Origin: Candidatus Poseidonia sp.
GTDB lineage: Archaea > Thermoplasmatota > Poseidoniia > Poseidoniales > Poseidoniaceae
Direction of reading: 5' to 3'
DNA: 41,167 nt
Assembly: GCA_030828165.1 (NCBI GenBank)
Contig: JAURDA010000013.1
Span: 1-41,167, forward strand
Below, one piece after another: positions 1 to 41,167 of the stretch. Each line of letters begins with the position of its first letter. Positions within the stretch are counted from its first letter, which is position 1. Under the pieces are notes generated by a model that saw only the letters and a list, made by a program, of their open reading frames with translations, searched no databases and had not been told where the DNA came from. The position numbers were made by a program, and so were the translations under genes.

Positions 1-2
1 GT

Positions 3-3000
3 ACCGGCCTTTCCATCGATTCGGTCAACGACGTTGACTTTTTTGAAATCGTCATGGTCGCCGGGGTGACCTATTACGCCAACATCTCCTTCACCCATAC
101 GAACGGGGACATCGATGTTGGATGGGACGATGCCTCCGGTGGTTTCCTCGACAGCGGTACCAGCGTCAGCAACCTTGAGAGTCTGCAAGTGACGGCATCG
201 ACCAACCAAACCACGTATCTCGACGTTTACGGCTTTACGTCGTTCGGACAAACCACGTTTGCCAACACCTATGATATCGAGATCACCACAGACAACCCCG
301 GAGGTGGGCAAACCTTCGAACTCGTGAACGTGAACATCGTGAACTCAACCTTCGCAACGCTCTCGTTTAGTGGACTGACCAACGGGACTTCCTACCAGTA
401 CAATCACTCCTACGGGCAGGAAAACCTTGCAGGAAACCAAACGTGGTCCTCCCCGGTCACGGGAACCTTCACCGCTTCCTCCACGACCCATTCAATCGCT
501 TTCAACATGACACCGAACGTCGGTGAAACCGTCTTGATGGCGACCTCCACCCTCCGTTCAGCCGGTGGTGCCCTTCTTCACACGGACATGGATTCCCTTT
601 ACTTGGAAGCCGTTGAGGCCACGGTCACCTCATCGACTTCAGGAGAAATTGAATTGACCAACCTCTCCGCATCAAGCAGTTACACCCTTCATTGGATCAC
701 GTTGGATTACGATGAATGGTTGACCAATTTCACGGTGTCGCAAGACGTCCATGCTGCGATCAACGCTTCCATGATCGATGAAGACACGTGGAACGTGACG
801 AACACCGGCCAAGCCTCCTATCAGGTCAACTGGATCGGTCCAACCACCATGAACGACCATCTCTTCCTTGCGTACATCTACACACCGGGAACCCTGCCGA
901 ACTTGGACACCAACGAGAACCTCACGGGGCTTCACATCGACGAGTTCGTGCCGCAATTGCCCGCCTTGGTGATCGACGGCTATTCGACAAGTTCCACCGC
1001 AAGCACGAACAACGTGCAGGCCAAGGGCGCCGATTTGGTGGTCGGCGACAGCTACCAGTACCAATACCGTTTGACCGATGCTTCGGGAGCCAACCTCGCC
1101 ACCTCGCAGATGACGAGTTTCTCTGCAACGGCACAAAACATGAGCATCTCGACGTGGTCGTACACGACGCCAACGGCATCGGGGACGTACTGCGTCAACA
1201 TCGACCTCTACTCGAACACATCCGTGCAATTGATTGGGGACGATGCTTGCTTCCAACTCACGTTTGACGATGACAACGACGGCGTAGCGAACGAAGCCGA
1301 CCTCTGTCCCAACACGGCCACGGGAGCCGTTGTGGACCAATACGGATGCGCCCTTGCGCAGAAGGACACCGACGGGGACGGTTACAACGACGCCGTGGAT
1401 GATTTCCCAACCGACAGCACCCAATGGTCCGACATGGACAGCGATGGTTACGGCGACAACGCCAGCGGGAACAACCCGGATGCTTTCCCGAGCGACGGTA
1501 CGCAGTGGTCGGATACCGACGGCGATGGCTACGGCGACAACGCCACCGGAAACATGGCCGACGCTTTCCCGATGGACCCCACGCAATGGTCGGATATGGA
1601 CGGCGATGGCTACGGTGACAACGCCAGCGGGAACAATCCCGATGCTTGGCCAGCTGACAGCACCCAATGGGCCGACAGCGATGGCGACGGCTTTGGTGAC
1701 AACCCCACCGGAACCAACGGCGACGCCTTCCCCAACGATGCGTCGCAATGGTCGGACGCCGACGGGGACGGTTACGGCGACAATCCCAACGGCACCACGC
1801 CCGATCATTTCCCGAACGACGCTACGCAATGGGAGGATACGGACGGCGACGGTTACGGCGACAACCCCGACGGCACCAACGCCGATGCCTTCCCCGACGA
1901 CGCCACCCAATGGTCCGATGCGGACGGCGACGGCTACGGGGACAATCAAGCCGGCACCGACCCGGATGCCTTCCCCACCGACTCCACGCAGTGGTCGGAT
2001 TCGGACGGCGATGGGTACGGTGATAACGCCGCAGGTCTCAACGCCGATGCCTTCCCGAACGACGCCACCCAATGGCGCGATGCGGATGGGGATGGCTACG
2101 GGGACAACGCCAACGGAAACAACCCCGACCTTTGCTTGAACACGCCCTCCGGCGAAGCCGTGGATAGCAACGGCTGTTCGGCGTCGCAACTCGACGGCGA
2201 CATGGACGGCGTCAGCGATGCCTTGGATGCCTGTCCCGATACGCCTGCCGGCGAACCGGTGGACAACGTCGGTTGTTCAGGCAGCCAAGAAGACGCCGAT
2301 ATGGACGGTGTCATGGACGGCTTCGACGCCTGTGCCAATACCCCGCTCGGTGCTCAAGTTGATGCAGCCGGTTGTGCGCCAAGTCAACTCGATACCGACG
2401 GCGACAGCATCACCGACGACCGTGACCAATGCCCCACAACGACGGCGGGTTTGCCCGTGAACGGCGTGGGCTGTGCCGCTTCAGAACGGGATACGGACGG
2501 CGACGGTGTCGTTGATTCAACCGATGTTTGCGACGCAACGCCGATGAGCGAAGCGGCCGATGCCGCCGGTTGCTCCCCCTCGCAAAAAGACGGCGACGGT
2601 GACGGCATTTCCGATGACATCGATAACTGCCCCGGAACTGAAAACGGCCTCACCGTTGACATGCTTGGTTGTGCGACCAATCAGCGAGACACCGACAACG
2701 ACATGATTTCGGATGCCGATGATGTTTGCAACGCCACGCCCGCAGGTGAGCAGGTGGACGCTCAAGGATGTGCAGAGTCCCAGAAAGACAGCGACCGAGA
2801 CGACATCAACAACAACCTCGACCTTTGCCCGGACACCCCGGTCACGCTCTCCGTGGACGTTGATGGCTGTGCAGAACAGCAAAAGGACGATGACAAGGAC
2901 GGTGTTTTCAACCATCTTGACGATTGCCCGAACACACCCATGGACGAACTCATTGACCCCATGGGTTGCGCCTTGACACAATTGGATTCGGATAACGACG

Positions 3001-3437
3001 GTGTGAACGACGCTGAGGACGACTTCAGGTTTGACGCCAACGAAACCACCGACACCGACGGTGACGGTGTTGCCGACCGATGGGATGAGTTCCCAGAGGA
3101 TGCTTCCCGTTCACAAGCAGAGGCCGAAAGCTCCGGCAACGGGATGCTCTACCTCATCATCGCCGTGTTGCTTTTGGCCTTGCTGGGCGGCGGTGGCTAC
3201 GTCTTCACTCGAAAACCCGTGACCTCCAACAGTCCGTTTGCCCAGGCCGCTGCGTCCATGGACGCTGCCACGGAGGAATACATGGCTGGCGCAGCAGGAG
3301 GCAAAGAACTCCCTGCCCTTGAAGCGGGTCAACCTCAGCAGTGGGAAGAGAACGGTGTCCACTGGTCACGTGATGCTGAAGGAAACCTCTCGTACTACGA
3401 CGCAGAAAGCGGTGCATGGTTGGCGTATCAGGCATGA
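3..3437 (+). CDS. Giant surface protein with thrombospondin-type-3-like Asp repeats and a membrane anchor (5' partial)
   Basis: The frame is open to the left edge, so the start lies outside the window; 1144 residues are visible. The first ~420 are Thr/Ser/Asn-rich beta-type sequence with many N-glycosylation-like NxS/T sites, typical of an extracellular stalk. A block of 27-residue repeats with the core DGDGYGDN follows, then ten Cys-paired units of the form CPxTPxGxxVDxxGC separated by DxDxDGVxD motifs. These match thrombospondin type 3 / OmpA-linker calcium-binding repeats. A hydrophobic helix at about residues 1046-1070 (GMLYLIIAVLLLALL) precedes a ~75-residue tail ending in an aromatic motif with W, YY and W. 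The likely topology is outside-repeats, one helix, cytoplasmic tail. The role is probably surface adhesion or display; no enzyme motif is visible. Confidence 0.85.
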   Translation, partial: TGLSIDSVNDVDFFEIVMVAGVTYYANISFTHTNGDIDVGWDDASGGFLDSGTSVSNLESLQVTASTNQTTYLDVYGFTSFGQTTFANTYDIEITTDNPGGGQTFELVNVNIVNSTFATLSFSGLTNGTSYQYNHSYGQENLAGNQTWSSPVTGTFTASSTTHSIAFNMTPNVGETVLMATSTLRSAGGALLHTDMDSLYLEAVEATVTSSTSGEIELTNLSASSSYTLHWITLDYDEWLTNFTVSQDVHAAINASMIDEDTWNVTNTGQASYQVNWIGPTTMNDHLFLAYIYTPGTLPNLDTNENLTGLHIDEFVPQLPALVIDGYSTSSTASTNNVQAKGADLVVGDSYQYQYRLTDASGANLATSQMTSFSATAQNMSISTWSYTTPTASGTYCVNIDLYSNTSVQLIGDDACFQLTFDDDNDGVANEADLCPNTATGAVVDQYGCALAQKDTDGDGYNDAVDDFPTDSTQWSDMDSDGYGDNASGNNPDAFPSDGTQWSDTDGDGYGDNATGNMADAFPMDPTQWSDMDGDGYGDNASGNNPDAWPADSTQWADSDGDGFGDNPTGTNGDAFPNDASQWSDADGDGYGDNPNGTTPDHFPNDATQWEDTDGDGYGDNPDGTNADAFPDDATQWSDADGDGYGDNQAGTDPDAFPTDSTQWSDSDGDGYGDNAAGLNADAFPNDATQWRDADGDGYGDNANGNNPDLCLNTPSGEAVDSNGCSASQLDGDMDGVSDALDACPDTPAGEPVDNVGCSGSQEDADMDGVMDGFDACANTPLGAQVDAAGCAPSQLDTDGDSITDDRDQCPTTTAGLPVNGVGCAASERDTDGDGVVDSTDVCDATPMSEAADAAGCSPSQKDGDGDGISDDIDNCPGTENGLTVDMLGCATNQRDTDNDMISDADDVCNATPAGEQVDAQGCAESQKDSDRDDINNNLDLCPDTPVTLSVDVDGCAEQQKDDDKDGVFNHLDDCPNTPMDELIDPMGCALTQLDSDNDGVNDAEDDFRFDANETTDTDGDGVADRWDEFPEDASRSQAEAESSGNGMLYLIIAVLLLALLGGGGYVFTRKPVTSNSPFAQAAASMDAATEEYMAGAAGGKELPALEAGQPQQWEENGVHWSRDAEGNLSYYDAESGAWLAYQA
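1365..2125 (+). repeat. In-frame 81-bp tandem repeat, nine units
   Basis: The codons for DGYGDN recur at exact 81-nt steps: the GG(T/C) codon begins at 1446, 1527, 1608, 1689, 1770, 1851, 1932, 2013 and 2094. Each unit is 27 residues: an Asp-rich calcium loop, then DAFP and a QW(S/A)D segment. A more divergent unit precedes the block at about 1365. Differences are mainly at third codon positions and in the variable residues after GDN, so the block arose by tandem duplication and is under protein-level selection. Confidence 0.9.
2126..3095 (+). repeat. In-frame ~99-bp Cys-paired TSP3-like repeats
   Basis: About nine units of ~33 residues each carry a CPxTP segment, a GC about 14 residues later, an SQ(K/L)D link and a DxDxDGVxD calcium loop. 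A tenth copy of the Cys unit lies upstream at about 1306-1350, before the 27-residue block. The two Cys in each unit probably form a disulphide outside the cell. Units are much more diverged than the 81-bp block, suggesting an older expansion. Confidence 0.85.
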
Positions 3438-3575
3438 GTTGCCGTCTTCGGTGAAATCGTCGCGCCTTGAGTTTGGATGTGGGTCACCCACCTGTCTCCG
3501 TTGGGCTCTTTTGGATGCCCACGAAGCGGACTTGAATTGACCTCTGGCCTTTTGGAATTCATACAAGAGCGGCCC

Positions 3576-3584
3576 CTTTATTCC
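3576..3584 (+). promoter_or_regulatory. Possible TATA element ahead of the cold-shock gene
   Basis: The AT-rich stretch CTTTATTCC stands in otherwise GC-rich sequence about 50 nt before the chosen ATG at 3632. A start site about 26 nt downstream would leave a ~25-nt leader. This is a weak match judged by eye. Confidence 0.3.
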
Positions 3585-3631
3585 ACTTTACGATGCATGA
3601 CTCTAATTACAATGAAATTTCGGCACCGTTT

Positions 3632-3823
3632 ATGTCAACTGGCAAAGTAAAGTGGTTTAATCAAGTAAAGGGCTTCGGCTTCATCGAACAAGAAGGTGGA
3701 GATGACCTCTTTGTCCACAAGTCCCAGGTGACTGGAGAAATTCGAGACGGAGATACAGTTCAGTTTGAGATCGGTGAAGGGCCGAAAGGTCCCAACGCAG
3801 TGAACGTTCGAAAATCCGAATGA
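3632..3823 (+). CDS. cspA: Cold-shock domain protein (CspA family)
   Basis: A 63-residue single cold-shock domain, the usual length for the family. The RNP1-type motif KGFGFI and RNP2-type motif DLFVHKS are both present, and it opens with GKVKWFN as in bacterial CspA. Such proteins bind single-stranded RNA/DNA and melt secondary structure. I chose ATG 3632 because the family starts just before the TGKVKWF strand; an in-frame ATG at 3593 would add 13 residues with no family similarity. The gene is monocistronic and convergent with purP. Cold-shock domains are patchy in archaea, so an old transfer from bacteria is likely. Confidence 0.93.
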
Positions 3824-4008
3824 GTCAGGGTAGAGCACCACCGATTCCGTTTGATCGAATCAGACAGCCGATGCGATGAGGTAATCGTCTAAGGTTGAAC
3901 ATGTCTACGGCTGCAAGGGGTCCATTGAACACACGTTTCAACCCAGCCTCGAATCCATGTTTGAATGGGTGCTCAATCGAGCCGATGGTTCAGTGTGAAT
4001 GGATTGCC

Positions 4009-5166
4009 TCAGGTGAGGACTTCCAACAAGCGGTCTTGCTCTGCAGCCATTCGAAGTTCCATGGCGATTCTTCGGCCGCTTGACATCGGCTTTCGCCAGA
4101 GTGCGTTTCCGTACGGATGGCCAACGCTCACGTGCACGTTCGTTCCACCACCGAGACGAGGTGCAACGTCGTAGATGTAATAATTCATGTCCTTGTCAAT
4201 GCACGTCTGCAGGCAAAACGGCCCAATGATCCCCGGGTCGTAATGCTCCTTGCTGGCTTTGATGAATTTCTCTCCGAGTTCGAACGCCTTCTCAAGCAGC
4301 GACTCGCGAATGGTAGCGGTGTTGTGGCCGACCACGGTCATTTCGGGTATTTGTTGATGAAGCGGCATCGTCATCTGCTGGGGGGCCGGCAGGCGAACAT
4401 GCCCGTCAAGAGAGGATTCGAAGCGCCAGTCAACGCCGAGCAGTTCCAACCGTTCGCCTTCCTCGGCAAGCGGGCTGTAGAAGAAATTCAAGTTGAACAC
4501 GGGACCGATGACGTAGCGTTCAATCCGGGCGCCGTCAAGCGATGCCTGATCGATGACACCCTCTTTCAACAAGGCTTCGGATTTTTCTTTGTATTCATTG
4601 AACGAGGCGCAGGTGAAAAAGCCCCGTTCGAGTTTCTTTTGCGCATGGTGCAATTTGACGATGACCAGGCAATCAATGTCTTCGGGTCGGTCAATTTTCT
4701 CGGGGTACGGCAAGCCCGCTTTCTCAAGAATCCAATAGTAATCTTGGTCTTCGGTTCGCTCCTCCATCCGCAGCATGCTTCGGGAACCGAACATGGGTAC
4801 CTTGAATTTGGTTTCAATGTCGTCGATGCTCGAGTAGGAAGTGAACGAACGGTTCGGAATGTAGATGACGTTTCGCTTTCGCATTTCGTGTTGCATGTCC
4901 TCCGAGAGCACGTCGTTGAAGGAGTTCAACACGATGGCCTTGTCAACCATGCCTCGGCGAACACGGCCTGAAGAACTACGGTGGGTTTTGAAGTAATTCG
5001 CGTAGGTTTTGTGGCGCCCTTCTTTGCAGTAAGCCACCGTGGGAAAGCCTTCTTCGATGGCCCCGTCACAAATATCGAGTGCTGAATGCGATGCCGTCAT
5101 GCCGATGCGGAGCTTGAGTCGGTCGTAGTTTTCAACGATGGCAGCGATGTCCGCTTTTCCAATCAT
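4009..5166 (-). CDS. purP: 5-formaminoimidazole-4-carboxamide ribonucleotide synthetase PurP
   Basis: This ATP-grasp enzyme uses ATP and formate to convert AICAR to FAICAR, the penultimate step of IMP synthesis in archaea that lack the PurH transformylase. At 385 residues it is close to the family length. Diagnostic stretches are ASHSALDICDGA near the N-terminus, VPMFGSRSMLR in the middle, and a C-terminal ATP-grasp metal-binding part with GPFCLQT, then PRLGGGTNVH and GHPYGN. It sits 60 nt downstream of the coiled-coil gene ending at 5227 on the same strand and may be read with it, though no functional link is evident. The start at 5166 is the first Met before the conserved region. Confidence 0.93.
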   Translation of the reverse strand: MIGKADIAAIVENYDRLKLRIGMTASHSALDICDGAIEEGFPTVAYCKEGRHKTYANYFKTHRSSSGRVRRGMVDKAIVLNSFNDVLSEDMQHEMRKRNVIYIPNRSFTSYSSIDDIETKFKVPMFGSRSMLRMEERTEDQDYYWILEKAGLPYPEKIDRPEDIDCLVIVKLHHAQKKLERGFFTCASFNEYKEKSEALLKEGVIDQASLDGARIERYVIGPVFNLNFFYSPLAEEGERLELLGVDWRFESSLDGHVRLPAPQQMTMPLHQQIPEMTVVGHNTATIRESLLEKAFELGEKFIKASKEHYDPGIIGPFCLQTCIDKDMNYYIYDVAPRLGGGTNVHVSVGHPYGNALWRKPMSSGRRIAMELRMAAEQDRLLEVLT

Positions 5167-5226
5167 GGGTTCACTTCCAGTCGTCGCTCCGTGATGAGGG
5201 TCTTTGATGTGTTCGCACGATGCGAA

Positions 5227-6105
5227 TCAATCAAACCGCTGAAGTTGCATGACTTCTTCCGTAGAAAGCACCTCTCCAGCCAACAATTTCGCCATCAAGT
5301 CCTGCGTTTCGTCGGTGGCCGCTGGGCGCTGACCGCCACCGGCACTTGCACTGCGCATAGCCCGAAGAATATCTTGGATCGAGTGGAGGCAACGCAGGGA
5401 AACAATGTACATGCTGTGCTCCTTGTCGGCTTCCTTCTTCGAGGTTCGCAATCGGCGATGAGCGGCTTCGGCCTTCTCGCGTTGCTTGTCAACTTCAGCA
5501 TTCCACTCAATCATCAAGTCGTGGGCGCTCTGGGCTGCTTCAGCGGCTTCCTTGACCGCGTTGTGGGCCGTTTCTTGAGCAGCCACAGCGGTCCGGAGTT
5601 CCGTGCTGCCTTCAGCGGCTTCGACGTTCTTTTCTTCGGCCTTCAATCGCTTCAAGTCGGCGCTGAGTTCCTTCATTTTCTTGAAATAGGCAGGTTCAGC
5701 CTTCTTGCCAGAGTGCTTGCCTTCGTTGAATTCTCGCTCCATGCGTTCCATGGTTCGGGTGACGGATTGAACGGTCTTTGGGCGGATGGGGCGGCCTCGC
5801 TTGTCGAGTTCGGGAGCCTTTTCGGGGAAGGTTGACCGGATGGCCTCCTTGGCTGCCTTGACCGCCTGGTTTGCTTCGTCACGTTCTTTTTTCTTCTCGC
5901 GAACCATTTCGTTCATCTGGTCGCGGAGGTCACGCTGCTCGCGGACCTGAACGATGAGTTCGCGAACCTCGTTGTTGAGTTCGTTTCGGGTGGTGGTGAA
6001 TTCTTTGGTTTTCTCGTTCCAATCGTCCCGTTGCTCACGATGCTGCGTTGCTTTTTTGTCAACCATCTTGCGCCGTTCTTCGAGAAGATCTTTGAGTTCT
6101 GCCAT
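5227..6105 (-). CDS. Long coiled-coil protein (COG1340-like), copy A
   Basis: Of 292 residues, almost all up to ~250 are charged heptad-like helix (LKDLLEERRKMVDKKATQHR and similar), followed by a short Gly/Ala linker. The C-terminus, AGEVLSTEEVMQLQRF, resembles the GExLSxEEF motif that I recall from archaeal coiled-coil proteins of COG1340. There is no signal peptide or membrane segment, so it is probably cytosolic. It resembles copies B (7058-7900) and C (13203-14222) in layout, and A and B share the EEF-type end. It lacks their basic tail. Exact function is unknown; scaffold or chromosome-associated roles are only guesses. Confidence 0.75.
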   Translation of the reverse strand: MAELKDLLEERRKMVDKKATQHREQRDDWNEKTKEFTTTRNELNNEVRELIVQVREQRDLRDQMNEMVREKKKERDEANQAVKAAKEAIRSTFPEKAPELDKRGRPIRPKTVQSVTRTMERMEREFNEGKHSGKKAEPAYFKKMKELSADLKRLKAEEKNVEAAEGSTELRTAVAAQETAHNAVKEAAEAAQSAHDLMIEWNAEVDKQREKAEAAHRRLRTSKKEADKEHSMYIVSLRCLHSIQDILRAMRSASAGGGQRPAATDETQDLMAKLLAGEVLSTEEVMQLQRFD

Positions 6106-6200
6106 TCTTCATCTCACCTGGTCTGGGGAGGATTCCCATCCACCCGCATGCAAGGGACCAACCTCCCCCATTTAACCCTTCACGGGCAGAGGTGCGCCCC

Positions 6201-6524
6201 TCAAGCATCCATTTTTCCTTCGTCCTCGCTCAATTTGTCAAGGGCCAAGCGCAGGGCTCCCAAATTGGTCGCTCGCTGGGCTTTCAGAATCAAGACCCCG
6301 ATGCGAAGGGTTCGGAGGAGTACGAATCCCTGCTCTTGAACGAGCGTCACGGTTTGAGCGTCGCTTGCGTTGTGGGCGAGGGAAAGCCAATCTTGGACGG
6401 CTTGGTTCGCTGGTTGTGAGTTGGGGGATTCTTTGCTGTAGATGACAAAACCGTCCTTCTCGACCAACCAAGCGTCCGTGATGCCGCGCTGCGAGACCAC
6501 TCCTTCAAGCAAGCGCTCAATCAT
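6201..6524 (-). CDS. Roadblock/LC7-like small protein
   Basis: A 107-residue protein with an alpha/beta pattern like Roadblock/LC7 (MglB-type) domains: a first helix MIERLLEGVVSQRGI, strands AWLVEKDGFVIYS and GFVLLRTLRIGVLILKA, and a last helix with NLGALRLALDKL. Family members bind small GTPases or form platforms. No GTPase gene lies in the window. The start at 6524 overlaps the preceding GNAT gene by 8 nt; an alternative ATG at 6551 would add nine residues. The assignment rests on fold pattern rather than a hard motif. Confidence 0.55.
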   Translation of the reverse strand: MIERLLEGVVSQRGITDAWLVEKDGFVIYSKESPNSQPANQAVQDWLSLAHNASDAQTVTLVQEQGFVLLRTLRIGVLILKAQRATNLGALRLALDKLSEDEGKMDA

Positions 6525-7038
6525 GAGGAAAACCTGCCCGCTGGGGTGCATAAGTCTTGGGCTCTTCGGGTTGAGGGAGCGGGCCTTGCATCATGTAGCC
6601 CAAACCCGATTGATAGTACCCCTCCAGGCTGGTCTGTATGGCCAACCCTCTCGCTTTGTAGAAACGTTGGGCTCCGTCGTTTTCAGCCTTGACCTCCAAC
6701 TGCACTCTTCGGTAGCCGTTGGCCCAAGCGGCGCGAGTGAACGATTCCCAGGCTTGCGTCCCCCAACCTTGGCCTTGGAGCGTACGGTCAATGACAAACG
6801 CAGCCACGCGAACGATATCATCTTTGAAGGGTGTCGCCCATAGCAGTCCTTGAATTCGGTTCGGGTCGGAGGATGATGGGTCAACCAGGACCAAGTTTCC
6901 TCCCCATGCCGGAATGGGAAGATGACGAACGGAGGACTCGCTGTAACGCTCTCCGGTTTCGCTAAGAAACAACGCCAAAACGCGCTCAACGGCCGTTGGG
7001 CTCAAGTCGAGAGGGGTTGCGCCGTTCACCCACCGCAT
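6517..7038 (-). CDS. GNAT-family N-acetyltransferase
   Basis: This 173-residue protein has the acetyl-CoA binding motif A as VIDRTLQGQGWGTQAWESF (Q/RxxGxG/A type) and motif B around QLEVKAENDGAQRFYKARGL, both standard for GNAT enzymes. The substrate cannot be read from sequence. ATG 7038 follows the stop of the coiled-coil gene B by 19 nt; an upstream in-frame ATG at 7200 lies inside gene B and is unlikely. It is co-directional with, and overlaps, the Roadblock-like gene, so it belongs to the same operon and might modify one of the coiled-coil partners (inference). Confidence 0.85.
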   Translation of the reverse strand: MRWVNGATPLDLSPTAVERVLALFLSETGERYSESSVRHLPIPAWGGNLVLVDPSSSDPNRIQGLLWATPFKDDIVRVAAFVIDRTLQGQGWGTQAWESFTRAAWANGYRRVQLEVKAENDGAQRFYKARGLAIQTSLEGYYQSGLGYMMQGPLPQPEEPKTYAPQRAGFPHD

Positions 7039-7057
7039 CACGTTGAATTCTCCTTGT

Positions 7058-7900
7058 TCAGCCCTGACCGTTCTGCCGACGCCTGCCCCGCATTGGCTCG
7101 GCTCTGCGCATGGAGGATGTTCGCCGCTTCTTGGGAGTGGGTGCCGGTGCTTCCGTGTCCTCGAAATTGGTGAGTCCACCGTGTTCAAGCATCGCAGCAA
7201 ACTCTTCTATAGAAAGTGAATTGCCTGCCGCTAGGCGAAGGGTGAACTCCTCGACCTGTTCGGGGACGGGGAGCGGGTTGGCCCCGGGGATGTCCTTCAG
7301 AAACGCCCGCAAACGGCCTGCTTCCCGACGCAAAGGCCGAGTTTGTTCGCTGTTTTTCGTGAGTCGCTGACTGAATTTCCGGTCCTCTCGATTGATGGCT
7401 TTCACGGTCTCCAAGAGGGATGTTCGAGCCCCGTCCAATTCATGGTGCAGGCCTCGGTGCTCGTCGTACGCCTTCACCATCGCTTGCATCTCAAAAAACC
7501 TCGAAAACATTTCAATTTCCGCTCCAAGGTGGGGCGATTCGGAGGCTGGTGCGGGTGCGGTCAGCCGATGGTAAAACGATTCCATGGCTTGCACCAAACG
7601 GTGGCGGGGGACGGAGAGCCTCGAAGCGAGTTCGTCACGGAGGGAGAGCAGACGGTCAAATTCGTTCTTTTCTTCAATCGCTTGGATCAAATTGGCGTGC
7701 TCTTCGGGATGTTCGATGACCGGGGGGTGCTGAATTTTGTTCACGGCGAATTTGATGACTTCCGAGCGGAGTTTTTTGTCGATGTACATCCTTTGCCGTT
7801 CCTCGTCGAGGCGGTTGACTTCGGCGATGGTTGCTGCATACGTCGCCTCAACCTCTTCCCGCAGTTGTGCTGCGAGGTCCAGGTGAAAACGGTTCGTCAT
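7058..7900 (-). CDS. Long coiled-coil protein (COG1340-like), copy B, with basic tail
   Basis: A 280-residue protein, helical and highly charged through ~200 residues. It then has AAGNSLSIEEFAAMLEHGGL, matching the archaeal COG1340-like C-terminal motif, and an Ala/Pro linker followed by a strongly basic tail with KKRR and MRRAEPMRGRR. The start at 7900 forms a 4-nt ATGA overlap with the upstream gene, implying coupled translation; a longer frame reaching 8062 is open but reads inside that gene. The basic tail suggests nucleic-acid or acidic-protein binding (inference). A very similar tail ends copy C. Confidence 0.75.
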   Translation of the reverse strand: MTNRFHLDLAAQLREEVEATYAATIAEVNRLDEERQRMYIDKKLRSEVIKFAVNKIQHPPVIEHPEEHANLIQAIEEKNEFDRLLSLRDELASRLSVPRHRLVQAMESFYHRLTAPAPASESPHLGAEIEMFSRFFEMQAMVKAYDEHRGLHHELDGARTSLLETVKAINREDRKFSQRLTKNSEQTRPLRREAGRLRAFLKDIPGANPLPVPEQVEEFTLRLAAGNSLSIEEFAAMLEHGGLTNFEDTEAPAPTPKKRRTSSMRRAEPMRGRRRQNGQG

Positions 7901-8295
7901 ACGTCTTCCACCTCGTTCTTCTTTCGGAGTGCATAACTCGATGCCCCTCCCTGTTCGACGCGTTGAGCGTCCTCGAGCAGGTGGCCCCAACTTCCTGCTT
8001 CCATCTCTCTCCAGAAGGCCAAGGCTTCCTCCGTATCCTCTACGGCGTGTCGGACCGACCACAGGCGAGATACGGTTCTGCGACGAAAGGTTTCGTTTTC
8101 ATCAATTTGATTGGACTGGTCTTCATTCGCTTTGCCTTCTTCATCTGCGGCTTTTGCGAGCGAGTAGGCCCTGTCGTTTTCTTCCGAACGACGTTCAAGC
8201 TCTTTTGGAAGGGAAGATGCGAGCGTCTCGCGTCGTCGGACAATCGCCTTCACCAAGGCATCCGGGGTGACGTTCAACAGGTCGTTGGTTTGCAT
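7897..8295 (-). CDS. Unknown helical protein, first gene of the coiled-coil cluster
   Basis: A 132-residue, charged, mostly helical protein (VKAIVRRRETLASSLPKELE, then a Glu/Asp/Asn-rich segment and a Trp-containing helix). I do not recognise the family. ATG 8295 is chosen because the next upstream Met (8388) would share a CATG with the start of the divergent gene at 8387 and add 31 residues of low-complexity sequence. It is translationally coupled to coiled-coil B by ATGA, so the two proteins probably work together. Confidence 0.6.
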   Translation of the reverse strand: MQTNDLLNVTPDALVKAIVRRRETLASSLPKELERRSEENDRAYSLAKAADEEGKANEDQSNQIDENETFRRRTVSRLWSVRHAVEDTEEALAFWREMEAGSWGHLLEDAQRVEQGGASSYALRKKNEVEDV

Positions 8296-8386
8296 CGTCT
8301 TGGCGGTGTTCTTCAACGTAAAAGAATCAAACCCTTGTCCCGGCTGGTAACGAGAAGGTGAAGAACCACGAGACGCACGCAAAGTC

Positions 8387-10924
8387 ATGCGGGACGGAAA
8401 GCGCCGGAAATCGGTGACTTCCTTCCTCGTGCTCGTGCTTTTGCTGATGCCGCTCCCCAGTGCGCAAGCCCAAGGGGGAAACGTGTTGATCGAGACCGCC
8501 TCCGTTGGCTTGGAAAACTATTCCACGCAACTGGGCAGCAGCCTCAATTTTACCTTTGAAGTTCACGAGTTGAGCGGACAAAGCAGCAACGTTTCAGCCG
8601 TGGTCGTGCTTCAGTCCCCCGAGGGTGTGGTCCTTTCCAACTCAACGATGAGCGTACCAACCTTGAGCGGCTTAGAGGAGGCCAACTTGACGGCTACCAT
8701 CAACGGTTTGCCGTTTGGTTTCAGCCGCGTCACGGTGGCGTTAACGGGGGATGTGGGCGAAAACACGTCATCCCATGCAACCTCCTTTACCAGGGTCATT
8801 CAACGCCTGCGCCCTCTGAACGTTTCGTTTGGAGGCAGTTCAAGCGTGTTCGCCGATGCGGTTCATGAGAACGGAACCTTGGTCGGGAACACGACGCTTT
8901 CGGACGGCGACTTCGTCCGATTTGAATTTCCCGTCATCAACCACGGCGACGTGAACTGGAGCGGCCACGTGTCCCTACATCTTGTCAACGAAGGGACGCA
9001 AACCAACCTCACGAATTTCAACGTCTCGGTTAATGCAAGCGATTCCGTTCAAATGGTGTTTTTCCCAAACCTCACGCTGGTTGAAGGAAACCTTTCGTGG
9101 GAACTTAACCTCTCTGGAAATCTGAGTTCGGCAGGAGGCGTTCACGCCCTCTCCGGTTCGTTTTCGGTCGGTCCACCCCCGCTTCCGATGCTTTCAATCG
9201 CGTTTACCTCAAACGTCGAGGATGTCGCCTCCGGTGATGACTTAACCGTCGTTCTCACCGTTTGGAACAACGGCACCGACGATTTCAACGGGCGCATCGT
9301 TTGTTTTGACGACGGCGTCCAACGTCTGAACGAGTCCGTGGAAGTGTTGGTTGGGGAAAACCAAACCACGAATCTGATTCTGACGGCGAAGCCCATGCTT
9401 TTGGAATGCGACGCCGATGGTCAACGTGTTAGCCAAACCTCCGTCCTACCATCTTCACTGCTGATTGACCTTCCCTCAGCGGTGTTTGAGGCTGCAGGTT
9501 CACCTTCTCCCTCGTTTTCAGGAGGACCGTGGCACAACGGTGACCATTTGCACGGCAACATGTTGCTTCGTAACACGGGTGCTCTTGAAGGCAAGGTTCG
9601 TCTTGGTTTCACCATCGATAACATTGCTTATTCCGGGAATTGGGTCAACCTTGCTGAGGGTGCTGCTGGCGAGGTGAGTGCAATGGCACCGTTTCTTGAA
9701 GAGGGCGAGACCGAAGTCCTTTGGTGGTTGGAAAGCGAAGACGGTCTCGTCGAAGGAATCTCATCCGGTGTCGCAAGTTTCTCCATCGCTCCCAAACAAT
9801 CCGTAACCCTCACCATCACCGACGTCCAACGAAGCAACGATGGAAGCGTTGAAGCCTTCTTGACCGTTAAACTCGACGAAGGGCGGGCTCGTGAAGTGCT
9901 GCTTCGCACGGGCTACGAAACCGGCGATTCCACGGTATTCCTGCGCGAACAGGTCGTGATGTTGGAGCCGGGGATCTTGAATCAGTCCCTGTCGTTTGGT
10001 GAAATAAACGGCGAACAACTCATCGCTTCCGTTACGGCGGTTGATTGGAGCATCGGCCCGGGCCGGTTAACCGTCACCTCAACGGTACCTTCGGAAATGA
10101 CGGAATTTTGGATGATGTTCGACCCCGTCACCGAGCCCTTGCGGCCCTTGGAAGGCGATCTTGTCACCGTCAAGGTGACGTTCCATCAATCCGGTCCCCA
10201 AAGCGAACAACGCGGTGAACTTTGGCTGGTGGACGCCTACGGTTCGCTCTTGGTGCAAACAACCTCGCCGGCCTGGGGAGGGAGCGGTGAGACTTCGGTT
10301 ACGCTTGATGTGACTTGGCCGAAAGGATCGACCGTTGCTCTTCGCGCCGTTTGGAGCATCGACGGTGAAAGCGTCACTGAGGAGGTGAGTTACATCTCCG
10401 GTCAGAACGTTGTTGAATCCGAGTTCGAGTGGCCGATCGGAGCCATGGCTTGGGGACTTGCTTTGGGTGCAGCGTTGGTGTTGGGCGCCCGTCTACGTTT
10501 CCGGTCTGAGCCCTCCACGAAAATCAAAAAATCGTCTTCTTCATCCTCGCCGACTCCGTCCCCGGCAGCAACAAACGACGAGAAGCGGGAAATATCCTGT
10601 CCCTCCTGTGACCGAAGACTTCGCGTTCCTGTTGCTTACAGCGGTTCAGTGGGTTGTCCTGATTGTTCAACAAAGTTCCCCGTTTCCGCCGAACCAGCGA
10701 CCTCAGAGTCGCCTGAACCATCCAGCGTTGAGGCAGCCTCCGAAGAGGTGGGTGAAGAGGACAAGCCCACGGCGAAGAAGGAGAAAAACGACGGGAAGGT
10801 CGAACTTGGTTGTCCAGATTGCGACCAAACCCTTCGCATTCCAGCATCGTATCGGGGTTCGGTGCGTTGCCCCGCGTGCACAAAAATCTTCAAAGCGGAC
10901 GAGGGCATGAGTTTGATTGAGTAG
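8387..10924 (+). CDS. Secreted beta-domain protein with one membrane helix and two cytoplasmic zinc ribbons
   Basis: An 845-residue protein. Residues 1-28 are a clear signal peptide (basic MRDGKRRK, a Leu/Val core, then PSAQAQ). About 650 residues of repeated beta-sandwich-like sequence follow, rich in NxS/T sites and resembling CARDB/Ig-like archaeal surface modules. A helix at ~684-704 is followed by a Ser/Pro linker and two tandem ribbons. These read CPSCDRRLRVPVAYSGSV-CPDC at ~737-760 and CPDCDQTLRIPASYRGSV-CPAC at ~806-830. The ribbons lie on the opposite side of the membrane from the beta domains, so the protein could link outside and inside. It may bind zinc; function unknown. The next gene is a metal-responsive regulator. 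Confidence 0.85.
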   Translation: MRDGKRRKSVTSFLVLVLLLMPLPSAQAQGGNVLIETASVGLENYSTQLGSSLNFTFEVHELSGQSSNVSAVVVLQSPEGVVLSNSTMSVPTLSGLEEANLTATINGLPFGFSRVTVALTGDVGENTSSHATSFTRVIQRLRPLNVSFGGSSSVFADAVHENGTLVGNTTLSDGDFVRFEFPVINHGDVNWSGHVSLHLVNEGTQTNLTNFNVSVNASDSVQMVFFPNLTLVEGNLSWELNLSGNLSSAGGVHALSGSFSVGPPPLPMLSIAFTSNVEDVASGDDLTVVLTVWNNGTDDFNGRIVCFDDGVQRLNESVEVLVGENQTTNLILTAKPMLLECDADGQRVSQTSVLPSSLLIDLPSAVFEAAGSPSPSFSGGPWHNGDHLHGNMLLRNTGALEGKVRLGFTIDNIAYSGNWVNLAEGAAGEVSAMAPFLEEGETEVLWWLESEDGLVEGISSGVASFSIAPKQSVTLTITDVQRSNDGSVEAFLTVKLDEGRAREVLLRTGYETGDSTVFLREQVVMLEPGILNQSLSFGEINGEQLIASVTAVDWSIGPGRLTVTSTVPSEMTEFWMMFDPVTEPLRPLEGDLVTVKVTFHQSGPQSEQRGELWLVDAYGSLLVQTTSPAWGGSGETSVTLDVTWPKGSTVALRAVWSIDGESVTEEVSYISGQNVVESEFEWPIGAMAWGLALGAALVLGARLRFRSEPSTKIKKSSSSSSPTPSPAATNDEKREISCPSCDRRLRVPVAYSGSVGCPDCSTKFPVSAEPATSESPEPSSVEAASEEVGEEDKPTAKKEKNDGKVELGCPDCDQTLRIPASYRGSVRCPACTKIFKADEGMSLIE

Positions 10925-10932
10925 GTGGCGCC

Positions 10933-11601
10933 ATGGTCGGTCATTTTCAAGAGTTTGAAGATGAATACCTTGAGACCATGTACGAGTTTCACGAAGCCGA
11001 ACCGATGGGCATTGTGCGAACGGGTGACCTTGCAACACGACTCGGGGTCAGTCCTGCTTCAGCGACCGAAATGGTCCAGCGCCTTGCTTCCAGGGGGCTC
11101 TTGGAATACCTTCCCTACAAGGGTGCACGACTCACGAACGAAGGGTTGGTCCACGGGCAGAAAATGAAGCGCCGTCATCGCTTAGCTGAGGTGCTCCTTG
11201 AACATCTTCCCTACGAAGGGAACGCTCATGAGACCGCCTGCCGACTTGAGCATGCGATCGATGACGACATGGAGGTGGCTCTCTCCCGATTGGTGGGTGC
11301 GAACGCCCTTGACCCCAGTGGCCGTCCCATTCCGCCCCCAACCGAAGATATCGAAAGCAGGCTCAAAGAAACCGGCCGAACGGTTTCGCTATTGGAGATG
11401 CAAGACGGCGAATCCGGTCATTTGGTGGGCATGCTCCTGCCGGTCGGCGGGAAAAAAGGGTTGGAGGCGGCCGGGTGCGCACTTGGGTCACACGTCTCCA
11501 AAAGCGGCGACCATCTTCTTACATCATCCGGCGAGGTGTTGTCCCTTTCGAATGACTGGCTTCAGGCCGTTTTTGTCAATCTGGATGAAAATACAACGTG
11601 A
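10933..11601 (+). CDS. DtxR/MntR-family metal-dependent transcription regulator with FeoA domain
   Basis: At 222 residues it has the full DtxR layout. An N-terminal winged helix contains VRTGDLATRLGVSPASATEM and the wing GLLEYLPYKGARLT. The metal-binding dimerisation helix follows, with HETACRLEHAIDDDMEVAL, which contains the His/Glu/Cys/Glu-His ligands. A C-terminal SH3-like FeoA domain (~150-220) completes it. Such proteins repress metal uptake genes when Fe2+ or Mn2+ is bound. It starts 8 nt after the zinc-ribbon surface protein and is followed within 33 nt by a membrane protein, so one of these neighbours may be in its regulon (inference). No operator palindrome is visible in the short gaps. 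Confidence 0.9.
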   Translation: MVGHFQEFEDEYLETMYEFHEAEPMGIVRTGDLATRLGVSPASATEMVQRLASRGLLEYLPYKGARLTNEGLVHGQKMKRRHRLAEVLLEHLPYEGNAHETACRLEHAIDDDMEVALSRLVGANALDPSGRPIPPPTEDIESRLKETGRTVSLLEMQDGESGHLVGMLLPVGGKKGLEAAGCALGSHVSKSGDHLLTSSGEVLSLSNDWLQAVFVNLDENTT

Positions 11602-11634
11602 ACCCTTTAGGTGGGAGGAAATCATCCCGGCATC

Positions 11635-13161
11635 ATGGCTGAGGATGAACTTGGGGTGGATGAACCCGCACCTGGCGAACAAGCCTCCGGATTTGGTTTC
11701 CGCCTTTCCGAATCCATCGTTCACGCTATCGACCGACAAATTGTCAGTTCGGGCTTGCGGCTCATCATGTTTTTACCGGCGTTTGCAACGCTGACGTATT
11801 TCTCAAGTTGGGCGTTTTCAACAACCTCGCCAGCGTTTTGGCTTGACAACATTGAACCAAATCTCGGCATGGGGTTCTCGACGTTCAGTGCGAGCCTGAC
11901 GTTTGTGGTGGTCCTCGGTTACATCCTCGCCGTTGGGTTTCACCGCTATCGGGTTGGCATCTCTCTCAGCACGTTCCATCGGAAGGTCGAACAGTCGAAC
12001 GATGAGCACCGTTCGGTCCAATCCCTCCAGGGGTATGACGGTTTGCTGTACCAACTCCAAACGTCCATGTCTCACCACACCAAATCCTTGGTGTTCGCCC
12101 TCCTTGCAGCGTTGATGTTGGTCGCCGTACTCTGGTACGGTACGGATTCGGATTACGGTGCTTTGTTCCTCTTAGCATCCGTTTCTTTTCTCGTCCTCTC
12201 GGTTGGCCAGCACCTGCCGACCCGTTCGACCCCGTTCAACATGGTTGAGCAAACAGGACTTCTACCGGCTTACAACCCACCGGTGCACCCCTCCACCCTC
12301 AACATGGTGTTCAACGACCTCATCAAAACGCACATGGATCCGCTCCTGCGTGCTGAATACGATGATTATGTTAAGCACCTCGAAGGCGGTTTCAAACGCA
12401 CCGTGAATCGGCATTTTGCCCATGAAAAGTTCCTGATGACCCTCTACAGGCATGCAACCGGATTGGATCGGAAAACCCTCGAGTCCGAGTTGGGTGAAAT
12501 TTTGAAGAAAGAAGGCATGGATTTCGTTTTCAATCACGAGGTCTTCACGCTCGAAGCATGGCTGGTATTGATCGGAACCATCAGCCAGCGTTGCCCAGCG
12601 TTTTTCCGGATGGTTGATCGGCTCAAGCAAGACATGGAAAGCGGGCGGAATCCGGCCATGAAGGACCTGATTTTCGAAGTTGACATGGAGAACGTCGTCA
12701 CCGAGAAAGCCAATCTGTTCACGTTGTTCCACAACCTTTCCAACGAGACCAAAACCGTGGTGTTTCGTGTTCAAACTCCCAATTTCGAGCCAAAGGATTT
12801 GGCCTTGACGTATCGACTGGAACCGGGCGAGAAGCACTGGTGGTCGAGCGAAGCGCTTCCACTGGCGGCGAAGGGCGACGAAGACGTGTTGGGGAAAATG
12901 TCGGGCTTGCTCAAGGACAGCACGGTGTCATGGCAGACGTTGATACCAATCACCAACGGCGACGCAACCGTTTCCGTCCGCCTTGAGGAGACGAACGGCG
13001 AGCTTCTCCTCGGTCGGCAAATCAACGTTCGCGTTCGATCTGAGTTCCGACAATGGCTTCGAACCACTGGTTCATACGTCGCTTATCTCTTCGGCGGGTT
13101 CGGCGTCTTCCTCGCCTTTGCGTTCCTTCTTTTCGAGGTCTTTGGCGGCTTAGCGGCCTGA
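11635..13161 (+). CDS. Multi-pass membrane protein of unknown function
   Basis: This 508-residue protein has four predicted helices in the first 200 residues (about 42-60, 78-100, 150-168, 174-193). A ~280-residue soluble region follows, with a mixed helical then beta part, and one C-terminal helix (~478-500). I do not recognise a family. ATG 11635 is preceded by GGGAGGA at 11613-11619; a GTG at 11611 is in frame but would overlap that element. The gene follows the DtxR regulator closely. The position suggests, but does not show, a metal-related or envelope role. Confidence 0.75.
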   Translation: MAEDELGVDEPAPGEQASGFGFRLSESIVHAIDRQIVSSGLRLIMFLPAFATLTYFSSWAFSTTSPAFWLDNIEPNLGMGFSTFSASLTFVVVLGYILAVGFHRYRVGISLSTFHRKVEQSNDEHRSVQSLQGYDGLLYQLQTSMSHHTKSLVFALLAALMLVAVLWYGTDSDYGALFLLASVSFLVLSVGQHLPTRSTPFNMVEQTGLLPAYNPPVHPSTLNMVFNDLIKTHMDPLLRAEYDDYVKHLEGGFKRTVNRHFAHEKFLMTLYRHATGLDRKTLESELGEILKKEGMDFVFNHEVFTLEAWLVLIGTISQRCPAFFRMVDRLKQDMESGRNPAMKDLIFEVDMENVVTEKANLFTLFHNLSNETKTVVFRVQTPNFEPKDLALTYRLEPGEKHWWSSEALPLAAKGDEDVLGKMSGLLKDSTVSWQTLIPITNGDATVSVRLEETNGELLLGRQINVRVRSEFRQWLRTTGSYVAYLFGGFGVFLAFAFLLFEVFGGLAA

Positions 13162-13202
13162 TGCTCGCTTCACCTCTGAGCCATAGACTTGAAATGGTGT
13201 AG

Positions 13203-14222
13203 GTGGTGGACACGAACATGCGCCGATTCCCCAACGACGGTGAGAAGAACCCCGACGCGGACCAACTTGAAGAGCTCCGTTCCATGGAAGCCAGAGTTCG
13301 AAAAATGCGCGATAACCGCAATTCGCTCCGAGAACAAGGAAAGGCGCTCGCCAAGAAGCGCGATGCCGTTCAAGAACAGTACCGAGAGCATCGGGAGAAA
13401 CTTCAGGAGATGAAGGCCGAACTTGACGCTATCCAAGCAGAACGCAACATGTTTCGTGCGAAGCGCGACGCCATCAACGCTCAACTCAAGGATTTATTTT
13501 CGCAAGCAAAAGGCCGACGGGGCGAGCACGGCGAGCGGAAATCGGCAACCGCAGAATACTCTCACCTCATGAGCCAAATCAACAACCTTGAGGAGCAATT
13601 TGAGACCACCTCCTCAAGCACGAAGAAAGAAAAGGAAACCATGGAGCGAATCAAGCGGATGAAGAACCGTGTTCGGGAATTGGAGCCCGAAGTTGAGAAA
13701 TTCGAAATGGTCGCCGTCGATCTCTCCAACATCGACGAGGCCATCAACACGCTCAAGGCTGAATCTGACGACGCCCACAACAGCTTTGTTGACGCTCTCA
13801 AGCGTGCCGATGAGAAGTGGAACGAGTTCAAGGAACAACTCAACCACCGTGATTTTCTCAAGGCAGAAGGCGACCGGCATCACTCCGAATCCGTTGAATT
13901 CCACGAGAAAGCCAACGCCGTCCATGAAAAAATCGACCAATTGATGGTGGATGTCAACAAAGCCCGAGAGCAGTTGAACATGGCGAAAGAGGAACGCAAA
14001 TCTTGGCTGACCGACCACAACAAGGCGGTCAAGGCCGAAATGAAATCCGGTGCCGAATCCGATGAAGTCGCCGATATGCTGGTGAATTCTCTCCTGAACA
14101 ACGGTGAACTCGTTTTCGGTGGCGTCGGTCGAGATGATGCATCCAACAGCCCGACGGCTCGAAAGGGCGGTTCTTCCAAGAAGAAGAACATGCGCCGTAT
14201 GGGACCGATTCGTCGCAAATGA
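13203..14222 (+). CDS. Long coiled-coil protein (COG1340-like), copy C, with basic tail
   Basis: A 339-residue protein, helical and charged nearly throughout, with long heptad stretches (DQLEELRSMEARVRKMRDNR, KKEKETMERIKRMKNRVREL). It ends in a Ser/Lys linker and the basic tail KKKNMRRMGPIRRK, which parallels MRRAEPMRGRR at the end of copy B. The start is GTG 13203 or ATG 13218; the long frame is shown. It lies 9 nt before a sugar-phosphate nucleotidyltransferase on the same strand. The related cluster (copies A and B) lies 5 kb away on the other strand. Confidence 0.75.
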   Translation: MVDTNMRRFPNDGEKNPDADQLEELRSMEARVRKMRDNRNSLREQGKALAKKRDAVQEQYREHREKLQEMKAELDAIQAERNMFRAKRDAINAQLKDLFSQAKGRRGEHGERKSATAEYSHLMSQINNLEEQFETTSSSTKKEKETMERIKRMKNRVRELEPEVEKFEMVAVDLSNIDEAINTLKAESDDAHNSFVDALKRADEKWNEFKEQLNHRDFLKAEGDRHHSESVEFHEKANAVHEKIDQLMVDVNKAREQLNMAKEERKSWLTDHNKAVKAEMKSGAESDEVADMLVNSLLNNGELVFGGVGRDDASNSPTARKGGSSKKKNMRRMGPIRRK

Positions 14223-14231
14223 GGAAGTCCA

Positions 14232-15296
14232 ATGCTGGGCATCATCATGGCCGGTGGCCAAGGCACGCGTCTCCAACCCCTCACCGATACCCGGCCAAAA
14301 CCCATGGTCGAGGTGCTCGGCAGGCCAGTGATTGATTTCGTCAAGGACGCCATGCTCGCCGCGGGCATTACCGAACTCGTTGTGACCACCGGTTACCGAG
14401 GAGAGCAACTCGGTCAGCACGTCGACGGATGGAACGACCCCGTGAACGGCATCCAAGCACGCGTCAACCAAGAGGCGGTGCCGATGGGTACTGCTGGGAG
14501 CGTGGGATTGCTGCGGGAGCACATCACCGGCACCTGCATCGTTGGCTCCGGAGACGGAATCGCCTCCTTTGACCTGGCTGCCTTGTTGCAAGCTCATCGC
14601 GACAACGGTGCAAAAGTGACCATGGCGTTGTGGGAGGTTGAGGATCCCACCGAATTTGGGATCGTGGGCCTTGGTTCCACGCCCAACGGCCCTGTTGACG
14701 GTTCGCTTCGTTCGGGTTTTATCCGCCGTTTCAAGGAAAAGCCGACCGCTGAAGAAGCCTTCAGCAACGTCATCAATGCAGGTTTGTACATCCTTGAACC
14801 CGAAGTCTTCGACCACATTCCTCAGGGTGAAAAATTTGACTTCAGCAAACAACTCTTTCCCAAACTGTTGGAATTGGATTGGCCCATGTTCGCCAGCACC
14901 ATCAACGGTGTTTGGTTCGATGTCGGCCTTCCTTCCGAACTTTTGAGAGCGCAAACCACCTTGCTCACCGACGGCCATGAATTGCCTTACACCCTTCCGG
15001 AGACCTACGTCGAAAGCGACGGGTGCTTGGTATCCAACACGGCGGTGGTTTCCGGGAGCGTCTTGAACTCCGTCGTCGGGAAGAACGTGCAACTCGGTCC
15101 AGCCTCGATTCTCCATGGTTCATTGCTCATGGACGGTTGTGTTCTCGGCAAGGGCGCCGTTGTTCTGGACTCGGTGCTTGGCCGAGACGTCAAAGTTCAC
15201 GCGAACGCTCGTCTTGAGCGATGTGTGGTTGGCGACAGCGCAAGCATCGGCGCCGGCGAGATTCATACCGACTCAAAAATACGCTGCGATGATTAA
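14232..15296 (+). CDS. Sugar-1-phosphate nucleotidyltransferase with left-handed beta-helix domain
   Basis: This 354-residue protein opens with the NTP-transferase signature MAGGQGTRLQPLTDTRPKPM, and has SGDGI where the family has a metal-binding Asp motif, and FKEKP in the sugar-binding part. From ~265 the sequence turns into hexapeptide-like strands (TAVVSGSVLNSVVGKNVQLG) forming a beta-helix. This layout fits archaeal GlmU-like or mannose-1-phosphate guanylyltransferase-like enzymes, which make NDP-sugars for glycans. The exact sugar cannot be told. A TGAGGA element just upstream overlaps the stop of the coiled-coil gene, suggesting co-translation. Confidence 0.88.
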   Translation: MLGIIMAGGQGTRLQPLTDTRPKPMVEVLGRPVIDFVKDAMLAAGITELVVTTGYRGEQLGQHVDGWNDPVNGIQARVNQEAVPMGTAGSVGLLREHITGTCIVGSGDGIASFDLAALLQAHRDNGAKVTMALWEVEDPTEFGIVGLGSTPNGPVDGSLRSGFIRRFKEKPTAEEAFSNVINAGLYILEPEVFDHIPQGEKFDFSKQLFPKLLELDWPMFASTINGVWFDVGLPSELLRAQTTLLTDGHELPYTLPETYVESDGCLVSNTAVVSGSVLNSVVGKNVQLGPASILHGSLLMDGCVLGKGAVVLDSVLGRDVKVHANARLERCVVGDSASIGAGEIHTDSKIRCDD

Positions 15297-15319
15297 ATCG
15301 CAGGAGTGAGTCTCATAAA

Positions 15320-15339
15320 GGTAGGGCGTTCGCCCCACC
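15320..15339 (+). other. Short stem-loop between nucleotidyltransferase and small gene
   Basis: GGTAGGGC pairs with GCCCCACC around a GTTC loop, with one A-C mismatch. It ends 9 nt before the ATG of the next gene, so it could limit ribosome access or mark an RNA processing site. There is no T-tract, so it does not look like an archaeal terminator. Confidence 0.4.
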
Positions 15340-15348
15340 TTGATTCCC

Positions 15349-15582
15349 ATGTCCAATTCTCCAAACCGCAGTTACGACCGGACTTGGGAAGAAATTGAGG
15401 ACATGCTTAACCAGGCCACGGTCAAAATGAACCAGTGGAAAGAATGGTACAATGCGTGCAAGGACGAAGACGATAAAGAGGGCATGAAAGAAGCCGCCCG
15501 CAATCACAAGGCGCTGGAAGGCGTGGTCAAGACGTTGAAGTGGACGCTGGGTGAGGAAGGCATCAGCGACCCGTTGAACTGA
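15349..15582 (+). CDS. Small acidic helical protein, unknown
   Basis: A 77-residue protein with two amphipathic helices (DRTWEEIEDMLNQATVKMNQ and NHKALEGVVKTLKWTLGEEG), no Cys and no membrane segment. I do not recognise it. ATG 15349 is preferred; a TTG at 15340 is in frame. Its stop codon abuts the stop of the convergent pdxS gene with no gap. Coding potential is supported by a Trp-rich, well-formed helix pattern, but the function is unknown. Confidence 0.6.
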   Translation: MSNSPNRSYDRTWEEIEDMLNQATVKMNQWKEWYNACKDEDDKEGMKEAARNHKALEGVVKTLKWTLGEEGISDPLN

Positions 15583-16572
15583 TCACCAACCGCGTTGGTC
15601 CAGGCGAACTTCGAGGGTCTCCAACTCGTCCCCTTTCATCGGTTCGCCTTGCATCATGGCCATGGCTTCAGCAACTTTGCTTGCGTCGTCGTAGTGAGCG
15701 GTTGCCATGACGATAGCGTCCGCCATCGTCTCGGGCTCAGAGGACTTGAAAATCCCCGAACCGACGAAGATGCCGTCCATGCCCATTTTCATCATCAAGG
15801 AGGCGTCGGCGGGTGTTGCGATACCGCCCGCTGAAAACGTCACCACGGGGAGTCGACCCAGGCGGTGGACGTCGTCCAAAACCGATCGTACCCCGGCGTG
15901 CATTTCCTCGTCGATAGCGCCAAAAGGCGTGACGTCGTGTGTTCCGGGAAGTTCTGAGGTCGAGGCGAGAACTCGGTAGCGTTCCATGATTTTCTCGGTC
16001 GCAAGGTCCAGACCGTGGTCGTCGAGCGATTGGATTTGATGGATTTCTTGGTCGATGAGCCGAGCGTGCGTAACGGCAGCGACAACGTTTCCCGTCCCCG
16101 CTTCGCCCTTGGTGCGTATCATGGCGGCGCCTTCCCAAATGCGTCGAACGGCTTCACCCAATCCGGTTGCACCGCATACGAAAGGAATGTCGTAATCGTG
16201 TTTGTTGATGTGGAAGAACGGGTCAGCGGGTGTGAGCACTTCACTTTCGTCGACCATGTCCACGCCCATGGCTTCGAGGATGCGCGCTTCGCCGTCGTGC
16301 CCGATTCGAGACTTGGCCATGACCGGGATGGACGTGCAGTCAAGGATGCCCTGGATCATGTCGGGACGACTCATTCGTGCAACGCCGCCAGCTTTCCGAA
16401 TGTCAGCGGGGACACGCTCGAGGGCCATGACGGCCACTGCACCAGCGTCTTCGGCAACGGCAGCTTGTTCGGGGTTGACGACGTCCATGATGACGCCGCC
16501 TTGCTGCATTCGAGCGAAGCCGCGCTTCACCAAATCGCTGCCTTTTCGGAATTGGGAGATATCGGTGTTCAT
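15583..16572 (-). CDS. pdxS: Pyridoxal 5'-phosphate synthase, PdxS subunit
   Basis: PdxS makes PLP from ribose 5-phosphate, glyceraldehyde 3-phosphate and ammonia supplied by the PdxT glutaminase. The protein is a full-length 329-residue (beta/alpha)8 barrel. Catalytic residues are visible: Asp30 in GGVIMDVV, Lys87 in MAKSRIGH and Lys155 in RTKGEAGTG, which correspond to B. subtilis Lys81 and Lys149 from memory. [10 protein letters not shown] is also intact. pdxT is not in this window. RpiA at 38926-39615 interconverts the ribose 5-phosphate substrate. It is preceded by ferredoxin on the same strand, with a perfect stem-loop in the 67-nt gap. Confidence 0.97.
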
Positions 16573-16593
16573 GTTGATTCACTTCCTTTGATT

Positions 16594-16615
16594 CAAGCGT
16601 CTCTTAAGACGCTTG
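16594..16615 (-). other. Perfect 9-bp stem-loop in the pdxS leader
   Basis: CAAGCGTCT and AGACGCTTG form a perfect 9-bp stem around a 4-nt loop, 22 nt upstream of the pdxS ATG and downstream of the ferredoxin stop. Purine-rich AAAGGAAGTG follows on the minus strand and may be the ribosome site. It is not followed by a T-tract. It could act as a processing site that lets the two genes be expressed at different levels. Confidence 0.55.
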
Positions 16616-16639
16616 GTTCTTCCCCGTAATGTTTGAAAT

Positions 16640-16918
16640 TCAATCCGAGGCGAGAACCGGGGAGTCGCCCTCAGCGATTTCGGCGTCAACGGATTCCTCC
16701 GCGTTGCGATCAATCCACGCTTCCTCTCCGTCGGGGACATCCGTGTCAGCGAAGATGGCATCAACCGGGCACTCGGGAATGCATGCACCACAATCAATGC
16801 ATTCATCGGGGTCAATGACGAGGTAGGTTTCGGCTTCCCTGAAGGCTTCCACAGGGCAAACAGCAACGCATTCTTGGTACTTGTGATCGACGCAGGCAGA
16901 AGTGACAACGTGGGGCAT
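16640..16918 (-). CDS. fdxA: 7Fe-type ferredoxin (FdxA-like)
   Basis: This 92-residue electron carrier has Cys9, Cys17 and Cys21 in the first motif and Cys40, Cys43, Cys46 and Cys50 in CIDCGACIPECP. By analogy with Azotobacter FdI, Cys9/17/50 would hold a [3Fe-4S] cluster and Cys21/40/43/46 a [4Fe-4S] cluster. The position equivalent to FdI Cys11 is His12, which fits a 3Fe site. The acidic C-terminal extension after the second motif also follows the FdxA pattern. The partner enzyme is not identifiable from context. Confidence 0.9.
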   Translation of the reverse strand: MPHVVTSACVDHKYQECVAVCPVEAFREAETYLVIDPDECIDCGACIPECPVDAIFADTDVPDGEEAWIDRNAEESVDAEIAEGDSPVLASD

Positions 16919-17003
16919 GGTGTTTCCTCAAATCCAGCACAGTGGATGCTCTACTTAACCTCTTGTCAAGGCAATGCTTCGTCTTGAGTCTGGGCGAAGC
17001 CGG

Positions 17004-19169
17004 TCAGAGGTTGCGTCGAGAACGCGCAGCCAATGCGGCTCCCAGACCAACGAACAACAGGAGGGTGGTCCAAAAGGTGAGGCTGGTCGCAAGACGTTCT
17101 CCGTTACCCTCGGTGGTTGTTTCGATGCTCGTGTTTTCATTCTCCGTGTTGTTGGTCTCGAGGTTGGTCTCCTCCGTCCCGTGGGGCGTATCGTCGCAAG
17201 CGTTGGGGGTGCCGTCTTGGTCATCATCGACGGTGTCGTCCTCATCGGGGCACGTATCGTTCTCATCGGGAACCCCGTCGTTGTCGCTATCGATGCGGTC
17301 ATCGCATCCATCGGGGACACCATCGTTGTCAACGTCGACCTTGTCGTCTTCCCCGTTGCATTGGTCCCGGTCGTCTTCAACGCCGTCGTTATCGCTGTCA
17401 ACCAATTCATCGCACGGCTCAGGAACGCCGTCAGCGTCGGCGTCAACCGTGTCGTCGTGCCCTTGGCAAGCATCTTCCTCGTCGGAGACGCCGTCGTTGT
17501 CGCTGTCAACAAAGGGATCACAGGCATCCGGAAGGTCGTCCTGATCAACATCAACGGTATCGTCGCCCAACGGGCATCGGTCGTAGGGGTCGCTGACCCC
17601 GTCGACGTCAGTGTCGTCAACGCAACCGTCGCCGTTTCGGTCCCAACCCCAAGCCTCCTCAGCGGGACAAAGGTCCTGCCAGTTTTCCACATACGTCAGA
17701 GGGGTGAGTGTTTGGTTGGCGAGGGCAGGGTCGGTGGGTGAGATATGGTGTGCCTTGAACACAGCGTTGGCGGTTGTGCCCGCACGTTGCCCTGCGGGTA
17801 CAGGTTCGCTTTGGTTATACGAGCCGTCGGGCCCGACGGGATTGATGTAGGTCCAAACAACTTCACCGTTTGAATCAACTTCGAACAGGGTGCCCTTGGT
17901 GCCGTGCGTCACCACCATGTTGCCGTTCGGCAGCATATCAACTCCAGAAATGGAGCCGGAATACATGGCTTCACCGAGATTCCATGACCAGTTGGGTGCG
18001 TTGGGGCCGTAGGTTCCGTTGCTTTGGAGCGTGTAATTTCCGGCTTCGTTGGTTTGGGGGGACAAGATTTCGACCGAAGAATACGATGGATATCGGCCGT
18101 TTCCGTTGTTGAACAAAGAAAGGGAGCCTGCATAGGGGTGACCTTCTGGAATCCAATTGACATCGTGCTGTCCGAAGAGTTGTTGGTCGGAAGAAAGGCC
18201 CTGATGGTAGACTTGGGGATTGCCCCAACGGTAGAGGAGATCGCCGCCTTTCCCTGAATTTCCGCCGGTGCTCCCAGCCGCTTCCTCCGTGGTCGTGCTG
18301 TGGTCGATGATGTAAATCTCGTGCATGCTGCGGCACGAGATGGCGATTTGGTCGAGTACGGGGTTGTAATCAATCCCGTTGCAATGCATCCAGTCGGCGC
18401 GACCAGCAGCGTTTCCCGAGCCGCCGGCATAATTGATGTTGATGCGTTCGGGATGGTCGGCGACCACCCCGTAATTGTCTTTGCTGGGGTCGTAGTCTTG
18501 GATGAGGTGATCCCAAGCATGCCATCTCCAGACGATGTTGGCGCTGTCGTTGCCAACCGGCTCAACCTCGATGATGTGGTCGGGCCAAATGTTGTTTTGG
18601 CCCCCGGGTGAATCGCTTGCAATTTCGGGGTTTCTGCCCGCTTGGAGAGCCTCGGCTTCGGTCCGTTCTTCCCATGCGATCATCAGGATGTTCCCGTTTG
18701 GCATCGGTTCAACATCATGGTGAGTGATGAAGTTCTCGGAGGAGTATTCCCATGACCACTCAAGCTCGCCGTCCCACGAGATTCGTTCGAGTTTGCCCCC
18801 AGTGCCCCCTCCGGAAAAATTCCCGACTGCAGAGGCGGCGATGTTGGCCGTTCTCAGCAAATCACCGTCGGGGAGCAAATACGCCGAGAGGGCAGGGCGG
18901 TGTTCTCCTGGCGAGGCCCAAGTATGCACGAGGCGACCTTCGTGGTCGATGAGGTAGGTCGTGTTCGAGGGAATGGGGGAAAACAGCGTGTATCCTTCAC
19001 TCGCTCCGTCGTTGCAGAACACCACGCCGACCGTCCAGTTGCTTCGGTCAGCGTTGCAGACAGGGGTCGGGTTGACGGGCGGTTCGGTCTGGGCAACTGC
19101 GGGGAGGGAGGCGAAGACAAACAGGAAGACGATGGAAAGGGCAGGGAGCCGCCTTGACCGGCATCTCAT
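17004..19169 (-). CDS. Secreted arylsulfotransferase-like protein with TSP3 repeats and membrane anchor
   Basis: Of 721 residues, 1-26 are a signal peptide (MRCRSRRLPALSIVFLFVFA, then PAVAQ). The next ~470 follow the ASST (arylsulfate sulfotransferase) beta-propeller family. Typical pieces are LIDHEGRLVHTW, HHDVEPMPNGNILM, DWMHCNGIDYNP followed by ISCRSMHEIYIIDH, and QHDVNWIPEGHPYAG. Then come Asp-rich TSP3-like units with DSDNDGV, a Thr/Asn/Glu-rich linker, one helix near the end (FWTTLLLFVGLGAALAA) and RSRRNL. The propeller would face outside. Whether it transfers sulfate or only binds is uncertain. It overlaps the upstream COG1325 gene by ATGA. Confidence 0.85.
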   Translation of the reverse strand: MRCRSRRLPALSIVFLFVFASLPAVAQTEPPVNPTPVCNADRSNWTVGVVFCNDGASEGYTLFSPIPSNTTYLIDHEGRLVHTWASPGEHRPALSAYLLPDGDLLRTANIAASAVGNFSGGGTGGKLERISWDGELEWSWEYSSENFITHHDVEPMPNGNILMIAWEERTEAEALQAGRNPEIASDSPGGQNNIWPDHIIEVEPVGNDSANIVWRWHAWDHLIQDYDPSKDNYGVVADHPERININYAGGSGNAAGRADWMHCNGIDYNPVLDQIAISCRSMHEIYIIDHSTTTEEAAGSTGGNSGKGGDLLYRWGNPQVYHQGLSSDQQLFGQHDVNWIPEGHPYAGSLSLFNNGNGRYPSYSSVEILSPQTNEAGNYTLQSNGTYGPNAPNWSWNLGEAMYSGSISGVDMLPNGNMVVTHGTKGTLFEVDSNGEVVWTYINPVGPDGSYNQSEPVPAGQRAGTTANAVFKAHHISPTDPALANQTLTPLTYVENWQDLCPAEEAWGWDRNGDGCVDDTDVDGVSDPYDRCPLGDDTVDVDQDDLPDACDPFVDSDNDGVSDEEDACQGHDDTVDADADGVPEPCDELVDSDNDGVEDDRDQCNGEDDKVDVDNDGVPDGCDDRIDSDNDGVPDENDTCPDEDDTVDDDQDGTPNACDDTPHGTEETNLETNNTENENTSIETTTEGNGERLATSLTFWTTLLLFVGLGAALAARSRRNL
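17195..17600 (-). repeat. In-frame TSP3-like Asp repeats of the ASST-like protein
   Basis: Alternating units of the form DSDNDGVxDxxDxC and DxVDxDxDGxPxxCD repeat four to five times. Each carries a calcium-loop pattern and one Cys. They resemble, but are not identical in unit length to, the repeats of the protein ending at 3437, so the two surface proteins share a calcium-dependent spacer type. Confidence 0.8.
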
Positions 19170-19624
19170 TCGACCACCTTCTCAAAGCGTTGGGCTCGTT
19201 CAATCGCACCGTCGATTGCCAAAAGGAGTTGCTCTTCGGGAGATTGTCCCGGATACACTTCGACTTTGATTTCGCCCTTGACCTGCCCGGTTCCCGGCCG
19301 GTCAGCTACTCGGACTTCGCCGTTCAGCAAGGCATGCAAATCCAACCGGAAATGCAGCACGTGAGCCTCGTCGTACCGATCGTGATACGTTGCTCGGAGG
19401 GTTGAGAGGCCCTGATTTCCCAACCGAGCCAACGAATCCATCGCTGACCGCTTTTTGGAGGTGGTCGCCTCTAAAAGTACCATTTCGGGCCCGTGATAGG
19501 AGTCGCTACGGTCGAAGGTGACGGCTTCTTCGTCACCGATGAGCCAAGCGATGGCATCCGCGACTGCATCGATGTTGCTCAGAGCGGTGCAGGTTGTCCG
19601 CCACGTAATTCGATGGAGGCCCAC
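19166..19624 (-). CDS. COG1325-type RNA-binding protein (predicted exosome-associated)
   Basis: A 152-residue protein matching, from memory, the archaeal RNA_binding family (COG1325). Supporting features are RITWRTTCTALSNIDAVADA, then FDRSDSYHGPEMVLLEATTSKK and LRATYHDRYDEAHVLHFRLD. Members are linked to exosome or ribosomal RNA metabolism by gene neighbourhood. No ATG stands near the conserved start, so I take GTG 19624; TTG 19651 is possible. A longer ATG frame from 19798 would overlap the S3Ae gene. The neighbour S3Ae is divergent, which fits a translation-related role. Confidence 0.7.
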   Translation of the reverse strand: MGLHRITWRTTCTALSNIDAVADAIAWLIGDEEAVTFDRSDSYHGPEMVLLEATTSKKRSAMDSLARLGNQGLSTLRATYHDRYDEAHVLHFRLDLHALLNGEVRVADRPGTGQVKGEIKVEVYPGQSPEEQLLLAIDGAIERAQRFEKVVE

Positions 19625-19700
19625 GAGGCCGTTGAAGCGGCTCGTCCTCAAGAGGTTGCCGAATCGTCGTTCCTCTGAGCTGCAGACCGTATGAGGCTCC

Positions 19701-19709
19701 TTCAAATAG
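19701..19709 (+). promoter_or_regulatory. Probable TATA box of the S3Ae gene
   Basis: TTCAAATAG is the most AT-rich element of the 146-nt divergent gap. A start site ~26 nt downstream would be near 19731, giving a ~40-nt leader beginning at the hairpin at 19733. Confidence 0.4.
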
Positions 19710-19732
19710 GGGATGTCTGTCGCAAAGTTGCA

Positions 19733-19750
19733 TGTGGGGTAGCCCCCGCA
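19733..19750 (+). other. Leader stem-loop of the S3Ae gene
   Basis: TGTGGGG pairs with CCCCGCA (one G-T wobble) around a TAGC tetraloop. It ends 20 nt before the ATG, and a GAGGGA ribosome site at 19760-19765 follows. It may be a binding site for feedback control by the ribosomal protein (inference). Confidence 0.45.
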
Positions 19751-19770
19751 AGACACACTGAGGGACAGAC

Positions 19771-20751
19771 ATGGCGAAGAAAGTGAGTGCAAAGGCACGC
19801 GCAGCAGCGCGTAAACAACGTGACAAGTGGAAGATGAAGCGATGGTTCACCATTCGTGCACCTCGCCATCCACACAATTTCAAGCGAATTGGCGAAACCC
19901 TCGGTGAGTCTGAAGAACACATCATCGGCCGCGTCTACGAAATGACGCAGCAAGAATTTGACGGGAACTTCTCAAAAATGCAGGTTGTTCTCCGTTTCAG
20001 GGTCTCCGAGTGCGTTGGTCAAGACGCTCTCACGACCTTCATCGGTCATTACCACCAAGCCGACCACATTCGTCGACAGGTGCGCCGCTACCGTGGCAAA
20101 GTGGACGATGTGGTCGATGTCGTGACCACCGACGGGTACCTGATTCGCATGAAACCGCTGATCATCACTCAACAGCGCGTGCAAACCTCGGTCAAGCAGG
20201 ACATGCGCACCCGGACCCGAGAAATCATCATCGGGCAGGCATCAAAGAGCACCTACGCCGACGTACAGAACGCACTGTTGGACGGCTCGCTTGAAGAAGC
20301 CATCGAGAAGGGCGTCAAGTCCATCTATCCCGTGCGCTCGGTCGTCGTCAGGAAGAGCCAACTCTTGCAGGAAGGGGCTGTCGCCTCTTTCGGTCCTACG
20401 CTGGACGAAATTCATGCCAATGAACAACGGGCCGCTGCCGAACTCAAGGCCAAGAAAGCAGCCGCTCTTGCTGAAGCCATGGCGGAAGAGGAAGCCGAAC
20501 AATCGGCTGCTGGTGAGGAAGTTGGCGAAGCAGACGACGTCGAGGAAGAAGCGGTCGAAGAACCGGCCGTTGAAGCCGAACAGGAAGTAGCCGAGGAAGA
20601 GGTTGTTGAAGCACCCGCCGAGGCTGAGGTAACCGAAGAGGCAGCCGACTACGATTCCATGACGGTCACTGAATTGAAGGAATTGCTGAAAGCTGCCGGC
20701 AAACCCGTTTCCGGCAAGAAAGCGGACCTCATCGCCCGGTTGAACGAATGA
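19771..20751 (+). CDS. rps3ae: 30S ribosomal protein S3Ae (eS1) with C-terminal SAP domain
   Basis: Residues ~1-210 are a complete eS1 protein, from the basic MAKKVSAKARAAARKQRDKW start through KRIGETLGES, RRQVRRYRGKVDDVV and KSIYPVRSVVVRKSQ. eS1 is a small-subunit protein near the mRNA exit. Here it continues with an ~85-residue Ala/Glu-rich acidic linker and ends in MTVTELKELLKAAGKPVSGK followed by ADLIARL. That is the helix-turn-helix pattern of a SAP domain, a DNA/RNA-binding module. At 326 residues it is ~110 longer than ordinary archaeal S3Ae. A GAGGGA ribosome site lies 5 nt upstream of the ATG. Confidence 0.93.
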   Translation: MAKKVSAKARAAARKQRDKWKMKRWFTIRAPRHPHNFKRIGETLGESEEHIIGRVYEMTQQEFDGNFSKMQVVLRFRVSECVGQDALTTFIGHYHQADHIRRQVRRYRGKVDDVVDVVTTDGYLIRMKPLIITQQRVQTSVKQDMRTRTREIIIGQASKSTYADVQNALLDGSLEEAIEKGVKSIYPVRSVVVRKSQLLQEGAVASFGPTLDEIHANEQRAAAELKAKKAAALAEAMAEEEAEQSAAGEEVGEADDVEEEAVEEPAVEAEQEVAEEEVVEAPAEAEVTEEAADYDSMTVTELKELLKAAGKPVSGKKADLIARLNE

Positions 20752-20818
20752 AACCAACCATCGTTGTTCGGCGTTTTTCGCCGCAGGTTTGACATGGTCG
20801 CGGCCAGCATCGCTACGC

Positions 20819-21598
20819 ATGCGACTCGGTGTCATCGGCGGGACGGGCTTGGTGGACATGAGCCTCAAGGATCGTCTGGGCAAGGATTTCCAATTGAATC
20901 GCGAGGACCGTCTTACGGCCGAAACAATGTACGGGCCTGTTCCACTTCGTTGTTTTTCAATCGAGTCAAACGGTCAATCCCACGAATTGGTTTTCTTGCA
21001 ACGCCATCATCGCAACGGAGGTCACGGTTGCCCGCCTCACGCCATCAACCATCGGGCGAACATCAAGGCCATGCAGGAGGCAAACGTGGACGCGCTGCTC
21101 TCGGTGTGTTCCGTGGGGGCCATCGCCTCCGATTTCCCTCCCGGAAAAATCGCTCTCGCAGGCCAATACATCGACTTCACGGGCATCTCAACAACGTTTC
21201 ACGACGAAGAGGCTCGTTTCACTTCGGTGACGCTCCCGTTTGATGAAGCGTTGAATGCCTCCATTGAAACCATCCTCGCCGAGGCGCAAGGTTTCGGCGA
21301 TGAGGAGCGCCTCCGTTACACCTACTGGCTTACCCAAGGCCCTCAATTCGAAACCGTCGCTGAAGTCGATGCCATCGAGCGACTCGGCGGAGACATGGTT
21401 GGGATGACCATGCCCCGGGAGGCCAAGTTGGCGAGGGAAGTTGGTCTTCCTTACGCAGCGCTCTGCATTTCGTCAAATTGGGCCGCAGGTCGAGAGCCCG
21501 GTGACGCAGCGAAAGACCTCGACCATCACGAGGTCTCTGCTCAAGCCAACGAGCGTCTTCACCCGGTGTGGGCTTGCATTCTTGGCTTGTTGGTCTAA
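20819..21598 (+). CDS. MTAP/MTIP-family purine nucleoside phosphorylase
   Basis: A 259-residue enzyme of the family that cleaves 5'-methylthio- or ordinary purine nucleosides with phosphate. Family pieces are MRLGVIGGTGL, PPHAINHRANIKAM, SVCSVGAI, TQGPQFETVAEV and GMTMPREAKLARE. The base-contact region reads SSNWAAG; MTAP enzymes have an Asp there (TDYD), while an Asn with a following AAG recalls S-methyl-5'-thioinosine phosphorylase of Pseudomonas. A 6-oxopurine preference is therefore likely (inference). ATG 20819 is chosen because the family begins at the phosphate-loop strand; an earlier in-frame start at 20789 adds ten residues without similarity. Confidence 0.88.
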   Translation: MRLGVIGGTGLVDMSLKDRLGKDFQLNREDRLTAETMYGPVPLRCFSIESNGQSHELVFLQRHHRNGGHGCPPHAINHRANIKAMQEANVDALLSVCSVGAIASDFPPGKIALAGQYIDFTGISTTFHDEEARFTSVTLPFDEALNASIETILAEAQGFGDEERLRYTYWLTQGPQFETVAEVDAIERLGGDMVGMTMPREAKLAREVGLPYAALCISSNWAAGREPGDAAKDLDHHEVSAQANERLHPVWACILGLLV

Positions 21599-21634
21599 GC
21601 CAAACCTCATGTGCTCCTCGGTTGCATTCGCAAC

Positions 21635-22003
21635 ATGGAAGGCCGAAGTGTTGAGCAGTGGATGGCCCATGAGGCGCATGATGAATGGGAATTGATGATG
21701 AAAAAGGTCGCCGCCTTTCATGCCAAACACGACTTTGCGGGCCAAAACGGTCATGACATGGGATACCGAATCGCCTTAACGGTCGAGGAACTTGGAGAAC
21801 TTGCTGCAGCGGTGACCAAAGGAAAACCGTTGGAGGAGTGCGCAGAGGAAATGGCGGACATCCTCATTCTCTTGATGGGCCACAGTCTTGCGATGGAAGT
21901 CGATCTCAAAGCAGCGTTTGAAAAGAAATACGCCCGAATCATGCAAAGGGAAGCCCTTCAGGGCCGCCTCGGCATTCGCGTCACCGAATATCGACCTGAA
22001 TAG
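21635..22003 (+). CDS. MazG-like nucleotide pyrophosphohydrolase
   Basis: This 122-residue all-alpha protein has the metal-binding pattern of MazG/dCTPase-type NTP pyrophosphatases: EELGE, then ~20 residues later EEMADILILL, with KKYARIMQR after it. These enzymes hydrolyse (d)NTPs to NMP plus PPi, often cleansing dCTP/dUTP or damaged nucleotides. The start is ATG 21635, 36 nt after the phosphorylase stop; a GTG at 21611 is possible. The stop abuts the stop of the convergent folA gene, placing it beside the thymidylate genes, where it could supply dUMP (inference). Confidence 0.82.
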   Translation: MEGRSVEQWMAHEAHDEWELMMKKVAAFHAKHDFAGQNGHDMGYRIALTVEELGELAAAVTKGKPLEECAEEMADILILLMGHSLAMEVDLKAAFEKKYARIMQREALQGRLGIRVTEYRPE

Positions 22004-22474
22004 TCAGACGATCCAGTGTTGAAAGGTCATGGCGTGGTCGTCGTTTGGGCCTGCAGCGACCGTGCGTTCGGTGAGCAGATGGAAACCGAGGTGTGTAAAC
22101 TCGGGGGCAAAAGTATCGGCACCCTCAACTCGAGTATGGACAACGGTTCGGAACAATTCTTTGGTGTGTTCCAAAAAGAGGGCGTAAATTTCACCTCCAC
22201 CGATGATGACCACTTCTTCGCTTTGGGCTAGTTCAAGCACCTGCTCGAAGCCCATGCGTTCCGTTTCTGAAAAGCCGTCGTCCCTCGTCATCACGATGTT
22301 CCGGCGGTTCGGTAGGGGGCGGCCAATGCTCTGCCAGGTTTTCCGACCCATCACGACGGTTTTGTTGAGGGTGGTTTGTTTGAAGAACTGAAGGTCGCTT
22401 GATTGTCGCCAAGGAAGGGTTCCGTCTATGCCAATGGCCCCTACTTCATCGCATGCAAAAATCATTGACAACAT
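22004..22474 (-). CDS. folA: Dihydrofolate reductase
   Basis: This 156-residue NADPH-dependent enzyme regenerates tetrahydrofolate after thymidylate synthesis. Visible are the Met20-loop region IGIDGTLPWRQSSDL with Asp27 as the catalytic acid (same number as E. coli), MGRKTWQSIGRPLPNR and VIIGGGEIYALF. It follows thyA by 9 nt on the same strand, forming a thyA-folA operon as in many bacteria. Many archaea lack folate-type DHFR, so a bacterial-type origin is likely. Confidence 0.96.
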   Translation of the reverse strand: MLSMIFACDEVGAIGIDGTLPWRQSSDLQFFKQTTLNKTVVMGRKTWQSIGRPLPNRRNIVMTRDDGFSETERMGFEQVLELAQSEEVVIIGGGEIYALFLEHTKELFRTVVHTRVEGADTFAPEFTHLGFHLLTERTVAAGPNDDHAMTFQHWIV

Positions 22475-22483
22475 GAGATTCCC

Positions 22484-23278
22484 TCAAACCGAAATGGGCG
22501 CTTTGATGTGAGGGTGGTGCTCGTAACCAACAACCTCGATGTCTTCGTGGGTGAACGCATCGATGTCCCGGATGTCTGGATTTAATCGTAAAGTGGGCAG
22601 CGGTAGAGGGTCTCTGGTGATTTGCAAGGCGGCTTGTTCAAGGTGGTTGTTGTACAGGTGGGCATCTCCCAACGTGTGGACGAACGTCCCTGCCTCAAGG
22701 TCACAAACTTGCGCCATCATGTGGGTCAACAAGGCATAGGAAGCGATGTTAAACGGTACGCCAAGGAAGACATCGGCGCTACGCTGGTAAAGTTGGCAGT
22801 TCAGCTTCCCTTCGGCCACGTGAAATTGGAAGAAGGCGTGACACGGCATCAACGCCATGTCCTCCAATTCTCCAACATTCCAAGCAGATACGATGATTCG
22901 ACGGCTGTTTGGATTGGTTTTGATCGCCTCAATGGCCTGCTGAATTTGGTCAATGACTCGCCCGTCTTTGGCTTCCCACCGCCGCCATTGTTTGCCGTAG
23001 ACCGGACCCAAATTGCCCTGTTCGTCCGCCCATTCGTTCCAAATACGCACGCTGTGCTCTTGCAGATACCTCACGTTGGTGTCCCCCTTGAGGAACCAGA
23101 GCAATTCGTGAACGATGGACGGGAGATGCAGTTTTTTGGTGGTCACCATCGGGAAACCCTCGGCGAGGTCAAAACGCATTTGGTAACCGAAGACCGATTT
23201 TGTGCCGGTTCCGGTCCGGTCACCTTTGACAACCCCTTCCTTCAGGATGTGGCGCATGAGGTCAAGATAGGTCTCCAT
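22484..23278 (-). CDS. thyA: Thymidylate synthase (ThyA type)
   Basis: At exactly 264 residues it equals E. coli ThyA in length. It converts dUMP to dTMP using methylenetetrahydrofolate. The catalytic Cys146 sits in [24 protein letters not shown] (phosphate binding), [30 protein letters not shown] and the final APISV are all present. AGGTGA lies 6 nt before the ATG. It forms an operon with folA, and the flavin-dependent ThyX route common in other archaea is not needed. Confidence 0.97.
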
Positions 23279-23340
23279 TCAGTCACCTGTTTATGGGCGA
23301 TGAAGGAAGCACTTAGGCCTTCTTCACGAACCGGCCGCCC

Positions 23341-24126
23341 TCAAGGCGCTCCAAGCGAGTGGAGGCTTCCCATAAGTTGGTCCGTAAACATGCGGAACAA
23401 CGAGGCCAATTCCGACCGAATCTCGTGGGTGTCTTTTTCAGATAAGGTCTCCAAATCTTTGGCGTTCAAGCCACCGCCGTCGGCGTGGCCCAACCATGTC
23501 AACCAGGTGATGCCCGCACCGGCGTTGACGTAAAAGCGGCGCCAAAGTCGAGGCCATTTGTGGTGTTGAGGTTGCATGACGTTGCGGGTGCCGGCGAGGG
23601 CAATCGGCACCACCACCGCTTCAGGATGAGCGGCAGCGAGGCGTGCAACACCTGTTTTGCCCGGTAACAGAAAGGGGGGCTCGTTTCGCTTTGAACGAGT
23701 CCCCTCAGGGAAGATTCCGAGCGCTTTTCCTTCGAGGAGAATGTTGGCCGCACTCGCAAGGGCTTCGTTTCCCCCCTGTTCGCGTTGCGTTTCGATTTGT
23801 CCGGTCGCCCGCATGACAAATCGTGTCATGGGGTTGCGGAAATGACCGTCCTTTGCGAGGTAGTGGGTGGTTCGCCGTGCGGCTGCAATCACCACGATGG
23901 GGTCAACGTGCGAAAGATGGTTGGCCGCGAGGATGGTGGCTCCGCTGCGTGGAATGTTGTGGGCGCCATTGATCTTCCAACGCAGGAGCGGTCGGAGAAG
24001 CGGTGAGAGAAACATTCGCAGGCCAGTATACACCGGTGTTGAGGGAAGGGGTTCATCGTTGGGTGTGATGTTCCAGTGGGGTCGCAGTTTTTTCCAAGCA
24101 GCGGCGAGGGATGTCTCTTCGACCAT
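23341..24126 (-). CDS. plsC: PlsC-type lysophospholipid acyltransferase
   Basis: A 261-residue protein with the acyltransferase signatures NHLSHVD (NHxxxxD catalytic dyad) and FPEGTRSK, a hydrophobic strand before the first motif and VVVPIALAGT after the second. The reaction in bacteria is acylation of 1-acyl-glycerol-3-phosphate to phosphatidate. Archaea normally make ether lipids, so the presence of this gene is notable; acyltransferases have been reported in Marine Group II genomes. Its ATG shares a CATG with an ATG of the divergent frame, but that gene probably starts at 24251. It is 62 nt upstream of thyA. Confidence 0.88.
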   Translation of the reverse strand: MVEETSLAAAWKKLRPHWNITPNDEPLPSTPVYTGLRMFLSPLLRPLLRWKINGAHNIPRSGATILAANHLSHVDPIVVIAAARRTTHYLAKDGHFRNPMTRFVMRATGQIETQREQGGNEALASAANILLEGKALGIFPEGTRSKRNEPPFLLPGKTGVARLAAAHPEAVVVPIALAGTRNVMQPQHHKWPRLWRRFYVNAGAGITWLTWLGHADGGGLNAKDLETLSEKDTHEIRSELASLFRMFTDQLMGSLHSLGAP

Positions 24127-24250
24127 GCTGGCCTACTCTGAAGAAGAGGTTTTGATGTTTTTTCACAGGATTCGCTTCAAAGGCGCATTTCCGACGCTCG
24201 CTCTTGGGGCGGAGGACAAGCGTCAAAGGGCGGTGGTGAGAGCGCTGCTC

Positions 24251-25546
24251 ATGCGACACCGGGTGGTTTCGAACCTTCCTGTGTTGTTGCTGTTCTCCAC
24301 CCTTGTGCTCGTCATCGTGCACCCGGTGGTGCTTGCCCAGTCCGCATGGGAAGAAGACGGTTGGCTCCGCACCTCCTACGCTCAGGATCGCCTTGAGGCG
24401 GGCGATGAATTCGGGTGTTACGGCGTTCCAGGACTGTCATGGCACAACGACCCGGGTGCGGTGGCCTCTGCGTGCAGGGATTATCTTGAGGACCGCCTCA
24501 CCGCGAGTTCGTGGGGGCTCCACCCGCTCTCCACCTACACGCCCGACGGTCTTAGCATGGCCGACCATCAAAAAGTAGCCTCGCAGGGTTTCGTGATTCA
24601 CGGCGATGAGACGGGTCTCAGCGATACGGCTTGGCATTCCGCAGAAGACGAACCGAGGGACCTTTGGGAATGGTACAACCTCGGGCGCCGTGGTGGAAGT
24701 CTCGAAAAAGGACTGGCCTCGATCGCCGCAGTCGAACAGGCCATCGACGATGGGGGTCTGTTCAACATGTATTGGATTGGACGCATCAACGATGCAACCG
24801 TGCGTCATGACCGAGACGTCCTTGCCTTGCTCGACGAGCATCCAGAGGTTTGGCTGACAACATGGGGCGAGGCTTGGTCAGTATGGTCGGGGAAGCGCTG
24901 TTATGAGTTTGCACATGAAACCCAACTTGCAGCGAACGGCACGATTCTAAAGTTCGAACCGCTCATTACGCCAGCATGCACTGGCGTGACCGAGGGTTTG
25001 CCTTGGAACGTACCGCTCACCTGGCTTGTTGACACACGAGGTTCAGCGGTCATCTCGGTCAGTGATGTAACCGGTGAGGTCCCTTCTATAGAAGGGGAAA
25101 AAACACTCGGTGAGGGGTGGAGGGTCCAAGATGACGGCACATTGGTCATCGCTCTTGTGAACGGGCATGCGGTGGAGATTCTTCTCTCCGAAGAGAACGC
25201 CAGCTACGATGTTCTCGGGCAGACACGGTTTTTCAACAATCTATCCTCAGCCGTGACCGTTGCCGGCCACGAAACCACCGATCTGTTTGCGTGGTCAAAG
25301 CGCTTCCTTGAGGACACCCAGGTGAAATTTACGTGGCTGGTGCAGCCTCGACCGGTGGATGACGGCCATGCTTGGATCCCTTTCGCAGTGTTGGGGGTCA
25401 CCTTTGCGACGGTCGTCGCCATGCTTGGTTTGTTGGGCCGTGAAGGCCTTGGTCCGTTCGCAAACATGGGCGCTGTTGACAAGGCATCGAAATCGCCTTT
25501 AGGTCAAGAAATGAAGCAAAGCCTTGATGTTGAAGAGGAAGCGTAA
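24251..25546 (+). CDS. Secreted, C-terminally anchored protein of unknown function
   Basis: A 431-residue protein. MRHRVVSNLPVLLLFSTLVL with HPVVLAQSAW following is a clear signal peptide, which is why ATG 24251 is preferred over ATGs at 24125 and 24155. The outer part is ~360 residues rich in Trp, His and Asp (FGCYGVPGLSWHND, VIHGDETGLSDTAWHS, LTTWGEAWSVWSGKRCYE). It then has beta-rich sequence and one helix (AWIPFAVLGVTFATVVAML). I do not recognise the family; a TIM-barrel or deacetylase-like hydrolase is conceivable from the His/Asp/Trp pattern but no signature confirms it. The trpS gene follows after 13 nt. Confidence 0.75.
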   Translation: MRHRVVSNLPVLLLFSTLVLVIVHPVVLAQSAWEEDGWLRTSYAQDRLEAGDEFGCYGVPGLSWHNDPGAVASACRDYLEDRLTASSWGLHPLSTYTPDGLSMADHQKVASQGFVIHGDETGLSDTAWHSAEDEPRDLWEWYNLGRRGGSLEKGLASIAAVEQAIDDGGLFNMYWIGRINDATVRHDRDVLALLDEHPEVWLTTWGEAWSVWSGKRCYEFAHETQLAANGTILKFEPLITPACTGVTEGLPWNVPLTWLVDTRGSAVISVSDVTGEVPSIEGEKTLGEGWRVQDDGTLVIALVNGHAVEILLSEENASYDVLGQTRFFNNLSSAVTVAGHETTDLFAWSKRFLEDTQVKFTWLVQPRPVDDGHAWIPFAVLGVTFATVVAMLGLLGREGLGPFANMGAVDKASKSPLGQEMKQSLDVEEEA

Positions 25547-25559
25547 GCGGGTTGGGGGC

Positions 25560-26951
25560 ATGACCGTGGCTGAGGATGAACTGGTCATCGACCCTTGGGG
25601 AAGCGCCCAATCGACCGATTACGACCGGATCATCACGCAATTTGGCCTCACGCCTCTAAACGGTGCTCAGATGCCGAACGCTACCAAACTTCATCGTCGT
25701 GGAATCGTGTTTGCTCACCGCGACGTGGATCAGATTTTAGAAGCCCATCGAACCGGTCAATCCTTTGGCGTTCTCACCGGATTGATGCCCAGCGGTCAAA
25801 TGCATCTGGGGCACTCCATGGTGATTGAACAGGCCAAATGGTTTCAGGAACTCGGGGGGGACGTCACCATCGCTGTTGCTGATTTGGAGAGTCAAGCCAC
25901 GCGCGGTATTTCACTCGAAAAGGGACGTTCCATTGCCCTTCAAGAGTATCTCTCCCATTATGCTGCCCTTGGCCTCGACCCCGAGAAAACCAACGTGTAC
26001 TTCCAGTCCACTCGTCCCGTTGTTCAACGACTCGGTTTCCAACTCGGGAAGCGCACGAATCTCAACGAGTTTGAAGCGATTTACGGGTTTTCTGGGGAGA
26101 CCAACCTCGCTCATGTTCAAGCTCCCTTGGTCCAAGTAGGGGATATCTTACATCCTCAATTGGATGCGTACGGTGGACTTCGGCCGGTGGTCGTGCCTGT
26201 GGGTGTTGACCAAGACCCGCATCTTCGCCTCACCCGGGGCTTGGCCTCGAAGACGAATTGGTTCAATCTGAAAGAATCCGCTTCGGGAGGCGTTATGATC
26301 AGCCTATCGGTTCACGATGAGAACGCAGCCGTCTTTGGCCAACTGCCAAACGGGAGGGTCGACCGAGAGAAGGTCACATCGGTCTTTGACAAGGTGGTTG
26401 AAGCGGTCGCCTCCCTCGGTTTCTCTGATATTATGTCGAGCCCAAAGCAGGGCCATGTGCGCGTTCCATCGGCAACCCGACGAGACACCCATGGCATCAG
26501 GACGGCTCTGCTCCACCTTGAACGTTCCATGGGCGGATTGGGGTTGCTCGCACCTTCGTCGACGTACCATCATTTTGCGGTGGGCATGACCGGCGATAAA
26601 ATGAGCAGCAGTCAACCCAAAACCACCTTGTTTTTACGCGACGACTTGGCCACGGTTGAGAAGAAAATCAAGCGGGCTTTTTCCGGTGGCCAATCCACGG
26701 TTGAGGAGCATCGGCGACTGGGCGGCAATCCAGATGTTGACGTGGCGTACCAGTACATGATGTACTTCTTTGAGGAAGACGATGCGCTTTTGGCTGAACT
26801 CAACGCTTCGTTCCGCTCAGGATCGTTGCTTGCTGGTGAAATGAAGCAACAGTGCATCGAAGCCGCCACACGGTGGATGAGCGAGCTCCACGAAAAGCGC
26901 GACGAAACCGCCCACCTCGTCGAGACCTTCCTCGCCGAAGATTCACGCTGA
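25560..26951 (+). CDS. trpS: Tryptophanyl-tRNA synthetase
   Basis: A 463-residue class I aminoacyl-tRNA synthetase. The HIGH-type motif is HLGH at 82-85, within GLMPSGQMHLGHSM, and KMSSS begins near residue 347. The tryptophan-pocket region has PVGVDQDPHLRLTR. About 80 extra residues lie between VDQDPH and KMSSS compared with short archaeal TrpRS; haloarchaeal TrpRS, from memory, has an insertion at the same place. ATG 25560 is chosen because the family starts near it. The 3' end overlaps the convergent zpr1 by 9 nt. Confidence 0.95.
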   Translation: MTVAEDELVIDPWGSAQSTDYDRIITQFGLTPLNGAQMPNATKLHRRGIVFAHRDVDQILEAHRTGQSFGVLTGLMPSGQMHLGHSMVIEQAKWFQELGGDVTIAVADLESQATRGISLEKGRSIALQEYLSHYAALGLDPEKTNVYFQSTRPVVQRLGFQLGKRTNLNEFEAIYGFSGETNLAHVQAPLVQVGDILHPQLDAYGGLRPVVVPVGVDQDPHLRLTRGLASKTNWFNLKESASGGVMISLSVHDENAAVFGQLPNGRVDREKVTSVFDKVVEAVASLGFSDIMSSPKQGHVRVPSATRRDTHGIRTALLHLERSMGGLGLLAPSSTYHHFAVGMTGDKMSSSQPKTTLFLRDDLATVEKKIKRAFSGGQSTVEEHRRLGGNPDVDVAYQYMMYFFEEDDALLAELNASFRSGSLLAGEMKQQCIEAATRWMSELHEKRDETAHLVETFLAEDSR

Positions 26952-27584
26952 AGGCTCAACATCATCGGTTGAAAACACCGCTGGATCGGGGCCAACCGGT
27001 AAAGCGGCCAACTCTTCGTCGGTCAGGTCCCGCTCGGTCGCATCGGGATGCAGAATCATGGAATGGCCGTGGGGGTCAAGAAGGACGATGGTAAGGGGGT
27101 TGGCCTTTGGCTCTCCGAGCTGTCCAATGGCGAGTTTCATGTTTTGAAGTGTGGCCATGTGTTCGGTTGCGGTGGCTCGTTCATTGTCTTCGAGGGCGTC
27201 AACTTCGGCAACGAGATCACGTTCAATCATCCGTATGACGTCAAGAAAGCGTTGCATAACACCTTCGACGTTGGAAACATATCCCGTCGCGTTTGAACCC
27301 GGGTTGACCTGGATGTCCAACTCGGGCAGGCTGACGGTGCAGGATGATGACCGAACAACACGAGCGGTCAACTTCTCCTCGGCGTCGATGACCATGGACC
27401 AAGCACCCGCCTTCTTTCCCTCGGCCGGGATGAAATCTGTTTGGCGCCAACCGCAGGAATCGCAAAGCAGGGTGACTTGCGTGTGCTCGCCAAAATAAGG
27501 GATTTCGTCGATGTGGGAAATCATCTTTACTTTGCCCGATTGTGAACAAACCGGACAGGGAATCTCGATGTCTTGTTCATTCAT
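26943..27584 (-). CDS. zpr1: ZPR1-type zinc-finger protein
   Basis: A 213-residue protein with one zinc finger, Cys10-x2-Cys13 and Cys41-x2-Cys44, and the ZPR1-domain features HIDEIPYFGEHTQVTLLCDSCGWR and a C-terminal beta region with ANPLTIVLLDPHG. Eukaryotic ZPR1 is a chaperone for elongation factor eEF1A and has two such modules; archaeal proteins have one. It probably binds aEF1A or another translation factor (inference). It overlaps the upstream gene by ATGA. Confidence 0.9.
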   Translation of the reverse strand: MNEQDIEIPCPVCSQSGKVKMISHIDEIPYFGEHTQVTLLCDSCGWRQTDFIPAEGKKAGAWSMVIDAEEKLTARVVRSSSCTVSLPELDIQVNPGSNATGYVSNVEGVMQRFLDVIRMIERDLVAEVDALEDNERATATEHMATLQNMKLAIGQLGEPKANPLTIVLLDPHGHSMILHPDATERDLTDEELAALPVGPDPAVFSTDDVEPSA

Positions 27585-28228
27585 CGGTACACGTCCTTGA
27601 GGTCATCAGGGGAAACGGCGAATCCTTCCATTTCCGTTCCTCGGATTCCTCTGCACCCTTGTGGAAGAAGCAGGAGGCGCGTGTCCGTGATTCGGATGAT
27701 TTGGCCTTGCACGTCGCCTTCGATAAACTCGGTAAGCGTGCTCAAACTGAGGTTGAATTCGGTTTTTTGGGTCATCATCCGCTTCATCTCAACAACACAC
27801 CCGTGGCCCTCAGCGACCCAATCCATCAGGGCTCCGCAACCGGTGATATCAACAAGGGTCGCATTGTGCAGCACCATTTCCCCTTCGTAGAGGGGTACAG
27901 GAGCGTTGGGGTACAGGACACCCATGTCGTGGTAGGTCACGGAAGTCGAGGGCAGCGGCGTCACCTCGTGGCGATGTTCACTGGGCATCTGGAAACTTCT
28001 TGGCCCGTCCCCCTGCCGCTGGGGTTCGCTTTGGACGGAGGGGGGGTTTCCGTCGATTTTTGCCTCGGCAGCCTCGAGGACATCCAAGTCGGGCATGGGC
28101 GGAACGTGGGGCTCTGCGGGTGCTGATCTTCCGGCTTCAGCGTCCTGTGTGAACCGGTCAAGGGTGGATTGGGCATCGTCGGTTTGCCGTCGCCGTCGCC
28201 GTCGCATGCGAGCCCAACTTCGGTGCAT
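27581..28228 (-). CDS. Unknown protein with Arg-rich start, coupled to zpr1
   Basis: A 215-residue protein from ATG 28228 (an in-frame ATG at 28303 would add 25). It begins with the strongly basic MHRSWARMRRRRRRQ, then has a Pro/Glu-rich disordered stretch to ~105. A beta-rich globular part follows (GEMVLHNATLVDITGCGALM, GQIIRITDTRLLLLPQG). I do not recognise the family. The ATGA overlap with zpr1 suggests joint translation, and the Arg-rich start suggests RNA binding (inference). Confidence 0.6.
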   Translation of the reverse strand: MHRSWARMRRRRRRQTDDAQSTLDRFTQDAEAGRSAPAEPHVPPMPDLDVLEAAEAKIDGNPPSVQSEPQRQGDGPRSFQMPSEHRHEVTPLPSTSVTYHDMGVLYPNAPVPLYEGEMVLHNATLVDITGCGALMDWVAEGHGCVVEMKRMMTQKTEFNLSLSTLTEFIEGDVQGQIIRITDTRLLLLPQGCRGIRGTEMEGFAVSPDDLKDVYR

Positions 28229-28360
28229 TTCTTCAACACTCCCCTCCCGGTTCACCGTACTGGCTGGATTTGATGGTGAGCGTCCGATTGCGAACCGGTC
28301 CAACTTGACTGAGTTTTCAAAGCCTCAAGGTTCAAGAAGTGTCGGGGTGGAGAGGGTATC

Positions 28361-28981
28361 ATGTCAGAACAGCAGCACGTCATGAAGACGGGAACGAGCA
28401 CGGTCGGTATCACGTTCAAGGGCGGCGTTGTCGTCGGTGCAGACCACCGAGCTACCATGGGCCATTTCATCGCAAACAAGAGCGTGCAGAAGCTCTTCAA
28501 AATCGGTGATAACCTCGCCCTCACGACGGCTGGATTGGTCGGACACGCCCAATCCCTCTCGAGGACGCTGACTGCCGAAGTCGCTCTGTTTGAACTTCGC
28601 CGGCAACAACCCATGACGGTGAAGGGCGCTGCGACCCTCACGGCCAACATTCTTTCCGGACGACCTCATTGGGTTCAGTTGCTCATCGTCGGTGTCGATG
28701 CCGATGGCGGTCACGTCTATTCCATCGATTCCGCTGGCGGATCCATTCCCGATGTCTACTGTGCTACCGGTTCCGGCTCACCCTACATGTACGGTGTACT
28801 CGAGGACGGCTTCAAAGAGGACATGTCCCAAGCGGAGGCCTTAAAATTGGCAGCCCGGGCTCTCTACGCATCAGGACAGCGTGATGCGGCCTCCGGAAAC
28901 GGCATGGACCTCGCCGTCATCACGCCCGGTTCTGGCTACCAACAGGTCTCACAAGACGAGATTGCAAAACTCCTCAAGTGA
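28361..28981 (+). CDS. psmB: Proteasome beta subunit (N-terminal threonine peptidase)
   Basis: A 206-residue 20S core subunit. A short propeptide ends in MKTG, and cleavage would expose Thr12 of TSTVGITFK as nucleophile. The conserved Asp (VVVGADHRAT), Lys (KSVQKLFKIGDN) and SGNGMDLAVI segments are present. It degrades unfolded or tagged proteins together with the alpha ring, which is not in the window. GGAGAGGG precedes the ATG. aCPSF1 follows after a structured 77-nt gap. Confidence 0.96.
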   Translation: MSEQQHVMKTGTSTVGITFKGGVVVGADHRATMGHFIANKSVQKLFKIGDNLALTTAGLVGHAQSLSRTLTAEVALFELRRQQPMTVKGAATLTANILSGRPHWVQLLIVGVDADGGHVYSIDSAGGSIPDVYCATGSGSPYMYGVLEDGFKEDMSQAEALKLAARALYASGQRDAASGNGMDLAVITPGSGYQQVSQDEIAKLLK

Positions 28982-28990
28982 GCAAAACAT

Positions 28991-29043
28991 TCCCGCGGTT
29001 CTACCGCACTGTGCTTCGGCACAACCCATCGGCAACTGCGGGA
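28991..29043 (+). other. Structured leader with alternative stem-loops between psmB and aCPSF1
   Basis: Two small hairpins can form: GCGGT-TCT-ACCGC at 28995-29007 and TGTGC-TTCG-GCACA at 29010-29023, the latter with a stable UUCG tetraloop. Alternatively 28991-29000 (TCCCGCGGTT) pairs with 29034-29043 (AACTGCGGGA) as a 10-bp stem with one G-T wobble. That stem encloses the UUCG hairpin and excludes the first one. GAGGTGA at 29048-29054 is the ribosome site for ATG 29059. Confidence 0.65.
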
Positions 29044-29058
29044 GCTTGAGGTGAAATC

Positions 29059-30963
29059 ATGCAGATGACCTACCGAGAACTCAAAGACGAAATTGCGAAA
29101 ATCATCCCCCGTTCAATTGAATACGAACTCGACCTTGAAGCGGGGAACATTGCGATCATCACCAGTGATGTCAGTGCCTTTACGGGTCAAAACGGACTGA
29201 TTGGGAAAATCAGCAAGCGCGTCAAGCGGAAGATTGTGTTGCGAACGCCCCTCGATGCCATGATGGACATGGACGAAGCGAGGACTCACATCGAGTCAAT
29301 CCTGCCTGAAGACGCCGAAGTCACCGAGATGTACTTTGATTCCTGCTATCGTGAAGTCACCATCCAATGCAAAAACCCAGGAAGCGCCGTGGGCCGTCGT
29401 GGAGAGAACAACATCCGAATCAGGGACGAGACCGGATGGTCGGTGAAAGTCGAGCGCACGCCTCCCTTGTTCTCCAAAACGGTTCACGACATCAGGATGT
29501 ACCGCCAAGCCAACGGGGATGAGCGTCGCAAGTTGTTGAAGGACTTCGGACTGAACATTCACCGCCCAACCCGTCCCGGCGGGACGTGGGCTCGCGTCAC
29601 GGCACTCGGGTCGTACCGAGAAGTGGGGCGCGCCTGCCATTACGTGACGACCAACGAATCACGCATCATGATCGATGTCGGCGTGAACATTGCTTCGGAC
29701 ACGGACCCCATGCCGTTTTTCAATGCCCCCGAGGCTCTGCCACTTGACAAGCTGGACGCCGTGGTCCTCACGCACTCGCATCTTGACCACGCCGGTATGC
29801 TTCCGGTGCTGTTCAAGTACGGCTACAGAGGACCCGTCTATTGTACGCCGCCAACACGCGACCTCATGCTCCTCCTCCAAACGGACTACTTGAAAGTCGG
29901 CGGTGCAGAAGGGAAGCGTACGCCGTACGACATGGAAGACATCCGCATGTGCATGAAACACGTCGTTGACGTGGATTGGGACTCCACCACCGATATCGCT
30001 CCCGATGTCAAACTGACCTTCTCCAACGCCGGCCATATTCTCGGTTCATCGGCGGTTCACCTGAACATCGCCAACGGGAAACACAACATCGTGTTCAGCG
30101 GCGACCAAAAGTACGAGAAATCTTGGCTTTTCGACGCCGCCAACACCCGTTTCCCTCGTGTTGAGACCTTGGTTATCGAATCCACTTACGGTGCATCCGG
30201 CGATTATCAGCCATCCCGACAAGAGGCCAATCAAGAACTTCAGGACATCGTGTCTCGAACCCTTCTGCGCGGTGGAAAGATGATTTGTCCGGTCTTTGCT
30301 GTCGGGCGAAGTCAGGAAGTGATGATCGCCATCGATGAGTTGTTCCGCTCGGGGACCGTGAAACCCGTTCCCGTGTGGCTTGACGGCATGATTCAGGAGG
30401 CCACCGCCATTCACGCTTCCCACCCCAACTACTTGACGAAAGCCTTGGCAAAGTCGTTGCTTCAAGACGACGGTGAAAACCCGTTTACGAGCGAGTGGTT
30501 CCGTCCCGTCAAGGGGCGTGAACTGCGGGAAAGCATCGTCATGGACAGCTCGCCGTGCATCGTTTTGGCGACGTCAGGAATGCTGAACGGCGGGCCCGTC
30601 ATGGAGTACTTCAAGAATTGGGCTCACGAGGAGCGAAATTCGCTTTGTTTTGTCGGCTATCAAGCCGAAGGCACCCTTGGTCGCCGCTTGCAGAAGGGCT
30701 TTGGTGAAGTGCCGATGCTCATCAACGGAAAGACCGAGATCGTCAAGATTGGCTGCGAAATGGTCACCATCGATGGGTTCTCGGGGCATTCCGACCGACG
30801 CCAACTCCTGGATTTCGTCGACCGCATCGACCCGGCGCCCAAGAACATCATCTGCCACCATGGCGACTACCAGAAGTGCAACGAATTGGGCCTCACCCTT
30901 CGTGAACGCTATAATTGCCTGACCTTTGCTCCGAGCAACCTTGAGACGGTTCGCCTGTTTTGA
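29059..30963 (+). CDS. fttA: aCPSF1 / FttA: KH-domain beta-CASP ribonuclease
   Basis: A 634-residue archaeal homologue of the eukaryotic mRNA 3'-end endonuclease CPSF73. It cleaves nascent RNA at U-rich sites and terminates transcription. Residues 1-~150 are the two KH-type domains (VGRRGENNIRIRDETGW is a GxxG loop region). The metallo-beta-lactamase motif HSHLDH lies at ~238-243, GDQKYEKSW at ~347, and beta-CASP motifs include SGHSDRR (~575) and CHHGDY (~598). All zinc ligands appear intact. ATG 29059 has GAGGTGA 4 nt upstream; ATG 29065 is an alternative. The stop abuts the stop of the convergent small gene. Confidence 0.96.
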   Translation: MQMTYRELKDEIAKIIPRSIEYELDLEAGNIAIITSDVSAFTGQNGLIGKISKRVKRKIVLRTPLDAMMDMDEARTHIESILPEDAEVTEMYFDSCYREVTIQCKNPGSAVGRRGENNIRIRDETGWSVKVERTPPLFSKTVHDIRMYRQANGDERRKLLKDFGLNIHRPTRPGGTWARVTALGSYREVGRACHYVTTNESRIMIDVGVNIASDTDPMPFFNAPEALPLDKLDAVVLTHSHLDHAGMLPVLFKYGYRGPVYCTPPTRDLMLLLQTDYLKVGGAEGKRTPYDMEDIRMCMKHVVDVDWDSTTDIAPDVKLTFSNAGHILGSSAVHLNIANGKHNIVFSGDQKYEKSWLFDAANTRFPRVETLVIESTYGASGDYQPSRQEANQELQDIVSRTLLRGGKMICPVFAVGRSQEVMIAIDELFRSGTVKPVPVWLDGMIQEATAIHASHPNYLTKALAKSLLQDDGENPFTSEWFRPVKGRELRESIVMDSSPCIVLATSGMLNGGPVMEYFKNWAHEERNSLCFVGYQAEGTLGRRLQKGFGEVPMLINGKTEIVKIGCEMVTIDGFSGHSDRRQLLDFVDRIDPAPKNIICHHGDYQKCNELGLTLRERYNCLTFAPSNLETVRLF

Positions 30964-31248
30964 TCAAAGCGGGATGTCAAAATTCATCGCAAGCGGGTCG
31001 GGCAATTGCTCGTCTTGGTCCGGGAGAGCGCCCGCTTTTCCCGTTGAACCGGCGAGGGGATACGCCGTTCGATGACCCTCTGCCTGCGGTCCGGTTTTCA
31101 TCAAAAGGGCCGTGCCGAAAGCCGTGGCAAAAAGCGTTCCAAGGATTAAAGTGAGTGTAAACTCACTTGAAGAATAGGCCCCGATAAGAACGATTCCGCT
31201 ACCGAGGAAGAGGGCAACCGTCAACATTCGACGTGCGCCACCAGCCAT
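30964..31248 (-). CDS. Small two-helix membrane protein, unknown
   Basis: A 94-residue protein with two adjacent hydrophobic helices, MLTVALFLGSGIVLIGAY and LTLILGTLFATAFGTALLM, followed by a Gly/Pro/Asp-rich tail. ATG 31248 is chosen so that the first helix is near the N-terminus; an ATG at 31305 would run into the divergent gene. There is no recognisable family. Its stop codon abuts the aCPSF1 stop. Confidence 0.6.
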   Translation of the reverse strand: MAGGARRMLTVALFLGSGIVLIGAYSSSEFTLTLILGTLFATAFGTALLMKTGPQAEGHRTAYPLAGSTGKAGALPDQDEQLPDPLAMNFDIPL

Positions 31249-31263
31249 GAAGGGCACACGACC

Positions 31264-31941
31264 ATGGAGTTCATGAACCCGTTGCGCCTGTGGGATTCCA
31301 TGCAAGCGTCAGGCAGTCCAAAGTGTCCCGGTTGGTTGATGACGGCCGTCGCTCCCTGGGGGGAGAACGCCGAAGACGCCTTTGACCAAGGTCTGGTTGA
31401 ACTTGGTTTGGGGGACGTTCGTTTGATTCAAGCCCAAGGGGCGATGCTCCCTCTCGGCTTTGGTGTGACGCCTCCAAGGCCGCTTCCAATGGGTTCCCTT
31501 GTGGAGTGTCATCTCGCAACCGCTTACGCCTGGAACGGGTCTTCGGCTTCCGCTGGAGTGGCTTGGGCGATGTGCGTCACCCCCGAAGGGGACGAATGCG
31601 CCGTCGTGGCCACCATCAGCACCGATCGTGATTATGAGGAGACGGTTTTGTTGTTGCGCCGAAACCTGCAACGGCGTCTTGCGAGCAGAGACCTCGAGGT
31701 CCTGGAGTTTGATGTTGCCGTCGATGAGGTCACGGCAGGTCCCGACCACCACGGTGTAGCGGTTGCGGCGCTGATTCTTCCTGAATCGCTTTCCCTCGGT
31801 GCGCGAACCAAGACGGGGCCCGTCCGTGGTGCCTTGACACGAACTGCAGAGGAACCAAAGAAACGCGTGGACACCAAGGCCCCAGCAGCCCCAGCACGTC
31901 GTCCAGGTCAGCCCCAAAACAAGCACGACTTTTCGCTTTGA
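31264..31941 (+). CDS. Degenerate pyruvoyl-dependent arginine decarboxylase homologue
   Basis: A 225-residue protein. The first ~165 residues align by eye with PvlArgDC of Methanocaldococcus: NPLRLW, GENAEDAFDQGLVELGLGDV, RLIQAQGAMLP, LPMGSLVE and CAVVATIST. The family self-cleaves at a Ser-Ser pair (ISSIMPP) to make its pyruvoyl group; here these positions are Gln58-Gly59. The catalytic Glu of the IMEYEG segment is Thr. It therefore should not form the cofactor. A disordered Ala/Pro/Lys tail (~190-225) is extra. It probably has a structural or regulatory role, or a new chemistry. It is followed after 7 nt by a zinc-ribbon gene. Confidence 0.75.
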   Translation: MEFMNPLRLWDSMQASGSPKCPGWLMTAVAPWGENAEDAFDQGLVELGLGDVRLIQAQGAMLPLGFGVTPPRPLPMGSLVECHLATAYAWNGSSASAGVAWAMCVTPEGDECAVVATISTDRDYEETVLLLRRNLQRRLASRDLEVLEFDVAVDEVTAGPDHHGVAVAALILPESLSLGARTKTGPVRGALTRTAEEPKKRVDTKAPAAPARRPGQPQNKHDFSL

Positions 31942-31948
31942 GGTTTCC

Positions 31949-32389
31949 ATGTCCGAAACAACATGGATGGTGATTCGGTGTCCGGGGTGCGGACATTGTT
32001 CAGGCCACCGGAGTGGGAAAGGGCGCTGCCCTCATTGCGGTACGTCGTTTCCAAGAGATATTGAGGTGGTGACGACGGTCTTGCGTGCAGACGCTCTCCA
32101 AATGGAGGTGGCTCTTGCAAACACGCCCGAACCCCTTCGGGACGAACTCCGCAAACGCATGGAGCGTGATGTGAAGAACATCAACACCGCAACGGACGCT
32201 TCGCCCACCACCATTTTCCGGGCTCTTCGCGAGGCGGCCAATGCCGAGGGTGAATTGACCACCGTCACCGTCGAGGGTGTTTTGCGACGCATGGGGGCAG
32301 AACAAAGCGTTGACGAAGTCATGACCCGAGCAGAAACCGAGGGATTGGTGCTCCGCTCGGGCCGTGGGTGCTGGATGCTTCTTGAGTGA
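31949..32389 (+). CDS. Zinc-ribbon protein with C-terminal helical / winged-helix-like part
   Basis: A 146-residue protein beginning with a zinc ribbon (CPGCGHC at ~11-17 and CPHCG at ~27-31). A charged helical middle (ANTPEPLRDELRKRMERDVK) and a C-terminal region with VEGVLRRMGAEQSVDEVMTR and a hairpin LVLRSGRGCWMLLE follow. The end looks like a winged helix, so nucleic-acid binding is plausible (inference). TGAGGT, overlapping the upstream stop, serves as ribosome site, implying co-translation with the decarboxylase homologue. Confidence 0.7.
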   Translation: MSETTWMVIRCPGCGHCSGHRSGKGRCPHCGTSFPRDIEVVTTVLRADALQMEVALANTPEPLRDELRKRMERDVKNINTATDASPTTIFRALREAANAEGELTTVTVEGVLRRMGAEQSVDEVMTRAETEGLVLRSGRGCWMLLE

Positions 32390-32390
32390 A

Positions 32391-32399
32391 GTTCATAGG
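32391..32399 (+). promoter_or_regulatory. Possible TATA element of tRNA-Pro
   Basis: GTTCATAGG is centred 27 nt before the mature tRNA 5' end. A near-identical GTTCATATG is centred 27 nt before the sodN ATG. Each match is weak on its own. Confidence 0.35.
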
Positions 32400-32422
32400 T
32401 GAGACTGCGTGCGACACATCAA

Positions 32423-32500
32423 GGGCGTATGGGTTAGTTTGGCCTATACTCGGGCGTTTGGGACGCTTGGACCCAAGTTCAAATCTTGGTACGCCCACCA
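32423..32500 (+). tRNA. tRNA-Pro (anticodon TGG), CCA encoded
   Basis: Acceptor stem GGGCGTA (32423-32429) pairs with TACGCCC (32490-32496), then A and an encoded CCA end the gene. The anticodon stem GGGCG/CGCTT holds the loop TTTGGGA (32457-32463), giving anticodon TGG at 32459-32461, which reads CCA. The T stem CCAAG/CTTGG flanks TTCAAAT. It ends exactly where the stop codon of the opposite-strand parvulin gene begins. Confidence 0.93.
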
Positions 32501-32830
32501 TTACTCCGGAAGCGTGATGCTGTGCACCCACAAAACGTGGTAGCCAAATTGCGTTTTGATGTATTCCTGGGGTACGGAATCGAGCTCTGACTGCCAAACA
32601 GCATTTTCAAAATCCTGGACCATTTGACCTTCCGTGAATTCTCCAAGGTCGCCTCCTTTGCTTCCTGAGGGGCAATTGGAATATTTTTTTGCAAGTTTTT
32701 TGAAGGTCTTGAACGGCTTCTTTGACGACTGGATTTCCTCGAGGAGCATCTTTGCATCGGGTTTTCCTGCCACCAAAATATGACGCACGTGGGCTTTCCG
32801 AGGTTTTTTCCGGCGGTCATGCCTTCGCAT
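32501..32830 (-). CDS. Parvulin-type peptidyl-prolyl isomerase
   Basis: A 109-residue single-domain parvulin with the family start KAHVRHILV, the central SNCPSGSKGGDLGEFTEGQM and the end TQFGYHVLWV. It speeds cis-trans isomerisation of X-Pro bonds. A basic start (MRRHDRRKKPRK) and no signal peptide suggest a cytosolic protein. ATG 32830 overlaps the upstream glycosyltransferase by 14 nt; the next upstream ATG (32878) would enlarge the overlap to 62 nt. It abuts tRNA-Pro. Confidence 0.92.
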   Translation of the reverse strand: MRRHDRRKKPRKAHVRHILVAGKPDAKMLLEEIQSSKKPFKTFKKLAKKYSNCPSGSKGGDLGEFTEGQMVQDFENAVWQSELDSVPQEYIKTQFGYHVLWVHSITLPE

Positions 32831-33758
32831 TCGATCGCAACTCCTTACGGGTTCGTGCAGCCGTTCGGTCAAAAACATGCGCTATGGTCCAAAAGAAGAG
32901 CGTAATGGCCACCGAAGGGACGCCACGTCCGATCAAGGCCACTTCAAGATCGTTGCTCATGAACGGTAGAAGGGCGGACCATCCGATGGCATAGGCCAAC
33001 AAGGCAAACCAAGTATGCGGAAGCAGATGAGGCGGCTTCAGCCAAGCGATGTTTCGTCGGTGATGCTCGAGGGCCATCATCGGTCCAACCGTGCAGAAAA
33101 AACGTAGTGGTTTTAATCCGCTAGTTTCGTTTCTATAGATTGATTGGACCGGAACTTCCTTCCACCTCCATCCTTGCGTTGAGAGCCAAATGAGCCAGTG
33201 GTTTGGGTAGCCATATCCCTTCCATGACCGCTCCCAATTCCAACTGGCAAGCACGGTTGATGAGGTGGCAGTGTAACCGCATTGCGGGTCACCAACCGGT
33301 TGGCCGGCAGCAAGCGTGGTGAACCAACTGAGGAGGGTGGTGGCCCACCGACGAATTCTCGGCATGCCCTCAAAACCGTTCGAATGCAGCCCTCGGTTTC
33401 CTTTGACATGGTCGCACTCCCCCCGCACCACGGGATGCAGCACGTTCGGCAAATCCTCTGGACTCATCTGGTCGTCCCCGGCCATCACCACGCTTGCAAA
33501 AGGTTGGGCGAGGTTTTGGAGCAGATGACGATGGCCGCGGTCAATGGAGGCGCCGACGCCTTCGCCCTGCCCCCAAAGCACCGTTACGGGACATTTTGCA
33601 TTCGCCTCAGTGGCCCGTTTTTTGGTTGAATCGGTTGAACCGTCGTCGACAACAACCGCCAGGTCAACCCATTCGGGTAGATTCTCCAAGACGTTGGCGA
33701 TGAATTGCTCTTCGTTACGTGCCGGGATGACCACGCCAACCCTCCACCCCTCGAGCAT
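32817..33758 (-). CDS. GT2-family glycosyltransferase (dolichyl-phosphate mannosyltransferase-like)
   Basis: A 313-residue protein with the GT-A fold motifs VVIPARNEE, VVVDDGSTDST and VMAGDDQMSPEDL (DxD-type), GDPQCGYTA and the acceptor region. Two C-terminal hydrophobic helices (WFALLAYAIGWSALLPFM and AITLFFWTIAHVF) anchor it. Such enzymes transfer sugars from NDP-sugars to polyprenyl phosphate or glycans, probably for N-glycosylation of the surface proteins seen here (inference). ATG 33758 is preferred over 33782. It is divergent from a related membrane protein starting at 33861. Confidence 0.88.
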   Translation of the reverse strand: MLEGWRVGVVIPARNEEQFIANVLENLPEWVDLAVVVDDGSTDSTKKRATEANAKCPVTVLWGQGEGVGASIDRGHRHLLQNLAQPFASVVMAGDDQMSPEDLPNVLHPVVRGECDHVKGNRGLHSNGFEGMPRIRRWATTLLSWFTTLAAGQPVGDPQCGYTATSSTVLASWNWERSWKGYGYPNHWLIWLSTQGWRWKEVPVQSIYRNETSGLKPLRFFCTVGPMMALEHHRRNIAWLKPPHLLPHTWFALLAYAIGWSALLPFMSNDLEVALIGRGVPSVAITLFFWTIAHVFDRTAARTRKELRSNAKA

Positions 33759-33860
33759 GAATGGGGGTAGGGGTGGGTGCATTCAACCTATGCTTGAATC
33801 CCCGTATGAATGCTGTATGGAAGAACAGGTTTGATAGCCTCGGGCAAAGGGGGAATTGTT

Positions 33861-34688
33861 GTGAGTCAGCAGTTGAGCCGTGTAGTTCTGATTGGACAGG
33901 ACATTGAACTTCGGATTGTTTCGCTGATCGTTCGTTGCAGGGAGATCGCCAAGGAAGTTCTGCTCTTCGACACGGGGTCAGTAGACGACACGCTTGCGTT
34001 GGCTCGAGAAGTCGATTGTGAAATCATCCCGTTTTCTGAATACCCGTCACCCAGCGAATTGTGCCAAGTTCTCCAAAGAATCGGCCACTCCGAAGGCATC
34101 ACGCTTTTCATTCCCGTCTCACCAACGTGGAAACTCTCCGACCTCCCGCTCAGCGTAAACCGGGCGAGAGAAGGCTGGGACGTTCATCACTTGTACCGAG
34201 CTGAAGGCGATGGTGACCCTGACGAAGTGGTCCTCTCTGAAACTGAACTTGGCCACCTTATTGTGAGCAAGGCCGGATGTTCGGCGCTTGCTGAACTTGA
34301 ACCCAGTGCAACTTCTGCCTCCCTTGACGCTTCCCTCAAGGTACGTTTGGTTAAAGCCACCAAGCCGATCCAACTGGCTCAACGCCAATCGCTCGCCACG
34401 GCATCCCGTTTTGCCCAACTCTTCTATTGGATGTTGGAATCAAAACATCCGCTCTTGTTGTTCGGCATTCCAGGCATCGTCCTGTTCGTGCTCGGTTACA
34501 GGCTATCGGGTGACTTGGCCAGCATGTTCACCGAACTCAATTCGACCTCCATCGGCGTCACGCTCATCACCATCGCCATGACGCTGATTGGGTTGTTTGC
34601 CATGATGGTGGCGCTGATTCTGTACATCATGGGGAAACAAGTTGCTCGGGTCCAACACCAATACAACTGGCCCAAAGGAAACGCTTGA
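33861..34688 (+). CDS. Degenerate GT2-like membrane protein
   Basis: A 275-residue protein starting at GTG 33861, which has AAAGGGGG just upstream; an ATG at 33810 is in frame but has no such element. The first ~100 residues have a GT-A-like pattern: SRVVLIGQDIELRIVSLIV, LLFDTGSVDDTLALARE, where DTGSVDDT resembles DDGSTDxT, and LFIPVSPTWKLSDLP. The DxD catalytic motif is not evident. Two helices follow (LLLFGIPGIVLFVLGY and GVTLITIAMTLIGLFAMMVA). It is probably a non-catalytic relative, perhaps partnering glycosyltransferases. Confidence 0.6.
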   Translation: MSQQLSRVVLIGQDIELRIVSLIVRCREIAKEVLLFDTGSVDDTLALAREVDCEIIPFSEYPSPSELCQVLQRIGHSEGITLFIPVSPTWKLSDLPLSVNRAREGWDVHHLYRAEGDGDPDEVVLSETELGHLIVSKAGCSALAELEPSATSASLDASLKVRLVKATKPIQLAQRQSLATASRFAQLFYWMLESKHPLLLFGIPGIVLFVLGYRLSGDLASMFTELNSTSIGVTLITIAMTLIGLFAMMVALILYIMGKQVARVQHQYNWPKGNA

Positions 34689-34697
34689 GGTGCATGC

Positions 34698-35459
34698 ATG
34701 GGTTCGTTCTTGGTCTGTCTTGACATGGACCGTGTCTTGGTTGACCACCTCTCAACATGGCAGTTTGTCTATGACAAACTCGGCATCTCGAACGAGGAAT
34801 CGTTCGCCCTCTACAATCAAGGATTGTTGGACGAGTGGGCTTGGATTAAACTTGATTTGGATCTCATCAAATCTTCTTCCACCGAACCCGTATCCGACGG
34901 GAAACTCCGTGAGTTGATGGAAGGCATGCCCATGATGAAAGGTTGGAAGTTGTTGATTCAGCACCTCCTTGATCACGACGTTAAGGTGGCTATCGTCAGC
35001 GGTGGCTTGCAAAAAACGGCACGTGACATCGCTGCAACCTTCCCCAGCAACGAACCCTGGCGCCGCCGTTGGGGCGGTATTGACCGTCACACCGCGCGAG
35101 AGCGAAGCCAGGGACTCGATACGAAACTTCACGTCTTCACCAACGGTTGGCTCATGGATGCCCCTCTGGAGGACGGCGGATACGGCATTGGCGATTTCGG
35201 GCGATACCAAGTGCAGATGAACGGAAAAGGGGCGGTGGTCAAAATGCTTCAACGGCGCCTTGGTGTCTCCAAGGCGAACACCGCTTCGGTGGGCGATTCC
35301 ATGGGCGACGTTGGCATGTTCGCTGAAAGCGGCTGTGCGGTGTTGTTCAATCCTTGGGACGACCGTCCAAGAGAGCATGCTCACCATGTCATCGAAGAGC
35401 GAGACCTCGGACTCGTCTTGGACTTGATTTGCAAGACGTTTGGGTTACCAAAACCTTGA
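34698..35459 (+). CDS. HAD-superfamily phosphatase (SerB-like)
   Basis: A 253-residue protein with the HAD motifs. Motif I is CLDMDRVLVD, with two Asp as nucleophile and acid/base; motif II is VAIVSGGL; a Lys sits in MNGKGAVVKML; motif III is GDSMGDVGMF. The cap lies between motifs I and II, as in phosphoserine phosphatase. The substrate is not determined. GAGGTG lies just before the ATG at 34698, 10 nt after the preceding stop, so it is likely co-transcribed with the GT2-like gene. Confidence 0.88.
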   Translation: MGSFLVCLDMDRVLVDHLSTWQFVYDKLGISNEESFALYNQGLLDEWAWIKLDLDLIKSSSTEPVSDGKLRELMEGMPMMKGWKLLIQHLLDHDVKVAIVSGGLQKTARDIAATFPSNEPWRRRWGGIDRHTARERSQGLDTKLHVFTNGWLMDAPLEDGGYGIGDFGRYQVQMNGKGAVVKMLQRRLGVSKANTASVGDSMGDVGMFAESGCAVLFNPWDDRPREHAHHVIEERDLGLVLDLICKTFGLPKP

Positions 35460-35485
35460 TTTCGCTCTTGGGACGACCGCTGGGC

Positions 35486-35590
35486 ATGTTTGATGACCCG
35501 TTCACCTCGATTTGCCCGCATTGTGGATTTCTGCTGGGTGCATTTGTTCCGGGGATGCCGTGCCCCTCGTGCGGTGAACCGCTGCTCTAG
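35486..35590 (+). CDS. Tiny zinc-ribbon protein
   Basis: A 34-residue frame, almost entirely a rubredoxin-like ribbon, CPHCGFLLG then MPCPSCGEPLL, with four Cys. It starts 27 nt after the HAD stop; a TTG at 35456 overlapping that stop would give 44 residues. Its TAG stop shares a CTAG palindrome with the stop of the convergent asnS gene. Four evenly placed Cys in so short a frame argue for a real gene, but that is the only support. Confidence 0.5.
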   Translation: MFDDPFTSICPHCGFLLGAFVPGMPCPSCGEPLL

Positions 35591-36936
35591 GGCGTTACGC
35601 GGCGAGAGGTTCGTGGAAACGGAATGACTTCACGGATGTGCGTGGCTCCTGCCAGCCAACTGACGACCCTGTCCACGCCCAAGCCGAATCCTCCGTGTGG
35701 TACACCGCCGTAGGAGCGGACATCGATGTAAAACTGGTAGGGTTCACGCGGTGTGCCTTCCTCGTCGATTCGTTTGAGGATTTCTTCTTCGGACCATGTA
35801 CGCTCACCGCCTCCAATGATCTCTCCGTAACCTTCGGGTGCGAGCAAGTCATGGCAGAGGACATACTTCTCATCTTCAGGGTCAACACGGTGGTAGAAGG
35901 GTTTGGCTATTTTCGGATAGTGGGTCAAGAAATGAGGAACATCAAAATCCTGCGTGAGAACTTTCTCCTTTGAGTAATCCAAATCTTGGCCCCATTCAAC
36001 GTTCACTCCTTTTGCTTGGAGGGTCTCAATCGCTTCATCGTATCGCATGCGAGGGTACGGGTTGTCGGCGTACCTTGCGATCAGTTCCAAGTCACGTTCA
36101 AGGTAAGTGAGTTCCTGCTCACGTTCTTCCAAAAGCGTCTTTGCAATGTGACGAACCACGCCTTCGCCGTGCTGCATGATGTCGTTGTTCGTCGCCCAAG
36201 CCATCTCCATTTCGGCGTGCCAGAATTCGGTCAAATGGCGTCGCGTCCGGGATTTTTCAGCGCGGAACGACGGGGCGATGGTGTACAAGCGCTCCAACGC
36301 AGGCATGGCGGCTTCGGCGTACAACTGCCACGATTGGGTAAGATAGGCTTGTTTGCCGAAGTACGGGACCTCGAAAAGGGTGGAGCCACCCTCAACAGCA
36401 CCTGCGACGAAGTTTGGAGCTTGATATTCAAGGAAATCCTGGCCTCTGAAATAGCCATGAATGGCCCCAAATGCTGAACTTCTCAATTTGAGCATCGTGG
36501 TCGCTCGTGTGGTTCGCAAGTAGAGATGGCGGTGGTTGAGGGTGTGTTCGGTTCCGCCGTACGTAAGTTCTCCATCTTCGTCTTCAACCAGCATGTCCGC
36601 CTCGGTGATGGGAAAGGGTCGCTCGGAATTGACGGCCCCGACGAGTTCAACTTGCGTGATGTCAAGCTCATGACCGCCTTCCGCCCGCTCGTCGACTCGA
36701 ACGTTTCCATGCAGGACAACGCTGGTTTCGATGATCATGCTCTTGAGCAAGTCAAACATTTCGTCGCCGAGCGTCTCTCGTTTTCCGACACACTGAATGG
36801 TGCCGGTGGAGTCCCGCAGCACCACAAAACGAATTTTGTTGCTGCCTCGAGCGCGCTTAACCCACCCTTTGAGTTCAACGGATGTGGCATCGTGCATGCC
36901 GTTTTGCACATCACCTATCCAAACGGTCTTGACCAT
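35587..36936 (-). CDS. asnS: Asparaginyl-tRNA synthetase
   Basis: A 449-residue class IIb synthetase. An N-terminal OB fold (VELKGWVKRARGSNKIRFVV) binds the anticodon. Motif 2 is IAPSFRAEKSRTRRHLTEFW with HAEMEM after it, and motif 3 is GLGVDRVVSW followed by HIREVIPFPR. IIGGGERTW is also present. The motif 2 sequence favours AsnRS over archaeal AspRS. ATG 36936 is preferred over 36957. It is divergent from the carbamate kinase gene across a 126-nt gap in which I see no clear TATA element. Confidence 0.93.
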   Translation of the reverse strand: MVKTVWIGDVQNGMHDATSVELKGWVKRARGSNKIRFVVLRDSTGTIQCVGKRETLGDEMFDLLKSMIIETSVVLHGNVRVDERAEGGHELDITQVELVGAVNSERPFPITEADMLVEDEDGELTYGGTEHTLNHRHLYLRTTRATTMLKLRSSAFGAIHGYFRGQDFLEYQAPNFVAGAVEGGSTLFEVPYFGKQAYLTQSWQLYAEAAMPALERLYTIAPSFRAEKSRTRRHLTEFWHAEMEMAWATNNDIMQHGEGVVRHIAKTLLEEREQELTYLERDLELIARYADNPYPRMRYDEAIETLQAKGVNVEWGQDLDYSKEKVLTQDFDVPHFLTHYPKIAKPFYHRVDPEDEKYVLCHDLLAPEGYGEIIGGGERTWSEEEILKRIDEEGTPREPYQFYIDVRSYGGVPHGGFGLGVDRVVSWLAGATHIREVIPFPRTSRRVTP

Positions 36937-37062
36937 GTTCGCACCGGTCAAAGGCACCCCGCTTGCCTATGTGAATGTCTCCCTCCAAGAGGCTGCAAAA
37001 CGAGGTCGTCGCTGAATCAAGTCGTCCAAAGGGTCAAAGCCATCCCAAAAGGATAGAACAGC

Positions 37063-37968
37063 ATGAGCAAGTTGGCTGTTTATGCCCTAGGGGGAAACGC
37101 GCTTCAATCGCCGGGCGGTGAAGAGGAAGAAACAGCGGGCGTGTTGGCCAAGGTGATGAGCGATGTGGTTGACCTCCTTGAGATGGATTGGCGGGTGGTT
37201 GTGACGCACGGGAACGGCCCCCAAGTCGGTCACCTTCTAGCCCTCGACCGAGAACAGTCTCACGGTTTGGACGCTTGGGTCGCCGCCACACAAGGAACCA
37301 TTGGCCATCAACTCTCTCTCCACCTTCAGAGCATCCTTGAGCGGCGTCGCCGTCCTGAACGCACGGTTGTCGTTCTTACGCACACGGAGGTTGACGCTGA
37401 AGATGAGGGATTTTCTTGGCCAACCAAACCGGTGGGTCCCGTGTTGGACGCAACCACCGTGATGTCGGCCGATTGGGATATTGCCCAAACCATCCACGGC
37501 GCTCGGCGCGTCGTGGCAAGTCCGGCCCCGGTTCGTGTGGTTGAAATCGATGCCATACGACACCTCGTTTCACTGCAGGCGGTGGTGATCTGCGGAGGCG
37601 GGGGGGGAATTCCCATCGTCACGGGTGGCGGATTTGCTCACGGCGTGCCCGCTGTGGTGGACAAGGACCTCTTCTCATCGTGCCTTGCTTCGGACTTGAA
37701 CGCTGATGCCCTGATCATCAGCACGGGCGCCGATGCGATTTATTCGAACTTTGGTACGGAGCATCAAGTTGCGCACCGGACGTTGGGTGTTGAGGACCTG
37801 CTTAACCTCGAAAAGGAGGGACAGTTTCCACCCGGTTCCATGGGGCCTAAGGTGCGGGCTTTGCGGGAATTCGCCTCCCAGTCAACAAAGAAGTCGATCC
37901 TCTGCTCTCCTGGAGAGGTCTTGCGAGCTCTCCGTGGCGAAAGCGGAACAACGGTCACGCCTGTGTAG
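37063..37968 (+). CDS. arcC: Carbamate kinase
   Basis: A 301-residue amino-acid-kinase-fold enzyme, converting carbamoyl phosphate and ADP to ATP and carbamate (or the reverse). Family pieces are ALGGNAL, THGNGPQVGHLL, VASPAPVRVVE, VVICGGGGGIP, VPAVVDKDL and FPPGSMGPKV. There is no arginine deiminase or ornithine carbamoyltransferase gene nearby. It may thus serve carbamoyl-phosphate supply or disposal from another pathway. AAAGGA lies 11 nt before the ATG. Confidence 0.95.
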   Translation: MSKLAVYALGGNALQSPGGEEEETAGVLAKVMSDVVDLLEMDWRVVVTHGNGPQVGHLLALDREQSHGLDAWVAATQGTIGHQLSLHLQSILERRRRPERTVVVLTHTEVDAEDEGFSWPTKPVGPVLDATTVMSADWDIAQTIHGARRVVASPAPVRVVEIDAIRHLVSLQAVVICGGGGGIPIVTGGGFAHGVPAVVDKDLFSSCLASDLNADALIISTGADAIYSNFGTEHQVAHRTLGVEDLLNLEKEGQFPPGSMGPKVRALREFASQSTKKSILCSPGEVLRALRGESGTTVTPV

Positions 37969-38011
37969 GCACAACGGTCACGTGTGCCTGAGGTGATGGA
38001 GGATGAATCAT

Positions 38012-38020
38012 GTTCATATG
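38012..38020 (+). promoter_or_regulatory. Possible TATA element of sodN
   Basis: GTTCATATG is centred 27 nt upstream of the sodN ATG, the distance expected for a leaderless archaeal transcript. It matches the element found ahead of tRNA-Pro. An AGGT is also next to the ATG, so a short leader is possible. Confidence 0.4.
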
Positions 38021-38042
38021 GTGCGATGAATTGGCGTAGGTC

Positions 38043-38483
38043 ATGAAGACCCCCATCGTCGCTGAAGCCCACTGCGACGGTCCTTGCGGCGTTTACGATC
38101 CTGCAAGTGCCCGCATCGCAGCCGAAGCCGTTCAATCCATGACCAAAAAAATGCTTGCGCTCACGCCTCCAAGTGCCGAAGACGCCGGTGCTATGGCAGC
38201 CTACCTGAACACCATGGCCCGCTATGCCGCCATCAAGGAAGAGGAGGCGCAAACCTGCAAAGATGAATTGCTTGTTCTTTGGACGGATTTCTTCAAACCA
38301 CAGCACCTTGAAACCATTCCTGACCTCCATGAAACCTTCTGGCACGCTGCAAAACTTTGCTCTGCGTGCAAGGTTGAAGTGTCCGCCGAACACGCCCAAG
38401 AGCTGATGGATGCCTGCCAGGCCATTCACGAGATGTTCTGGTCGGTCAAAGGCCGAGAAGTGTCTTGGATTCGAGCATCTTGA
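38043..38483 (+). CDS. sodN: Nickel superoxide dismutase (precursor)
   Basis: A 146-residue protein. A nine-residue propeptide (MKTPIVAEA) precedes HCDGPCGVYDP, the Ni-hook: His1, Cys2 and Cys6 of the mature enzyme bind nickel once the propeptide is removed. The rest is the four-helix bundle typical of NiSOD, which forms a hexamer and dismutates superoxide. It is followed after 9 nt by the protease gene sodX, the usual partner. NiSOD is best known from actinobacteria and marine bacteria; an archaeal copy suggests transfer. Confidence 0.96.
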   Translation: MKTPIVAEAHCDGPCGVYDPASARIAAEAVQSMTKKMLALTPPSAEDAGAMAAYLNTMARYAAIKEEEAQTCKDELLVLWTDFFKPQHLETIPDLHETFWHAAKLCSACKVEVSAEHAQELMDACQAIHEMFWSVKGREVSWIRAS

Positions 38484-38492
38484 GGTCATCGC

Positions 38493-38804
38493 ATGGCCTC
38501 GCCGTTGGAGGTCGTTCTCCAAGGCGATAGCATGTGGCCTACGTTCCGCAACGGGGACGTGCTTTTCTTCCGACGGTTGGCTGACGGCGATGAATTGGCT
38601 GCTGGCGATGTGGTTCTTGCCCACCACCCGCTCAAAGCAAGCGTGTTGATCGTCAAGCGTGTTCATCGGGTTCTCGAAACCGGGGAGGTGTTCCTTGTGG
38701 GCGACCAACCGGACCCAACCGCTACAGAAGATTCCCATAATTTCGGCCCGGTACGCCAAGAATCGGTGATGGGACGATGGAACGGCGAAGTGAAGCGGGC
38801 CTGA
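38493..38804 (+). CDS. sodX: Nickel SOD maturation protease (S26 family)
   Basis: A 103-residue signal-peptidase-like protease with the catalytic Ser in GDSMWPTFRNGD, the Lys in LIVKRVHRV, and GDQPDPTATEDSHNFGPV, as in SodX proteins. It has no membrane helix, fitting cleavage of the SodN propeptide in the cytoplasm. It is co-directional with sodN. Its last nine bases, including the stop, overlap the 3' end of the opposite-strand tRNA-Lys gene. Confidence 0.93.
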   Translation: MASPLEVVLQGDSMWPTFRNGDVLFFRRLADGDELAAGDVVLAHHPLKASVLIVKRVHRVLETGEVFLVGDQPDPTATEDSHNFGPVRQESVMGRWNGEVKRA

Positions 38805-38869
38805 CGGGGTTCGAACCCGCGACCGATGGATTAAGAGTCCATCGCTCTACCTGACTAAGCTACAGGCCC
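38796..38869 (-). tRNA. tRNA-Lys (anticodon CTT), CCA not encoded
   Basis: The acceptor stem GGGCCTG (38869-38863) pairs with CAGGCCC (38803-38797), followed by a G discriminator at 38796 and no CCA. The anticodon loop CTCTTAA (38837-38831) gives CTT, which reads AAG. The T loop TTCGAAC lies between GCGGG and CCCGT. The 3' nine bases lie under the sodX stop region on the other strand. Confidence 0.94.
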
Positions 38870-38889
38870 GAGTTCGGCTCCTGCCTCGT

Positions 38890-38898
38890 CTATTTAAT
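38890..38898 (-). promoter_or_regulatory. TATA box of tRNA-Lys
   Basis: On the minus strand ATTAAATAG is centred ~25 nt upstream of the mature tRNA 5' end, the standard archaeal spacing. It is the clearest TATA element in the window. Confidence 0.65.
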
Positions 38899-38925
38899 CA
38901 TTCACGCACATTGAGGTTGGCGGCT

Positions 38926-39615
38926 TCAATCTTCTTTTGTCAAGATTTCAACGCCGTTGTCTTTTGCGAGGATGACGACATCGCACATTCCGTTGAACAA
39001 TCCAACTTGAACAACGCCGGCGATGGCCAAAAGCTGACGTTCGGTCTCTGCCGGGTCATGGAGGGTTGGCCCGGTTTGAGCATCGATGATGAAATTCCCG
39101 TTGTCGGTTTTGAGCGGCTCATCTCCGCTCATGCGGCGCGAGGTTGAACATCCCAGGACCTTTTCGATGCTTCTCTGGGTGGTTGCCCAGGAAAAGCACG
39201 TGATCTCGATGGGCAGAGGAAATGCACCAAGATGTTCCACTTGTTTTCTCGAATCAGCAACCACGACCATCATCTTGGAGGCTTGCGCAACAATTTTTTC
39301 ACGCAACAAGGCTGCGCCGCCGCCTTTGATGAGGTTGAATTGAGGGTCAAATTCATCGGTCCCATCGATGACAACATCCAGCTCGCTCAAGGTGTCGAGT
39401 TCGGCAAGCGGTATGCCGACGGAGTTGGCGAGTTTTTGGGTGGCGACTGATGTCGGTACGCCGACAATGCTCAAGCCTTCTTCGGCCACCCGTCGTCCAA
39501 GTTCAAGAATGGTGTATTTCACGGTAGAGCCGGTCCCCAGGCCAACGTTCATCCCGTCAACGATGTACGAACAGGCGGCAACACCCGCTTCCTGCTTGAG
39601 CGATTCAACATCCAT
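38926..39615 (-). CDS. rpiA: Ribose-5-phosphate isomerase A
   Basis: A 229-residue enzyme interconverting ribose 5-phosphate and ribulose 5-phosphate. GLGTGSTVKY binds phosphate; DVVIDGTDEFD gives Asp84 and Asp87, NLIKGGG gives Lys97, and LLREKIVA gives Glu106, matching the E. coli active site. It feeds nucleotide synthesis (PurP branch) and PdxS, which uses ribose 5-phosphate. It is transcribed toward tRNA-Lys on the same strand, 56 nt away. Confidence 0.96.
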   Translation of the reverse strand: MDVESLKQEAGVAACSYIVDGMNVGLGTGSTVKYTILELGRRVAEEGLSIVGVPTSVATQKLANSVGIPLAELDTLSELDVVIDGTDEFDPQFNLIKGGGAALLREKIVAQASKMMVVVADSRKQVEHLGAFPLPIEITCFSWATTQRSIEKVLGCSTSRRMSGDEPLKTDNGNFIIDAQTGPTLHDPAETERQLLAIAGVVQVGLFNGMCDVVILAKDNGVEILTKED

Positions 39616-39673
39616 AGGAGCCCATCATGGGTCGCCATCTATGGACTTTCGCTCAAGACAACGAGAGGCCGGG

Positions 39674-41167
39674 ATGTCCGAAGCCTTTAGACCTTCAACA
39701 AGCCGTCGTGGAACGATGGGTCAAGCAGCGTCCAAGGCCTCCATCGCCGTCGCGCTCGTCGTTCTGCTGTTCATCTCAACCCTCCCCGTTGACGTTGCAC
39801 CATCCAAAGAGGAATTCTTCACCACCGTTCACCACGCAACACCGATTGGCCAGTCGACCAAACTTACGGTCGGTTCTTGGCCGGACGGTGCGAACCAACG
39901 CGTTCAACTCAGCGTTCCCGATGGACACGCCATCAAATCGTTGGACCTCGCCGTGGAGGCGAGCACCCTCACCAATTCCATCGCCAGCAGCATGACCGAT
40001 GCCGGCGATTTTGACGACAACGCCGTTTACGACGGCATGGATGTGAACGCCACGGAACTCAAGTTGCTTCCTCAGGATTGGGTCTACGATTTCGAATCCG
40101 GCACGTTTTCGTCGGACTGGACCCTGAGCGGGTCGTCAAATTGGGCGATTCAGAGCGGAAGCACTTTGCAAGGGGCTCGTTGGGCAAAAGCCGGCACCAT
40201 CTCCCATAACCAGCAATCCATCATGACCCTTGACGTGTCCCAACTTCCAGCATCCACGGGCACCTTCCAATACAGCGTTTCCTCCGAGTCAAGTTTCGAC
40301 TACCTCGTCTTCTGCATTGACAACACCGGTTGCAGCCGCTCGAGCGGTTACGCCAACCGGTGGTCAGGCACGACCTCCGGGACCCAGACCTTCACGTTCC
40401 CGGCGAGTGCGCAAACCCTCACTTGGAAGTATCACAAAGACGGAAGCGTGAACTCGGGGTCGGATACGGCTTGGGTGGACAACATCCAGATCACGCCGAC
40501 CGCAGGCTCAGGAAACGGGGAGGGCAACTGGACCTCAGCTATCTTCGGACCTTCGTTGCTCGGAAGAGGTGAATCCACCAAACACGGGCTGCTTCACATG
40601 GACTTGATGGACTTGCCCGGTTCGGTGTTTGAGTACCAAATAGTGGATGCCCAAACCTCCGTGGCCGTCCCAGGGTTCGAGAGGCTGACCCTACCGTATG
40701 TTGATTTGGGGATGATCGACGAAGAAGAGCACCCCCTGCTCCGCCTCAAAATCCACATGAAGGAGGCTGCTTCAGGCGGGGGGGCCGAAATTCGGAGCCT
40801 CTCCCACAACGGTTTGATTTCAAAATCCTTCACCACCGACCCCACTGCTGAAGGCTGGCAAATCCAGGGCGGTTCGTGGGCCAACGGTGCCATCTCTTCA
40901 TCCGGTGTTGTCCTTTCAAACAGGTACGATGTTCGTAGTGGCTTTTCGGCCATTGAGGCCAACAACGTTCACACGGGGCCGGGCGTGCTCCAATTTTCCA
41001 CCGACGGTGGAACCACCTGGCAGACCATCGGAGCCCAAGAGAGGCTGCCGTTGGATGAGCCTGCCTTTTCCGTTCAATTCCGAATGGATTCAACGGGAGG
41101 TACGTACACTTGGCAGTCGTTTGAGGTCGAGTTGGTGCGCACGTCGGTCGTGAGCGGGCTTCGCATG
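39674..41167 (+). CDS. Secreted beta-sandwich protein (3' partial)
   Basis: The frame from ATG 39674 stays open for 498 codons to the right edge, so the gene is incomplete. GAGAGG lies just upstream of the ATG. The start MSEAFRPSTSRRGT is followed by the signal-peptide core ASIAVALVVLLFISTLPVDV; ATG 39716 is an alternative. The exported part is Ser/Thr/Trp-rich with beta-type modules. One of them (about 155-280) has DFESGTFSSDW, two Cys (FCIDNTGCSRS) and AWVDNIQI, resembling MAM / jelly-roll binding modules; part of the pattern recurs near the right edge. Likely a cell-surface adhesion or binding protein. Confidence 0.8.
   Translation, partial: MSEAFRPSTSRRGTMGQAASKASIAVALVVLLFISTLPVDVAPSKEEFFTTVHHATPIGQSTKLTVGSWPDGANQRVQLSVPDGHAIKSLDLAVEASTLTNSIASSMTDAGDFDDNAVYDGMDVNATELKLLPQDWVYDFESGTFSSDWTLSGSSNWAIQSGSTLQGARWAKAGTISHNQQSIMTLDVSQLPASTGTFQYSVSSESSFDYLVFCIDNTGCSRSSGYANRWSGTTSGTQTFTFPASAQTLTWKYHKDGSVNSGSDTAWVDNIQITPTAGSGNGEGNWTSAIFGPSLLGRGESTKHGLLHMDLMDLPGSVFEYQIVDAQTSVAVPGFERLTLPYVDLGMIDEEEHPLLRLKIHMKEAASGGGAEIRSLSHNGLISKSFTTDPTAEGWQIQGGSWANGAISSSGVVLSNRYDVRSGFSAIEANNVHTGPGVLQFSTDGGTTWQTIGAQERLPLDEPAFSVQFRMDSTGGTYTWQSFEVELVRTSVVSGLRM

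Follow-up and report, generated by a model that had tools for sequence, protein, structure and literature searches.

Terminal uridylyltransferases such as URT1, TUT4/TUT7, and Cid1 contain a catalytic domain made of a palm (PF22600) and a PAP_assoc part (PF03828), with an Asp triad and the motif IEDPF...H, and non-canonical poly(A)/poly(U) polymerases are portrayed as eukaryotic in the literature consulted. Archaeal RNA tailing is portrayed, in PMC4227792 and PMC7667871, as an A-rich side reaction of the exosome, in which untemplated 3' tails are added by the reverse reaction of a phosphorolytic complex and not by a dedicated Cid1-type transferase. The Roadblock/LC7 group includes MglB, Ragulator p14/MP1, and the Asgard Roadblock proteins. 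The archaeal coiled-coil proteins of DUF7121 (PF23435), which we take to be COG1340, are an unexplained family. The locus described here has something in common with each of them. In most relatives of the species studied it encodes the whole uridylyltransferase domain, Asp triad and IEDPF...H motif included, but the host is an archaeon, a coiled coil follows the domain in the same protein, and the gene belongs to a fixed operon. It also differs from described DUF7121 proteins in having three paralogues around one locus, of which one is reduced to 132 aa, and from described Roadblock systems in having coiled-coil and GNAT neighbors and no Ras-like GTPase found in the genomes searched. No published account of this system was found in the literature searched.

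The window analyzed (the whole stretch of 41,167 nucleotides) comes from Candidatus Poseidonia sp. (assembly GCA_030828165.1, contig JAURDA010000013.1). Five genes follow each other on its minus strand, namely the coiled-coil genes CC1 (8295-7897, 132 aa) and CC2 (7900-7058, 280 aa), a GNAT acetyltransferase (7038-6517, 173 aa), a Roadblock/LC7 protein (6524-6201, 107 aa), and a further coiled-coil gene, CC3 (6105-5227, 292 aa). Each reads from ATG to TGA without an internal stop, although the GNAT could also start at a GTG that lies three bases before its ATG. The five genes placed by the first-pass annotation at 5227-8295 are real. The tight packing it described holds for the overlaps, 4 nt between CC1 and CC2 (ATGA) and 8 nt between the GNAT and Roadblock genes, but not along the whole run, as there are gaps of 19 nt between CC2 and GNAT (with an AAGGAG motif within) and of 95 nt between Roadblock and CC3. 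Two genes were also missing from that description. The first is purP (formate-phosphoribosylaminoimidazolecarboxamide ligase, minus strand, 5166-4009, with PF06973 and PF06849; NF009780 E 9e-93, below the equivalog cut-off), which continues the run 60 nt after CC3 as its last conserved gene and is probably a metabolic neighbor. The second is CC4 (plus strand, 13203-14222, 339 aa), the third DUF7121 paralogue, located beyond a divergent plus-strand gene (8387-10924) that is the constant upstream neighbor of the run and encodes an 845-aa protein with C-terminal zinc-ribbon-like segments (weak matches, below cut-off).

The order CC1-CC2-GNAT-Roadblock-CC3 is intact in 69 of the 80 named Poseidoniales loci from other assemblies, the run being interrupted by contig ends in the remaining 11. 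The uninterrupted six-gene run ending in purP appears in 67/80 loci, and the divergent gene adjoins CC1 in 67/80 as well, with CC1 lying at the contig edge in two more and lost to contig ends in 11. Since the gene order is identical in 69 loci and the other 11 are contig-cut, the five-gene run is not a product of chance. It would represent a vertically inherited module of the order Poseidoniales. The expected conservation of the neighborhood was therefore borne out, and together with a genuine Roadblock fold (see below) it upholds the idea of one conserved, undescribed module. Alternatively, these could be unrelated housekeeping genes that stay together only through compact genome structure, and this would suit the plainly metabolic purP and the absence of the GNAT beside the coils in the region of one genus (L033) and in some regions of a second family. 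In this second family the coils are present, the enzyme domain is absent, and both GNAT and Roadblock are lacking beside the coils in 4/8 fetched regions (L043, L044, L045, and L049). We consider the housekeeping alternative improbable, however, as the gene order is common to the two families despite Roadblock identities as low as about 20%, and as the lengths of CC1 and CC2 change together. Leaving out loci with CC1 under 45 (contig-cut), both rods are full-length in 60/88 loci and both short in 28/88, with none discordant, although this joint shortening amounts to only 2-3 independent events, with which a sign test is unable to reach significance.

By sequence comparison, CC1, CC3, and CC4 are DUF7121 paralogues. 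CC3 matches PF23435 with 51.4 bits (cut-off 29) and is 35-79% identical to nine orthologues; a sequence search of the PDB gave no significant match for it. CC4 falls below the cut-off (24.3 bits), its orthologue in the closed MG-II chromosome (L070) scores 34.0 bits, and the comparison of CC3 and CC4 profiles with hhalign reached 98.2%. No PF23435 match was listed by Pfam for CC1 of the window, and its link to the family comes from longer orthologues and from profiles (96.5% against CC3 and 96.8% against CC4, with reversed-sequence controls <2%). This CC1 is strongly shortened, with the coiled-coil middle deleted and both ends retained, i.e., an anchor-to-anchor length of 50 compared to 180 in 60/88 loci, and about 260 matched residues in most relatives. 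A C-terminal motif, noticed by eye, and iterative HMMs had suggested that CC2 was another paralogue, but the HMM profiles had absorbed neighboring coils, and with hhalign and reversed controls (6.8, 1.3, and 59.4% against CC1, CC3, and CC4) CC2 is not demonstrably one.

Alone, the window CC2, like CC1, has no meaningful Pfam match. It consists of just the coiled coil, and all of it can be aligned with the C-terminal half seen in 30 fusion proteins. Most members of the family have a CC2 of ~700 aa, in which the N-terminal ~370 residues correspond to a eukaryote-type terminal uridylyltransferase of the URT1/TUT7/Cid1 type, with PF22600 (104.9 bits) and PF03828 (43.7 bits) both above cut-off and with matches in the PDB to TUT7 (E 2.3e-58), URT1 (E 1.5e-44), and Cid1 (E 4.1e-34). 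The predicted model of the protein from the closed chromosome agrees with this identity, matching URT1 7xs4 with E 2.6e-22 and a TM of 0.91 by target (Foldseek). The catalytic residues are intact, the Asp triad being conserved in 74/76 fusion domains, the exceptions being one ambiguous letter and one dead domain. The histidine of the motif, equated with the known one by reading the URT1 and TUT4 alignments and interpreted as base-recognizing from PMC6240794, is present in 68/76 and replaced in 8/76, so the preference for UTP may vary. UTP would be the donor and RNA the substrate of these enzymes. Because most relatives carry this domain on CC2, the cluster points to RNA handling and not to a motility or polarity switch. 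The chromosome-associated or cell-organization role proposed in the first-pass annotation found no positive evidence. In one version of it, the hairpins would serve as spacers of an SMC-like or cytoskeletal type and the enzyme would be a passenger. This version draws on the long helices of the predicted model (396-476, 506-567, and 578-620) and on SMC and MukB-like models that the coiled coils match weakly. We regard it as quite unlikely, given that such SMC-type matches are those that any coiled coil yields, that the run contains no ATPase, hinge or kleisin, and that a passenger would have no need of the catalytic residues that 74 of the 76 fusions retain.

The enzyme domain was found in 50/389 genomes of the phylum, all of them within the family of the window species, and the closed MG-II chromosome is among its carriers. 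Outside the family there were three partial matches (E about 1e-6), two of which contain stops, and these were taken as generic nucleotidyltransferase or chance; a PF03828 match in one more genome (G236) was discarded for the stops in its reading frame. Within the genome of the window species, which is 84% complete, no PF22600, PF03828 or domain-profile match was found. A FastTree phylogeny with long branches flagged (leaving out L001-L030, loci without CC2, and loci with an enzyme-less CC2 starting at the contig edge) comprised 70 rows with the domain and 22 without it and needed three changes, which we read as one gain and two losses, the window species falling within a loss clade. The source of the domain may have been eukaryotic, and a pattern-limited scan of viral contigs gave no relative of the transferase. 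As the window species and other rows of the tree lack the enzyme, the remaining proteins should have an enzyme-independent function. A coupling of enzyme loss to CC1 shortening was considered but did not emerge from the loci (16/88 loci have the enzyme with a short CC1, and 10/88 have neither).

The explanation we favor, to which we give somewhat less than an even chance, is that the operon makes a scaffold of coiled-coil and Roadblock proteins, to which most relatives have added an enzyme that would uridylate the 3' ends of RNA, lost in the window species. The scaffold would consist of the helical-hairpin coils CC1, CC3, and CC4 plus CC2, another coil. In it the Roadblock protein would offer a small platform for docking and the GNAT would be a modifying enzyme, all presumably in physical contact. 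Early in the family, the CC2 gene would have gained the transferase in frame at its N-terminus, and in most members the fusion would add uridylates to the 3' ends of RNAs delivered by the scaffold, either marking them for the archaeal exosome (the RNase PH/exosome family is present in 39/39 genomes) or protecting them. In the lineage of the window species the enzyme domain would have been deleted and CC1 shortened, the scaffold alone being kept. More speculative is the full version, a dedicated archaeal RNA uridylation in which a eukaryote-derived transferase, captured by one marine archaeal family and wired through the coil into an older DUF7121/Roadblock scaffold, tails cellular RNAs to steer the exosome, several lineages having later dropped it; we hold this to be possible but doubtful. 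Archaeal RNA uridylation is directly testable, since dozens of assemblies, as well as a closed archaeal chromosome, carry an intact Cid1/TUT-type domain, and the operon that holds it does not vary. The distribution of the domain offers a natural gain-and-loss series, and DUF7121 would obtain its first enzymatic partner.

A different reading starts from DUF7121 itself, which is found in 191/194 genomes of the phylum, with mostly 1-3 matches in total for genomes elsewhere in the phylum. Its hairpins could associate with the ribosome or SRP and have a housekeeping role in translation or protein targeting; the operon would then be a lineage-specific elaboration, with the uridylyltransferase acting on ribosome-bound or ribosomal RNA. 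CC2 and CC4 have basic C-terminal tails that would fit, and 7/20 fetched distant DUF7121 loci are near genes from clusters in which the members scanned were SRP54, an adenylosuccinate lyase, and a predicted RNA methyltransferase. However, this is neighborhood evidence from loci hand-chosen among the listed matches, and no SRP54 was noted alongside the window's own cluster. We judge this reading unlikely.

The Roadblock assignment, made at first from the letters only, was confirmed by structure prediction. The protein scores just below the cut-off for Robl_LC7 (PF03259, E 1.5e-4, 21.9 bits, cut-off 23), 8/97 relatives have a match above it somewhere in the genome, and a sequence search of the PDB gave no significant match. 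Its AlphaFold2 model (pLDDT 89.9) has the element order H-E-E-H-E-E-E-H, shared with described Roadblock proteins (VIA Z about 11-14, the best being 13.8 to 9jue_A), and the best Foldseek rows were Ragulator, Asgard Roadblock, and MglB (E about 1e-5). This proximity to MglB and Ragulator, and the statement in PMC4316618 that many genomes hold both MglA and MglB, would suit a role in polarity or motility as the regulator of some small GTPase of the Ras-like kind, the frame of the earlier annotation. Nevertheless, Arf (PF00025) and Roc (PF08477), the two families that made up the search, were found in 0/39 genomes each, own genome included and most of them incomplete, while control genomes were positive in 12/14 and 11/14 cases, respectively. 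The protein also scored 16.5 bits for the MglB equivalog (NF052242), with a cut-off of 200, and was not assigned to it. With no MglA/Arf/Ras-like GTPase found by these two families in the 39 genomes, the GTPase-polarity reading is unsupported and appears very improbable.

Anti-phage defense was discarded too, as the matches in PADLOC did not go beyond weak ones to coiled coils or generic cyclases. Regarding the GNAT, it remains under the RimI equivalog cut-off (38.5 bits, cut-off 86.4) and is well above that of Acetyltransf_1 in Pfam (41.2 bits, cut-off 20.7), in agreement with its original annotation as an acetyltransferase.

Re-reading of the window sequence bore out the five genes that the first-pass annotation had placed in a minus-strand run at 5227-8295; their order is CC1-CC2-GNAT-Roadblock-CC3 (CC1 to CC3 being coiled-coil proteins). 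The tight packing ascribed to them held only in part: both the 4- and the 8-nt overlap are present, but the two other junctions are gaps of 19 and 95 nt, the former containing an AAGGAG motif. Past the end of CC3, purP starts after 60 nt (identified by Pfam, with an NCBIfam match below the equivalog cut-off). In the family scan CC3 was assigned to DUF7121 and the third gene to GNAT, the fourth was borderline for Robl_LC7 (E 1.5e-4, 21.9 bits, cut-off 23), and neither CC1 nor CC2 of the window gave a usable family match.

The neighbourhood, proposed in the first-pass annotation as a candidate module, is kept among relatives. The CC2 search matched 78 of 97 relatives, with the other genes of the run around CC2 in the fetched loci. 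Scanning named contigs with a CC3 alignment, we kept the best 80 of 170 relatives, all from Poseidoniales or 'Euryarchaeota' assemblies. The five genes are uninterrupted in 69 of these 80 loci and run on to purP in 67; the remaining 11 are cut by the contig, their first matched gene starting at its edge. The full eight-gene arrangement, with a divergent 845-aa gene and a further coiled-coil protein (CC4, 13203-14222, plus strand) beyond, was found in 55/80. We also inspected a non-random sample of 20 regions hand-picked from the 97 relatives (L031-L050); 12 of them show the whole five-gene run, two of these (L042 and L046) being from a second family, f2. L033 and L047 lack GNAT, and in L047 Roadblock is also not followed by CC3; L043, L044, L045 and L049, all from f2, lack both GNAT and Roadblock; and L040 and L048 stop at the contig edge. 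In the window, the 845-aa protein (8387-10924), a constant neighbour of CC1, looks hydrophobic by eye at its N-terminus and carries zinc-ribbon-like segments at its C-terminus, and a 516-aa frame with no Pfam match (11611-13161) is flanked by a DtxR-type regulator and CC4.

Most relatives carry a CC2 frame of about 690-730 aa, whose N-terminal part is a terminal uridylyltransferase domain. In our example of the long form (L070, encoded on CM001443.1, a closed MG-II chromosome) this part scored 104.9 bits for PF22600 (cut-off 27) and 43.7 bits for PF03828 (cut-off 22.6), its best PDB sequence matches being TUT7 (E 2.3e-58), TUT4, URT1 (1.5e-44), CutA, Cid1 (4.1e-34) and GLD2. The model of the 730-aa protein (pLDDT 80.9, pTM 0.59), long helices in its C-terminal part, matched the URT1-RNA complex (E 2.6e-22, TM 0.91 by target length); TUT7, CutA and Cid1 came next. 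Of 76 domains, 74 retain all three catalytic aspartates, and one other row has an ambiguous letter. L039 (5345-7363, genus g7) retains none of them and is placed by the tree with two loci devoid of the domain; judged from its residues it looks dead as an enzyme and is probably a pseudoenzyme stage. The IEDPF...H motif is shared with URT1 and TUT4, and its histidine occurs in 68/76 domains; in the available part of one study, UTP use is tied to insertion of a histidine into the base-recognition motif (PMC6240794).

The window CC2 (280 aa) can be aligned from end to end with the coiled-coil half of 30 fusion proteins, keeps the invariant residues of that half, and starts where the enzyme domain ends in them. 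The domain-profile search found no match for the enzyme in the window's own genome, which is 84% complete. PF22600 was detected in 22/97 relatives, always within the long CC2 frame. PF03828 was detected in 21/194 genomes from across the phylum and in none of 14 control genomes; 20 of the 21 have it in the long frame and belong to f1, the window's family, and the remaining one, G236, has it in a frame containing stops. The domain's own profile (E 1e-5) matched 53/389 genomes, 50 of them in f1; the three matches outside are weak and partial, two with stops. In a FastTree built from 92 loci (CC2 coil without the enzyme domain, GNAT, CC3 and purP concatenated; long branches flagged) the enzyme is present in 70 and absent in 22, L039 being scored as present; this pattern requires three changes, which we read as one putative gain and two losses. 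The window falls in a set of 11 enzyme-less rows nested in a clade whose remaining rows have the enzyme. The family-restricted pattern, together with significant PDB matches that are only eukaryotic, would be consistent with lateral acquisition from a eukaryote.

The fourth gene product has a Roadblock fold, as had been suggested, confirmed in a predicted structure. The AlphaFold2 model from a 48-sequence alignment (pLDDT 89.9) runs helix, two strands, helix, three strands, helix; its best PDB rows in Foldseek are Ragulator subunits, Asgard Roadblocks and MglB (E about 1e-5), and VIA-align gave Z 13.8 over 106 residues against an Asgard Roadblock homodimer. A 14-row profile matched 63/97 genomes (52/57 in f1, 11/40 in f2), with a few of the matches away from the operon, compared with 32/97 for a single-protein search and 19/97 for the Pfam model. 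The Ras-like GTPase that the first-pass annotation envisaged as partner did not appear: Arf and Roc families were each found in 0/39 genomes, the controls being positive in 12/14 and 11/14. Some relatives have a second Roadblock-like frame of 115 aa elsewhere (G016:C21, G021:C61, G017:C72 and others).

Profile comparison related CC1, CC3 and CC4 to one another (pairs at 96.5, 96.8 and 98.2%; reversed-sequence controls <2%). Membership of the CC2 coil in this group was unsupported (1.3% with CC3, 6.8% with CC1, 59% with CC4). Nearly all genomes of the phylum have DUF7121 (191/194), which we take to be equivalent to COG1340. By name, DUF7121 was not mentioned in the literature searched, mostly outside subscription journals. 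The sole description found, in the available part of a source that uses the name COG1340, is of a group conserved in archaea whose function is unknown (PMC1322226). The window CC1 has lost the middle of its rod and retained both ends, as expected of a helical hairpin shortened from its tip. Anchor-to-anchor lengths are 180 residues for CC1 and 214-221 for CC2 in 60/88 loci of both families; both are shorter in the other 28, and a single rod is shortened in none of the 88. Shortening of CC1 and CC2 together is suggestive but not significant, because the 28 short loci stem from two to three independent events. Directly after CC4 the window has a nucleotidyltransferase/hexapeptide gene (13203-15296 with CC4), and in three of 20 distant loci (L171, L172 and L180) DUF7121 lies near a gene belonging to one protein cluster; the member that was scanned, from L171, is an NTP_transferase.

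The genes, their order, folds and paralogy, the catalytic residues and, on a quick tree, the gain and loss pattern are shown by this analysis. Beyond that, we propose that the products of the run may form one complex, in which the CC2 coil would tether the transferase to DUF7121 hairpins and Roadblock would serve as a docking dimer that needs no Ras-like GTPase. The main rival is a role of DUF7121 linked to translation, kept in view by seven of 20 distant Thermoplasmatota loci (L162, L165-L170) in which it lies near genes from the protein clusters to which SRP54, a predicted RNA methyltransferase and adenylosuccinate lyase belong. Under the tethered-transferase proposal, the substrate would be RNA and the donor UTP, and the tails might feed into the exosome; its RNase PH family occurs in 39/39 genomes. 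The portions available of earlier work describe archaeal RNA tailing as A-rich and exosome-made (PMC4227792, PMC7667871), and non-canonical polymerases and TUTs as eukaryotic (PMC11646218). The literature searched, mostly outside subscription journals, gave, among the matches listed, no account of an archaeal terminal uridylyltransferase (Cid1 type) and none of a uridylyltransferase in marine group II; for Roadblock in Poseidoniales it gave nothing beyond a review of Asgard archaea, available in part. A prior mention is possible. We see here an enzyme family that is already known, now in a new domain of life, where its architecture and genetic setting are new as well. Elsewhere in the window are a large protein with TSP3 repeats (54-3437) and an arylsulfotransferase-like protein with a TSP3 match (17004-19169).

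Follow-up and report, generated by a model that had tools for sequence, protein, structure and literature searches.

A conserved Poseidoniales relative of pyruvoyl-dependent arginine decarboxylase lacks the self-cleavage serine and keeps an ancestral zinc-ribbon neighbour

Pseudoenzymes are common in eukaryotes; to our knowledge, there are few archaeal cases that span an order and whose history can be traced. Pyruvoyl-dependent arginine decarboxylase (PvlArgDC; PF01862/TIGR00286), represented by the M. jannaschii structures 1mt1, 1n2m, 2qqc and 2qqd in the PDB, makes agmatine from arginine, and its Glu109 helps self-cleavage (PMC2720952). Loss of PvlArgDC activity by mutation has been described for the Chlamydia protein AaxB, which is inactivated in C. 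trachomatis strains (PMC2720952). The trypanosomal AdoMetDC prozyme is another case of a pyruvoyl decarboxylase fold kept without catalysis; it belongs to a different fold family and activates an active enzyme. The PvlArgDC reaction is also carried out by SpeDA, an active, AdoMetDC-derived protein of unrelated sequence: the Ca. Poseidoniales SpeDA DAC51064 is a measured arginine decarboxylase with a Km of 2.8 mM, and a speB-speDA-speY arrangement has been reported for Poseidoniales (PMC10407285).

Here we describe a PvlArgDC-fold pseudoenzyme encoded by Candidatus Poseidonia sp., in a window of 41,167 nucleotides that comprises the whole stretch of DNA analysed. Unlike the recent loss within Chlamydia strains, this dead form is conserved order-wide, and our literature search found no description of it. 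The genes of the locus are:

29059..30963, + strand: transcription termination factor FttA/aCPSF1; some genera have it elsewhere or inverted, with the pair that follows still together
30964..31233, - strand: divergently transcribed gene for a small protein, predicted to be a membrane protein and ending in ...MNFDIPL
31300..31941, + strand: PvlArgDC-fold pseudoenzyme, 213 aa (start at 31264 in the longer form of the earlier note)
31949..32389, + strand: partner gene, here called ZnR, DUF5817-like, 146 aa, with a CxxC...CPHCG zinc ribbon and a winged helix predicted at the C-terminus
32423..32500, + strand: tRNA-Pro (TGG), also found 3' of ZnR in genomes without the pseudoenzyme

The open reading frame at 31264-31941 (+) is real. 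Since several orthologues, such as those of loci L013 and L047, have no usable upstream start before the equivalent of Met13 of the longer form, the ATG at 31300 is a more likely start than 31264. Residue numbers refer to the 213-aa form unless marked as early numbering, which counts from 31264.

On its own the window protein is only remotely similar to PvlArgDC. A Pfam search of the window proteins gave no match for it; it scored E 3e-6 and 27 bits against TIGR00286, below the curated cut-off of 106.95, and E ~3e-4 to 6e-4 against PDB 1n2m/2qqd. Nine orthologues exceed the PF01862 cut-off, and a profile of 30 orthologues (alignment A1) reaches canonical Thermoplasmatota PvlArgDCs with a best E of 2e-18. 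The AlphaFold2 model has a confident core and a disordered tail and matches 1n2m/2qqd in Foldseek with E 5e-14, TM 0.88 and 2.1 A; M. jannaschii PvlArgDC accounts for each of the best 12 Foldseek matches (TM 0.83-0.89, normalized to the length of the target). The profile match together with the predicted fold match makes descent from PvlArgDC secure, and both the homology claimed in the earlier note and the comparison with the Methanocaldococcus enzyme that it proposed come out in its favour. We take the window gene to be the Poseidoniales orthologue of the PvlArgDC gene. The AFD...LPMG...AGxA framework and the equivalent of Asp35 are common to both proteins. A search of viral contigs found no relative.

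What the protein has lost is the self-processing site. Canonical Thermoplasmatota enzymes carry the loop N-[LI]-V-[SA]-V-S-S-[IV]-[LI]-P, whereas all 104 distinct Poseidoniales orthologues read R-[LIF]-[IV]-x-x-x-G-A-[MF]-L-P, and Ser, Thr or Cys occurs in the processing loop of none of the 104. The codons concerned are:

31420..31422, + strand: invariant Arg41, replacing a conserved Asn (Asn47 of M. jannaschii)
31438..31443, + strand: invariant Gly47-Ala48 (Gly59-Ala60 in early numbering), which best matches the self-cleaving Ser-Ser
31612..31614, + strand: Thr105 (T117 in early numbering), at the Glu109 position; T, S or K in relatives

Because the pseudoenzyme loop is one residue longer, Ser-Ser falls on Gly47-Ala48 or on Gln46/Ala48 around an inserted Gly; the Gly47-Ala48 register is the one set in the alignment by the conserved ...LP-G downstream of the loop. 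The missing cleavage serine reported in the earlier note is thus real, while the pair named there, Gln58-Gly59 (Gln46-Gly47), is off by about one residue and represents the least favoured register; the nucleophile is absent in every register. Likewise, replacement of the catalytic Glu by Thr holds for the window, whereas in relatives the position is T, S or K and conserves no Glu. That the protein would be unable to form a pyruvoyl group by the known mechanism, as had been proposed, is well supported by the loops of the 104 orthologues. Gly-Ala, Arg41, Glu69 and His71 occupy fixed positions at which the canonical enzymes have other, equally fixed residues; Glu69, Cys70 and His71 are all invariant among pseudoenzyme orthologues, and Cys70 is already found in canonical Thermoplasmatota enzymes. 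Retained from the canonical enzymes are Asp29, the equivalent of Asp35, which we take to have a substrate-binding role, and the nearby G38. The protein is in effect a natural counterpart of 1n2m, the uncleaved S53A proenzyme of M. jannaschii.

A further difference from PvlArgDC is a long C-terminal extension:

31795..31938, + strand: predicted disordered tail with a conserved tip [DNS]-F-x-[LIFM], poorly conserved and absent from canonical enzymes

The AlphaFold2 pLDDT is <50 over residues ~166-213, in agreement with the disordered tail read earlier from the sequence. The tip Phe is invariant in the 30 orthologues of A1, the rest of the tail being poorly conserved. Members of the second family often begin MDF[NKS][IV], and in L036-L044 the N-terminal MDFNI/MDFKV resembles the C-terminal DFGF/DFSF, which suggests a repeated linear binding motif.

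The gene is under strong purifying selection. For unsaturated pairs dN/dS is ~0.01-0.04 (window versus L004: dN 0.020, dS 0.54), and core columns have a mean majority identity of 80% over two families. In a tree, canonical and Poseidoniales clades separate with 100/100 support and modest divergence within each; between them lies a very long stem, whose length, at such a size, is rough. A long stem with a conserved crown is what one expects when a burst of change gives way to renewed constraint. The pseudoenzyme is present in 85 of the 146 genomes of the order and 14 of 21 genera (10/10 in its own family, 4/11 in the second family), including 23 of the 33 genomes that are at least 90% complete. 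Every PF01862 match in the 146 genomes is the pseudoenzyme gene, and none is a canonical PvlArgDC. Seven MGIIb genera lack the pseudoenzyme and keep ZnR. In the second-family genera of this kind that were read, ZnR adjoins FttA and is flanked by the small membrane gene and by tRNA-Pro, nothing but the pseudoenzyme being absent. A hidden, divergent pseudoenzyme copy was considered for the MGIIb genera and rejected: there is none upstream of ZnR, and the stretch holds the small membrane gene on the opposite strand. Genomes that lack the pseudoenzyme show a similar reading of that gene at the corresponding place.

ZnR lies closely 3' of the pseudoenzyme on the same strand, and the pair is intact in all orthologous loci long enough to hold it, also where FttA has moved or inverted. 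Canonical PvlArgDC is followed directly by a ZnR-type gene at 13 of 16 catalytically intact Thermoplasmatota loci from other families. At 12 of these 16 a motif scan finds a zinc-ribbon gene whose start lies at -4 to +4 nt relative to the PvlArgDC end; at the thirteenth, L174, the partner was recognized by profile with a weak match. The ZnR-type neighbour at the canonical locus of G264 was found independently by genome search. The PvlArgDC-ZnR two-gene arrangement is ancestral. The coupling to a zinc-ribbon/winged-helix gene put forward in the earlier note is therefore real, but the dead form did not newly acquire it, since intact enzymes of the phylum share it. We also considered a functional tie to FttA and rejected it because the pair stays together where FttA has moved or inverted. 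In several genera (L035, L047, L048 and L131-L138), FttA and the proteasome gene have changed place or orientation with respect to the pair, which marks a site of rearrangement next to the operon.

ZnR has four invariant cysteines (C11, C14, C27 and C30; alignment A2). The elements of its AlphaFold2 model (H86-96, E102-104, H105-115, H121-130, E134-138 and E141-144) follow a winged-helix topology. Foldseek returned no match to ZnR at E<=0.001; weak fold matches were to CRP-type/winged-helix regulators and to the winged helices of MCM8 and Rpa2, so DNA binding and protein binding are both possible. In a Pfam search, DUF5817 (PF19134) did not match the window ZnR above or below cut-off, it matched the canonical-PvlArgDC partner of L172 with 33.7 bits against a cut-off of 31, and it weakly matched several other canonical-PvlArgDC partners and five Poseidoniales partners. 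The Poseidoniales forms are very divergent from DUF5817 zinc-ribbon proteins, and a literature search found nothing on DUF5817/DUF1922. Of 142 genomes of the order, 138 carry ZnR, as do all 33 genomes at least 90% complete; ZnR diverges much faster than the pseudoenzyme, with a higher dN/dS of ~0.03-0.28. As ZnR persists in the seven genera that lack the pseudoenzyme, it does not depend on the link. In L209-L223, from such genera, the first zinc knuckle is CxC, not CxxC.

TiaS needs agmatine, and TiaS is encoded in 129 of the 146 genomes of the order. PLP-type arginine/ornithine decarboxylases do not explain the supply: among 40 genomes searched, PF02784 (PLP-type decarboxylase) was found in none and PF01276 in none over cut-off, with sub-threshold matches in five. 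A single AdoMet_dc gene is present almost always (136/146). In the window genome this gene, elsewhere than the pseudoenzyme, has an arginase-family gene on one flank and a deoxyhypusine-synthase-like gene on the other, that is, in the speB-speDA-speY arrangement, so the search for another arginine decarboxylase suggested in the earlier note did yield one candidate. By analogy of gene arrangement, the window genome's own SpeDA would decarboxylate arginine, and this cluster, taken with the assayed Poseidoniales SpeDA, indicates that the old PvlArgDC job has probably been taken over. Genera without the pseudoenzyme keep both TiaS and the AdoMet_dc gene. In L225, positions 1550-2860 (-), the AdoMet_dc (SpeDA-type) and deoxyhypusine-synthase-like (SpeY-type) genes are fused into one frame of 437 aa, and similarly long AdoMet_dc frames occur in several other genera of its family.

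Upstream of the pseudoenzyme lies a conserved DNA element:

31270..31285, + strand: TTCATGAACCCGTTGC, ~30 nt before the start codon

Its consensus, TT[CG]A[TA]GAACC, holds 19.1 bits in 12 nt as against 3.5-9.3 for neighbouring genes, and almost every orthologue of the two families has it in the form TTSATGAACCCgttgc. A single further site in the genome comes within one mismatch of the element, inside a long frame; most of the near matches read elsewhere in the genome fall inside long coding frames. By eye, weaker TGAACC-type sequences stand at a similar distance before ZnR in genomes without the pseudoenzyme. We rejected the idea of a generic promoter box, as the window shows no enrichment of TGAACC (35 copies against an expected 31). 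The element could serve as an operator; it could also be a core promoter conserved to an unusual degree.

Re-purposing, which the earlier note had imagined as a trimeric scaffold or a polyamine sensor, is well supported by the loss in the loop, the purifying selection, the lack of canonical PvlArgDC in 146 genomes and the replacement by SpeDA. Our best explanation, for which belief and doubt are about evenly balanced, is that the pseudoenzyme became, after the SpeDA takeover, a non-catalytic partner of ZnR, a trimeric core with DFxL arms serving gene regulation and acting on its own operon through the element. We infer that arginine decarboxylation passed to the arriving SpeDA first and that PvlArgDC catalysis was lost second. 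The dead protein would then have been kept in the ancestral arrangement with ZnR, having gained disordered ends. Its core, a trimer in the known enzyme and presumably so here by inheritance of the fold, would display several disordered arms whose tips carry the DFxL-type linear motif; it would contact ZnR physically, and the pair would bind DNA and regulate genes, probably including its own operon. The new role, in our view, is probably regulatory. More tentative, and on balance rather unlikely, is the fuller proposal that a pyruvoyl enzyme, once its reaction had passed to an unrelated enzyme, was converted within its ancestral operon into a subunit, for ligand sensing or for assembly, of an archaeal transcription regulator whose target is its own promoter.

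Retention of Asp29 makes it possible that the protein is instead a metabolite sensor, its old active-site pocket binding arginine, agmatine or a polyamine and signalling to a transcription-regulating ZnR. The shared G38, the strong selection, the predicted winged-helix partner and the pair's ancestral tie with an arginine enzyme all fit; however, Asn47 has become Arg, the Glu109 position is variable and the loop has gained a residue, so the pocket is changed, and we think a sensor unlikely. The very low dN/dS could also reflect a new enzyme with pyruvoyl-free chemistry, and the many invariant polar residues in the core would fit a new catalytic function, with Glu69-Cys70-His71 as a candidate set in which Glu69 and His71 are newly fixed. 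Yet Cys70 predates the change, and the companion gene encodes a winged-helix protein rather than anything related to a substrate, which leaves a new enzyme distinctly improbable to us.

Dead partners of pyruvoyl decarboxylases have a precedent in the trypanosomal AdoMetDC/prozyme pair (PMC5201418, PMC6221367), and the pseudoenzyme might in the same way switch on an active decarboxylase. Unlike the trypanosomal case, a catalytic homologue of its fold for it to activate is found in none of the 146 genomes; SpeDA is of another family, encoded elsewhere and active in E. coli without the pseudoenzyme (PMC10407285), and the genera lacking the pseudoenzyme retain TiaS and AdoMet_dc. An activator is accordingly very improbable. 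Homology, fold and the conserved Asp might suggest a protein that still decarboxylates arginine by some other route to a carbonyl cofactor; against this stand the 104 loops free of Ser, Thr and Cys, the unconserved Glu109 position and the SpeDA-type gene in the same genome, and we give that idea almost no credence. Nor does the absence from seven MGIIb genera speak convincingly for a functionless, decaying remnant kept by chance: the selection data contradict it, as do the core identity over two families and the presence in all ten genera of its own family, making a remnant scarcely believable.

Living genomes show what look like successive states of this history: intact enzyme with partner, dead enzyme with partner alongside SpeDA, and partner alone. 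They also display a conserved zinc-ribbon/winged-helix protein that is tied to arginine decarboxylase and for which our literature search found no described function. In the abundant marine group II archaea, it would be an error to annotate the Poseidoniales genes as arginine decarboxylases. One contig, L110, is filed as a Rhodobiaceae bacterium MAG; it has a Poseidoniaceae gene neighbourhood and is probably mis-binned.
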